Virus record (IMG/VR): IMGVR_UViG_3300046313_000159
Coordinates: 1-43,626 of that record
Length of the DNA: 43,626 bases
DNA from: a virus
Strand: one strand, 5' to 3'
Both the position numbers and the translations under genes were made by a program. This document shows positions 1-43,626 of this stretch, piece after piece. The first letter of the stretch is position 1. Each line of letters opens with the position of its first letter. Under the pieces are notes generated by a model. It did not search any database, had not been told where the DNA came from, and worked only from the letters and a program-made list of their open reading frames with translations.

Positions 1-2649
1 GCCATTGGCAATGGGAATACTACCTTCTATGAAGGTACAGATGCTTCAGGCAATTGGGAAACAGGGCTAGGTACTTATAGTACAACAGGTCCTACCCTAA
101 CACGCACTACCATTCTACAATCAAGCAATGCAGGCTCCGCTGTTACCTTTACAGGTGCGGTCAATGTCTTTGTTACCTACCCATCAAGCAAGTCAGTTAA
201 TCTAGATGCATCAGGCAATGTAAGTCCTCTTGGCACAGTCGCATCAGGCACTTGGAACGGCTCAACAGTCGGTGTGGCTTATGGTGGTACAGGCGTTACA
301 GCTTCAAGCGGTGCTAACTCAGTAGTTCTTCGAGACTCTAATGCCAACGTTACGTTTAACAACTTTGTACCTAACTCAGCGATAATAACAGCCTCCGCGG
401 GGACCACAGTTTTAACCGTAGCCTCTGCAAGAAATCAAATTCTAGTTGGGGCAACTACACATACATTTCAGCTGCCTGACGCTACAACATTACTATTAGG
501 TCAGAGCTTTCTTTTTATTAATAACTCATCAGGCAATTTAACAGTTATTGATAATGCATCGGCGGTAGTTGAGGTTGTTCCTCCAGGCGGTATTACACAA
601 AAAGGTGCAGTAAGTATTGCTACCACAGCAGGTACTTGGGGTGCATATTCATTTATTCCAGCGGCGGTTAACTGGGGTACAAACTCACTATATTTAGATA
701 CTACAGTTATCTCTGGTGGTACTTGGCAAGGCGGTACAATTGCTACAGGCTATGGTGGTACAGGACTTACATCATACACAAGTGGTGGCGCGGTATACGC
801 GTCCTCTAGTTCTACACTAACATCAGGTACACTTCCAGTTCCATCAGGCGGCACAGGCCAAACATCATTTGCTTCAGGGTATATCCCATATGGCGATACA
901 ACAGCGGCGCTTCAATCTAGTGCATCATTACAGTTTAACGGTACATACCTAGTTGTTGGTGGTACAACTCCTCTTGGCGGGATAACAAACCCGATTACAG
1001 CGTTTAGTAGCTCAGCAAATAACTTTGTTCAGACCTATGTATATAACGCCACAAATGGGACTAGTGCTTCAGCAGACTTAGTAGCCTACGCAAATAACAG
1101 CGATGGCGTAACGGGCTTTGTCGATATGGGGTTTACAAGTCAGACATATGCCGACGCATCCTATTCAGTGACAGGCCCTAATGAATCATACTTATTTGGT
1201 TCAGCCGCTTCAGGCTCAGGCACTACGGGTAACTTAGTTTACGCGACAGATTCAACAGGGACAGCTAACTCACATCAATGGTACGTCGGTGGGTTTAACC
1301 AAGCCAAAGGCGCTTGGAAGATGCAGCTCACAAGTACAGGGCTTCAACTAGCTAATGCTTTACCTATAGCAAGCGGTGGTACAGGCCAAACAACAGCAAA
1401 CGCTGCATTCAATGCATTAGCTCCAAGTCAAACATCTAACTCAGGTAAATATCTAACTACTGATGGCACTAATGCATCTTGGGCAAGTATTGCTAGTGGC
1501 TCAACACTTAACATTACCGAGTTTACAGCAACAACAGGTCAAGTAACATTTTCACTAACATACACACCTGGCGCAGTTGAAGGGGTTTACCGTAATGGTA
1601 TTAAATTAGGTTCCACAGACTTTACAGCATCAACTGGCACAACAATTGTATTAGCTACAGGTGCAGTGGCTGGTGACTTAATTCAAGTAGTTGCTTTTAC
1701 AACAATATCAATTGCTAATACAGTATCAACATTTAGCGGTGGTACAACGGGTTTAACCCCATCATCTCCAACAAATGGCATTGTAACACTAGCTGGAACA
1801 TTGAACGTAGCTAATGGCGGTACAGGTGCAACAACCCTAACAGCCAATAACGTACTCTTGGGTAATGGCACATCAGCAGTTCAAGTAGTAGCTCCAGGCA
1901 CGTCAGGTAATGTACTAACATCCAATGGCACCACTTGGACAAGTGCTACTCCATCGGGCGGTGGTGGTCTTGGTGGTCAAACAGTATATACTACTGCAGG
2001 TTCATTTACTTTTACAATACCTACGGGAAAAACAGCTCTTAAAATTACAGTTATTGGCGGCGGCGGCGGCTCTGGCGGAACGGGAGCTGCAAATACATCT
2101 TCAGGCGGTGGGGCTGGAGGTTGTGCCATTAAATACCTAACTGGATTAACTCCAGGAAACACTCTATCTGTCACTGTGGGTGCGGCTGGCACTGCAGGTG
2201 CAGCGTCAGGCGGTAGTTACACTACAGGCGGAACAGGCGGAACATCGTCAGTAGCTTCTGGCACACAAACAATTACTACAATTTCAGCCACTGGGGGCGC
2301 AGGTGGAACAGGAGCCCCTCTTAATGATTGGCAAAGTGGGGGAAATGGAGGATTAGGTTCTAACGGAGATGTAAATAGTTATGGTGGTTGTGGAGGAAAC
2401 GCTGGAAACACGGTTTCTTATGTGAATGTTAACTTTGGCGCTTGTCCTAGTTTTTCAACTGTATCCTATTTAACACCTGGACTTGGTGGAGCTTCATTAT
2501 TAAACTCACCTTACCAAAACAGTATCAGTACTAGTACAGCTTTTACTCCATCGGCATCTGTATTGGGCGCTGGAGCCACTGGAAGAATTTCTGCTAGTAA
2601 CAACGTTGGTATTGCGGGTGGGGTTGGTGTAGTAATATTTGAATACTAA
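1..2649 (+). CDS. Tail fibre / adhesin with glycine-rich tip, 5' truncated
   Basis: The frame is open from base 1 (882 residues visible), so the true start lies outside the window; the GTG at 274 is an internal codon. Visible order: an N-terminal segment of a type common in phage fibres (about residues 1-70, ending in a FVTYPSSKS-like stretch); repeated linkers of the form GGTGxT (near residues 95, 255, 285 and 460); a beta-sandwich-like segment (about 500-570, with GVYRNGIKLGS); and a glycine-rich C-terminal third (about 658-882) with runs such as GGGGGSGG. Glycine-rich tips of this sort form receptor-binding ends in other phages. It is probably a trimeric host-recognition fibre. Function is inferred from composition and position in a fibre gene cluster; the receptor cannot be predicted. 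Confidence 0.85.
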   Translation, partial: AIGNGNTTFYEGTDASGNWETGLGTYSTTGPTLTRTTILQSSNAGSAVTFTGAVNVFVTYPSSKSVNLDASGNVSPLGTVASGTWNGSTVGVAYGGTGVTASSGANSVVLRDSNANVTFNNFVPNSAIITASAGTTVLTVASARNQILVGATTHTFQLPDATTLLLGQSFLFINNSSGNLTVIDNASAVVEVVPPGGITQKGAVSIATTAGTWGAYSFIPAAVNWGTNSLYLDTTVISGGTWQGGTIATGYGGTGLTSYTSGGAVYASSSSTLTSGTLPVPSGGTGQTSFASGYIPYGDTTAALQSSASLQFNGTYLVVGGTTPLGGITNPITAFSSSANNFVQTYVYNATNGTSASADLVAYANNSDGVTGFVDMGFTSQTYADASYSVTGPNESYLFGSAASGSGTTGNLVYATDSTGTANSHQWYVGGFNQAKGAWKMQLTSTGLQLANALPIASGGTGQTTANAAFNALAPSQTSNSGKYLTTDGTNASWASIASGSTLNITEFTATTGQVTFSLTYTPGAVEGVYRNGIKLGSTDFTASTGTTIVLATGAVAGDLIQVVAFTTISIANTVSTFSGGTTGLTPSSPTNGIVTLAGTLNVANGGTGATTLTANNVLLGNGTSAVQVVAPGTSGNVLTSNGTTWTSATPSGGGGLGGQTVYTTAGSFTFTIPTGKTALKITVIGGGGGSGGTGAANTSSGGGAGGCAIKYLTGLTPGNTLSVTVGAAGTAGAASGGSYTTGGTGGTSSVASGTQTITTISATGGAGGTGAPLNDWQSGGNGGLGSNGDVNSYGGCGGNAGNTVSYVNVNFGACPSFSTVSYLTPGLGGASLLNSPYQNSISTSTAFTPSASVLGAGATGRISASNNVGIAGGVGVVIFEY

Positions 2650-2675
2650 TAGTTTTGGTAATAAAGGAATTTAAT

Positions 2676-2933
2676 ATGAAATATGCTTTAGTTTGCAAAA
2701 ATGAATTAAGAGAACAAGGATATAGGGTAGCTGAAATTGTTGACGCTATTCCTTATACTTCTACTATTGACCATGAATGGATTGAATGTCCTGATGATGT
2801 TGTTGCGGACAAAAAATGGTTTGACCCGTTAGATAATACTTTTAAAGACTTTCCTGAAATAGTAAGACCTATTTCAATTACAACGGAAGTTAAATTAGAT
2901 CAACCAGTGACAACTGGCATTACAGAGCTATGA
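2676..2933 (+). CDS. Small fibre-associated protein of unknown function
   Basis: An 85-residue protein. I chose the ATG at 2676 because AAAGGA lies 7 bases upstream; a TTG at 2655 would add seven residues with no ribosome site. It is acidic, with the segment EWIECPDDVVADKKWFDP in the middle, and has no membrane segment. It sits directly after a fibre gene and its stop overlaps the next start (ATGA). Short acidic proteins in this position are often fibre assembly helpers, but I see no diagnostic motif, so that role is a guess. Confidence 0.7.
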   Translation: MKYALVCKNELREQGYRVAEIVDAIPYTSTIDHEWIECPDDVVADKKWFDPLDNTFKDFPEIVRPISITTEVKLDQPVTTGITEL

Positions 2934-3211
2934 CACAACGTATATCCCCTCAACACACCTTTACGTATGAGACAACACAAAACAACGTGTACCACGCCAA
3001 CAAGGGTGAGGGGTTGCCTAGTCACAGTCATACATACAGCCACGCAACAATCTGCCACTCAGGTTCTATAGCAATTCGTAAAGAAGGCAAAGAAGTAATT
3101 GCAACAAAAGATTCAGGTGCTTTTAATCTAGTAGCTAATGAATGGCATGAGATTGAGGCATTAGAAGACAACACTGTATTCGTAAACATATTCGCAGAAG
3201 GTAAATACTAA
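2930..3211 (+). CDS. Small cupin-like protein in the tail-fibre cluster
   Basis: A 93-residue protein overlapping the previous gene by ATGA. It resembles a single-domain cupin: a His-rich first motif (LPSHSHTYSHATIC, about residues 30-43) is followed by short strands and a later motif (NEWHEIEALEDNTVFVNIF, about 71-89) carrying another His. In cupins such His residues bind a metal inside a small beta barrel. In this context it could be a virion decoration or a processing factor for fibres; no substrate can be assigned. Fold assignment is moderate, function unknown. Confidence 0.65.
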   Translation: MTQRISPQHTFTYETTQNNVYHANKGEGLPSHSHTYSHATICHSGSIAIRKEGKEVIATKDSGAFNLVANEWHEIEALEDNTVFVNIFAEGKY

Positions 3212-3213
3212 AA

Positions 3214-3492
3214 ATGTCACAAGCAAATAATGTCGGAATACTAACTCCAAAAATAAACTCATCAGGTCAGCTTGACGCTGCTACAGGGTTAACAGGCGTA
3301 GTTCCCGCGGCTAACGGCGGTACAGGTAATACGTCAGGTGCCGCTACAAGCATTACGAACTCAGGTGGATGGAGCGTAACGCCTAGTGGGACAAAACTAT
3401 ATTTTAAATACAATGGTACTAACGTAGCGTCTTTAGATTCATCAGGCAATTTAATTGCTTTAGCTAACATAACTGCTTACGGAACACCATAA
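3214..3492 (+). CDS. Short tail-fibre module protein
   Basis: A 92-residue protein with a fibre-like sequence: an N-terminal linker with AANGGTGNTSG, followed by the module SGGWSVTPSGTKLYFKYNG and SLDSSGNLIALANI. That module usually sits inside longer phage fibre proteins and here forms almost a whole protein. The next gene starts two bases after its stop and also begins with a fibre-like domain, so the two could be parts of one split fibre. I see no frameshift signal joining them, and they are best annotated as separate genes. Confidence 0.65.
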   Translation: MSQANNVGILTPKINSSGQLDAATGLTGVVPAANGGTGNTSGAATSITNSGGWSVTPSGTKLYFKYNGTNVASLDSSGNLIALANITAYGTP

Positions 3493-3494
3493 TC

Positions 3495-4946
3495 ATGGCA
3501 CTTAATTCATCAGGACCAATTAGTTTAGGTGGAACAACCACAGGTCAATCAATTGAGGTTGAATTGGGCGGAACAGGGCTGACCATGATAAGCCTAAATG
3601 ACACTACGGTAAGAACGCTTGCTGGCGTGGCATCAGGGCAAATTACAATGCCTACTAATTTTTGGGGTAAGTCCAATGCTTCTTATTGGATTGGTGCTAT
3701 TACAGGACCTAGAAATCTTAATGGGTATTTTATAAGCATTGATTCAAGTTATAACATATACGGAGTTTCGGCAACTTCAGGAACAACTAATCCACGTTCC
3801 GCACATCTTGTTAAATTTTCCCCTACAGGTTCAACTATATGGAGTAAATTATATCAAGGTTCAGGCACAAATGGCGCATGTGCGCCAATTGGTCCTATAG
3901 AACTAAATCCAAACGGGTATTATAATTTTACTGGGTTAACGAATGTTACTGGAACAACTAATTTAAGCGGTATGATTTCGTTAGATTCAAATGGCAATAT
4001 TATTCAATCTAGAAACGGAAATGATACTGGTGGTTGCAATGGCTTTGTAACATTTGCAAATGGGAATATATTGTCTTCAAGAAGTGGGGGCGCAACTGTT
4101 TATAATTCGTCTTATGGTGCTATAGCATCCTGGAGTTTGACTAACGCTAATTTTACCTACGCAGGTTTGGATTCTGCTGGAAATGCAATCCTTATAGGCG
4201 CACAAGGGGCTACTCGAAGAAGTTTATTATGTGCAAGTATTTCCCCAACGGGAACACTGAATTATTTTACTATTACCCCCGCAAATGGAACAACATTAAC
4301 AGCAGGGGCAAATAATCTAAATATGAATTCATCAGGGACAATCGCTATTGGTTGGGGAACTGTGCAAGGAATGCTTGCTTGTTCTTTATTTAATACTAGC
4401 AATGGTAGTTTTATTCGCACAAGCAATATTATTATATCGGGTTTTGGCTATTTGGTGGCATCTGGTCCTTGTGGGGTAGCTTTTGATTCAAGTGGAAATT
4501 ACTACGGTTTAGTTCAGGGTTCGACTGGAAATAATTATCTTATTTTGTTTAAATGGAACTCATCAGGAACTTTAATTTGGCAAAGAAATATAACTCCATC
4601 AGCTTCTTTTGCACTTTCAGTTTCCAATACTACCTCATCTTATCGAGGAAGATTAGCTGTGGATAATAGTGGCAATTTATACGTTTCAATATATGTGCTT
4701 GACACAACTACATTTGTAACTAGACAGTACATAATGAAATTGCCTTCTGATGGTTCTAAACTTGGTACATACGGACCTATAAATGAAGTTACTTTCACTT
4801 ACAGCGTAGGAACACAAACAGATGGGGGGTCTTCATCATATACAGCCAGTCCTTATACAGGATACGGTTCTACAGTATTGACTAATTCCGCTAATACAAT
4901 AACTGTTACTAATGGTTCGGAAGTTATGACACAAACAACAATATAG
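3495..4946 (+). CDS. Propeller-like tail fibre / spike protein
   Basis: A 483-residue protein. The first 57 residues are a fibre-type attachment segment (SLGGTTTGQSIEVELGG, ending MPTNFWGKS). The remainder has recurring blades of the type LDSSGN / FDSSGNYYG / VDNSGNLYVS with Trp-rich strands (TLIWQRNI), typical of NHL- or SBBP-like beta-propellers used for carbohydrate or surface binding. It is therefore probably a receptor-binding spike anchored by its N-terminus. It sits between a short fibre module and a fibre-assembly-like protein. The blade number was not determined. Confidence 0.7.
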   Translation: MALNSSGPISLGGTTTGQSIEVELGGTGLTMISLNDTTVRTLAGVASGQITMPTNFWGKSNASYWIGAITGPRNLNGYFISIDSSYNIYGVSATSGTTNPRSAHLVKFSPTGSTIWSKLYQGSGTNGACAPIGPIELNPNGYYNFTGLTNVTGTTNLSGMISLDSNGNIIQSRNGNDTGGCNGFVTFANGNILSSRSGGATVYNSSYGAIASWSLTNANFTYAGLDSAGNAILIGAQGATRRSLLCASISPTGTLNYFTITPANGTTLTAGANNLNMNSSGTIAIGWGTVQGMLACSLFNTSNGSFIRTSNIIISGFGYLVASGPCGVAFDSSGNYYGLVQGSTGNNYLILFKWNSSGTLIWQRNITPSASFALSVSNTTSSYRGRLAVDNSGNLYVSIYVLDTTTFVTRQYIMKLPSDGSKLGTYGPINEVTFTYSVGTQTDGGSSSYTASPYTGYGSTVLTNSANTITVTNGSEVMTQTTI

Positions 4947-4956
4947 AAAGATATAT

Positions 4957-5250
4957 ATGAATTATATAAAATTGGCAACATTAGAATTTCCAAGGCATAT
5001 TGGCGATATTTGGCTAGACCATCCTGAATTAGAAGGGCAGTTTGTATGCCCTGAAACATACGCAGAAGTTGAACAAACTCCAGTCCCTGAATATGATATT
5101 GCAAAACAAATAATTGATTGTGTTATTCCCATTCAAGAAAACGGCGTTTGGAAAACGAATTGGAAAATTCGTAATCTTACGCAAACAGAATTAGATGTAA
5201 TGGCGCAAGCACAAGCAGAATTTGAAGCACAAGAAAACCAAGGAATCTAA
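4957..5250 (+). CDS. Fibre-assembly-like small protein
   Basis: A 97-residue protein with a Trp-rich middle (NGVWKTNWKIRNLTQTELD, about residues 66-84) and a charged, helical C-terminus (AQAQAEFEAQENQ). The pattern of a tryptophan pair followed by 'R-x-L-T-x-x-E' is common in small phage proteins encoded just after fibre genes, some of which are fibre assembly chaperones. The assignment rests on this resemblance and on position directly after the propeller-like fibre. Its stop overlaps the next start (TAATG). Confidence 0.55.
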   Translation: MNYIKLATLEFPRHIGDIWLDHPELEGQFVCPETYAEVEQTPVPEYDIAKQIIDCVIPIQENGVWKTNWKIRNLTQTELDVMAQAQAEFEAQENQGI

Positions 5251-6152
5251 TGTTCGGAATTAGCGCATTTGCTCAAGTACCCTTTGCAAGCCTTGCTTCA
5301 ACGACAATTAATCTTTTATTGTCTGAAGGTATCGGGCTGGACGACGCTAACACACAGGCTTTTACATTCACACAGTCTCTATCAGAGAACATTGTTTTAG
5401 ATGATATTGATGCAACTGACGGTTCTTTCTTTGCGCTAGTAAATGAATTCATTACAATGGCTGATACACCAACAATCAGCGCGCAGTTTGCATCAAGCCA
5501 AACCGAAAACGTAACACTAAACGATACGCCGTCAATCTCAGCGAACTTTGCAGAGTCAAGAACAGAGCCTATGACCGTTGCCGACACTCCTGTGTCTTAC
5601 TTTGCTGCGCTTGAAACACGGGTTGAGCCATTCACAATGGCAGACTTTAATTTAGTAACCGCAGCGTTACTACAAAGAATCACTGAGAACGTCAACGTAA
5701 ACGACACACGTGCAATAACAGCGCAGTTTGCAACAAGCATTACAGAGAACTTAAGGCCACGCGATGCTATAGCTATACTGGCTAACTTCACTCAAAGCGT
5801 TACAGAAGACGTCACGCTTGCAGACATATCAGTTATTGTTAATGCATTTTTTGACACAGTTACAGAAAACCTAAACGTAGCCGATGCTAATACAACCATT
5901 GCAGGGTTCTTACAGTCTATCGAAGAAAACATTGGTGTAGCAGACACACCTAGCATAGCGGCACAGTTCCAAGCATCAATCATTGAGACCTTTGCACTAC
6001 TAGACAATCAGTTCCCACGCGGCTGGATTAAAATCAATGATTCACAAACACCAAGCTGGACAAATATTAACGACTCGCAGACAGTGACGTGGACTGCGGT
6101 GAATGATGGGCAAGTACCTAATTGGGTTGATGTTGACGACTTTCAGGGATAA
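5250..6152 (+). CDS. Fibre protein made of exact 20-residue repeats
   Basis: A 300-residue protein. After a 24-residue leader, twelve units of exactly 20 residues run from residue 25 to about 264 with no insertion or deletion; a typical unit reads TENVTLNDTPSISANFAESR, with conserved T-E-N/P at the start and A/N-D at positions 7-8. The C-terminus then has units starting with Trp at residues 259, 270, 281 and 292 (11-residue period, W-x-x-(I/V)-N-D-x-Q). Such strict periods suggest a fibrous stack, probably a tail fibre shaft, with a Trp-rich tip. I do not recognise a named family. Confidence 0.7.
   Translation: MFGISAFAQVPFASLASTTINLLLSEGIGLDDANTQAFTFTQSLSENIVLDDIDATDGSFFALVNEFITMADTPTISAQFASSQTENVTLNDTPSISANFAESRTEPMTVADTPVSYFAALETRVEPFTMADFNLVTAALLQRITENVNVNDTRAITAQFATSITENLRPRDAIAILANFTQSVTEDVTLADISVIVNAFFDTVTENLNVADANTTIAGFLQSIEENIGVADTPSIAAQFQASIIETFALLDNQFPRGWIKINDSQTPSWTNINDSQTVTWTAVNDGQVPNWVDVDDFQG
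5322..6149 (+). repeat. In-gene tandem repeats: 12 x 60 bp, then 11-residue Trp units
   Basis: Within the 5250-6152 gene, twelve 60-bp units run without indels (5322-6041), overlapping the start of the four 33-bp-spaced Trp units (6024-6149). Conserved DNA words such as gcgcagtttgca recur (for example near 5480 and 5720), but units differ widely at the DNA level. They are therefore old duplications kept by protein selection rather than a recent expansion. Confidence 0.8.
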
Positions 6153-6186
6153 TTAGTGTAAAATCACCTAAACTAAAGGGCATACA

Positions 6187-6600
6187 ATGGCAAGTACTTT
6201 TTCACCTCTACTAAAGATTGAACTGATAGGCGTTGGCGACCAGAATAATACCTGGGGTACAACCACGAACACAAACTTAGGCACTCTGATTGAGCAAGCC
6301 ATTGCCGGTACTACGACTATTGATGTAACTTCAGGCGACGTAACCCTTACCAATTTTAACGGTACTTCAGACCAAGCGCGTTGTGCAGCAATTAAAGTAG
6401 TCGGCACCCCAGGCACAGCGCGTAGCATCATTGCCCCTGCTAGAAGCCATATCTATGTAGTATCAAATGGTTCAGATTCAGTTGTTACGATTAAAACTTC
6501 AACATCTACAGGGATTGCGGTTCCAGTGGATAACACATACTTAATTTATTTTGACCCAACAGTCGGCGTAGTTGATTTTAAATTAGTTGGGAAAGCTTCA
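6187..6600 (+). repeat. Duplicated fibre attachment domain, copy 1
   Basis: The 5' part of this fibre gene matches the 5' part of the next gene (copy 2 at 7264-7665) at both the DNA and protein level. The first 20 bases, ATGGCAAGTACTTTTTCACC, are identical, and similarity continues for about 130 codons before the tips diverge. Confidence 0.75.
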
Positions 6601-7254
6601 GCTACTGCTAATACGCCAAACACATTGGTACTACGTGATGGTTCAGGTAACTTCGCTGCTGGGGTTATTAGTGCTACATTTTCAGGCCCTCTATCAGGCA
6701 ACGTAACGGGTGACTTAAACGGCAACCTAACAGCCTCAGCCCCAACAGCTGCAACGCAAGCATTAACAGATAACTCAACAGCGGTAGCAACAACAGCTTT
6801 TGTGCGAGGCATATTACCTGCTGGTATCATTATGTTGTGGTCTGGGTCAACTGGGACTATTCCTACAGGCTGGAAACTATGTGATGGTACGCTAGGTACA
6901 CCTGATTTACGAGATCGTTTTATTGTTGGAGCAGGGGGAACATACCTAGTAAATGGCACAGGCGGTTCAGCAGATTCTATTGTGGTTTCACACAGCCATA
7001 GTGCAACTAACTCAGTAACAGACCCAGGGCATGCTCACGGATTACAGAACTTAGGTTCAGCGCAGGCAGGCCCAGATAATGGGGGAGCTCCGGTATCAGC
7101 AGCAACAGGTTGGACAACAGGTAGAAGTCCATCGCCGACAAACAGTGCAACAACAGGTATATCAGTTGGCACAACAGTTAACTCAACAGGCTCAAGCGGA
7201 ACAAACGCTAACCTACCACCATACTATGCACTTTGCTACATCATGAAGTCTTAA
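6187..7254 (+). CDS. Tail fibre with phage tail-collar domain
   Basis: A 355-residue protein; AAAGGG precedes the ATG by about 7 bases. Residues 1-130 form an attachment domain (MASTFSPLLKIELIGVGDQN) shared with the next gene. The C-terminal part from about residue 215 is a tail-collar domain (Pfam Collar type): PAGIIMLWSGSTGTIPTGWK, CDGTLGTPDLRDRFIVGAGG, then His-rich SHSHS and HAHG segments and a terminal LPPYYALCYIMKS. In T4 short fibres and related proteins this fold carries metal-binding His residues at the distal tip. It probably contacts the host surface. Collar identity is strong, the exact role inferred. Confidence 0.9.
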   Translation: MASTFSPLLKIELIGVGDQNNTWGTTTNTNLGTLIEQAIAGTTTIDVTSGDVTLTNFNGTSDQARCAAIKVVGTPGTARSIIAPARSHIYVVSNGSDSVVTIKTSTSTGIAVPVDNTYLIYFDPTVGVVDFKLVGKASATANTPNTLVLRDGSGNFAAGVISATFSGPLSGNVTGDLNGNLTASAPTAATQALTDNSTAVATTAFVRGILPAGIIMLWSGSTGTIPTGWKLCDGTLGTPDLRDRFIVGAGGTYLVNGTGGSADSIVVSHSHSATNSVTDPGHAHGLQNLGSAQAGPDNGGAPVSAATGWTTGRSPSPTNSATTGISVGTTVNSTGSSGTNANLPPYYALCYIMKS

Positions 7255-7263
7255 GGATAAATT

Positions 7264-7665
7264 ATGGCAAGTACTTTTTCACCGCTATTAAAGATTGAAC
7301 TGATTGGTATTGGCGACCAGAACAACACTTGGGGTACAACAACTAATACTAACTTAGGCACATTGATTGAAGATGCTATTGCTGGTAGTGCTGCGGTTGA
7401 CGTAACTTCTGCAAATGTAACCCTAACTAATTTTGATGGTTCAGCTGACCAAGCTCGTTGCGCGGCACTACGCATTACAGGTACACCAGGCGTTTCTCGA
7501 AATGTGATTGCCCCAGCCCGCAGTAAAATCTATGTAGTTGCAAATGGCTCGGATGCTGCCATTGTGTTAAAGACTTCTACCTCTACAGGATTAACGGTGC
7601 CAACAGGTGAGATATATTTAGCGTATTTTGACACTGTTCTATTAGACTTTAAGCTAGTAGGTAGG
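7264..7665 (+). repeat. Duplicated fibre attachment domain, copy 2
   Basis: Second copy of the shared fibre N-terminal domain (copy 1 at 6187-6600). It differs mostly at third codon positions, plus a small length difference around residue 120. Confidence 0.75.
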
Positions 7666-8412
7666 GCTTCATCGTCTATCAACACTGCAAATACACTTGT
7701 CCTTCGGGATGGCACAGGTAGCTTTGGTGCTAACATTGTTGCTGCTAATACATTCTCAGGTGATTTAAACGGCACTATTAATACTGCAACAACAGCTGCA
7801 ACTCAAACAGCTGGGGACAACTCAACTAAAGTAGCAACCACGGCATATGTTAATTCAGCGGTAACTACCGCGACAGGCTCGTTGGGTACAATGTCTACTC
7901 AGAATGCAAACAACGTAGCTATTACTGGGGGTACTATTGCGGGGGTAGCCATTAGTGGGCTTTCTTCTGCTTTACCCGTAGCTTCAGGGGGTACGGGGGG
8001 TACGACTTCTACTGGATCAGGAGCTGTAGTATTAGCATCAAGCCCAACGCTAACAACTCCTAACCTCGGCACACCATCCGCTATTGATTTAACTAATGCA
8101 TCAGGCACAGCTAATAGTTTAAATGCGGGTATCGGTGTAAATCAAACTTGGCAAAACGTTACAGGCAGTCGTGCTTGGAACACGTCATATACTAACAGCA
8201 CTGGTAAACCAATTATGGTTTCTGGCACACACTATGCAAGTGACGCAGGGTTACAAGCGGTTGTTAGTGGCGTAACTATCGCTCAAACAGGTCAAAGTGG
8301 CGGCTCAGGTAATGATATTCACAATCTTACTTTTATTGTCCCGCCTGGAGCGACATATCAGTTAGACCCTATCCGTTTTGTAGGTGGGATGTTATGGACG
8401 GAACTTAGATAA
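7264..8412 (+). CDS. Tail fibre paralogue with different tip
   Basis: A 382-residue protein; AAGGA precedes the ATG. The first roughly 130 residues are a close paralogue of the preceding protein (MASTFSPLLKIELIGIGDQN, then GTTTNTNLGTLIE, ARCAALRITGTPG, APARSKIYVVANGSD), and the DNA is similar too. After a shared linker (NTLVLRDGTGSFGA) it diverges into ALPVASGGTGGTTSTGS linkers and a C-terminal domain (about 290-382: VNQTWQNVTGSRAWNTSYTN, then IMVSGTHY) of the kind seen in other phage fibre ends. It has no collar domain. The pair looks like a duplication that swapped tips. Its stop overlaps the endolysin start (TAATG). Confidence 0.85.
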   Translation: MASTFSPLLKIELIGIGDQNNTWGTTTNTNLGTLIEDAIAGSAAVDVTSANVTLTNFDGSADQARCAALRITGTPGVSRNVIAPARSKIYVVANGSDAAIVLKTSTSTGLTVPTGEIYLAYFDTVLLDFKLVGRASSSINTANTLVLRDGTGSFGANIVAANTFSGDLNGTINTATTAATQTAGDNSTKVATTAYVNSAVTTATGSLGTMSTQNANNVAITGGTIAGVAISGLSSALPVASGGTGGTTSTGSGAVVLASSPTLTTPNLGTPSAIDLTNASGTANSLNAGIGVNQTWQNVTGSRAWNTSYTNSTGKPIMVSGTHYASDAGLQAVVSGVTIAQTGQSGGSGNDIHNLTFIVPPGATYQLDPIRFVGGMLWTELR

Positions 8413-8825
8413 TGATTAACTCAAGAAGCCTATCAGACTTAAATCCTAAAGTTGCTGCTATGTGCAGTGAGTTTATTAATAGCTGTAAGAAAAACAATAT
8501 TGATATTATCATTACATCAACCTATCGTGATGCGGAAAGCCAAAATGCACTGTATGCACAAGGTCGCACATTACCAGGAAAGAAGGTAACTAATGCTAAA
8601 GCTGGTCAGTCTTTTCATAATTGGCGTGTGGCTTTTGACTTCGTCCCTATTGTGGGTGGAAAAGCAGTTTGGAATGACGACGCCCTATGGGTTAAATGTG
8701 GTGAGATTGCTGAAGGTATTGGCCTAGAATGGGCCGGACGCTGGACTAAGTTTAAAGAGTACCCACACTGCCAATACACAGGCGGCTTAACATTATCAGA
8801 TTTTCAATCAGGAAAGACACTATAA
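8412..8825 (+). CDS. Endolysin, L-alanyl-D-glutamate peptidase type (M15 / VanY-like)
   Basis: A 137-residue zinc peptidase that would cut peptidoglycan stem peptides at lysis. Visible features: the substrate-site motif STYRDAESQNALYAQGRT (residues 36-53); the zinc motif SFHNWRVAFD with H69 and D76 (S-x-H-x6-D); and the third ligand H119 in EYPHCQ, with E116 in the position of the catalytic acid. Length matches T5-type single-domain endolysins. There is no signal peptide, so release depends on the holin encoded next, whose start overlaps its stop (TAATG). Confidence 0.92.
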   Translation: MINSRSLSDLNPKVAAMCSEFINSCKKNNIDIIITSTYRDAESQNALYAQGRTLPGKKVTNAKAGQSFHNWRVAFDFVPIVGGKAVWNDDALWVKCGEIAEGIGLEWAGRWTKFKEYPHCQYTGGLTLSDFQSGKTL

Positions 8826-9199
8826 TGGATCCAATTACAATCCTAGCGGCTTTAGGCCCAGTAGCAGTAGACTTAGGTAAGTCGCTTATCAATCGTTTTA
8901 TTGCTCCGCAAGAATTTAAACCTGCGACTATTGAGCAGTATGCGAAGATGAAAGAGATTGACCTTGAGTTTTTCAAGACGATGAATGAAGCTGGCGGTGG
9001 TAACGCAAGTTATCCTTGGGTTGAAGCTATTATCCGTTTGATGCGCCCTGTAATTGGTATTATCGTTTTATCTACTTGGGCTTACCTTGCCTTAGTTGGT
9101 GGGGGTGCAGTAAACGAACAAGTATCTAACTTTGCATCTGTTATTGGGTTCTACCTATTCGGTGAGCGCAGTTTGTTCTATGTAAAGAATAAAAAATAG
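8825..9199 (+). CDS. Holin, three-TM / GTA-type family
   Basis: A 124-residue membrane protein. It has an N-terminal hydrophobic helix (ITILAALGPVAVDLGKSLI, about 3-21), a central amphipathic stretch containing PWVEAIIRLMRP, a strong membrane segment (IGIIVLSTWAYLALVGGG, about 73-90), and a third helix near SVIGFYLFGERSLFY. The conserved R-P before the TM segment and the terminal FGERS are typical of the 3-TM holin family found next to peptidase endolysins. It would form the lesions that let the endolysin through the inner membrane at a set time. Family call is good; topology was not calculated. Confidence 0.82.
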   Translation: MDPITILAALGPVAVDLGKSLINRFIAPQEFKPATIEQYAKMKEIDLEFFKTMNEAGGGNASYPWVEAIIRLMRPVIGIIVLSTWAYLALVGGGAVNEQVSNFASVIGFYLFGERSLFYVKNKK

Positions 9200-9208
9200 A
9201 AGGTATTT

Positions 9209-11140
9209 ATGGCCCTATCCAAATTAGTATTTAAACCAGGCATTAACAAAGATCAGACTAACTACGCTTCTGAAGGCGGTTGGTATGATATGGATAAGGT
9301 ACGCTTTCGCTCAGGCTTTCCTGAAAAACTTGGTGGCTGGATTGTAGGTACTAACGACCAGTATGTAGGTTCTGCTAGGTCTGTATTTCCTTGGACTACA
9401 ACGGATGGTGGTTTACCTATTGGTATTGGCACTAACGAGAAAATGTACATCTCAACAGGTGGTAACTTATACGACATCACCCCAATTCGTGCAACCTACA
9501 CACATAGCTCAACTCCATCAACAGATGACTGCTTTGCTACTACTGATACCTCAACTACAGTAGTAGTTACACTTACGGCTCACGGGGCTGAAGATGGTGA
9601 CTATGTAACTTTCAGTGGGGTGGTAGGTCCTATTGGCGGCGTCCCTGCAGCTGAGTTTAACCAAGAATTTAAGATTGCTAACACAACTAATAACACTTTT
9701 GAAATCACGGTAACCACTGCGGCGACATCAACGGTAGCAGCGGGCGGCGGTACAGCAATCACAGCAGAGTTTCAATGGAATATTGGCAATGCTAACGTCA
9801 CTGCAGGTTATGGTTGGGGTGTAGGACCTTGGAGTCGTGGCCCTTGGAGTTCAGGGTATTCTACCCCTGTTTATTTACCTGCCGCATTAATATTCCAAGA
9901 CAACTTTAATAACGATTTAATTTTTAATGTGCAAGCAAGTAACATTTATTACTGGCCTTATAGTGCAACAAGTATTGTTCGCGCTGAATTATTATCAGAG
10001 CAAGTTGGAGCAGTAGCTGTACCTCAACAAGTAACTAAAATTCACTTTACCTCACAAGGTTATTTACTTGCTATGGGCTGCACTACTTATGACCCAACAG
10101 CAACATCACCAGATTACCTAGGATATTACGATCCATTGATGATACGCTGGTCTAACGTTGACGCTGATATTGGCCCTGACCCACTAAACTGGAAGCCTGA
10201 GCTAACTAACACCGCAGGGTTCTTACGTATTCAGACAGGGTCTAGAATTATTACTTCTATCAACACGCGTCAAGAAACATTGGTGTGGACTGATACATCG
10301 TTAAACTCATTACAGTTCTTAGGCACTGCCGAGGTTTTTGGCTTACAAGCTTTATCTGCGCATACTACGATTCTTGGTCCTAACGTTGCTGTTGGCGCAA
10401 ACAATATTACATACTGGATGGGTAACGATAAGTTCTATACTTATTCTGGTCGCGTGGATACATTACCTTGTACATTACGTCAGTATATTTTTGAAGACAT
10501 CAACCGCTCACAAGGTGAGATTTTCTTTGCTGGAAGTAACGTACAGTTTAACGAGATTGTTTGGTTCTATTGCTCGTCTTCCTCTAATGAAGTCAATCGG
10601 TATGTTATTTACAACTATAGTGAAAACCTTTGGTATTACGGCAATATCGAACGCACAGCTTGGATGGATGCGGGTGTTACTGAGTATCCTACAGCGTTAC
10701 AAAGTGGCTGGCTATATTACCACGAGAACGGTGTAGACGATGGGCAACCATTAGGCGCACCTTCATTACCAATCACTGCGTACATTCAATCAGCGGACGT
10801 TGATATTGCAGACGGCGATAAGTTTATGCTTGTTCGTAGAGTTATTCCTGACGTTAACTTTAACGGCTCTACTACTGCAACAGGCGTTACTCCACAAGTT
10901 GAGATTACAGTTGGGGTCCGTAACTTCCCAGGCGCAACTTCTTCTACATCTAATGCATCTGGCGTCCCAAACAATCGAGATATTGTTACTACTGCAACCA
11001 TTGACCAGTACACAGACCAAGTGTTTATCCGGGCTCGCGGTCGTCAAATGAATTTCAGAATATCTTCAGACACAGTGGGAACGCAGTGGCAACTTGGTAT
11101 GCCGCGCGCTGATGCAAGAGAGGATGGTAAACGTGGCTAA
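9209..11140 (+). CDS. Tail nozzle-like / stabilisation virion protein
   Basis: A 643-residue protein preceded by AGAAGG. Sequence features fit a large beta-propeller virion protein: N-terminal FKPGINKDQTNYASEGGWYD and KVRFRSGFPEKLGGW, many Trp/Tyr-rich strands, a Thr/Val-rich inserted domain (about 95-185, with TLTAHGAEDGDYVTF), then EVFGLQALSAHTTILG. This type recurs in podovirus-like environmental phages next to internal protein genes. By position and fold type it may be the equivalent of T7 gp12 or P22 gp10, closing the tail tube. That equivalence is inference; the conserved family itself I recognise. Confidence 0.7.
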   Translation: MALSKLVFKPGINKDQTNYASEGGWYDMDKVRFRSGFPEKLGGWIVGTNDQYVGSARSVFPWTTTDGGLPIGIGTNEKMYISTGGNLYDITPIRATYTHSSTPSTDDCFATTDTSTTVVVTLTAHGAEDGDYVTFSGVVGPIGGVPAAEFNQEFKIANTTNNTFEITVTTAATSTVAAGGGTAITAEFQWNIGNANVTAGYGWGVGPWSRGPWSSGYSTPVYLPAALIFQDNFNNDLIFNVQASNIYYWPYSATSIVRAELLSEQVGAVAVPQQVTKIHFTSQGYLLAMGCTTYDPTATSPDYLGYYDPLMIRWSNVDADIGPDPLNWKPELTNTAGFLRIQTGSRIITSINTRQETLVWTDTSLNSLQFLGTAEVFGLQALSAHTTILGPNVAVGANNITYWMGNDKFYTYSGRVDTLPCTLRQYIFEDINRSQGEIFFAGSNVQFNEIVWFYCSSSSNEVNRYVIYNYSENLWYYGNIERTAWMDAGVTEYPTALQSGWLYYHENGVDDGQPLGAPSLPITAYIQSADVDIADGDKFMLVRRVIPDVNFNGSTTATGVTPQVEITVGVRNFPGATSSTSNASGVPNNRDIVTTATIDQYTDQVFIRARGRQMNFRISSDTVGTQWQLGMPRADAREDGKRG

Positions 11141-11810
11141 TTTTAACATTGCTAATATCAAAGCGCCTAAAGCGCCTAACTTACCTATCCCTCCTATTCA
11201 GTATTCTTCAGAGTACGGGAATATGCTCACCAATGTTTTGCGTTTATATTTCAACCAACTAGACAAACTGTTTAAGTACGTAATTGACCCAAACATCGGG
11301 CAGTTTATTAACTTTCCGTTCCTAGCTGTACTTGATACTAACCCACAGACAGCGGCGTCACCTGCGGTAGCGTACCCGATTACTTTTGATAGTCCATACT
11401 TACCAAGTTACTATGCAGGTCCTAACGACTCACTGCCGTACCTAGACCCAACAGACGCATCTAAAATTGTGGTACCAAACTCACACTACTACAACTTTGC
11501 ATACACTATCAACTTCTATAAGGCTACATCTGGCCCAGCAACGGTTGCAGTGTGGTTTAGGTTAAATAGCATTAACTATGGGGTCATTGACTTCCCAGGA
11601 ACGACTAGGTACTACACACTTTTAGGTGATGGCGCTATCACTGCAGCAAACTGCACTATCATGGTAGACGAAGAAAACGGGGATTCTTGGCAAATTATGT
11701 GGACTACATCTGATACTGATGTATCTATTACCCCAACCCCTGCTGGCGGCATTGGCCCAGAACCTGACGGAGCCTCGGCAGCGCTATCAATTAGCTATGT
11801 ATCAGCATAA
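11133..11810 (+). CDS. Virion protein of unknown function
   Basis: A 225-residue protein. I choose the GTG at 11133 because GAGAGGA lies 8 bases upstream; the ATG at 11124 would overlap that ribosome site. The start overlaps the end of the nozzle-like gene by 8 bases. The N-terminus is proline-rich (IKAPKAPNLPIPPIQ), then a helical segment with NVLRLYFNQLDKLFKYV; the rest looks like beta strands (TVAVWFRLNSINYGVIDFPG, TRYYTLLGDGA). It is probably a tail or head-tail component because of its neighbours. No family was identified. Confidence 0.75.
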   Translation: MANFNIANIKAPKAPNLPIPPIQYSSEYGNMLTNVLRLYFNQLDKLFKYVIDPNIGQFINFPFLAVLDTNPQTAASPAVAYPITFDSPYLPSYYAGPNDSLPYLDPTDASKIVVPNSHYYNFAYTINFYKATSGPATVAVWFRLNSINYGVIDFPGTTRYYTLLGDGAITAANCTIMVDEENGDSWQIMWTTSDTDVSITPTPAGGIGPEPDGASAALSISYVSA

Positions 11811-11850
11811 TAAATATGATATTATTCAAGAAAATAAGTAAGGATTAAAA

Positions 11851-13527
11851 ATGGCAACACGTCAAATCGCTCAAGGTATCGCTCAGCTAGGTCGCAACGG
11901 TGACTCAACGCTTGTTCATATGCAGCCACATGAGGTTGCCGGCCTTCAAGCTTTAGCTAAATCACAAGGCACATCACTTACAGTCAACCCAGATACAGGT
12001 CTACCTGAAGCGTTTAGCTTGGGTGGGTTCTTTAAATCATTGCTTCCTACTATTGCTGGCTTCGCGGCATCAGGCATGACAGGCGGTGCGTTGTCCCCAA
12101 TGATGGCTGGTATTTTAGCTGGTGCTGGTACAGGCGCGTTAACAAGTAAAGATCCGTTAACTGGTGCTTTGATGGGCGGTCTTGGTGGTTATGGTGGTTC
12201 TCAACTATTCACTGCCGCTAATGCGTTTACACCTGCTGCAAAAACAGTAGGAGCAGGAGCAACAGGAACTGCTGCAACACCACAAGCTGTGCAACAAGCC
12301 GTTAGTCAAGCTGGTGGAGTAATGGACCCATACATGCAACAGCAAATCAGCATGTTTACACCTGCTGGTGGTAGTGCTCAAACAGCAGCATTAGGTGGCA
12401 ATCAAGCTACTTATGGTTCAATGCTAGACAACACTGCTGCAACAGCTTATGGAAATTACGCTCCAAACTTTAACGCCATTCCCGGTGCTGCTCAAGGGGC
12501 AGGGGGTTACCAAGCACCAAGTATGTTTACATCAGATGCTAGCAAGTTAACAAATGCAATGGGTAATGTATCAGCTGATCCTTTAGGCTTTATCAGTCAA
12601 AATAAAATGGGTGTGGGTATGCCTTTAGCTGGTGCTGCTTTAGGTGGGTTAGAACCATCAGACCTCTACGGCAATCCAATCCCTAGAAGCAACAAAGATA
12701 AATATGACCCATACGCTACGTTAAACTTAGGTGGTGATTCAGGTCTACGTTTGTATGCTAACGGTGGCCCAGTGTCTTTTGCTGATGGCGGTGATGCAAA
12801 CAAAGAATTGTCATTAGACCCTGTAGGCTTACCTGGCGGTGGTCTTGGTGCTATGGAAGGTGCTGGTCAATATGAAGTAACCCCAGGCGGTACCAAGTTA
12901 GGGTTGTTTGCAACTGCAGAACAAATTGAAGCCGCTAGACAAGCTGACGCGTTAGCTAAAGCATCACAAGGTCGTGGATTAGGTAGCTTGCAAGATATAT
13001 TAGGGCCATTAAAATCTACTAATATAGGGATGTATGGAAGTGTACCTATGCCTAGTAAACTACTAACCGCAATGACAGCACCAACAGCAAAAACAGCATC
13101 AACAGGCTATGATAAATTAGCAGCGCTAAACCTAAACAAGCAATACGCTGAAGGCGGTTTGACTAGTTTGTATGAACCTCAAGACAATAGCCCTGCCCCT
13201 ACGCTTTCACAAGATGGTTACGGTTTAGGTCGCCTACAGGCAATGACTAAAGGTGGTATGCCTTCATATGCTAAAGGCGGTTACTTAGATGGCCCTGGTG
13301 ATGGTATGTCAGACAGTATTCCTGCTACAATAGAGGGTAAGCAACCAGCTCGTTTAGCAGATGGTGAATTTGTTATTCCAGCTGATGTGGTTTCACATCT
13401 AGGCAATGGTTCAACTAAAGCAGGTTCACAACGTTTATACGGTATGCTAGATAAAGTACGTAAAGCTCGTACCGGTACAAAGAAGCAAGGCAAACAAATC
13501 AACCCTAACAAGTTCATGCCTGCATAA
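11851..13527 (+). CDS. Gly/Ala-rich internal virion protein (ejection-type)
   Basis: A 558-residue protein with a ribosome site AAGGA upstream. It has a hydrophobic, glycine-rich region suited to membrane insertion (FKSLLPTIAGFAASGM to GAGTGAL, about 60-105). Long low-complexity stretches rich in Ala, Gly, Gln and Pro follow. A conserved C-terminus (about 475-558) contains GDGMSDSIPATIEGKQPAR, then LADGEFVIPADVVSHLGNGS and a basic tail. That C-terminal pattern is frequent in phage structural proteins encoded beside ejection proteins. Several YAKGG/YANGG/YAEGG motifs recur through the second half. It likely leaves the capsid with DNA and helps form the trans-envelope conduit; inferred from composition and position. 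Confidence 0.7.
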   Translation: MATRQIAQGIAQLGRNGDSTLVHMQPHEVAGLQALAKSQGTSLTVNPDTGLPEAFSLGGFFKSLLPTIAGFAASGMTGGALSPMMAGILAGAGTGALTSKDPLTGALMGGLGGYGGSQLFTAANAFTPAAKTVGAGATGTAATPQAVQQAVSQAGGVMDPYMQQQISMFTPAGGSAQTAALGGNQATYGSMLDNTAATAYGNYAPNFNAIPGAAQGAGGYQAPSMFTSDASKLTNAMGNVSADPLGFISQNKMGVGMPLAGAALGGLEPSDLYGNPIPRSNKDKYDPYATLNLGGDSGLRLYANGGPVSFADGGDANKELSLDPVGLPGGGLGAMEGAGQYEVTPGGTKLGLFATAEQIEAARQADALAKASQGRGLGSLQDILGPLKSTNIGMYGSVPMPSKLLTAMTAPTAKTASTGYDKLAALNLNKQYAEGGLTSLYEPQDNSPAPTLSQDGYGLGRLQAMTKGGMPSYAKGGYLDGPGDGMSDSIPATIEGKQPARLADGEFVIPADVVSHLGNGSTKAGSQRLYGMLDKVRKARTGTKKQGKQINPNKFMPA

Positions 13528-13937
13528 TGAATCAAGTTCAAGTAGTGGCACCTGACTTTGTGTATCAAGTATGGGATAAAGTAGAACATTATTTACAGGC
13601 ATCGCTTGATTCAAGTACAGGCGATTGTACTATAGACCAATTAAAATATGCCCTTACTCGCGGACTGCAAACATTATTTGTTGCAGTTGATGACGCAGAA
13701 ATTACAGGTGCTATGGTAGTCGAATTAGTTAATTATCCAAACACTCGTGTAATGTTTATTAATGCATTAGGTGGTAAGGGTGTTGTAAACCAAGAAACCT
13801 TCGCTCAGGTAGAAGATTGGGCCCGCCAACAAGGCGCAAGTAAAGTAAAAGCCGTGGTGCATGATGCACAAGCACGATTATATAAACAGAAGTCAGGATT
13901 TACTACCGTTAGACAAGTAGTGGAGAAAAAGTTATGA
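13527..13937 (+). CDS. GNAT-like fold protein in the internal-protein operon
   Basis: A 136-residue protein overlapping both neighbours (TAATG before, ATGA after). It resembles the small GNAT-fold proteins often encoded among podovirus internal proteins: an N-terminal helix (FVYQVWDKVEHYLQASL), a central strand pair (QTLFVAVDDAEITGAMVVEL), then NTRVMFINALGGKG, a helix with QVEDWARQQGASKVKAVVH, and a C-terminal KQKSGFTTVRQVVEKKL. A classic acetyl-CoA binding R/Q-x-x-G-x-G/A loop is not clear, so enzymatic activity is doubtful. It may be a virion assembly helper, comparable in position to small internal proteins of T7-like phages. Confidence 0.7.
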   Translation: MNQVQVVAPDFVYQVWDKVEHYLQASLDSSTGDCTIDQLKYALTRGLQTLFVAVDDAEITGAMVVELVNYPNTRVMFINALGGKGVVNQETFAQVEDWARQQGASKVKAVVHDAQARLYKQKSGFTTVRQVVEKKL

Positions 13938-15004
13938 GTATATTAAAAGCAATTAAATGGTTTATGGTTGACCAGTTTACGTTCTGGGGAGATAGTGGTG
14001 GCGGTGGCGGTGGCAACCAAACGTCTACATCATACTCAACCAACTTACCTGAATATGCACAGCCTTACTACCAAGAGCTATTAAAGCAAACAGGTAAAGA
14101 AGTATTTACTACGGACTCATCCGGTAATGTAACCGGTATGAAGCCAAGCTCAGCTATCCCTCAACAAACAGTTGCGGGTTTTAACCCATTACAGACACAA
14201 ACACAACAACAAGTAGCTGGTATGACCCGTCCAGGTCAATTTGGCCAGTCAACGGCTGGTTTATCTGCAGGTCAGCAACTCGGTTACGGTACTGCGCTTC
14301 AAGGTTTAGGCCAAGCGTTTATGTACAACCCACAATCTGCAGGTACCTTCGGTTCTGCTCAAGCATCCCAGTACATGAACCCATACCAACAAAACGTAAC
14401 TAACACTGCGTTACGTGAAGCTATGCAAAAAGGTCAGATGGACAAAAATGCAGGTGCATTGGGTTCAATCGGTCGTGGTACTTTTGGTGGCGCACGTCAA
14501 GCCTTATTACAAGCTGAACAAGGTCGTGGTCTAAATCAGCAACTAGCTGACATCCAATACCGTGGATCTGCTGATGCGTACCAAAATGCACAACAACAGT
14601 TTAATGCTGACCAACAACGTCAACAACAAGCACAACAATATGCAGCTACACTAGGTTCACAATTAGGACTAGCAGGCATGCAAGGTGGCATTGATACATC
14701 TAAAGCGCTTGGTGCACTAGGTACAGAGCAACAACAAGCAGACTTGGCAAGACTTACTGCTCAAGGTGCCACAGGTACAGAACAACAAGCACTTGCACAA
14801 AAACAAGCAGACATCGACTACCAAAACAAGATGGCTCAGCAAAACTACTCCAAACAACAATTGCAATTCTACAGTGATGTTCTTCGTGGTAATGCAGGTG
14901 CATTGGGTTCAACTCAAGTTCAATATTCGCCAACACCTTCAGCTACATCGCAAATCGCAGGTTTAGGGTTAGCTGGGTTAGGTTTAGCTAAGGCACTAGG
15001 TTAA
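13934..15004 (+). CDS. Gln-rich internal virion protein
   Basis: A 356-residue protein. It opens with a short hydrophobic/basic segment (SILKAIKWFMVDQFTFWG) and a Gly run, then NLPEYAQPYYQELLKQTGK. A long Gln/Ala-rich helical region follows (about 145-310), containing SIGRGTFGGARQALLQAEQG and repeated QQ pairs. It ends in a glycine/leucine-rich hydrophobic stretch (IAGLGLAGLGLAKALG). Proteins of this build accompany ejection proteins in many short-tailed phages and are packaged inside the capsid. Function is inferred from this resemblance; no enzymatic motif is visible. Confidence 0.7.
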   Translation: MSILKAIKWFMVDQFTFWGDSGGGGGGNQTSTSYSTNLPEYAQPYYQELLKQTGKEVFTTDSSGNVTGMKPSSAIPQQTVAGFNPLQTQTQQQVAGMTRPGQFGQSTAGLSAGQQLGYGTALQGLGQAFMYNPQSAGTFGSAQASQYMNPYQQNVTNTALREAMQKGQMDKNAGALGSIGRGTFGGARQALLQAEQGRGLNQQLADIQYRGSADAYQNAQQQFNADQQRQQQAQQYAATLGSQLGLAGMQGGIDTSKALGALGTEQQQADLARLTAQGATGTEQQALAQKQADIDYQNKMAQQNYSKQQLQFYSDVLRGNAGALGSTQVQYSPTPSATSQIAGLGLAGLGLAKALG

Positions 15005-15013
15005 GGATAAAAG

Positions 15014-16690
15014 ATGAACATTAATAAATTACAAGCGCAATTACAACATGTTCCTGATCAAGCCTTAATCAGTTATGTGCAGAATCCGGATGGTCAAGTA
15101 CCATCTTATTTAGCATTAGCTGAGCTAAACCGCCGCAAAGAGATTCGTAAATCTGCGCAGCCACAGCAAGCAGCTCCAACACAAACAGTTGCAGCACAAC
15201 AAGTAGCACAAGCAGCACCTGGAATTGCACAACTACCGGTACGTGAAGATATGTTCAATGAACAATCAATGGCAGCTGGTGGTATTGTAGCGTTTGAAGG
15301 CGGTGGTGGTGTAGGTATTGGTGACTATGATCCTGGTTACCGCGGGTATCCAATTGATGCGCCAGGTATGTCCGAACGTGATCTTGCATATGCAGATGCT
15401 GCTCGCAATAGTAAGATTTTTCAGTATGGTGGGGATGCATTAAAAACTTTATTTGCTCCAGCATATGTAATGGGTGATAAAGGTCTTGAATTAGTGCGTG
15501 ATTATACGTATGGGAATCTTCCAGGAACTGATCCAAAAACCGGTAAACGCTACGCACATTCAAGAGATATTCCAAAACCTGATGCCGATGCAGCATATAA
15601 AGCTGAAGGTGAAGCTCAACTTAAAAAACGTCAAGAATACTTGAATGCTAATCCTAGTGTTGCACCTCAGTTCGCTAGTAAAGCAGTGCCTAAGGATACA
15701 GGATTCAGACCTTATGCCCCTAACACTAATCCAGTAGAGATTGCTGAGCGTCAAGCAGCAATATTGAAGCAGAAATACGGTCCAAAAGCTGCAGCGGAGG
15801 GTGCACCAGGCGTAGGGGCTGCCCCAAGAGCAGTAACTCCTGCAGGTATTGGCTCACTATACAAAGCTCCTACTGATATTAGTGGTGAGTATGAAGGTCT
15901 AATGCGCCCTGAAACTGGGGCACGTGAAAACATGGACAAATACGCTGAGTTGATTGGGCCAGATAAAGGTCGCGAAGCTATGCAAGAGCGTCTGCGTAAA
16001 ATGGAAGCACGAGCAGCTCAAGATGAAGCTCAATCACCATGGATGGCTTTAGCTGAAGCAGGCTTAGGCATTGCCTCTGGCAAGTCACAGTTTGCCTTAC
16101 AAAACATCGCTGAAGGCGGCAAACAAGGTATTAAATCCTTTATTGATGCTAAAGACCGCATGGTTAAAGCAGAAGAACGTCGCTTTGATATTGCAAGTAA
16201 AATCTCACAAGCTGAACGTGCAGAACAAGTTGCTGCAGCTACATACGGTTTACAATCAGAAGAACGTGCTAAGGCTCATAACGATACAGTTAAACAAGCT
16301 AAACTTGGCTATAAAGCTGATCGTGAAGCCGCTATTGCTAAGGGCACCTTTGATGCTAAGAAATTTGATCTTGAGTACGCTCAGAAAGACCGTGAGATTG
16401 GGCTCATGGATAAACGTATTGATAAGCAGATTGCATCTGCTGAAAGTCAAGGTCTTCGTTACGAACTACAAAATAAACGTGACTCATTGAAAACAGCATT
16501 AAACGAGATTAATGATCTAATAAAAACTGAACAAGGTTTAGCTAATCCTGATCCTACTAAAATTGCAGGATTGCAACGTAAGTTCGATACAGCGTATAAT
16601 GCTTTATATTCATTAGCTATGAATCCTAGTGGTAATGCGCCAGCTGCTGGTGGTAAAAAAGCACCGCTAGATTCGTTCAATTTAAAATAA
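15014..16690 (+). CDS. Internal virion protein, largely helical
   Basis: A 558-residue protein; AAGGA lies upstream. The N-terminus has the recurrent motif QNPDGQVPSYLALAELNRR (about 23-41), then a Gln/Ala-rich linker and a glycine-rich stretch with FEGGGGVGIGDYDPG. The second half (about 330-540) is charged and helical, likely coiled coil (EERRFDIASKISQAERAEQ, AQKDREIGLMDKRIDKQIAS). Neighbours on both sides are internal-protein-like, so it is probably another ejected or scaffold-type internal protein. The family is familiar from freshwater phage genomes, but its function is unknown. Confidence 0.65.
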   Translation: MNINKLQAQLQHVPDQALISYVQNPDGQVPSYLALAELNRRKEIRKSAQPQQAAPTQTVAAQQVAQAAPGIAQLPVREDMFNEQSMAAGGIVAFEGGGGVGIGDYDPGYRGYPIDAPGMSERDLAYADAARNSKIFQYGGDALKTLFAPAYVMGDKGLELVRDYTYGNLPGTDPKTGKRYAHSRDIPKPDADAAYKAEGEAQLKKRQEYLNANPSVAPQFASKAVPKDTGFRPYAPNTNPVEIAERQAAILKQKYGPKAAAEGAPGVGAAPRAVTPAGIGSLYKAPTDISGEYEGLMRPETGARENMDKYAELIGPDKGREAMQERLRKMEARAAQDEAQSPWMALAEAGLGIASGKSQFALQNIAEGGKQGIKSFIDAKDRMVKAEERRFDIASKISQAERAEQVAAATYGLQSEERAKAHNDTVKQAKLGYKADREAAIAKGTFDAKKFDLEYAQKDREIGLMDKRIDKQIASAESQGLRYELQNKRDSLKTALNEINDLIKTEQGLANPDPTKIAGLQRKFDTAYNALYSLAMNPSGNAPAAGGKKAPLDSFNLK

Positions 16691-16704
16691 GTCAGGAGTA
16701 GTAC

Positions 16705-19700
16705 ATGGCCTTTGATTACGAAGGAGCTCTAGCAGCTGGGTACTCTCCATCTGAAATTGCTGACTATTTAGGTAAGAATAAGAAATTTGATGTGTCTGGG
16801 GCTAGAAAAGCCGGCTACGACGATTTTGAAATCATTTCACACCTCAGCACCCCAACAGTAACTGCACCAAAAGCAGCTCAAAAAGAAGGCTTTTTACCAG
16901 GCCTAAAAGAAGGTGTTATTGGCGCTGCCCAAGCTACTGCTCGTGGTGTTACGGCACCATTCCAATCTGAAGAAGACATTCGTTCTGGCTATGCTGCACA
17001 AAAAGCGGCTGCTGAAGAACGCAATGTGGCCTATACTCCATTCTCTGCTATTCCTGAAGCCTACGAAAAAGAAGGTCTAGGCGCGGCTGCTGGTACTACA
17101 TATAAAGCAGCACGTGATGCTTTAAGTAGATCACTCCCATTTATGGCACCTGTTATTGCAGGTTCAGCTACTGGCGCTCGTATTGGTGCTATGGGTGGTC
17201 CTTATGCTCCTGTTACAGTACCACTAGGTGCTATTGTTGGCGGTATTGCCGGAGGGTTACCTCAATTTGCAGGCACTAACATTGAGCGTCGTATTGAAGA
17301 AAAGACACCCGGTCCTCTAGTTACTCCTGAAGTATATCAAACAGCACTAGGTCAAGCATCATTAGACACAGCGGCAACTATGTTCACGTTGGGAACAGGG
17401 TTAGTCGCTAAAGTAGTAGGTCGCCCCATTGCCAATGTGTCAGAACAACAACTATTAAGAACTGCTGAGCGCTCATTAACAGGTACATTAGCTCGTGGTG
17501 CTGGTCGGGGTGCTATCTCTGAAATGCCTACCGAAGTAGCGCAACAAATTCTTGAACGTAGGCAGGCAGGTCTTGACCTAACTAGCGAAGACGCATACCG
17601 TGAATACGGTGAAGTTGCCGCAGCTGCTGGTGTTCTAGGTGCTGGTATGGGCGGCGTAGGTAACATCGTTACTCGTGGTCAAGCTCGTGGCAAACTATCT
17701 GAACAAGAACAAGCACGTGACTTGGAGTTAGCTGCCATTGCTCAAGAACGTGCACGAATTGCTGGTATTGCGGCAACAGCTCAAGCTAGTCAACAAGCTA
17801 GACTTCGTGCGGAAGAGCAGGCGTTAGCTGCTCGTGAAGCTGAACTTCGTAAACCTTTAACTGAGCAAATGGAGCTAGACCTAGCACCAGAAACGACAGT
17901 TGAAGAAGTAGCTGCAAAACGTACAGCTGAATCTCCACAAGGGGATTTATTTACAGGGATGCCTGAGGCTGTAGAAGCTGCACCTGTTGCAGAAGAAGTT
18001 ACACCTTCATTAAATGATGATACGATTAAATCTTTTGGGTTTAAAAAGAACTCCCTTGCATACAAAGCGATGGAAACGTTAAATAACCCTGAACTAACTC
18101 CACAAGAGCAAGTAAAGCGTTTTGACCAGATCATTGAGAACAATCAAGAAAAGATTAAAACTAAAGAACAAGAAGAAGCTGTTACTAAATTCAAACAATT
18201 TATGGATCAGCGTTTAGCAAAGGAACAAGCAGATGAGCTCAGAACCGTTGACAGTAGACCAGTTGGAGAAAGCGCTGATTTATTTGGAGGAACCGACACT
18301 GCAGAACTTTCCGGAAGAACTGGAGAGCCTGTCGGAGATCGAATGGCTGGGGTTGGAACTGATGTTGGAACAGCTGAAGTCGGAGCGGATGAGGTCACAG
18401 CTCCACTAGAAGCACAAGCTCCACAAACACAAGAAGTTATCCAAGCACCGCGCATGACTGCAGGAGAACGTCAGCAACGTTTGATTGAGCAACGTTTAGA
18501 AGAAGAAGCTGCTCGTAAAGCAGAGAAAGAAGCTAACCTAGCTGCAGCTAAAGAAGAACAAGGTGGCTTCCGTGAAGCTGAGGTATTGCCTGAAGCAGAA
18601 CGTGAAGGTCTACAGGCAGCTAAAGAGTTTGAAGAAGCGCCTGATGTGGATATGTCTCAACGTGTTGAACAAGGTGCCGGCACTACAGTTGATGCTGTTA
18701 ACGAATCTCTAAAAGATTGGGCAATTTCGCCTGAAGAGGCGGCACCAGCTATGGAAGTTGTACCATCAGTTGCCGAATTACCTGCCGATGTTAAAAGTGT
18801 TATTGGGCGTGAAGCACGTAATAGGGGTATTACTCCAGGGGTCATCCAAGCATTTACACACAAAGGCAAAGCATATTTAATTGCTGATCGTATTAAACCA
18901 GGCACAGAACGTTCCGTGTTTATGCACGAAGTTGGCGTCCATCGCGGTATGTCAAAAAATGACATTAATACCGTTGCTAATAAAGTAAATAGATGGGCTA
19001 CAGCTAAAGAAGGTAGTCTTGAGCGTACAGTTTCTGATGCAGTACAACGACGTATGGAAGCGGCTAAAGAAGTATCTAATGAAGAACTAGTTGCTTATGC
19101 AGTAGAAGAAGCTGCAAATGCTGGCGTAACTCCAACAGCTGCACTTCGTGCGAAGAATATCCCTGCTAATGGCGTAGTGGCTATGGTCAAACAGTTAGCA
19201 CAACGTTTTATGGATGTTGCACGAGAGGTATTTAATAAACCAGCTGCTACTCCTACAGTACAAGACTTAGTGGACTTCGTGTACGGTTCAGCTAAAAAGA
19301 CAATGGACAAAGGTCCTGCAAAGGTTGAAGCCGAGCCAAGACTCAGTGCGACTTCTACCGAACCAACAGGCGATAACATATTCCGTGACTTAGTGTCACC
19401 ACGTGTTAAAGATGCACGTCTAAACTTAGGTGCTGCAGTACGTGCGATTACACCTAAGCTATTGTCTATGTATCAGCTAGTTGACCAGTTCGGTGCTGAG
19501 ATGCCCGCGTTGCAACAATACTCTGAGCTCAACGATAAGATGACGATGACTCAGCAACGCTTGAAGAACAAGGCACAAAGTTTACTATCTGAATGGGGTG
19601 CGTTCTCATTCAAGAATCCTGTCATGCACAAAAAGCTTGGCAAGTTAATGCTAGATGCTACACGTTCACGCATCCATCCTGATGAAGAGATTGGATCGGA

Positions 19701-22158
19701 AGCAAATGCTCACGTGACTGAAGACATGGCGGATACCTATGAACAGCTATCTAACGCTTATAACGCTCTCTCACCAGAAGCTAAACAAATCTATCAAAGA
19801 GCTAGAGCACTCTTGCAAGAAAACTTTAACTTGCGCCGTACAACCTATAACGACATGGTACGCGGAGCTTACGCTGAAGACCTTGCAGAAGCTACACCTG
19901 AAGAAGCTGCCAAGATAAATGCACGGGTAGAGAAAGCGATTCAAGAGCACGAATTATTACTAAATGAAATGCGTGGACCTTACTTCCCATTGATGCGTTT
20001 TGGGGAATACTTGGTCGTTGCTGAATCAGATGAACTTCGTTCACTTCGTGAAGACCTAGCTAATGCTGAAGGTACTGAGCGTAAACGTATGATTGAGATG
20101 CTTCGTCAAATGGAGCAAAGTGACGATCACTATCAAGTCCATGCATTCGAGAAGCGTTCAGAGCAAGCACGTGAAGCCAATCGTCTTAAAAATACAGGCA
20201 TGAACATTCGTGAGACTAAGTCCGAAGATTACATGAGTAACATCCGTGCTAACTCATTTGGTGCGATTGACCAGCTTGAAAAGATTTTTGATCGTGAGAT
20301 TGACCTTGATGTTGACCCAGCGCAAATGCGTCAACTTCGTCAGGCTATGATTGATAGTGTTCTTGCAGGACTACCTGAGAACTCAGCGTTACAACGTCAA
20401 ATTAAACGTCGTAATATTGCTGGTGCTACAGAAAACATGTTGCAAGCGTTTGCTGAGACAATGGAGCGTGATTCACACTACCTATCAAGAATGGGTTACA
20501 TGAAACCGCTATCTAAATCATTGATCGATATGCGTAACCAATCTAAGAATGATATGCAGTTACGTGATGTTTACAATAACGTCCGTGCACGTATGAACTT
20601 AGATATGCGCTATGACAACCATCCGATTCTAAATAAGTTAACCGGCATCAGTTCTATCTACCACTTAGGTATTGCTCCGTCGTACTTGTTACAGAACATG
20701 ACGCAGCCATTCATGATTACAATACCGCAATTAGCAGGTCGTTACGGTGCAGCTAAAACAAGTAAAGCCGTAATCAACGCATGGAAAGACGCGTCTAAGG
20801 CTGTTAAAGGTGGTCGTAACGGTAAGTTCTTTAGCTTGAAAGATACAGACTTGAGCAACTCATTCTCAGGTGGCGAGCTTAAGATGGTGCAGATGCTTCA
20901 GGACTTAGGTAAGCTAGATATTGCCAATAACATGGACACAGAAGTCTACACTAAAGGCATGAGCCCTAAGATGATTAAGTTCTGGAACATGTTCAACTGG
21001 TCATCACACAACATCGAGCTTATGAACCGTTTGAGTTCAGCACTTGCTGCGTACCGTCTAGAAAAAGGTAAAGGCAGTTCTGATGAAGGTGCGGCAAAAG
21101 CAGCACGTGATGCGATTGAATTGACACAACTAGACTACAGCGATACCAACGCGGCTTACTTCATGAAGCAAGGGCATATGGGCGGTATGAACCGTATCCC
21201 TATGCAGTTCCGCAAATACCAACAAGGTATGGTGTACTTACTTGCACGTAACTTCAAGAATGCTTGGGGCGGTGACAAAGAAGCTAAGAAGGCGTTCTTC
21301 TACCTCATGGGTACTCAGTTGCTCATGGCTGGTGTACGTGGTGTGCCGGTAGCAGCTCCATTACTATTCTTGATGGGCGCCTTTGGTGACGATGATGACA
21401 AAGAAGGTGACTTAGAAACTCAACTACGTAATGCGTTAGCTGACTCTGTAGGCCCTGAAACAGCTCGTGTATTCTGGAAAGGTTTACCTGCAATGCTTGG
21501 CATAGATTCGGGCAGCATGAGCATGGAGAACTTGTTCTTACCATTCCCTATGATGAGATCTAGTGCGATTACTGATGCAGCAACAGGTAAAGACGCTGTA
21601 ACTGAGTTCATGTACAACTTAGGCGGTGCACCTGTAAGTATGGTATCTCGTTTTGGTGATGCTGTAATTTTAGGTCTTGAAGGCGATTATCAAAAAATGC
21701 TGGAAAAAGCATTCCCTAAATTCGTATCTTCACTTATTAAAGCTGAACGTTTAGGTAGCGAAGGTCTAACAACAAGATCAGGCAACGTGGCTATTGAAGC
21801 AGAAGAGTTTGATGCATGGGATCAAGCGATTAAAGCATTGGGCTTCACACCAAGCAAAGAATCTGAGTATTACCAAGCAATGTATACCAAAGAGAGAATC
21901 TCTCAAGCCATTGATGATAGACGTAATCGCATTATCAAAGAGGTAGCATCAGCTAGACTTAATGGTGAAGATGCGTCAGAAGCGCTTGAGCAAGCTAGAG
22001 AGTTTAATATTGAGCACCCTTCACGTCGCATTACAGGTGAATCATTTAAACGCTCGATAGCGCAACGTAAGAAAGATAAGCAACAACGAGCAGAGTCAGG
22101 TGTTCGTTACGAGAAGCGAGAAAGTGATATTCGCGACGTAACTAGATACGCTGACTAA
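16705..22158 (+). CDS. Giant internal/ejection virion protein (1817 aa)
   Basis: An 1817-residue protein preceded by AGGAG. Visible layout: two short helical repeats at the N-terminus (AAGYSPSEIADYLG and AGYDDFEIISHL); a hydrophobic region (about 146-190, APVIAGSATGARIGAMGG); a coiled coil (about 332-390); acidic linkers; a metal-site-like motif MHEVGVH with H741, E742 and H746 (spacing HExxxH, not classic HExxH); and a long helical body. Residues 1470-1630 contain TQLDYSDTNAAYFMKQGHM, RIPMQFRKYQQGMVYLLARN and a hydrophobic pair near 1530-1560, like large phage polyvalent-protein C-terminal domains. It is probably the main ejected conduit protein, comparable in place to T7 gp16. Peptidase activity is unproven. 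Confidence 0.75.
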   Translation: MAFDYEGALAAGYSPSEIADYLGKNKKFDVSGARKAGYDDFEIISHLSTPTVTAPKAAQKEGFLPGLKEGVIGAAQATARGVTAPFQSEEDIRSGYAAQKAAAEERNVAYTPFSAIPEAYEKEGLGAAAGTTYKAARDALSRSLPFMAPVIAGSATGARIGAMGGPYAPVTVPLGAIVGGIAGGLPQFAGTNIERRIEEKTPGPLVTPEVYQTALGQASLDTAATMFTLGTGLVAKVVGRPIANVSEQQLLRTAERSLTGTLARGAGRGAISEMPTEVAQQILERRQAGLDLTSEDAYREYGEVAAAAGVLGAGMGGVGNIVTRGQARGKLSEQEQARDLELAAIAQERARIAGIAATAQASQQARLRAEEQALAAREAELRKPLTEQMELDLAPETTVEEVAAKRTAESPQGDLFTGMPEAVEAAPVAEEVTPSLNDDTIKSFGFKKNSLAYKAMETLNNPELTPQEQVKRFDQIIENNQEKIKTKEQEEAVTKFKQFMDQRLAKEQADELRTVDSRPVGESADLFGGTDTAELSGRTGEPVGDRMAGVGTDVGTAEVGADEVTAPLEAQAPQTQEVIQAPRMTAGERQQRLIEQRLEEEAARKAEKEANLAAAKEEQGGFREAEVLPEAEREGLQAAKEFEEAPDVDMSQRVEQGAGTTVDAVNESLKDWAISPEEAAPAMEVVPSVAELPADVKSVIGREARNRGITPGVIQAFTHKGKAYLIADRIKPGTERSVFMHEVGVHRGMSKNDINTVANKVNRWATAKEGSLERTVSDAVQRRMEAAKEVSNEELVAYAVEEAANAGVTPTAALRAKNIPANGVVAMVKQLAQRFMDVAREVFNKPAATPTVQDLVDFVYGSAKKTMDKGPAKVEAEPRLSATSTEPTGDNIFRDLVSPRVKDARLNLGAAVRAITPKLLSMYQLVDQFGAEMPALQQYSELNDKMTMTQQRLKNKAQSLLSEWGAFSFKNPVMHKKLGKLMLDATRSRIHPDEEIGSEANAHVTEDMADTYEQLSNAYNALSPEAKQIYQRARALLQENFNLRRTTYNDMVRGAYAEDLAEATPEEAAKINARVEKAIQEHELLLNEMRGPYFPLMRFGEYLVVAESDELRSLREDLANAEGTERKRMIEMLRQMEQSDDHYQVHAFEKRSEQAREANRLKNTGMNIRETKSEDYMSNIRANSFGAIDQLEKIFDREIDLDVDPAQMRQLRQAMIDSVLAGLPENSALQRQIKRRNIAGATENMLQAFAETMERDSHYLSRMGYMKPLSKSLIDMRNQSKNDMQLRDVYNNVRARMNLDMRYDNHPILNKLTGISSIYHLGIAPSYLLQNMTQPFMITIPQLAGRYGAAKTSKAVINAWKDASKAVKGGRNGKFFSLKDTDLSNSFSGGELKMVQMLQDLGKLDIANNMDTEVYTKGMSPKMIKFWNMFNWSSHNIELMNRLSSALAAYRLEKGKGSSDEGAAKAARDAIELTQLDYSDTNAAYFMKQGHMGGMNRIPMQFRKYQQGMVYLLARNFKNAWGGDKEAKKAFFYLMGTQLLMAGVRGVPVAAPLLFLMGAFGDDDDKEGDLETQLRNALADSVGPETARVFWKGLPAMLGIDSGSMSMENLFLPFPMMRSSAITDAATGKDAVTEFMYNLGGAPVSMVSRFGDAVILGLEGDYQKMLEKAFPKFVSSLIKAERLGSEGLTTRSGNVAIEAEEFDAWDQAIKALGFTPSKESEYYQAMYTKERISQAIDDRRNRIIKEVASARLNGEDASEALEQAREFNIEHPSRRITGESFKRSIAQRKKDKQQRAESGVRYEKRESDIRDVTRYAD

Positions 22159-22349
22159 AGACGCCAAACACGAACGCCCTTGATGCCGTCTTCCACAACA
22201 ATCTTGTGGACGTATTGAAACTCTAGTCGAGTAGCTTCACGTTTGATGGCATTAATGGCTGCTTCAATATCTACGGCAGGTATAAAGATAGACGAGCCTG
22301 GTTTAAAGTCAGGCCAGTCTATCTGATAATCGGTTCCATTAGTTAACAC
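22155..22349 (-). CDS. Small conserved phage protein at the convergent junction
   Basis: A 64-residue protein, last gene of the leftward unit. Sequence features are YQIDWPDFKPGSSIFIPAVD (about 8-27) followed by a helix (EAAINAIKREATRLEF) and a short strand pair ending GIKGVRVWRL. I have seen this pattern in other phages, always without function; the fold looks like a small alpha/beta domain that might bind nucleic acid. Its start overlaps the 3' end of the primase-helicase gene by 11 bases. Its stop codon overlaps that of the giant virion gene on the other strand. Confidence 0.7.
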   Translation of the reverse strand: MLTNGTDYQIDWPDFKPGSSIFIPAVDIEAAINAIKREATRLEFQYVHKIVVEDGIKGVRVWRL

Positions 22350-25173
22350 TTTGTGGCAAGTCCAATTGTACGTTCACGTCAAATTTAGAACTATCAATCC
22401 ATAAGCATCTAACTGCTGGGCCACTCATCTCAAGCCCTTTGTGCATTACCTTGTTAGTTCCTGTTTCGCCGCGTAATAAATTGTTATCTTTCAGTCCTTT
22501 AACAAAATCATTGTACTCGACTTGCACGGAGTTTAAATAAGTCTTGATAATACTGCAAGGGATATATAGCGTTTTAACATCAGGTTCATATCTAACACGC
22601 AGGTCATTTGATGGTTTAATAATCGGTGCATCACCAAACCCAGTACGTGCATCAATCTTGTTGTTAATCACTAATGTGTTACGTGCCAAGTTCTCATCCA
22701 AGAAGTTACCTAGTGTTTCCATCGCATCAAAGTTGTTCTCTGCAATTACATCACGGAACGCGTTAAATTCTTTAGACACAGCTTTAAGTACTGATTGAAT
22801 ATTAATGTTGTGTATACCCAAACGCTTAGCAATGATTGCACCTAAGAATACAGCTGCTAAGTTAGTTGAAAACTTACGATCTTCACCTTTAAACCCTAGT
22901 AAAGTATCTAGCTTGATCTGCATTTCATGCAGTTCTTTTTTAACCTTATCATAATTCTGAATAATGTACTGTGCGTATTCTTCCCCTGCATGACCATAGT
23001 TATCAAAGATTTTACTGAGTAACTCATCAACCTCAGCTTTAGACATCTCTTGTGCTTTCTCAATACGTAGCTGAATAAACCGAGCCATCTCACCACTCGC
23101 CTTAGCTTTCTTAGAGAACATTACAGTACGGAAGTCAGTGTTACTTGATACTACGCAGATAAGGTTAAACACAGTGGTGTTATCACGCTCTTTGTTTGCA
23201 CCATTACCCAGACGGTTCTTACCACGACCAGATGACAAGAACTTCAAGAAGCGATGTAGTTCGTCAGGTGTTACATCCGTCATCTCATCTACAGCGGCTG
23301 GCAAGTTCTTCATGTAGCCAAAACGGTTAATGATTGAGTTCTCGGTATCACCCCAAACGTTAATTAGCTTAGACTCTAGATCAGGATTGCCATAGATACT
23401 TGTCATCATCTGTAGCACGGCGGTCTTACCTTGACCCGCTTCAGGGTTGTACAAGTTAATGACTGCTGACTTTTCTTTAGAGTCAAACATAGGCATAAGC
23501 AATGAGCCAAAGCCGCAGAAGAAACCAAATGCACGAAGTTCAAGTCCTGGACGTTCATAGAACGAGATAGCCTTCTTCCACTCATCATACGAACCTTTCT
23601 TCGTAAGCGTAGGGGTAACTTGGCTAAGTTCTTCTGACACAGGTACATACGTAATACCGAACGCAGAGATTTCACGATTGCCGACAATAATCTTGTTCTT
23701 AGCTTCGTTCCAGCCAAACTGTTTGTGCATGTGGGCAGCTTTCTTACTGCGCTGTCTCTCCATCAAAGAAGTTCTCATATAATCAATGATGGCCTCTAAT
23801 GGTTTACCACGTTCAAAGATACCAATATTGTTCACAATGTCACGAGCTTTATCAGTGCTCATGAGGTGGGCAACAGGTGCAATAAACTCACGTACGCCAT
23901 CTTGCGGTAGATGTAGTTTGAACCATGCGCAATCACCAATAGCGGGATCATTTAAGCGGTCGACTAGATAGAAATCATAGTCATAGATTTTCATACCATC
24001 ATCGTCATCATCAGGCATAGCGCGGTAGATACCACCGTTCTTACCTCGGAAGTATGGGTATGGATATTCAGGGATTTGAAATGCTATAACCTCGCCAAGC
24101 TCTTCACTCTTTGCTTGGATGATATTATCTGCACCTCGTGACTTAGCTACAATCTTGCCTAGTTGAATAGGTGATGTAATGCTACCTTTGAATTTGCACT
24201 TAACACATCCTTCAGGACGTAGCCCTTCAAATTGCTTGCAAGTGTGTGGTGCTGGAATAGCCGCAGCTTTAGCTTCTGTCGCTGAAGCCGAATAGTCAGG
24301 GTGTGCTGATGAGATTATATGTATCGCTTTATCATGATCTTCACAGAATGCAGCGATTGATAATCCTGAACGCCATAGGGGTTCGTCAATCTCTTTCTGT
24401 TTCATAATGATGTGTTTAATCTGTTCACATCCATCACCAGCGTTAGTACGAGTCACGATCTTTTTAAAGCGTGAAACATTGTTATCTAAGAGAGACTTCG
24501 TGGCTTCGTTAATTGGTTGCTTTGTCTTAACTCGTTCACCACCTAGATGCACAGGTATCAATGCTGCTATTTCATCAAACGATGTAGGCTCACCTTCAAC
24601 TAGTACAACTACCGCTTGAGGGTTCTTAATATCCTTAAAGTTCTTTGTATTAGGTACGCGAAGGATACGTGCAGCATCCGCCGTGCATGCACCGTCAGCG
24701 TGTAATTCATGCTTGACACACGCGAACTTCAAACCTTCTGCCACTGGGTGCCATACTTCTTTAGGTACAGGTTCAGTAAATGTCCAATAGCAATGGACGC
24801 CGCGGCCTGAGTCTACGATTGTTGGTTCAGGTAATCGTAGCTCATCGGTGAACTTGCGCAGTGCGATAAGTGCTGCGTCTTTGGTCTTGTAGTCTTTGTA
24901 TTTATTCTTCTTCTCATCAAAGCCACAATCAATATCTAGCCATAATGCCTTCACTTCTTTGGCATTATTCTTTGTGCGTTCTGTTGGATTGGTATAGCTA
25001 GAACAAGCAAAGTAAACATCGTACTTATCTTTAGCTAATCTATCAGCTACTTCAGCAGCGTCTTCAATAGTGTTTACAAATTTTGGTGATATATTGTTTT
25101 GTTGGTCTTTCCCAACGATGCAATAGACGCCTTGTGACGGCCAAATGTGCCGTAAAAATTCTGATGTTTGCAT
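22339..25173 (-). CDS. Bifunctional primase-helicase (AEP-type primase plus P-loop helicase)
   Basis: A 944-residue replication protein; GAGAGAA lies just upstream of the ATG. The N-terminal domain (about 1-205) has archaeo-eukaryotic primase motifs: WLDIDC with D80 and D82, SGRGVHCYW (122-130), and DAARILRVPNTKN. A Cys cluster follows (H310, C312, C323, C326), possibly binding a metal. The C-terminal ATPase has Walker A AGQGKT (579-584), Walker B AVDE (627-630) and a possible arginine finger at R698 (GEMARF), resembling DUF927-type helicases. It would prime and unwind at the fork for the family A polymerase encoded at 31748. The domain calls are firm, the helicase subfamily less so. Confidence 0.88.
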   Translation of the reverse strand: MQTSEFLRHIWPSQGVYCIVGKDQQNNISPKFVNTIEDAAEVADRLAKDKYDVYFACSSYTNPTERTKNNAKEVKALWLDIDCGFDEKKNKYKDYKTKDAALIALRKFTDELRLPEPTIVDSGRGVHCYWTFTEPVPKEVWHPVAEGLKFACVKHELHADGACTADAARILRVPNTKNFKDIKNPQAVVVLVEGEPTSFDEIAALIPVHLGGERVKTKQPINEATKSLLDNNVSRFKKIVTRTNAGDGCEQIKHIIMKQKEIDEPLWRSGLSIAAFCEDHDKAIHIISSAHPDYSASATEAKAAAIPAPHTCKQFEGLRPEGCVKCKFKGSITSPIQLGKIVAKSRGADNIIQAKSEELGEVIAFQIPEYPYPYFRGKNGGIYRAMPDDDDDGMKIYDYDFYLVDRLNDPAIGDCAWFKLHLPQDGVREFIAPVAHLMSTDKARDIVNNIGIFERGKPLEAIIDYMRTSLMERQRSKKAAHMHKQFGWNEAKNKIIVGNREISAFGITYVPVSEELSQVTPTLTKKGSYDEWKKAISFYERPGLELRAFGFFCGFGSLLMPMFDSKEKSAVINLYNPEAGQGKTAVLQMMTSIYGNPDLESKLINVWGDTENSIINRFGYMKNLPAAVDEMTDVTPDELHRFLKFLSSGRGKNRLGNGANKERDNTTVFNLICVVSSNTDFRTVMFSKKAKASGEMARFIQLRIEKAQEMSKAEVDELLSKIFDNYGHAGEEYAQYIIQNYDKVKKELHEMQIKLDTLLGFKGEDRKFSTNLAAVFLGAIIAKRLGIHNINIQSVLKAVSKEFNAFRDVIAENNFDAMETLGNFLDENLARNTLVINNKIDARTGFGDAPIIKPSNDLRVRYEPDVKTLYIPCSIIKTYLNSVQVEYNDFVKGLKDNNLLRGETGTNKVMHKGLEMSGPAVRCLWIDSSKFDVNVQLDLPQSVN

Positions 25174-25205
25174 TGTTCTCTCACAATGTTGAAAATGGAT
25201 GGGGT

Positions 25206-25220
25206 ACTAACGCAGTTAAT
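25206..25220 (-). promoter_or_regulatory. Possible operator between HTH regulator and primase-helicase
   Basis: The 88-base spacer between the HTH gene and the primase-helicase gene holds a small palindrome, TAAC-GCA-GTTA (25208-25218). A TATACT-like box lies about 22 bases upstream of it on the minus strand (25237-25242) with no good -35. It could be the site where the adjacent small HTH protein acts. Weak evidence. Confidence 0.25.
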
Positions 25221-25261
25221 ATAAGTGAGCACAGTATATTGTTGCACTTTCCCCCAAAACT

Positions 25262-25492
25262 CTACTCGGACGCTAACCGATCTATCATCTTTGCGATACT
25301 TTCGGTTTTTGATTTGAATGGTATTGCTTTGCCCGAAATCCAATCATAGACCGTCTGCCTCGAAACTTCAAGTTCTTTAGCTGCCAAACTTACTGGGTAC
25401 TTCTTAGCTATTAGTACCGCCCCTAATAGAACGCCAAGCCCTTCCTTAGCGTTCTGATTAGCTTCGACGATACTTTGTGAGTATCCTCTCAT
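25262..25492 (-). CDS. Small HTH transcriptional regulator (Cro/MerR-like size)
   Basis: A 76-residue protein. I use the ATG at 25492 because TTAAGGAG ends 7 bases before it; the longer frame from 25531 would overlap the preceding gene and has no ribosome site. The helix-turn-helix lies at about residues 33-55 (PVSLAAKELEVSRQTVYDWISG), followed by a basic tail (KAIPFKSKTESIAKMID). The protein begins 10 bases after the SSB-like gene, and an 88-base spacer with a small palindrome separates it from the primase-helicase. It is probably a repressor or switch for replication genes, which is inference. Confidence 0.8.
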   Translation of the reverse strand: MRGYSQSIVEANQNAKEGLGVLLGAVLIAKKYPVSLAAKELEVSRQTVYDWISGKAIPFKSKTESIAKMIDRLASE

Positions 25493-25502
25493 GGCATACT
25501 CC

Positions 25503-26429
25503 TTAAGTCCAATCAGCAACCAAATCGTCAAGGCTTACATCACCTGAGTCGACTTTAGTTGGTGCTGGTTGAGGAGCTGGAGCAGGTTTAGCTTCTGTCG
25601 CTGAACGTTTAACTGGCTCAGGGATAGGCTCATCTTCAGGTTCTTCAACGATTGGTTGACGTGTAGCAGGACGTGGAGCTGGTGTTGTTGGAGCAAACTC
25701 GTTGCCGTCTTCATCATGCTTGTCTGTTGCAACTGACAATGTAATTGCACGTACTGCCTCTTCTGTCTGACGTTTCGCAGCGCAAATATCCATCTCTTCA
25801 TCGGTTAAACGAGCGATAGCTTTGAAGCCCATGTTAGATGTATCTTCACCAGCTGTGATGCGTGATACGACTGAACCCAAACCTTCATTGTTAGCAACTA
25901 GATAGTCACGATACGCATTGAAAGGACGTCGAGCATCTGTACCTTCACCGAACACAGACGTTGCAGACAACTTAACGCGGTATATATCACCATTCAAATC
26001 ATCAGCCAATACTACTGCAATGTAGCGGTGGAAACGGCAAGCCTTAGTTTTGCCTGGGCCTGAACCTTGTATATTTTGTGGGCAGGTAGCGCATTTATCT
26101 GATTGACGCTCACGTGAGTTCATATCAGGTACTTGGCTATCATGGCTCCAGCATTTAGGCGGGGTACGCTTAGTTGCTTTAGGGTCGTATTGGTCTCCAT
26201 AGAACATACGGTTAACATCAGGTGCAGCGTTAACAATCACTACATCAATATGGCCTTGGTCTGTTTTGCTAATCTCTTTACCGTTCACCATCAAACGGAA
26301 CTTGTTGTTAACGATGCTGATACTACGTGAAGTAATGGTTGAGCCAATGGTGTTAGTAAAGCCATCATCACGACGGTTACGTGTTGCTACTGCGCCACCT
26401 TGTTGGAAAATATCTAAATCGGTACTCAT
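25503..26429 (-). CDS. SSB-like zinc-ribbon protein with acidic tail
   Basis: A 308-residue protein. The core (about 30-190) carries four Cys in a ribbon arrangement (C93, C113, C116, C131; motif CATCP and CRFHRYIAVV). A Pro/Glu-rich linker follows, and the protein ends in an acidic, aromatic tail (DVSLDDLVADWT). An acidic C-terminal tail after a flexible linker is the hallmark of phage and bacterial single-strand DNA-binding proteins that recruit partners. The gene sits between a helicase and the primase-helicase. SSB function is inferred; I know similar phage proteins only as hypothetical. The start overlaps the upstream gene by ATGA. Confidence 0.65.
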   Translation of the reverse strand: MSTDLDIFQQGGAVATRNRRDDGFTNTIGSTITSRSISIVNNKFRLMVNGKEISKTDQGHIDVVIVNAAPDVNRMFYGDQYDPKATKRTPPKCWSHDSQVPDMNSRERQSDKCATCPQNIQGSGPGKTKACRFHRYIAVVLADDLNGDIYRVKLSATSVFGEGTDARRPFNAYRDYLVANNEGLGSVVSRITAGEDTSNMGFKAIARLTDEEMDICAAKRQTEEAVRAITLSVATDKHDEDGNEFAPTTPAPRPATRQPIVEEPEDEPIPEPVKRSATEAKPAPAPQPAPTKVDSGDVSLDDLVADWT

Positions 26430-26827
26430 TCTGAACGCTCCTTATTTTTACGGACTGAAATTACATACTCATTCATAGGCGATAAACCTGCTGGACATTT
26501 GTCAGGGTTAGCATCTAAAAATTCTTTAATGTTGGTGCTTGATAGTCGCTTATGTAAGAACTCAGGTACATCGTGCTCTTTCATAAACGCGTATAAGGCA
26601 GGCCAATTGTTTGTTACATAGGACGTTTTAACTGAACGTATCAACGTACCTACATTTGTTTTAAGACTGCTTACATTTAGCTGCTTGCATGCTTCATGTA
26701 AAGCAAACTGAACTTGATCACGCTTCTGCTTAATATCACTGATCTGACTCTCTAACTCTGCAATCTTTTCTCGCATGTTAATATCAGCTTGCATTAGCTT
26801 CTCAAGGTTGACTTCATCTAGCTCCAT
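26426..26827 (-). CDS. Coiled-coil phage protein of unknown function
   Basis: A 133-residue protein with a strong ribosome site (AAGGAGG). The N-terminal half is a predicted coiled coil (EKLMQADINMREKIAELE to QKRDQVQFALHEACKQL). The C-terminal half has YVTNNWPALYAFMKEHDVPE and FLHKRLSSTNIKEFLDANPD, a conserved pattern in phage genomes without assigned role. It is first gene after a good promoter and is translationally coupled to the SSB-like gene, so the two products may act together in replication or recombination. Confidence 0.7.
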   Translation of the reverse strand: MELDEVNLEKLMQADINMREKIAELESQISDIKQKRDQVQFALHEACKQLNVSSLKTNVGTLIRSVKTSYVTNNWPALYAFMKEHDVPEFLHKRLSSTNIKEFLDANPDKCPAGLSPMNEYVISVRKNKERSE

Positions 26828-26856
26828 GATTCCCTCCTTAACTGACTAGAACTAAC

Positions 26857-26884
26857 AGTTTAGCACATCTATTTACTTTGTCAA
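26857..26884 (-). promoter_or_regulatory. Sigma70-type promoter before the SSB-like / primase genes
   Basis: On the minus strand a perfect -35 TTGACA (26879-26884) is followed after 16 bases by TAAACT (26857-26862), preceded by TGC as in extended -10 promoters. The -35 overlaps the stop codon of the SNF2-type helicase gene. The start codon at 26827 lies about 25 bases past the predicted initiation site. Confidence 0.6.
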
Positions 26885-28437
26885 GCTTCAATTTCTTCAC
26901 GGTACAAATCAACCAGCTTGGTATGCGTATCAATTTTATTTTGCAGCATCTCGTAAATTTTCTTTTCAACGGGGGAGCCTTGTAGGTGTACTACGGTCAT
27001 CGGGTTTCTTTGACCCGCACGATCAACACGTGCACAACATTGTATGTATGTTTCAACCGACATCACTGGGCTCCAAAATACAACTACGTTCGCAGCGTGT
27101 AACGTAACGCCATGAGATGCCGCTTGTGGTTGAATGACTAGCACATGTGGGTCAGGTTTCTCTTGGAAGTTCTTGAATATCTCCGTGCGCTTCGTCATGT
27201 TGATGTCACCATGAATGGCTTCACAGCTGATCTTGTCCATGTTTAACTCTGACATAATCTTCTCGATACTATGTCTAAACGGGCAGAAGATGAGAACTTT
27301 GTGACTGGCTTCACTGATAATCTCTTTAAGCGCAGTCATGCGGTTACTCATGTCAAACTCAATAATCTCGCCTGAGTCAGCGTATATAGCACCACTAGAT
27401 ACCTGTAACAACTTCGTGAGCATAACACCTGCATTGACTGCGGTAACGTCCTCACCAGCGGCTTCAATGAAGAACTCTTTCTTGAGCTTCTTGTAATACT
27501 TATCTTGCTGTGCTGTCAGGGGAACTTCACGGGTAGTGTAAAGAACGTCAGGTAAGTCTAGACAGTCTGCTTTGGTATAGCGGATGGCAGGTTGTAACGT
27601 CTTGAACACAATGTCCTGTGCATTGAAGCGGGGTATCCAGCGGAACTGGCTAACCTTCTGCATCACCATGTCTTTGAAGGTGCCTGCGTATTTAGGCACG
27701 GATGCAGGGTTGACTAGCTTAGCTAACCCATAAGCATCGGCTGGTGATTGTGAAGCTGGCGTACCTGTCATCATCCATAGCCATGTGTCAGGTTCAAGTA
27801 TGCGATTGAGTGCTTTCCATCGACGAGTTGTAACTGTCTTAACATAGTTAGCTTCGTCAACTACGATCAGGTCAAAGCCACCCTTCTTAATCTCGTCTTC
27901 TACAATCTCAATGCCATCGTAGTTAATGATGACTACCTCAGCCTTACCGCTAACAATCTGTTTGCGCTTAGCGGCTACACCATGTGCGACTGCTACTGTC
28001 CGATGCATTGCTGTCTTGAAGAAGTCTGATTGCCAAGCTGCTTGCATAATAGATAGTGGGCATACCACTAGCATACGTTTAATTTTGCCTTGATTCATCA
28101 GATAGTCGGCAGCCCAAATGACAGCCGAGGTCTTACCTGTACCTGCTTCAGATAGGCAGTAAGAACGTGGGTTAGCAGCTAGGAATTGAGCCGTTGTGCG
28201 CTGGTGATCGAATGGCTTATGGATACCGGGCCATTGATAATCTCTACTTATCGGAGCTGGTGCGTTCTTGATACGCATGGCGGATAAGGCCAATACTTCA
28301 TCAAGCTCCCACTTAACAGCTACTTGAGTGATGCCATCACCAAGGTCTTTGACTACTTTACTTTGGGGCACCTTCTCGAGAATTAGCTCGGGACGGCGTG
28401 TGTTGACTAGTAGGGCTTTGTCTTTATAGATTTCCAT
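26881..28437 (-). CDS. SNF2-type superfamily 2 helicase/ATPase
   Basis: A 518-residue protein with the full SF2 set: Walker A EAGTGKTS (97-104), motif II VVDEAN (192-197; DEAN rather than DEAH), motif III TGTP (224-227), and the second RecA domain with VLIFCPFRHSIEKI and motif VI QCCARVDRAGQR (466-477). Phage proteins of this class act as DNA translocases in replication, recombination or transcription control. No nuclease or chromatin-type accessory domain is visible. It is the first gene behind its own promoter and a strong terminator. Function beyond ATP-driven DNA translocation cannot be told. Confidence 0.88.
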   Translation of the reverse strand: MEIYKDKALLVNTRRPELILEKVPQSKVVKDLGDGITQVAVKWELDEVLALSAMRIKNAPAPISRDYQWPGIHKPFDHQRTTAQFLAANPRSYCLSEAGTGKTSAVIWAADYLMNQGKIKRMLVVCPLSIMQAAWQSDFFKTAMHRTVAVAHGVAAKRKQIVSGKAEVVIINYDGIEIVEDEIKKGGFDLIVVDEANYVKTVTTRRWKALNRILEPDTWLWMMTGTPASQSPADAYGLAKLVNPASVPKYAGTFKDMVMQKVSQFRWIPRFNAQDIVFKTLQPAIRYTKADCLDLPDVLYTTREVPLTAQQDKYYKKLKKEFFIEAAGEDVTAVNAGVMLTKLLQVSSGAIYADSGEIIEFDMSNRMTALKEIISEASHKVLIFCPFRHSIEKIMSELNMDKISCEAIHGDINMTKRTEIFKNFQEKPDPHVLVIQPQAASHGVTLHAANVVVFWSPVMSVETYIQCCARVDRAGQRNPMTVVHLQGSPVEKKIYEMLQNKIDTHTKLVDLYREEIEA

Positions 28438-28477
28438 GTATACATCACTTATCTAGTGTTTAAGATGCGGGTTACTT

Positions 28478-28505
28478 AGTATACATGATTTTTGGGAAAA
28501 GTAAA
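28478..28505 (-). promoter_or_regulatory. Sigma70-type promoter before the SNF2-type helicase
   Basis: Minus-strand -10 TATACT (28478-28483) with -35-like TTTACT (28500-28505) at a 16-base spacing. It starts right after a terminator hairpin and about 40 bases before the helicase ATG, so transcription is probably restarted here. Confidence 0.5.
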
Positions 28506-28553
28506 AGAAAACGAGCTGACCACGGAGAGAGGAGGAAGCGGGTCAGCTCGTTT
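28503..28553 (-). terminator. Rho-independent terminator for leftward transcripts
   Basis: A perfect 13-bp inverted repeat (arms 28541-28553 and 28509-28521, right arm GGTCAGCTCGTTT on the plus strand) encloses a 19-base loop. Read leftward, the stem is followed by a T-rich run (TTTTCTTTTAC). It lies downstream of the two HNH endonuclease genes and just upstream of a new promoter. Confidence 0.8.
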
Positions 28554-28662
28554 AACCCGTGACGTGGGTTACTCGATCAATACGTACACCTTGATTTGCT
28601 TGAAAGGGCGGCGTACTATTAATTGACATGGTTATTATGCACTCATGCCTTGCATGACACAA

Positions 28663-28938
28663 TCATTTTTTCTTTGGTGTGTTCTTCTTAACGCTGTTGT
28701 CAGAGTTACGGCTGAAGCTGCTGTTCTGACTTTTTGTTCTAACACGTGTGTTAGCTTTTGTATTACTACCGCCTTTAGATAGCGGGATGATATGGTCAAT
28801 CTCTTTACCATCACCCTTCTGTACACGCCCATCACGAATGGCTTCACGTCTTGCTTTGTTACGTGCAACGCGCTTAGCGATTTGATCAGGCTGCTTCTTG
28901 TATTCGTTTTCTTTAACGTAATCTCTAGGTTTTGTCAT
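28663..28938 (-). CDS. HNH endonuclease
   Basis: A 91-residue basic protein. The HNH core is GKEIDHIIPLSKGG (44-57, with D48 and H49 as metal/catalytic residues), followed by N59 and N63. Its form with PLSKGG is typical of small phage HNH nucleases, either free-standing homing enzymes or helpers of terminase. No zinc-binding CxxC pairs are present. It overlaps the preceding HNH gene by 14 bases, and the terminase genes are not nearby in this window. Residues 65-91 are rich in Lys, Ser and Asn. Confidence 0.82.
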   Translation of the reverse strand: MTKPRDYVKENEYKKQPDQIAKRVARNKARREAIRDGRVQKGDGKEIDHIIPLSKGGSNTKANTRVRTKSQNSSFSRNSDNSVKKNTPKKK

Positions 28939-29434
28939 GTTCTATCTCGTTTAACCACAACGCCACCTGCATAAGTTCAGCCGCAGAGTAAGCGTTTTTA
29001 ATTGAATTGGCTTTTACGGATATTATAGCAATATTTTCAATAACGTAACCCTTTTTTGGGTCTATTCTATCTATTGATGGGCTAGTATCTACCCCTCCTG
29101 AAGCGTTACCTGTAAAACTAAAAGGAGTTCCAAACACAGGACACGCATCAGGTACTAAGGGGGTCAAGTCTTTACTAGTTAAATTAAAAGGGATGCCTTT
29201 ATCTCGGGCTCGTCTTTTGGCACGATGTACTGCCCAATGAACCCATAAACCTTTAGGATTTTCTTGCTTCCATTTATTAGCCGCTGCTTGACGTTTTTCA
29301 ACACCGTTAGGGTCTTTCTTGTACCTATCATGCACACATACTTTGCATTCGTTGTGATAACCGTCCTTACGCGCTGAACACTTATTGTATTCAGTCAGCG
29401 GTTTCTCAGTTTTGCAACGGTAACAACGTTTCAT
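28925..29434 (-). CDS. HNH endonuclease with N-terminal zinc finger
   Basis: A 169-residue protein of a different HNH lineage from its neighbour. The N-terminal zinc finger has C4, C7, C30 and C33 (CYRC, ECKVC). The nuclease segment contains SPSIDRIDPKKGYVIENI (118-135), where D122 and D125 stand near the usual H-N-H region and N134 and N143 follow. This SxDRIDxxKGYxxxN form is common in free-standing homing-type endonucleases of phages. Its start overlaps the stop of the Cas4-like gene by one base (TAATG), so it is embedded in the operon. Mobility is inferred from family. Confidence 0.82.
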   Translation of the reverse strand: MKRCYRCKTEKPLTEYNKCSARKDGYHNECKVCVHDRYKKDPNGVEKRQAAANKWKQENPKGLWVHWAVHRAKRRARDKGIPFNLTSKDLTPLVPDACPVFGTPFSFTGNASGGVDTSPSIDRIDPKKGYVIENIAIISVKANSIKNAYSAAELMQVALWLNEIEHDKT

Positions 29435-30108
29435 TACTTACCCCAGTGCTGACAACTTTGTACGGGGCAGAAGCGTTTACATGCAAAGTTAGGTGCGGCA
29501 TTAAACACATTCGTCTCATACGCTACATCCATACGTTTAATTAATGTGTCCCACTCACCAATCATGTCATCGAAGTTGTCCATCTTATAATCTTCTTTGA
29601 GGATTTCTTTGCTGACTAAGAACACTAATCCTGACTTGATTACTTCAACTTCAGGAAAATGCTTAAACACGGCTGCGCCGAGCAAGGACAATTGTCGTGT
29701 GTCAGCATACTGGCTTGACTTACCCGTCTTGTAGTCAATAACAGTAGCGGTCTTTGTGTCAGGGTTCACGATGAGCAAGTCAATAGCACCGCGCCACCAA
29801 ACATCGTCAGCAAAGAAACCAGTAGGTTGTAGATCACGTGTTAATCCAACCTTATGTTCACAATATTTCTTGCCTGGGATTTGTTTCAAGCGGTCAAGCG
29901 ATGATTGAAACTGACTAAACTTCTCAGGTAATGGGACGTTGTCACGCACGTACAACTCCGCAGCTTTGTGAACTTCGTTACCATACAGAAAGTGTTCTGT
30001 GTTTGGGTCTTGTTTAATATCTTTAGCTACATAAAGATGGTAGTACTGTTTAGGGCACTTTTCAAAAGTTGTAGCAGCCGAGTACGACCATGTCTTTAAT
30101 CCAGCCAT
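29434..30108 (-). CDS. Cas4-like / RecB-family PD-(D/E)XK nuclease
   Basis: A 224-residue nuclease. Motifs in order: C18 (FEKCPKQYY), H47 in GNEVHKAAELY, D110 in WRGAIDLLI, D125-x-K127 in VIDYKTGK, Q139 in TRQLSLLG, and a C-terminal Cys set C210, C214 and C219 (CKRFCPVQSC). One N-terminal plus three C-terminal Cys fits the iron-sulfur cluster of Cas4 and AddB. Phage homologues are 5'-3' exonucleases thought to serve recombination or replication. No cas1/cas2 or CRISPR array is near, so a CRISPR role is not indicated. Genes on both sides overlap it by one base. Confidence 0.88.
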   Translation of the reverse strand: MAGLKTWSYSAATTFEKCPKQYYHLYVAKDIKQDPNTEHFLYGNEVHKAAELYVRDNVPLPEKFSQFQSSLDRLKQIPGKKYCEHKVGLTRDLQPTGFFADDVWWRGAIDLLIVNPDTKTATVIDYKTGKSSQYADTRQLSLLGAAVFKHFPEVEVIKSGLVFLVSKEILKEDYKMDNFDDMIGEWDTLIKRMDVAYETNVFNAAPNFACKRFCPVQSCQHWGK

Positions 30109-30344
30109 TATTTTACTTCCTCGTATCCGATGTTTCCGTTTTGTCCGATGATGTCCATTCGACGTTCTGCTTCTTCATCCCCGAAGGCCAACTCCAACTG
30201 GACAGGTTCCACAGGTTTATCGGTGGTAGGTGTAACCTCGGCCACTTTATCTTTGCGGAAGATGTTGTCGAAGTTGTCTCCGTATTTTTTGGTGACTGTT
30301 CGGGTTGCAATTTTATCCCCTGTAATGTCGTTGTAACTTGCCAT
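30108..30344 (-). CDS. Small conserved phage protein
   Basis: A 78-residue acidic protein; AGGAG precedes the ATG. It begins MASYNDITGDKIATRTVTKK and contains YGDNFDNIFRK, a beginning I recognise from many phage genomes where it accompanies recombination nucleases, always without known function. No domain or membrane segment is visible. Translation is coupled to the Cas4-like nuclease by a shared base (TAATG), suggesting joint use. Confidence 0.7.
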   Translation of the reverse strand: MASYNDITGDKIATRTVTKKYGDNFDNIFRKDKVAEVTPTTDKPVEPVQLELAFGDEEAERRMDIIGQNGNIGYEEVK

Positions 30345-30429
30345 GATTACTCCTATAGTGTTGCCATAAAAAAGCTACCATCATACCTAAGGCGAAGGAC
30401 TGCCAGTAGCATTGAACATACTCAATCAT
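30313..30429 (-). CDS. Candidate 38-residue membrane micro-protein
   Basis: A short frame starts at an ATG that overlaps the upstream stop (30422-30424) and runs 38 codons, ending 32 bases inside the next gene. The product, beginning MIEYVQCYWQSFALGMMVAF, has one likely membrane segment and a basic, His/Arg-rich tail. No ribosome site is seen, so translation would need coupling. It fills the 77-base spacer that would otherwise be empty. Moderate to low certainty. Confidence 0.42.
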   Translation of the reverse strand: MIEYVQCYWQSFALGMMVAFLWQHYRSNHGKLQRHYRG

Positions 30430-30661
30430 CAAAATTAACATCGCGAGCTTCATTTCTTTTTCGTAGACTGTAGTACTCATCTACTAAATATTCGTAGGTC
30501 TTCCACGCTTTTTCAAACCGCAGTTCATATACTTCTGCAATACCCTTCACGGTTTCTGTGTGGTCTGACCCATCATTAACAACTTCTGCTAACAACTTTA
30601 GGTCTTGTGTTATTTCCCAGCAACGTAACACTTCTTGCTCTAAGTCTTGAATGGTGCTCAT
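30422..30661 (-). CDS. Small helical phage protein
   Basis: A 79-residue acidic, fully helical protein (LEQEVLRCWEITQDLKLLAEVV, then YELRFEKAWKTYEYLV as key segments). The pattern 'IEQE-x-C-W ... YELRFEKAW' recurs in phages as a protein of unknown role. It overlaps the upstream gene by ATGA and is part of a tight run of small genes. No catalytic residues are visible. Confidence 0.7.
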   Translation of the reverse strand: MSTIQDLEQEVLRCWEITQDLKLLAEVVNDGSDHTETVKGIAEVYELRFEKAWKTYEYLVDEYYSLRKRNEARDVNFDD

Positions 30662-30894
30662 AATGTACCTCCAAAGTCTTCTTCGTTCAGTACAGGTTTA
30701 GCATGGGCAGCTTGCATCATACTCATGCACTTAAACAAACCTTCATATGTATCAGCGCCACAGACAGCATCGCTGTAGCCCACAGGCTTATCAAAAGTAT
30801 CATAAAACACTTCTTTGATTACATAGTATTCTCCTGACTCACTGTATGATTCGGGCTCGTCTTTAAATTTTACTACTCTATAATTCCACGTCAT
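30658..30894 (-). CDS. Small conserved phage protein (WNYRVV type)
   Basis: A 78-residue protein starting MTWNYRVVKFKDEP, then YYVIKEVFYDTFDKPVGYSD and ending near KPVLNEEDF. It is a compact alpha/beta protein type seen in many phage early regions, without known function. Both ends overlap neighbours by ATGA, so expression is coupled to the helical protein downstream and the HTH protein upstream. Confidence 0.7.
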   Translation of the reverse strand: MTWNYRVVKFKDEPESYSESGEYYVIKEVFYDTFDKPVGYSDAVCGADTYEGLFKCMSMMQAAHAKPVLNEEDFGGTL

Positions 30895-31088
30895 AACACC
30901 CTCCTATAAACCTGTCTATATTTAATCATAGTAACAGTTGTACCACTTATACCAAAATCAATAGCTATTATCTTAGGTTGCACCCCATCGGCTAATTGCT
31001 TACGTATCTCTCTAACCTGATCATGCGTAAGTTTAGCATTATGATGGGGCACCCTGTCTTTAATCGTCGGTATGTCGTGCCAGTTCAT
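30891..31088 (-). CDS. Small HTH DNA-binding protein
   Basis: A 65-residue basic protein from the ATG at 31088; a TTG at 31103 would give five more residues but is less likely. The domain from residue 17 (NAKLTHDQVREIRKQLADG, then IAIDFGISGTTVTMIKYRQVY) matches the small helix-turn-helix repeats found beside or within homing endonucleases and in phage regulators: N-terminal helix with AKLT, then a second HTH recognition helix. It may bind DNA as a regulator. The 5' end overlaps the previous small gene. Confidence 0.68.
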   Translation of the reverse strand: MNWHDIPTIKDRVPHHNAKLTHDQVREIRKQLADGVQPKIIAIDFGISGTTVTMIKYRQVYRRVL

Positions 31089-31230
31089 TGATGTCCACTT
31101 CAATCTCTTTGTCGTTAGGCATGATAACCATAGCAGTCGTAGGAAAGTGGCCTATACTTTTTACTTCAACAACGCACTCACCTGCCGTCCACCACATCCA
31201 TTTATCTAAAAAAATTTTATTCTCTTTCAT
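31060..31230 (-). CDS. 56-residue protein of unknown function
   Basis: A 56-residue frame that fills an otherwise empty spacer: it starts one base after the stop of the coiled-coil gene upstream and ends 29 bases inside the HTH gene. The product reads like a real protein (WMWWTAGECVVEVKSIGHFP, then TAMVIMPNDKEIEVDINEL), with beta-strand character, and ends ARHTDD. I think related small proteins occur in other phages with the SIGHFP segment. No function is known. Hand-read, below usual length cut-offs. Confidence 0.6.
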   Translation of the reverse strand: MKENKIFLDKWMWWTAGECVVEVKSIGHFPTTAMVIMPNDKEIEVDINELARHTDD

Positions 31231-31231
31231 G

Positions 31232-31429
31232 TTAGTTCACCTTGTTACTTGGTTGCCTGAAACCTTTTGGCACTTGCCCTTCGGTTAAGCCCTGCATCAC
31301 AAGCAATAGCTTTTCGATTACCTTCTCGTGGTCATCAAGCCTAACTTGCATACCCATCAGTCCGTGGTGCATTGCTGTTAAAGCCTTGCGGATTTCTTCG
31401 TTACTTAAATCTTTAATTTCTTCACTCAT
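31232..31429 (-). CDS. Small coiled-coil protein
   Basis: A 65-residue protein with an N-terminal acidic helix (SEEIKDLSNEEIRKALTAMH) and a following heptad-like helix (QVRLDDHEKVIEKLLLVMQG), so probably a dimer-forming coiled coil. It overlaps the DUF3310 gene by ATGA. No family is recognised and no catalytic residues are visible. Confidence 0.6.
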   Translation of the reverse strand: MSEEIKDLSNEEIRKALTAMHHGLMGMQVRLDDHEKVIEKLLLVMQGLTEGQVPKGFRQPSNKVN

Positions 31430-31764
31430 TTGCTCTCTCCATATTTAGTTTGTAATAGCAACTCACAATAGTGAATTGCTTTCTTAATATCCTCAGCACC
31501 GTTCTTAGCATGATGCCTACAGATATACTTCACCACGTTGCCTTCCAAGAACCCAAGATTGTTAGCTGTAATAAACTCAACAGGCTGTATCTTCATGTCC
31601 TTGTAATGGTTGCCACCTTCTTGTTTGGTTAGTGCATTAGTCATTTGAAATTCAGGGTATGCTTCCTGTACTTCCTCGACCCATTCTTTATCTGCTCCGC
31701 TACCCATAGTTACCTTCTCCCCATTAATCCACTTCTCGTAAACTACACTATTTGGCTTCGCCAT
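31426..31764 (-). CDS. DUF3310 protein
   Basis: A 112-residue protein from the ATG at 31764 (GGAGA 5 bases upstream); the longer frame from 31809 is less likely because it would run far into the polymerase gene. The C-terminal domain (about 52-107) is the DUF3310 signature: GNHYKDMKIQPVEFI, GFLEGNVVKYICRHH, and EDIKKAIHYCELLL. This domain is widespread in phages, and some members were linked to nucleotide metabolism, but the biochemical role is not settled. It overlaps the polymerase stop by 17 bases. Confidence 0.85.
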   Translation of the reverse strand: MAKPNSVVYEKWINGEKVTMGSGADKEWVEEVQEAYPEFQMTNALTKQEGGNHYKDMKIQPVEFITANNLGFLEGNVVKYICRHHAKNGAEDIKKAIHYCELLLQTKYGESK

Positions 31765-33574
31765 AGTTATCTCCAACACCAACCTCACAACCCAATGGTA
31801 AGTCAGCACACCATGCAGGTGCTGTTGTCATACAATGTCTAATATATTTGACACACTCGTCAACGTCATCCTCAGGGCACAGCATCACCAACTCATCGTG
31901 AATAGTCATTACAACATCGTACTTCTTCGCTACTGCAATAAGCTGTTCTGCGATAATATCACGAGCTAAACTTTGAATGCAACGCTGAAAGGTTTTAGAC
32001 GGATGAATATATTCAGGTATGATTGATCGACCCAACAACTTGTCGTACACCCATGACTCCCTACCATCTTCTGTACGTATCTTGCGTAGGTTTGGTAGCC
32101 CAAGCGACATACCGTTAGGCTTCATCATACAATCCAAACCGCTAGTGATGATGTCACCATTACCCATCGCATAGTTGCTGCAATTCCGAACTGACTCTAG
32201 CATCGTGCCTGCATCAGTCCACGCTTGTACTAACTCAGGGTTGCTATCTCGGTACGCATATACAATCTTTTTAACTTCATCTAGCCCTTTGTCTACACCA
32301 CCTTGTTTCAAGATGCTATGCATCTTAGCGGCGCCAACACCGTAAATCCCTGATAAGTTAACTACCTTAAAGATAAACCGTAAGTCTTTATCAACTTCGT
32401 CATAAGGTGTATTAGTAATCTCTGCGGCTGATTGTTTGTACAAGTCAATGCCATCTCTAATCTGTTGTATCTTTGCCTTTGAGTTAGCGAACCAATAGGC
32501 TAGGCGCAACTCAATGTTACTTAAGTCAGCGGCTACTAACTTCATACCCTTAGGCGCACAGATAGCTTTACGTAAGGGTGAAGTACGAGGTAGGTTCTGC
32601 AGGTTTATCCCATCAACACCCGACCAACGGTGAGACACAGTAGCACCAGCATACTTAAGAGGAACAGGCAGTAAGCCCCGATTAGCAATAGAAATAAACT
32701 GACTCGTGCGCGTTTCCTCCAACGTTGACTTATTACCCAACCTCGCGGCAGTAAGCACCTGAATGACGGGGTTCTCGTGCTCAAGTAGTGCCTTAAACTC
32801 TTCATCAGTCTTAGCAAACGCATATGTTTCCTTCCCTGTTGTGTGGCTAACCTTCATTGGTGGCTCAACGCCATGTTGTTTAAGTAACTCCGCAAACTTA
32901 GGGTTACTCATGAGGTCATCTTTATCAACTGCGGCTGACGATAATAGATCAGCTTTCTTTGTTTGTACGTCATGCAGATGGCGAAGTAACAGCCCCTTAC
33001 TCAGCACAAGTTTAGGTTCTGAAAACATCTTGATAGTTAAATCAATCAGACGCATCTCTTGTGGAGTGATGCGGTCTTTCATCTTGTAGAACAAGTCGTA
33101 GGTTAGGTCAACGTCGTTGATACAATACTTGCCATACTGATGTAGGTCTTGTGGTGTGAAGTCTAGGCGGTGTTTACCAAGCGCATCTAGCACCTCTGTA
33201 CCCTTAACACCAATGCCGTAGAAGTCTGATAGGTTAGCAAGTGACACAGACTGTGTAAGCCCATGTAGCACCTGCCCCATACTCATCGTATCAAATAGTC
33301 CACGAGGATGTATATCAAAAATCCAGCTAAGGATAGCAGCATCAAAGCGCATGTTATGGCCAAGTGCAAAAGAGTTTGCCCAGTCATAATTATTGAGGAA
33401 CGCCTTGGTATCTTCGAAGTTGCCTGAGAACCATTGCGTATCCCCTTCACCTTCTTTAACTGCGACGCCGATAGTTTCGAACTGTTCATCCCGAATGTAC
33501 TCTTCCGTGGTGAATTTCTTAAGTCCGTAGTCTTTCGCATAGTATGTCTCAAAATCGATTGTAATTAGATTCAT
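31748..33574 (-). CDS. DNA polymerase I-like, family A, with 3'-5' exonuclease
   Basis: A 608-residue polymerase. I choose the ATG at 33574: AGAGG lies 7 bases upstream and it forms an ATGA overlap with the preceding stop, while the ATG at 33580 abuts the ribosome site. Exonuclease motifs: D7 and E9 (TIDFETYY), D78 (GHNMRFD), and Y150-x3-D154 (YCINDVD). Polymerase motifs: A DLSNIELR (D350), B R399, K403 and Y411 (RFIFKVVNLSGIYG), and C HDE (559-561, TIHDELV). All catalytic residues are present, so it is likely the replicative enzyme, working with the primase-helicase. Confidence 0.93.
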   Translation of the reverse strand: MNLITIDFETYYAKDYGLKKFTTEEYIRDEQFETIGVAVKEGEGDTQWFSGNFEDTKAFLNNYDWANSFALGHNMRFDAAILSWIFDIHPRGLFDTMSMGQVLHGLTQSVSLANLSDFYGIGVKGTEVLDALGKHRLDFTPQDLHQYGKYCINDVDLTYDLFYKMKDRITPQEMRLIDLTIKMFSEPKLVLSKGLLLRHLHDVQTKKADLLSSAAVDKDDLMSNPKFAELLKQHGVEPPMKVSHTTGKETYAFAKTDEEFKALLEHENPVIQVLTAARLGNKSTLEETRTSQFISIANRGLLPVPLKYAGATVSHRWSGVDGINLQNLPRTSPLRKAICAPKGMKLVAADLSNIELRLAYWFANSKAKIQQIRDGIDLYKQSAAEITNTPYDEVDKDLRFIFKVVNLSGIYGVGAAKMHSILKQGGVDKGLDEVKKIVYAYRDSNPELVQAWTDAGTMLESVRNCSNYAMGNGDIITSGLDCMMKPNGMSLGLPNLRKIRTEDGRESWVYDKLLGRSIIPEYIHPSKTFQRCIQSLARDIIAEQLIAVAKKYDVVMTIHDELVMLCPEDDVDECVKYIRHCMTTAPAWCADLPLGCEVGVGDNYGEAK

Positions 33575-33843
33575 TCCCATACCTCTTTCATTATGCTTTC
33601 TAAAGCTTGTTTAGCAGACGTAGTATGCCCACCTGAATGACGCAGGTAGGTGATCAACGCTGAACTTACGGGGGTATCGAGAACAGTATATTGTTTTTTA
33701 ACGAACTCAGACTCCGTTAACTTCGTGACGGTTAACTTGCCTGACTTCATCGGGATTAGGTAGATAAACTTCCTACCTTGTTTATAGACTATAGCAGTCT
33801 TTGAGTTATGGTCTTTGACCACACTCGGTATTTGTAGCTCCAC
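33571..33843 (-). CDS. Small protein before the polymerase
   Basis: A 90-residue basic protein with AGGAGAG upstream. The N-terminal half forms strands (KTAIVYKQGRKFIYLIPMKS) and the C-terminal half helices ending ALESIMKEVWE. Similar short proteins with 'K-T-x-x-V-Y' and 'L-T-E-x-E-F' appear in phage early regions without known function. The stop overlaps the polymerase start by ATGA, so the two are probably coupled. Confidence 0.65.
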   Translation of the reverse strand: MELQIPSVVKDHNSKTAIVYKQGRKFIYLIPMKSGKLTVTKLTESEFVKKQYTVLDTPVSSALITYLRHSGGHTTSAKQALESIMKEVWE

Positions 33844-33861
33844 TTCTCTCTCCTGTTTATG

Positions 33862-34050
33862 CTACTTCGAGCGGTATTCGTAATCGTCACGACATTCAGC
33901 GTTGCACCAACGCCAGTCTTTACGTATTGCTTCACCACAATTTAAGCAGAAGCCCGTGCCTTTGATAGGCGCTTCTTCTTGTCTATACTTACGTCTAAAC
34001 GCTTCTTCCTTCTCTAAGCGTTCTTGGGTTAAATCTGCATCATCCGACAT
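33862..34050 (-). CDS. Zinc-ribbon small protein (DksA/TraR-like finger)
   Basis: A 62-residue protein with a charged helix (ERLEKEEAFRRKYRQEE) followed by a zinc finger C35, C38, C49 and C53 (GFCLNCGEAI, RWCNAECRDDYE). The arrangement C-x2-C ... C-x3-C after a coiled coil resembles the finger of DksA/TraR-type phage proteins, which bind RNA polymerase, but it is far shorter than DksA. Function is therefore open. Its 5' end overlaps the short membrane-type gene by 11 bases. Confidence 0.68.
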   Translation of the reverse strand: MSDDADLTQERLEKEEAFRRKYRQEEAPIKGTGFCLNCGEAIRKDWRWCNAECRDDYEYRSK

Positions 34051-34189
34051 GTTTTAACTTCTGTATGTTTAATCTAACTATTAGTAAATCCACTACAAGT
34101 GAGTAGTGGAACGGTGCTTTAGGCTCCATGAAGCGAACCTCTATCCCCAACATAACGCCTGAGATAAATGATAGCTGTATTATAGTCAC
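34040..34189 (-). CDS. 49-residue hydrophobic protein
   Basis: A frame from the GTG at 34189, which overlaps the upstream stop (TAGTG), preceded by GAGGAG 10 bases before. The product has two hydrophobic stretches, IIQLSFISGVMLGIEV and YSLVVDLLIVRL, separated by a charged link. I recall related short proteins with 'SFI-x-G-x-M-x-G' and 'VVDL-x-I-x-RL' from other phages. It occupies an otherwise empty 138-base gap. Role unknown; it could be membrane-associated. A 7-bp hairpin inside is within coding sequence. Confidence 0.55.
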   Translation of the reverse strand: MTIIQLSFISGVMLGIEVRFMEPKAPFHYSLVVDLLIVRLNIQKLKHVG

Positions 34190-34386
34190 TAGAACGGCGC
34201 CTCCTCAAAAGTTTCAAACACCGACTTAGGTGTTGGTATAGCTAGTTTCACTATCGTAGCATTATCTTTGTTGGTTGTAAACCATTTAGCCTCACGAAGC
34301 GACCTAAATCTTTTGATCGGCTCGTCATCTAGGTAAACTTCGTGAGTAAATGGGTGACTACTGTTCTCGCATGACATAGAATTCAT
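34189..34386 (-). CDS. Small phage protein
   Basis: A 65-residue protein; GGAAG lies about 4 bases before the ATG at 34386. Key segment: HEVYLDDEPIKRFRSLREAKWF (about residues 15-36), a pattern seen in other phage early proteins without function. It overlaps the upstream gene by 29 bases. No membrane segment or catalytic motif is visible. Confidence 0.62.
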   Translation of the reverse strand: MNSMSCENSSHPFTHEVYLDDEPIKRFRSLREAKWFTTNKDNATIVKLAIPTPKSVFETFEEAPF

Positions 34387-34600
34387 CTTCCGATACTCGT
34401 ATACCTACGTCCTTAACCACCGTACCTAATGGTGGTATCTTTAGCAAACCTATTTTGTCATCGTTAATTACTGCATCTTTGGGTAGCACAACATTCTCTA
34501 GCGCCCATCCTATAAGAACGCAGTATTGAGCAAGGCATGATACCTCAAAGCCAAAAGGACTAGACGATGGTGGACTACCCCAATTCCCTGCGACGCCCAT
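34358..34600 (-). CDS. Small protein of unknown function
   Basis: An 80-residue protein with GGGGA 6 bases before the ATG. N-terminal part is Gly/Ser/Pro-rich (GNWGSPPSSSPFGFEVSC), then a hydrophobic helix (LAQYCVLIGWALENVVL) and a strand-rich end (IPPLGTVVKDVGIRV). I do not recognise the family. It overlaps the next gene downstream by 29 bases, so at least one start may be shifted. Confidence 0.55.
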   Translation of the reverse strand: MGVAGNWGSPPSSSPFGFEVSCLAQYCVLIGWALENVVLPKDAVINDDKIGLLKIPPLGTVVKDVGIRVSEDEFYVMREQ

Positions 34601-34630
34601 GATTATTCCCCAGGCTGACGCATTAAATCG

Positions 34631-34930
34631 TTATACCATGCCATGAAGCATCTCCTTCAATTCGTCTAAGTTGTTTTCATCCACAACCAGTGCGATACCA
34701 CCGTTCTTCTTGATGGCAATCAGGTTGCGGTCTTGTATCTCAGTAGTCTTGTTGCCATTTGCCTTACACTCTATCCCTAAGAAGTGACTCTTAAAGCACA
34801 CCACAATATCAGGCACACCTGTCCTCATATAGCCACTTGCTACAGGATAGAAGTAGTAGGCATCCAACTCTTTGAGCATCTTAACTACTTGGGCTTTCAC
34901 CCACTTCTCACTTACTTTCTTAGCTACCAT
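34631..34930 (-). CDS. VRR-NUC domain nuclease
   Basis: A 99-residue PD-(D/E)XK nuclease of the VRR-NUC class. Catalytic residues: D41 in TGVPDIVV, E54-x-K56 in LGIECKANG, and Q66 further on. Stand-alone VRR-NUC proteins of phages cut branched DNA and can stand in for a Holliday-junction resolvase, which would suit resolution of replication intermediates before packaging. The N-terminal region is a short basic helix (EKWVKAQVVKMLKELDAYYF). It overlaps the gene upstream by 7 bases. Confidence 0.87.
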   Translation of the reverse strand: MVAKKVSEKWVKAQVVKMLKELDAYYFYPVASGYMRTGVPDIVVCFKSHFLGIECKANGNKTTEIQDRNLIAIKKNGGIALVVDENNLDELKEMLHGMV

Positions 34931-35229
34931 GTCGGTGGCTCCTTCCCTAACAACTTAGCTTTTTGTTGCTCTATGTCATCACGTTTTATCATGTGCATAA
35001 GCATTGCATAAGTTTCTTTAAGATTTATACCTAACTTTCCCGAGTGACCATTCATCAAGGATAAATACATTTCGTCGTCATCACCCTCCGTCAGTAAGAA
35101 GAACTCGTTGTCTTTGATACCGACGCCTTCAATGTACTTGCCGTTGTCGGTTAGTTTCAGAATGGCAACCTTCTGCTGTTGCCGCTTCGTCAACTTCGTT
35201 TCTTCGTCATCTATGCGGATAACTTTCAT
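34924..35229 (-). CDS. Small protein of unknown function
   Basis: A 101-residue protein: a basic, acidic-mixed N-terminus (RIDDEETKLTKRQQQKVAIL), strands around YIEGVGIKDNEFFLLTEGD, then a helical end (ETYAMLMHMIKRDDIEQQ) with a short Pro/Trp tail. No family is recognised. The start shares a base with the stop of the upstream gene (TAATG), and the stop overlaps the VRR-NUC gene by 7 bases. Confidence 0.65.
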   Translation of the reverse strand: MKVIRIDDEETKLTKRQQQKVAILKLTDNGKYIEGVGIKDNEFFLLTEGDDDEMYLSLMNGHSGKLGINLKETYAMLMHMIKRDDIEQQKAKLLGKEPPTW

Positions 35230-35627
35230 TAAAAGCCCTCAGCTAATTGAGTATGCAGGGTGATGTGTTGTTGCAATAACTGTTTTTGATGCTCCATCTG
35301 TGCTTTTATTTCGGCTGTACGATATTGTTGCATAGCATACGCCACTGACTGACCTTCCGCACGAACTGGTGCATTACCGAACCCATGCAACTCAACTTCA
35401 TCAGGCTCAGGGGCAAGCAAGCGTTCAGTTACCTCTCGCATCGCACGTTCTAGGTTAATCTCTGAATACTTACCCCATACCGCTTTGAACTCATCCTCAG
35501 TCATGAACTTCTTGTTGTCTTTGATTTGGTGCGACCAGTTGAACTTCACTCCTGACTTCTTATCTTGATAGAACTCCTCAGGGTGTGTCTCCATTCTAGT
35601 CAGTAAGAACTTAACTAAATCTCTCAT
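35229..35627 (-). CDS. Helical protein of unknown function
   Basis: A 132-residue protein. N-terminal helices with HPEEFYQ and KFMTEDEFKAVWGKYSEI, a middle stretch LLAPEPDEVELHGFG, and a Gln/His-rich C-terminal helix (AEIKAQMEHQKQLLQQHITL). It overlaps the DUF3150-like gene by ATGA and so probably works with it or is simply co-translated. No catalytic motif or known family seen. Confidence 0.65.
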   Translation of the reverse strand: MRDLVKFLLTRMETHPEEFYQDKKSGVKFNWSHQIKDNKKFMTEDEFKAVWGKYSEINLERAMREVTERLLAPEPDEVELHGFGNAPVRAEGQSVAYAMQQYRTAEIKAQMEHQKQLLQQHITLHTQLAEGF

Positions 35628-36466
35628 ATCATCTCCATAATTTCAGTCACACGTGCTAACACTTCTTCACGTGCACCAACACTTGTACGTAACTCATCAG
35701 GAGTTACACCGACTAATGATTGCTCTAGTGCTTTCCTAGCTTGCTCAAGCTTAGGGTCTTTGGTTACGTTTAGTTTGGTTAGCAAACCTGTTAGCTCTAA
35801 CGCATTTTCAATCAGGCTGTTGCGGAAGATTTTCTTATCCTCACCGCTTAACCTATCGACCATGTGTTCAAGCGTTCCATGTAACCTAGCCCATGCATCT
35901 TGCATCGCTGCTTCCACTCTAGACTCATAAGCCTTCTCATATTCTGTACGCATCTCTTCACGAATGGCATCCTCTACATCGATGCGGAAGTCGTTAATCT
36001 CAGGCACAGGCATAATAGTGTATTTCATATTGAACTTAGATGCAATCTTGTGTGAGTCAGGGTATTCCGAGCGGTCGAACAACTGTCCAAGGCGATAAGC
36101 CATGACCGTAATGATGTTAGGATACTCATTGATAAAGTTGTTTACACGTGTTTGGAACTCCGCTTCATACACACCTAGCTGTGTCTTGTAGTCAAAGAAG
36201 TTATTCATCGGTAGTAGGCGTGTGCCTGTGTCTGACCAAGGTAATGTCTGACGAGCATGCCACTCACGTATCTCCCCTGACAACTTCGTGATAGCTTCGA
36301 GATGGTCTGACCCTGCAAGGATGTGCTTGTTATAGTTACCTGCCTTAGTGGTCGTGCGTTTGTTAATGTCAATCTCTTTGGACACGTTGCGGTCTAGCTT
36401 ACGTGCAGTCCATACTGAGATGTTAAGGTCAATCAATACTGCGCTTGATGCGATACTTATAGCCAT
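35624..36466 (-). CDS. DUF3150-like protein associated with the AAA+/VWA module
   Basis: A 280-residue protein from the ATG at 36466 (GGAGA upstream; the longer frame from 36490 overlaps the previous gene). Diagnostic segments: ASSAVLIDLNISVWTARKL, LPWSDTGTRLLPMNNFFDY, NIITVMAYRLGQLFDRSEYP, and a long helical C-terminal half. This resembles the DUF3150 family, which I associate in phages with MoxR-type ATPases and VWA proteins. Both are encoded about 2-4 kb upstream in this operon, so a shared complex is plausible. Family call is from memory; biochemical role is unknown. Confidence 0.72.
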   Translation of the reverse strand: MAISIASSAVLIDLNISVWTARKLDRNVSKEIDINKRTTTKAGNYNKHILAGSDHLEAITKLSGEIREWHARQTLPWSDTGTRLLPMNNFFDYKTQLGVYEAEFQTRVNNFINEYPNIITVMAYRLGQLFDRSEYPDSHKIASKFNMKYTIMPVPEINDFRIDVEDAIREEMRTEYEKAYESRVEAAMQDAWARLHGTLEHMVDRLSGEDKKIFRNSLIENALELTGLLTKLNVTKDPKLEQARKALEQSLVGVTPDELRTSVGAREEVLARVTEIMEMI

Positions 36467-36467
36467 G

Positions 36468-36686
36468 TTATTTCTCCAAATTAAATACAATATCTAAGCC
36501 TGGGACACCCCGAATTTCAATAGATGGGTCTATGTCAGCAGGGTCTTCGAGCACGTACATACTTTTAATCATGTTGAAACCTTCTTCTACTGTGTCAACT
36601 TCGTGCTTAGTGTATACAGATACAGAGTACTTGCCGTTGTACCCTTCCTCTAAGCTATATCTAATTCTTGTCTTTGAGTCACTCAT
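36468..36686 (-). CDS. Small phage protein
   Basis: A 72-residue protein. Key segments: KTRIRYSLEEGYNGKYSVSV, TVEEGFNMIKSMYV, and a terminal SIEIRGVPGLDIVFNLEK. It looks like a compact alpha/beta domain of strands and one helix, unknown in function. It overlaps the HTH gene upstream by ATGA and stops one base before the start of the DUF3150-like gene. Confidence 0.6.
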   Translation of the reverse strand: MSDSKTRIRYSLEEGYNGKYSVSVYTKHEVDTVEEGFNMIKSMYVLEDPADIDPSIEIRGVPGLDIVFNLEK

Positions 36687-36928
36687 ACCATCCCTTTCGT
36701 TGGACTGCCTCTTAATCTAAACTTACGCCACTTCGTTTGGTTGCAGAACAAATGACACATGTTCTTAGGCACACGGTTAGGTAGCTTAATCAACCCGTCA
36801 TCAGCCAAGCGTTGTAAGCGTGGCATAGATGTTCGTAGCTTCTTAAGCATCAGGTTACGTGTAGCGTAAGGGTTCTCAGCAAGGAATTGCTCCACTTGCT
36901 TAACTAGTTCTCCATCACTCAGCGTCAC
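36683..36928 (-). CDS. Winged-helix-like DNA-binding protein
   Basis: An 81-residue basic protein from a GTG start (GAGAA just upstream). The N-terminal domain (LVKQVEQFLAENPYATRNLM, then LRTSMPRLQRLADDGLIKLP) has the helix pattern of a small winged helix, with a basic C-terminal tail (KWRKFRLRGSPTKG). It probably binds DNA. It overlaps a 54-residue gene upstream by 14 bases and the next gene by ATGA. Confidence 0.6.
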   Translation of the reverse strand: MTLSDGELVKQVEQFLAENPYATRNLMLKKLRTSMPRLQRLADDGLIKLPNRVPKNMCHLFCNQTKWRKFRLRGSPTKGMV

Positions 36929-37079
36929 GTTTCTCTTTCTCCTTTATCATTGCTTCTGCTATCTCGTATGATTCTTTAGCTAAAAACTCAATATTAATTG
37001 GTACATGTAATCTCGCGCTTCCCATCCACCCACACATCGCCAGTGCCGCAAACAAATCTCTCGTATTAAAGTCCTGCAT
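36915..37079 (-). CDS. 54-residue conserved small phage protein
   Basis: A 54-residue frame, found by reading the spacer; it starts 14 bases before... its ATG at 37079 lies inside the upstream small gene and its stop lies in the HTH gene. The product has the phage pattern 'R-D-x-F-A-A-x-A-M' (NTRDLFAALAMCGWMG) and a helical end AYxxA-like (ESYEIAEAMIKEKEKRDAE). I recognise this arrangement from small early proteins of other phages. Function unknown. Confidence 0.6.
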   Translation of the reverse strand: MQDFNTRDLFAALAMCGWMGSARLHVPINIEFLAKESYEIAEAMIKEKEKRDAE

Positions 37080-37212
37080 TGATTTTCTCCACAGGTTTAG
37101 CTAGTAGGTACTTGTCACCCAAGTATTCAATCGCTTTGGCAACCTTCGCATCGCGTTCTTTAACTTGTCTAGCTGTTGGTTTAAGTGTTGTTGCCCCGTA
37201 AAAACTACTCAT
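37066..37212 (-). CDS. 48-residue small protein
   Basis: A frame with a strong ribosome site: GGAGG lies 7 bases before the ATG at 37212 (4 bases before a second ATG at 37215, which overlaps the upstream TGA). The product begins MSSFYGATTLKP and continues with a basic, helical part (ARQVKERDAKVAKAIEYLG). It ends 14 bases inside the next small gene. No family known; the ribosome site and tight spacing make it likely to be real. Confidence 0.58.
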   Translation of the reverse strand: MSSFYGATTLKPTARQVKERDAKVAKAIEYLGDKYLLAKPVEKINAGL

Positions 37213-37814
37213 CATGCTACCTCCTTATCAAGTTCATTCGCTACAATCGTTTCCCACACTGCTTCATCAGAAGTCATGTGGCTGTATTCATCTTCTAACG
37301 CTTTATACAATAAGCCACACAGTTCACCAGCTAAATCATTGAGTGTGTTTTCAACTTCTTCATGCTCTTTGTTCAACTGTTCTTGCCATACCTCAGCAAA
37401 GGGGTGGTCATCCTCTAGATAGTTGGCAATCGGTTCTATTTCTAACCCATGAAATACTATGTTGTTGTTTCTCCCCTCAGTCCATGAACAATACCGATAA
37501 CCCCCAAGTTCTTCTACATACTTATGCAGTATGGGGTAGTCTAAGTATAAATCACCCAAGGCTTTGTTTAGGTCAACGACCTTACCACCGAAAGCGGCAC
37601 CATCACCCTGCGACCAAAAGCCTGACCACGTAATGTCTTTCACCATGCGTGATACAGGTTTACCTCCGTAGGTTTGATGAGTCTCTTGATGGGTAGTGAT
37701 AGCAACACCACGCTTCTCACACTCCTCCTCGAACCACTCGTAGACAGACTCATACCACCAGTCACCATCGACATTGATGTCCCGATGTTTGTTTATGAGT
37801 TCTTCCTTAGTCAT
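37212..37814 (-). CDS. Conserved phage protein (SGFWSQGDGA type)
   Basis: A 200-residue acidic protein. It has the motif WSGFWSQGDGAAFGGKV (63-79), preceded by WWYESVYEWFEEECEKRGV and followed by an aromatic stretch (GGYRYCSWTEGRNNN). I recognise the motif from phage proteins present in many phage groups, whose function is not established. The C-terminal half is helical with LAGELCGLLYKALEDEYSHM. It overlaps the upstream gene by 8 bases. Not an enzyme of known class. Confidence 0.75.
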   Translation of the reverse strand: MTKEELINKHRDINVDGDWWYESVYEWFEEECEKRGVAITTHQETHQTYGGKPVSRMVKDITWSGFWSQGDGAAFGGKVVDLNKALGDLYLDYPILHKYVEELGGYRYCSWTEGRNNNIVFHGLEIEPIANYLEDDHPFAEVWQEQLNKEHEEVENTLNDLAGELCGLLYKALEDEYSHMTSDEAVWETIVANELDKEVA

Positions 37815-38325
37815 CTTTCAACTCCAATTCAATCGTATCAAACTCACGATTAAGCAACTGCGCAATGAAGTCACGCACTTGATGGTCATCAGGAACCAGC
37901 ACCGTTGCTGCTTTCTTCACTATTTTTTTAGCCTCCTTAGATAGCCAATAGGTTTGAAATGACCCTGAAGGGCTACGTTTATCGGCAGCATTTATGGTCT
38001 CCTCGATAGTGCTGGTATACCAACTCTTGGTATCTTCTAGTTTAGATAGCGCACATGCTTGTATCATTGCATCAAACAATGCATGCGTATTTTCTAACTC
38101 CTTGTATCTAATAGACCAATTACTTAACAAGATGTAGGGTGAGTCATACTCTGTGGCGATATGTAATGCCAAGCGCGCTGTTGCTGAGTCACCTCTAGAA
38201 ATCTGTCCTGTCAAAACTTGTTTAGCGATGTTGTTTAGTTGTCTGTTGCTAAACGATGATACCTTTACTGACAACTTCAAACTGTCTGCATGTTTTAGTA
38301 AGAAACTTGGTACGTTGATACTCAT
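37807..38325 (-). CDS. Protein of unknown function behind intercistronic repeat copy 4
   Basis: A 172-residue helical protein (SFSNRQLNNIAKQVLTGQIS, ARLALHIATEYDSPYILL) with a charged acidic end (DTIELELKDD). It has no visible motif. The ATG follows a ribosome site AAGGAG that terminates a repeat element shared with three other junctions in this operon. It is the first gene after the VWA protein, so it may belong to the same functional module. Confidence 0.65.
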   Translation of the reverse strand: MSINVPSFLLKHADSLKLSVKVSSFSNRQLNNIAKQVLTGQISRGDSATARLALHIATEYDSPYILLSNWSIRYKELENTHALFDAMIQACALSKLEDTKSWYTSTIEETINAADKRSPSGSFQTYWLSKEAKKIVKKAATVLVPDDHQVRDFIAQLLNREFDTIELELKDD

Positions 38326-38331
38326 GATAAA

Positions 38332-38368
38332 TCTCCTTAACTTTGTGGAACTTCGTGAACTTTGTTAC
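38332..38368 (-). repeat. Intercistronic repeat element, copy 4
   Basis: Minus-strand sequence running from the stop codon of the VWA gene to the ribosome site of the next gene. It starts GTAACAAAGTTCACGAA, continues GTTCCACA and ends AAGTTAAGGAGA. Three AAGTT words are spaced 9 and 10 bases. Matches copies at 41421, 42027 and 43443. Confidence 0.85.
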
Positions 38369-39543
38369 TCACCTAGATAGATACTCTTGCCATGTGGTGA
38401 GGTGACACCCTTGCTAGTGATAGCCCATAGTGTAGGTGCATCCCAATTGCCACCCCAATCAGACTCGACATAGCCATCAGTCAATACAACGATAGCTTCA
38501 GGTGTGATGCGCTTGTCTTTGAGATACTCATTCAAGCTACCGACACGTGTACCACCACCACCCGCAGGCTTAGTCGTTTCAGCTAAGCCTTGATAGTCAC
38601 CGATGTTGTATGTCTCGTGACCTGCTACGTCATAGTCCCAATAGATAAGTTCTACTGACTCAGGCGATACGTCATCACATATACCGACAACTTCTGACAA
38701 GAACTCACGTAACTCTTCGCTACCGATAGAGCCTGACGTGTCGATGCCGATGACTAGCTTACCTACAGTCTCACCAATCATGGAGGGCATGTAGATGTCT
38801 TGACCGATGAACCGACGTGATGGTCGCTTCCATGAGGTCTTGTCTTTGTTCTTGCATGTTGCATTGACAAACTCACGTAGCTGTTCACGCCAATCTACCT
38901 TAGGTTCAAGTAACCCATCAATGGTACGGTTCTGATTGCCTGCCATCTTGCCACGGATAATCTCACCTTGACGTAGGGCTTGGTCAATCTGCTTCTCTAC
39001 TTCCTTCACTTCCTCAGCAGTCAGTTGTTCCGCACCTTCCCAATCATGGTGGTCATGCCCTGCATCGCCTGCCTCACCCTTACCAAACACACCTGTACCA
39101 TTCTCTGCGTCTTGCTTGAGTAAGTCATACACTTGCTTGGTAGTCATGTTCGCATACTTGGTATCAAACAAGCACATACTAGGCATGTCAGTCACTACCC
39201 CACTGGGGTCAGCTTCCTTGATAGTCCAGTTCACCACATAGTCAGCTGCCATGTTCGCAAGGATAGGGCTCTCCTTCCATAGCTTGCGCCATAGTGTCAT
39301 GTGTTGGAACACTTTGTGTAACGCCTCATGTAACACGACAAACGTCAACTGCTTGTCAGTCAACGTGTCGATAAACTTGGGGTTATACATTACATCTCTA
39401 CCATTAGTCGCGGCAGTCGGTAAGTCCTCAGTAAACTTTACTGCACCGACCGACAACACACCCGCAAACAAACAAAACTCTTTGCTTCGCATGATGCTGA
39501 TGTGCGACTTGGTCACTCTTTGTTCTGACGTTAAGTTCGCCAT
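38365..39543 (-). CDS. VWA protein with DUF2201-type metallopeptidase-like domain
   Basis: A 392-residue protein. The N-terminal part has a zincin-like motif HEALH (H72, E73, H76; context VVLHEALHKVFQH), then NMAADYVVNWTI, typical of the DUF2201 'putative metallopeptidase' domain. An acidic linker with HDHHDW follows. The C-terminal von Willebrand A domain has MIDAS DTSGS (268-272) and a later VVLTDG. In families such as CobT, MoxR-associated VWA proteins and phage relatives, such a protein works with an AAA+ ATPase, which is encoded 8 bases upstream here. Target is unknown; protease activity is not proven. Confidence 0.85.
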   Translation of the reverse strand: MANLTSEQRVTKSHISIMRSKEFCLFAGVLSVGAVKFTEDLPTAATNGRDVMYNPKFIDTLTDKQLTFVVLHEALHKVFQHMTLWRKLWKESPILANMAADYVVNWTIKEADPSGVVTDMPSMCLFDTKYANMTTKQVYDLLKQDAENGTGVFGKGEAGDAGHDHHDWEGAEQLTAEEVKEVEKQIDQALRQGEIIRGKMAGNQNRTIDGLLEPKVDWREQLREFVNATCKNKDKTSWKRPSRRFIGQDIYMPSMIGETVGKLVIGIDTSGSIGSEELREFLSEVVGICDDVSPESVELIYWDYDVAGHETYNIGDYQGLAETTKPAGGGGTRVGSLNEYLKDKRITPEAIVVLTDGYVESDWGGNWDAPTLWAITSKGVTSPHGKSIYLGE

Positions 39544-39551
39544 GATAACTC

Positions 39552-40598
39552 CTAGAAGTATTGGTTGTTAGCTACAGCCCAATTAACGAATGACTTGTTA
39601 GTTGCCGCAATAGATTTACGTGTTGATGCCATGATGTTGACTGCAAACAATGCTTGAGTCTCCATTGGTAAGCGTTGTAGATACTTCATCCACGCATCCA
39701 TATGCTCCTCTGTGATTGTCATGAGTTCACGCATCACTAAGATAACCTTAGCGGCAGGGTCTTTAGGCAAGTTAGCCTTCTCAGGTTCTTTATAGATAGA
39801 CTCACGACTAGGTAAGCCATCAGCTAGACTAAAGTACGCAGACATATCACGAGCCGCAGACTCGCCGATAGTGCCCATGAGCGCAGTCAACGTGGTGTCC
39901 TCACCCAACACGTCACGACTACGCACAATGTGTGACGCCTTAGATAATGACCGTGGTGATACAAACGCTTCCTGTTGCTTGCGTGGGTTGTAAATATACA
40001 TGTTCTCTTTCTGTGACTCGTCGGTGTACATAGACAAGCAATGTGGGAACTGTTTAACCCAAGCCAATACCTCAGGCGCAATGCCATTGTCTACACCCCA
40101 TGCTACCCACTCGTCATCGTTCGGGTTACGCACAGTCACCGCAGTCAAACGGTTCTTAGCGTGAGCCTTCATCGTATCGCCCACACCATCTGTTGTTAAG
40201 TTACCTGTTGAATACACGATACTATCGGGATGGAACTTAACAGAACCGAGTCGACGTTCGAGCATGACAGGCAACAACATATTCTTAACAGGCTCACTAG
40301 CCTTAGTAATCTCGTCAAGCATGATAAGCACAGGCTTGCCATGTTGTAGATTGAAGCGTTCGTTAGGATAGAACGCAGTCGTCTTGTCATTGTGGTTCAT
40401 GGCAGGCATAGCTAAGTCACCTAAGTCTAAGTCTGCACAATCAATATACACAGGGATATGGTCAGGGAAACGCTGAGCCAATGTGTTTAGGATAGAACTC
40501 TTACCAATTCCAGGCTGACCTCGTAGGTGGACTGTTACTTCCTTACCTACTGTTGCGATAAGTTCTTCTGCTTGTTTCAAGTTAATCATTTGTTGCAT
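39552..40598 (-). CDS. MoxR/CobS-like AAA+ ATPase
   Basis: A 348-residue protein with AAGGAG upstream. ATPase motifs: Walker A GQPGIGKSS (27-35), Walker B LIMLDE (91-96) and sensor 1 STGN (130-133). The layout of a single AAA+ module with DEITKA after Walker B fits the MoxR/CobS/gas-vesicle GvpN group. The helical C-terminal domain includes MDAWMKYLQRLPMETQ. It lies 8 bases from a VWA protein, the classic partner of MoxR-type ATPases, which together remodel or insert cofactors into proteins. In a phage the substrate may be a host or virion protein; not known. Confidence 0.87.
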   Translation of the reverse strand: MQQMINLKQAEELIATVGKEVTVHLRGQPGIGKSSILNTLAQRFPDHIPVYIDCADLDLGDLAMPAMNHNDKTTAFYPNERFNLQHGKPVLIMLDEITKASEPVKNMLLPVMLERRLGSVKFHPDSIVYSTGNLTTDGVGDTMKAHAKNRLTAVTVRNPNDDEWVAWGVDNGIAPEVLAWVKQFPHCLSMYTDESQKENMYIYNPRKQQEAFVSPRSLSKASHIVRSRDVLGEDTTLTALMGTIGESAARDMSAYFSLADGLPSRESIYKEPEKANLPKDPAAKVILVMRELMTITEEHMDAWMKYLQRLPMETQALFAVNIMASTRKSIAATNKSFVNWAVANNQYF

Positions 40599-40624
40599 GG
40601 TAATACTCCTTCTCTCTATTAAAA

Positions 40625-41416
40625 TTAAACTTCGTCTAACACCTGTGGATTGTTAGCTTTGAGGGCATCATCAATCCAATTCTTCATAGCTTGAGCACTG
40701 CGTGAGTAGTGCATCTTGCCTGTCTGATATTCATAGTACCTACCTTGTGTCATCCATGCGATTGCGTTATACATGTCCCACCATACATCTTTGTTAGGTA
40801 AGTCATTCACTACCCTTGCACCGTTGCGATAGTCCGACTGCCAATAGTTTTGGTCGCCCTCTATCGTGTCACTCATTAGGTTAGTCATTGCATCAACGTA
40901 TTCATAGAACGGCTTAGCTGTCTTACGCACCTCATTCATACGCTTACGATTGACCTTATACTTCTTAACCTGAGGCATCTCTTGCATGGGCTTGTCTAGA
41001 TAGTCAAACTTATATCTATCACCCGCATACATGGCGTAGCCGTTATACGTTACATCCGCATTGACATTGGCACTAAACCCACGAGGCACTAACTCACTCG
41101 ACCTCACCCAGTAGCAACCTCTACCTGTGATTGCAGTAATAAACAACTGCGTACTCAATGTATTCCATCCACACATAGATAAGTTGTAGTGTGTTGGGTA
41201 ATACTCCACAATGTTACTACGATGAAACCCCGCTACAAATACATCTACACCATCTCGTATCTCATGCTTCAACCATTTACTAGCATCATTACGCTTACCG
41301 ATACGTTTAACTGATTGGTCACCACCCCGAATTGGGGTGATGCTGTTAAACAATTCTCTAGCATGGTTATAGCCGTGGATACAAGGTAATACGTTTGCAT
41401 CAATATGAAATGCCAT
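40625..41416 (-). CDS. Conserved protein upstream of the AAA+ gene, behind repeat copy 3
   Basis: A 263-residue aromatic-rich protein (CGWNTLSTQLFITAITGRGC, NYWQSDYRNGARVV, then KDVWWDMYNAIAWMTQGRYY). It has no known motif that I recognise, though proteins of this type do occur next to phage MoxR-type ATPases. It begins with AAGGAGAG that closes a copy of the intercistronic repeat. Gene order (this, AAA+, VWA, repeat, next) suggests a functional set. Function unknown. Confidence 0.65.
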   Translation of the reverse strand: MAFHIDANVLPCIHGYNHARELFNSITPIRGGDQSVKRIGKRNDASKWLKHEIRDGVDVFVAGFHRSNIVEYYPTHYNLSMCGWNTLSTQLFITAITGRGCYWVRSSELVPRGFSANVNADVTYNGYAMYAGDRYKFDYLDKPMQEMPQVKKYKVNRKRMNEVRKTAKPFYEYVDAMTNLMSDTIEGDQNYWQSDYRNGARVVNDLPNKDVWWDMYNAIAWMTQGRYYEYQTGKMHYSRSAQAMKNWIDDALKANNPQVLDEV

Positions 41417-41420
41417 GACC

Positions 41421-41460
41421 TCTCTCCTTTAACTTAGTTCTCTTTCGTGAACTTTGTTAC
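41421..41460 (-). repeat. Intercistronic repeat element, copy 3 (variant)
   Basis: Same element, from the stop codon of the preceding gene (41457-41459) to the ribosome site. The start GTAACAAAGTTCACGAA is identical to the other copies. The middle is replaced by a same-length AGAGAA, so only two AAGTT words remain, and the end reads AAGTTAAAGGAGAGAG. Confidence 0.8.
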
Positions 41461-41636
41461 GACCATTTGCCGAAGCGAACTCGGTCGACACGATTGTCAT
41501 TCTCAAACGGGTCAGTATCCTTAGCAAAGATACTAATGAACGCATCTTGTGCTTTACGTTCAAGCATATCAAACTGCTCACCGATGTCGTTATCCATCTC
41601 TAACTTCGTACGGAACTCAGCGTTAAACGTTGTCAT
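41457..41636 (-). CDS. Small protein of unknown function
   Basis: A 59-residue protein from the ATG at 41636 (GAGG 6 bases upstream; the longer frame from 41648 lacks one). It is acidic with the helical part FNAEFRTKLEMDNDIGEQFD and ends in a basic RVRFGKWS. It overlaps the HTH/AT-hook gene by 14 bases. Its stop codon is the first part of the following repeat element. No family recognised. Confidence 0.6.
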   Translation of the reverse strand: MTTFNAEFRTKLEMDNDIGEQFDMLERKAQDAFISIFAKDTDPFENDNRVDRVRFGKWS

Positions 41637-42024
41637 GGTTAGCCTCACTAGTGAAATCTATCATGCGATTAGCTAAGAACTTAATGCTCTCCATTGTCTT
41701 AGGCAATTCATCAATGTCAACCTTGAATAACTCCTCGAACCACAATACCTCAACCTTGCCTTGACGATGGTCGAATGAGATGCACAAGTCTTTCACATCA
41801 TCAACGAGATACTTCAATACACTTGATGCCTCAACGATAGATACTTGTCTAGGTGCTACAACCTTGCGTGGTCTACCCATCTTAGGCTTAGCTACTGATT
41901 TAACTTTGCGTAGCTGACCGACTAATGAGATGTCACAGTTAGCTAACTTAGCAATATCTTTTGTAGACATGTTTGGCTGTGTTGCTAGGATGTTTCTTAC
42001 TACTGATGATTTAGTTACTTTCAT
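41623..42024 (-). CDS. HTH protein with AT-hook-like motif (candidate regulator)
   Basis: A 133-residue protein, mostly basic at the N-terminus. Residues 5-42 form a helix-turn-helix (VVRNILATQPNMSTKDIAKL, DISLVGQLRKVKSV), followed by an AT-hook-like KMGRPRKVV (48-56) and a separate C-terminal part (VDDVKDLCISFDHRQGKVE, strands then helices). Both elements favour DNA binding. The gene lies behind a strong promoter with an overlapping palindrome and a repeat copy, so it may control that promoter or the repeat elements. This is inference; no named family is assigned. Confidence 0.72.
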   Translation of the reverse strand: MKVTKSSVVRNILATQPNMSTKDIAKLANCDISLVGQLRKVKSVAKPKMGRPRKVVAPRQVSIVEASSVLKYLVDDVKDLCISFDHRQGKVEVLWFEELFKVDIDELPKTMESIKFLANRMIDFTSEANHDNV

Positions 42025-42026
42025 TT

Positions 42027-42066
42027 CTCTCTCCTTAACTTAGTGGAACTTCGTGAACTTTGTTAC
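42027..42066 (-). repeat. Intercistronic repeat element, copy 2
   Basis: Same element, here in the leader of the HTH/AT-hook gene. It carries three AAGTT words (GTAACAAAGTTCACGAA start, GTTCCACT middle, AAGTTAAGGAGAGAG end). Unlike the other three copies it does not contain a gene's stop codon: the leading TAA follows a spacer and the nearest gene upstream ends at 42137. Confidence 0.85.
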
Positions 42067-42098
42067 ATACAATCAATGGTTTACTTACCACTGAACTA

Positions 42099-42129
42099 AC
42101 ATTGTAGCATACATACTTTACAATGTCTA
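42099..42129 (-). promoter_or_regulatory. Sigma70 promoter with overlapping palindrome, upstream of HTH/AT-hook gene
   Basis: Minus strand: -35 TAGACA (42124-42129), 17-base spacer, -10 TACAAT (42101-42106) with an extended TGC. A perfect 8-bp inverted repeat (ACATTGTA / TACAATGT, arms 42099-42106 and 42119-42126, centres 20 bases apart) covers the -10 and part of the -35. Such a layout suits repression by a dimeric HTH protein. The leader of about 70 bases then contains repeat copy 2. Confidence 0.65.
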
Positions 42130-42136
42130 GTCAGTG

Positions 42137-42304
42137 TTACTTCGTTTGGGCTTTGTTCACCTCCTCTCTTGAGTCACGCATAGACTCCTCCTCCATGCGC
42201 ATGTGCATAATGTTTAGGGCTTTGCCTAACTCTTGGTTAGATATGTCTGACTGTGCTAAACGTCTAGCCGTCTCACCGAATGTTTCAGTCCATCTCTCGT
42301 TCAT
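42137..42304 (-). CDS. 55-residue protein of unknown function
   Basis: A frame whose ATG overlaps the upstream stop by ATGA (42301-42304), running 55 codons. The product is helical and charged (MNERWTETFGETARRLAQSD, then KALNIMHMRMEEESM). AAAGGAAA lies about 8 bases before the start. It fills the gap between the zinc-ribbon gene and the promoter. No family recognised. Confidence 0.6.
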   Translation of the reverse strand: MNERWTETFGETARRLAQSDISNQELGKALNIMHMRMEEESMRDSREEVNKAQTK

Positions 42305-42504
42305 GTGTTCTTTTCCTTTAATGCTTGTTCAATTCTAGGTCTTGCATCTTTATACCCACACCAACATTTCTGTGAAGGCAATAGAATCTTTGGCTGTGCT
42401 TTCGGCAATTTAACTGTGCAATTAGGACAAGGCACTCCATATTCCTCACGCATTTCTTTCTTATACCGCTTCATGTCATTAAATATTTCTGCCATATCAC
42501 CCAT
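42301..42504 (-). CDS. Zinc-ribbon small phage protein
   Basis: A 67-residue protein. N-terminal charged helix (MAEIFNDMKRYKKEMREEYG), then a zinc-ribbon C26, C29, C47 and C49 (PCPNCTVKLPKAQ, LLPSQKCWCGYKD), ending in a basic segment. I recognise the pattern with KLPKAQPKILLP from small phage proteins. Role unknown; zinc ribbons of this size often bind nucleic acid or proteins. It overlaps both neighbours by 4-8 bases. Confidence 0.7.
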   Translation of the reverse strand: MGDMAEIFNDMKRYKKEMREEYGVPCPNCTVKLPKAQPKILLPSQKCWCGYKDARPRIEQALKEKNT

Positions 42505-42895
42505 GATTCTTTTCCTTTAGCTTGGCTTCAATGGCCATTACAAAGTCAATAATGTCGCAAGAAAGTATTAAGCTAATATTGAGTTCATCAGTAATTTTAT
42601 TTATATCTTCACTTGTTAATCCTTGCCATTGATGAGGGTGGGTGTAGAGATTAGTACCGTTAGCAAGTTCTAACCCTTTATCAAATAAATTTACTCTTGA
42701 TGTTTTATGTCCGTGATGGTCAATTACTTCAATCCAAGCCACAGGCTCTTGCGCTGGTTGTTCTAGTGCTTCTAATATCTTTTCACATAACATACGATAT
42801 TGTTCGCACCAATATTTTGTTTCTGCGTTTGTATTATGTCTTTCATTATCTTTGTGGCTTTCTAATGCCATCTTTAATGCTTCGTCTTTAGTCAT
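42497..42895 (-). CDS. Phage protein with EPVAWIE-type strand motif
   Basis: A 132-residue protein. An N-terminal helix (EALKMALESHKDNERHNTNA) is followed by a helix with LEALEQPAQEPVAWIEVIDH, then ANGTNLYTHPHQWQGLTSED. The 'Q-P-x-Q-E-P-V-A-W' linked to 'L-Y-T-H-P' motif is a common phage early protein type in Gram-negative, notably betaproteobacterial, phages. Function is unknown. This family is one of the few host hints in the window. Confidence 0.68.
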   Translation of the reverse strand: MTKDEALKMALESHKDNERHNTNAETKYWCEQYRMLCEKILEALEQPAQEPVAWIEVIDHHGHKTSRVNLFDKGLELANGTNLYTHPHQWQGLTSEDINKITDELNISLILSCDIIDFVMAIEAKLKEKNHG

Positions 42896-43098
42896 TTACT
42901 ACCTCCCTTATGTGAACTGTTCAAACCCAATAACAACGCCATGTCTGTGACAACAATGTAGTTACTCTTTGGCATGGGCACGATGGTGTGCTTGTACGCA
43001 CGAGCATCCTCCTCGCCACAAAACAAACACGTCCTGTAACCTATCTTGTATCTGCGGTCATCAATATCATCACCGCATCTGTTACATTGATTACTCAT
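42892..43098 (-). CDS. Double CxxC zinc-ribbon phage protein
   Basis: A 68-residue protein with zinc-binding C5, C8, C24 and C27 (CNRCGDDIDDRRYKIGYRTC, LFCGEE), then RAYKHTIVPMPKSNYIVVTD and a short hydrophobic end. This small protein type is frequent in podovirus-like phages, always uncharacterised. Start and stop both overlap neighbours by ATGA. Confidence 0.72.
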   Translation of the reverse strand: MSNQCNRCGDDIDDRRYKIGYRTCLFCGEEDARAYKHTIVPMPKSNYIVVTDMALLLGLNSSHKGGSK

Positions 43099-43349
43099 TT
43101 GGCTTTCTCCTTTAATAAGTCTATGGCTTTCGATGACATGACATAACCTCGGTCTACTGTGATGTTGATACCTTCATCGTCACGCACATAATCAGACGCA
43201 TATATAAGGTAGTGCGCTTTAGCTAACTTGGCTATTGCTTCTATCTGTTCAAAGTCTCTAATGTCTACATCGCTAGTGATAGGTATCTTGTTATACCCAT
43301 ACATCAGCTTCAACATCGTTAACTTCGTAACTGCATCATTCTTAGTCAT
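43095..43349 (-). CDS. Small phage protein
   Basis: An 84-residue protein from the ATG at 43349, which overlaps the stop of a 30-residue gene (ATGA); the longer frame from 43406 would overlap that gene fully. Sequence: helix TKNDAVTKLTMLKLMYGYNK, then DVDIRDFEQIEAIAKLAKAH and strands near INITVDRGYVMSSKAI. No family recognised. Confidence 0.6.
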   Translation of the reverse strand: MTKNDAVTKLTMLKLMYGYNKIPITSDVDIRDFEQIEAIAKLAKAHYLIYASDYVRDDEGINITVDRGYVMSSKAIDLLKEKAK

Positions 43350-43438
43350 ACCGCACCTGTGGCTGTTAGATAGGTTACATATATCCATCCGAATACACAG
43401 AACCAAAACACTACCTTATCCCATTGGTCAGGTGTCAT
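43346..43438 (-). CDS. 30-residue single-pass membrane micro-protein
   Basis: A 30-codon frame with a good ribosome site (AAAGGAGAGAG, the end of repeat copy 1). The product, MTPDQWDKVVFWFCVFGWIY then VTYLTATGAV, has one membrane helix and a short N-terminal polar end. Its stop overlaps the next start by ATGA. Its size resembles small phage membrane modulators such as superinfection-exclusion or lysis-control peptides, but no such function can be claimed. Confidence 0.62.
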   Translation of the reverse strand: MTPDQWDKVVFWFCVFGWIYVTYLTATGAV

Positions 43439-43442
43439 TACG

Positions 43443-43483
43443 CTCTCTCCTTTAACATTGTGGAACTTCGTGAACTTTGTTAC
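43443..43483 (-). repeat. Intercistronic repeat element, copy 1
   Basis: Same element between a 26-residue gene (its TAA is inside the element, 43480-43482) and the 30-residue membrane gene. Starts GTAACAAAGTTCACGAA, then GTTCCACA and ends ATGTTAAAGGAGAGAG, so the last word is ATGTT rather than AAGTT. Confidence 0.85.
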
Positions 43484-43560
43484 TTGCCTGTGCGTGTGAA
43501 TAGTGCTTCACGTTGCAAGTGCATCGCATGACGCATCATTTGAAATATCGCATAGTGCAT
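43480..43560 (-). CDS. 26-residue basic micro-protein
   Basis: A 26-codon frame (MHYAIFQMMRHAMHLQREAL, then FTRTGK) from the ATG at 43560, with AGGGGG 6 bases upstream; an ATG at 43566 would overlap the upstream stop by ATGA and add two residues. It is amphipathic and basic, and its stop lies in repeat copy 1. Likely real because of ribosome site and tight junctions; role unknown. Confidence 0.48.
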   Translation of the reverse strand: MHYAIFQMMRHAMHLQREALFTRTGK

Positions 43561-43562
43561 AA

Positions 43563-43625
43563 TCATCCCCCTAGATACCAATTGACCAACGCAAACACCA
43601 CGACTACTATCAGCACCGCCTTCAA
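43563..43625 (-). CDS. Small membrane protein, 5' end cut by window
   Basis: The frame runs from the window edge to a TGA at 43563-43565 and encodes a hydrophobic stretch (KAVLIVVVVFALVNWYLGG) that is almost entirely a membrane helix. A TTG at 43625 could be the start, but the true start may lie beyond the window. It would be a second tiny membrane protein in tandem with the 30-residue one. Confidence 0.45.
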   Translation of the reverse strand: MKAVLIVVVVFALVNWYLGG

Positions 43626-43626
43626 T

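Follow-up and report, generated by a model that had tools for sequence, protein, structure and literature searches.

The repeated intercistronic element of this virus genome probably belongs to a network of phage-specific, repressor-type operators, each 30 bp long and two-fold symmetric, at which a bound protein would be capable of roadblocking transcription. Four readings had been raised in an earlier note on this DNA, and the binding site of a phage regulator is the one best supported by the sequence comparisons reported below. The window analyzed here is the whole virus record (IMG/VR IMGVR_UViG_3300046313_000159; 43,626 nucleotides), and the copy count for its phage is limited to that record.

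A 30-bp dyad in four copies

The 17-mer GTAACAAAGTTCACGAA occurs exactly at minus-strand positions 38368, 41460, 42066 and 43483, the places reported earlier, and has no other exact match in the window. Allowing up to three mismatches yields six matches, against 0.2 expected; the additional ones, at 29965 and 35186, are chance hits in coding sequence. As had also been described, all four copies lead directly into the AAGG(A)GAGA ribosome site of the gene that follows, and in three of them the TAA of GTAAC is the stop codon of the upstream gene (38365, 41457 and 43480). In the copy at 42066 this TAA is not a stop codon, and a promoter-like TAGACA-17-TACAAT precedes it.

The earlier note took the conserved unit to be about 40 bases. 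The repetition is real, but the unit is the 30-bp dyad TAACnnnGT-n12-ACnnnGTTA, which the window matches perfectly four times (0.05 expected per shuffle), and the ribosome site is its neighbor. The symmetry of the window sites is only partial: TAAC/GTTA and GT/AC are fixed, and the inner bases mostly are not. In these sites a GTTCAC half is joined to a GTGGAA half, and the copy at 41460 has symmetric inner arms. The AAGTT words that had been seen to recur at regular intervals owe their spacing to the spacer and arms of the dyad, and the copy at 41460 lacks the middle word. The dyads and the genes and signals around them are as follows.

37807–38325, minus strand: gene downstream of dyad 1; 172 aa, no assigned function
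38332–38337, minus strand: ribosome site AGGAGA of the gene at 38325–37807
38338–38367, minus strand: putative operator dyad 1, TAACAAAGTTCACGAAGTTCCACAAAGTTA; the VWA gene terminates at its TAA, and the ribosome site is next
38365–39543, minus strand: VWA/metallopeptidase-like gene upstream of dyad 1
40625–41416, minus strand: gene downstream of dyad 2; 263 aa, conserved, no assigned function
41430–41459, minus strand: putative operator dyad 2, TAACAAAGTTCACGAAAGAGAACTAAGTTA; symmetric inner arms AGTTC/GAACT
41623–42024, minus strand: gene downstream of dyad 3, encoding the HTH/AT-hook product; 133 aa, candidate binder of the earlier note
42036–42065, minus strand: putative operator dyad 3, TAACAAAGTTCACGAAGTTCCACTAAGTTA; within a leader, not at a stop codon; its equivalent in the relative L004 is 1467–1496
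42101–42129, minus strand: sigma-70-like promoter TAGACA-17-TACAAT, read from sequence, 35 nt upstream of dyad 3
43453–43482, minus strand: putative operator dyad 4, TAACAAAGTTCACGAAGTTCCACAATGTTA; a 28-aa ORF terminates at its TAA

Separately, a sub-threshold Rfam match to ssnA (24 bits, cut-off 37) lies at 31556–31596 on the plus strand, opposite a coding gene, and is probably due to chance.

Relatives carry their own versions of the dyad

The exact 17-mer is present in five IMG/VR contigs. Four of these are chance hits inside one coding gene, and only the 11-kb contig L004 is a true relative; a DNA search of a phage collection with the element gave no match. L004 has two copies of the exact sequence with different genes following each, the second after a TGGACA-17-TATAAT promoter at the place equivalent to the promoter of dyad 3. 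Further relatives were retrieved with the VWA/metallopeptidase-like gene. Those with neighboring proteins 83–91% identical lack the window sequence and have other inverted repeats at the same junctions: a dyad is present in most relatives at the junction of dyad 1, upstream of the homologous downstream gene, and in many at that of dyad 2. Within a genome, one repeat recurs at several junctions. The earlier note had proposed searching relatives for the element and counting its absence under shared gene order as refutation. Dyads of the same geometry were found at the same junctions, although not the window sequence, and the rule would mislead, since the version at a given place differs from one relative to the next.

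Analysis of whole contigs gave a dyad of about 30 bp and fixed length, in which an outer arm of 4–5 bases, a free spacer of 2–4, an inner arm of 4–6 and a free center of 3–8 are followed by the mirrored arrangement (for example, GAACAnnnTTACTnnnnAGTAAnnnTGTTC in G006, TAACnnnGTGGCAnnnnTGCCACnnnGTTA in G002 and GGAAnnnnGCACGnnnnCGTGCnnnnTTCC in G011). Dyad families of at least three copies are present in 40 of 82 non-redundant contigs versus 1 of 82 after shuffling; setting aside L096, L143 and L146 as compositional reduces the 40 to 37. Among six contigs that have the candidate regulator gene described below but no detected family, five have dyads before ribosome sites that the filter had missed. 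The window and L004 share the TAAC...GTTA type, with four exact matches to the frame in each (0.05 expected in the window and 0.00 in L004), and a perfect palindrome, TAACATAGTGGCTTAATTGCCACTATGTTA, lies directly after the first early gene of L004.

Each phage of the group has about 3–9 copies of its own version, and arm identity is 15.2/16 within a contig versus 7.4/16 between contigs. All copies in a genome change their sequence together, and the flanking genes stay nearly identical; L177 and L158 are ~92% identical over 2.9 kb except in the promoter-leader-operator stretch. Measured by terminase, even the closest isolates (HTVC023P-type pelagiphages and DSL-LC04) do not exceed about 52% identity. 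No comparable dyad family was found in the tested portions of the nearest isolates by TerL (HTVC027P, DSL-LC04 and Pag-Yong1), and a TerL search of genome contigs returned one bin contig only.

These comparisons bear on the earlier suggestion of a recombination seam, in which the element would be a homology patch for swapping early-gene cassettes. Window positions 43443–43561 and L004 1110–1228, which include the first L004 copy, match at 97% identity along 119 bp, up to the dyad, past which the genes differ; such exchange may be a by-product. However, sites diverge between close relatives whose colinear neighbor genes are >90% identical, the opposite of what is expected of a conserved homology patch, and a seam leaves the fixed dyad geometry and the promoter spacing unexplained. 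We regard it as very unlikely indeed. The 119-bp stretch itself consists of a tiny gene (MHYAIFQ...) and the operator in otherwise unrelated DNA, and has the appearance of a small exchanged module.

Sites lie in leaders and between genes

We defined good sites as those with an arm match of at least 14/16 (n = 173, versus about 2 in shuffled contigs). Of these, 121 stand directly before a ribosome site, and 56 of the 121 (46%) lie 28–73 nt after a near-perfect sigma-70 promoter, with a mode of 38–39 nt, compared with 2.6% of random positions; promoters were called at no fewer than 10/12 matches to TTGACA/TATAAT within 110 nt upstream. Other copies flank the first early gene. Most sites either follow strong early promoters or occupy the gap that separates a stop codon from the ribosome site after it. 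That the element is itself a phage-specific promoter, as had been considered, is not needed, near-consensus sigma-70 promoters being present upstream of the sites. As the site lies near +30 of the transcript or within operons, we infer that a protein occupying it would be expected to block elongation; roadblocking of transcription has been reviewed (PMC10310618).

Other repeated sequences were noted in the relatives, outside the operators. Non-coding stretches of L004 (1960–2850 and 3860–4250) abound, on both strands, in AAAGTTCACGAAG/AACTTCGTGAAC and ACGTAAT words. Several relatives also have a different conserved dyad, TAGRCGY GT CACT-ACCTCTCTC-GGTG GC RCGTCTA, with a T-rich run after it; it is terminator-like and separate from the operators, with one position recorded per relative:

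L021, 19045: second conserved dyad
L022, 16607: second conserved dyad
L023, 18708: second conserved dyad
L026, 18863: second conserved dyad
L030, 15967: second conserved dyad
L031, 20334: second conserved dyad

Terminator-like hairpins also occur after the operator that follows the first early gene in L037 (3086) and L124 (7337).

DNA site or RNA hairpin

An RNA signal had also been suggested, and a hairpin before the ribosome site could serve as a translational operator, an RNase site or a stability element. Most copies are transcribed and sit just before a ribosome site, a tight link that could also suit a translational operator. The dyads of many relatives fold as two-stem hairpins, and their stems vary between genomes but remain complementary. 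On the strength of these folds the hairpin at first appeared a strong candidate, and it then failed the wobble and covariation test. An RNA hairpin should show more single changes to G.U than to A.C; in transcript orientation, the two were equal (17 G.T versus 17 A.C mismatches; 9:12 under a stricter cut). Compensatory change within genomes is almost absent, with only 2–3 compensated pairs and double changes in 3 of 106 deviating pairs. The base that adjoins the outer arm (spacer position 9) is A/T in almost every case on either side, irrespective of whether the two can pair. Moreover, in L004 and L069 a copy precedes the promoter that serves the first early gene, dyads are found in both orientations, three of the four window copies fold along the dyad no better than shuffles, and an Rfam search at the sites gave no match. 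The mismatch counts, scarce compensation, A/T spacer, copies upstream of promoters and poor folding together argue for a DNA site; the RNA reading is disfavored on this modest sample, and we consider it quite unlikely.

A first early protein varies with the site sequence

The protein that binds the sites is likely the all-helical product of the first early gene, judging from its covariation with them, rather than the HTH/AT-hook product of the window (41623–42024) that the earlier note had nominated. This gene, divergent from terS, encodes a protein of 190–250 aa in nearly every contig that reaches the terminase genes. It is present in 21 of the 23 operator-bearing contigs that reach terS (in G016 it is present and terS is absent from the contig), and sites flank it. 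The window record ends before this gene, and the window's own binder is therefore a prediction.

The binder screen covered widely shared genes of at least 60 aa, in 40 protein families each common to at least 7 of 20 contigs. The first early protein was the sole family never more than 43% identical between contigs with different sites, the remaining families reaching 52–100% identity in some such pair. In pairs with clearly the same operator, its identity is 44–81%. G007 and L107 have 100% identical terS, first early proteins that are 41% identical, and different inner half-sites. The Mantel correlation was 0.25 (p ≤ 0.001), and the partial correlation given terS was 0.21 (p ≤ 0.004), values kept modest by the saturation of most pairs. 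Among members of a specificity group, residues of about 94–131 and 162–183 are highly conserved.

AlphaFold models the candidate protein as all-helical, comprising an N-terminal domain of four helices and a long helix (mean pLDDT 85), and gives the same topology for another specificity group (mean pLDDT 71). No Pfam, PHROG, PDB or Foldseek relative was detected, and viral models were likewise without a match; Foldseek returned nothing significant, a weak resemblance to the Cre core-binding domain (E about 7–8) not being used, and the protein was not found in named phages. With no recognized relative, DNA binding by this protein draws no support from its fold.

It is rather unlikely, in our judgment, that the sites are DNA operators read by another protein, such as an XRE-type HTH protein, the HTH/AT-hook product of the window or the product of a short gene outside the screen. 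XRE HTH genes do adjoin sites in L004, G002, G011 and L037, and dyad 3 precedes the HTH/AT-hook gene. The XRE family, however, is present in only 7 of the 20 screened contigs and is up to 67% identical between contigs with different sites, and the first 30 relatives contain no homolog of the 41623–42024 product, which has a weak MarR-like match only and no significant family. Both candidates were set aside as absent or not co-varying. The XRE-type HTH genes belong to the early region of some relatives only (L004 1584–1958, G002 38344–38920 and L037 3967–4457) and stand in tandem in G002 and L037. Searches for integrase, resolvase and ParA were negative (PF00589 was absent in 18 contigs and PF00239/PF13614 in 12, many of them incomplete), and a lysogeny repressor is thus not supported.

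A model for concerted operator switching

In the model that we favor, each operator would consist of two 13-bp half-sites, each comprising an outer contact, an A/T spacer and an inner contact, around a free 4-bp center. The all-helical first early protein would bind the sites as a dimer and repress early transcription, both as a block to RNA polymerase within leaders and operons, as at stoperators, and through action at its own promoter. Sites would abut ribosome sites because that gap is the sole non-coding space in the operon. The diversity of the sites may reflect competition between phages. A broader proposition, which we hold tentatively and at slightly less than even weight, is that a previously undescribed family of all-helical early proteins without a recognized DNA-binding fold read 30-bp palindromes in leaders and operon gaps, form many specificity groups among close, apparently non-lysogenic phages, and switch together with their sites as an immunity-like or superinfection-competition system.

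On this reading, a puzzling repeat becomes a regulator-operator code that can be tested, in uncultured aquatic phages that form a widespread group, with an unannotated protein family named as the probable reader. Near-identical genes accompanied by different operator sets raise the question of how scattered sites switch specificity in concert, and of what need phages that have no integrase would have for immunity-like specificity groups. With so many natural protein/site pairs, a recognition code could be derived.

Comparison with known systems

T7-type intercistronic RNase III sites are hairpin-like repeats that separate early genes and lie immediately before ribosome sites. The sites described here resemble them in these respects but differ in having no covariation or wobble signal and in having copies outside the transcript. 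From the immunity operators of temperate phages they differ in that integrase and partition genes for lysogeny were not found in the contigs searched, many of which are incomplete.

Cluster O phages such as Corndog contain scattered, invariant 17-bp dyad repeats with an A/T-rich center, no orientation and no assigned function, and lack an integrase (PMC4351075). Scattered invariant inverted repeats, the A/T-rich center and the lack of orientation are common to our sites, and no integrase was found here either. In contrast, the Corndog repeat has >30 copies, one third of them in genes, is not tied to ribosome sites, and has a sequence common to the whole cluster, whereas the sites here switch between close relatives.

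The SAS/ESAS repeats of Cluster K mycobacteriophages lie directly upstream of the start codons of a subset of genes; some contain the upstream stop codon, the inverted-repeat consensus varies by subcluster, and the authors prefer DNA over RNA binding (PMC3203893). Inverted repeats just upstream of the start region with a consensus varying between relatives are also found here, with a fixed 30-bp geometry. Instead of 17-bp repeats with a variable spacer of 4–13 bp there is one 30-bp dyad, and instead of the 13-bp SAS box GGGATAGGAGCCC at the start codon there are ordinary AAGGAGAGA ribosome sites. Unlike SAS/ESAS, the sites here track strong promoters, and a co-varying candidate protein has been identified.

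The stoperators of Cluster A mycobacteriophages L5 and Bxb1 are scattered regulator sites, some at promoters and most not, with a genome-specific consensus that correlates with the cognate repressor; they are asymmetric and oriented, number 20–30 per genome, and have a proven repressor and lysogeny (PMC6550527). Here too, a genome-specific, putative regulator site recurs several times per genome, in many cases away from promoters. The sites described here are, however, palindromic and present in both orientations, number about 3–9, and have a candidate binder only, with no integrase found. Since asymmetry, orientation and the SAS box are lacking, we do not file them as stoperators or as SAS/ESAS members. 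By analogy, the operators described here would work like stoperators and ESAS, in palindromic form, yet belong to neither class.
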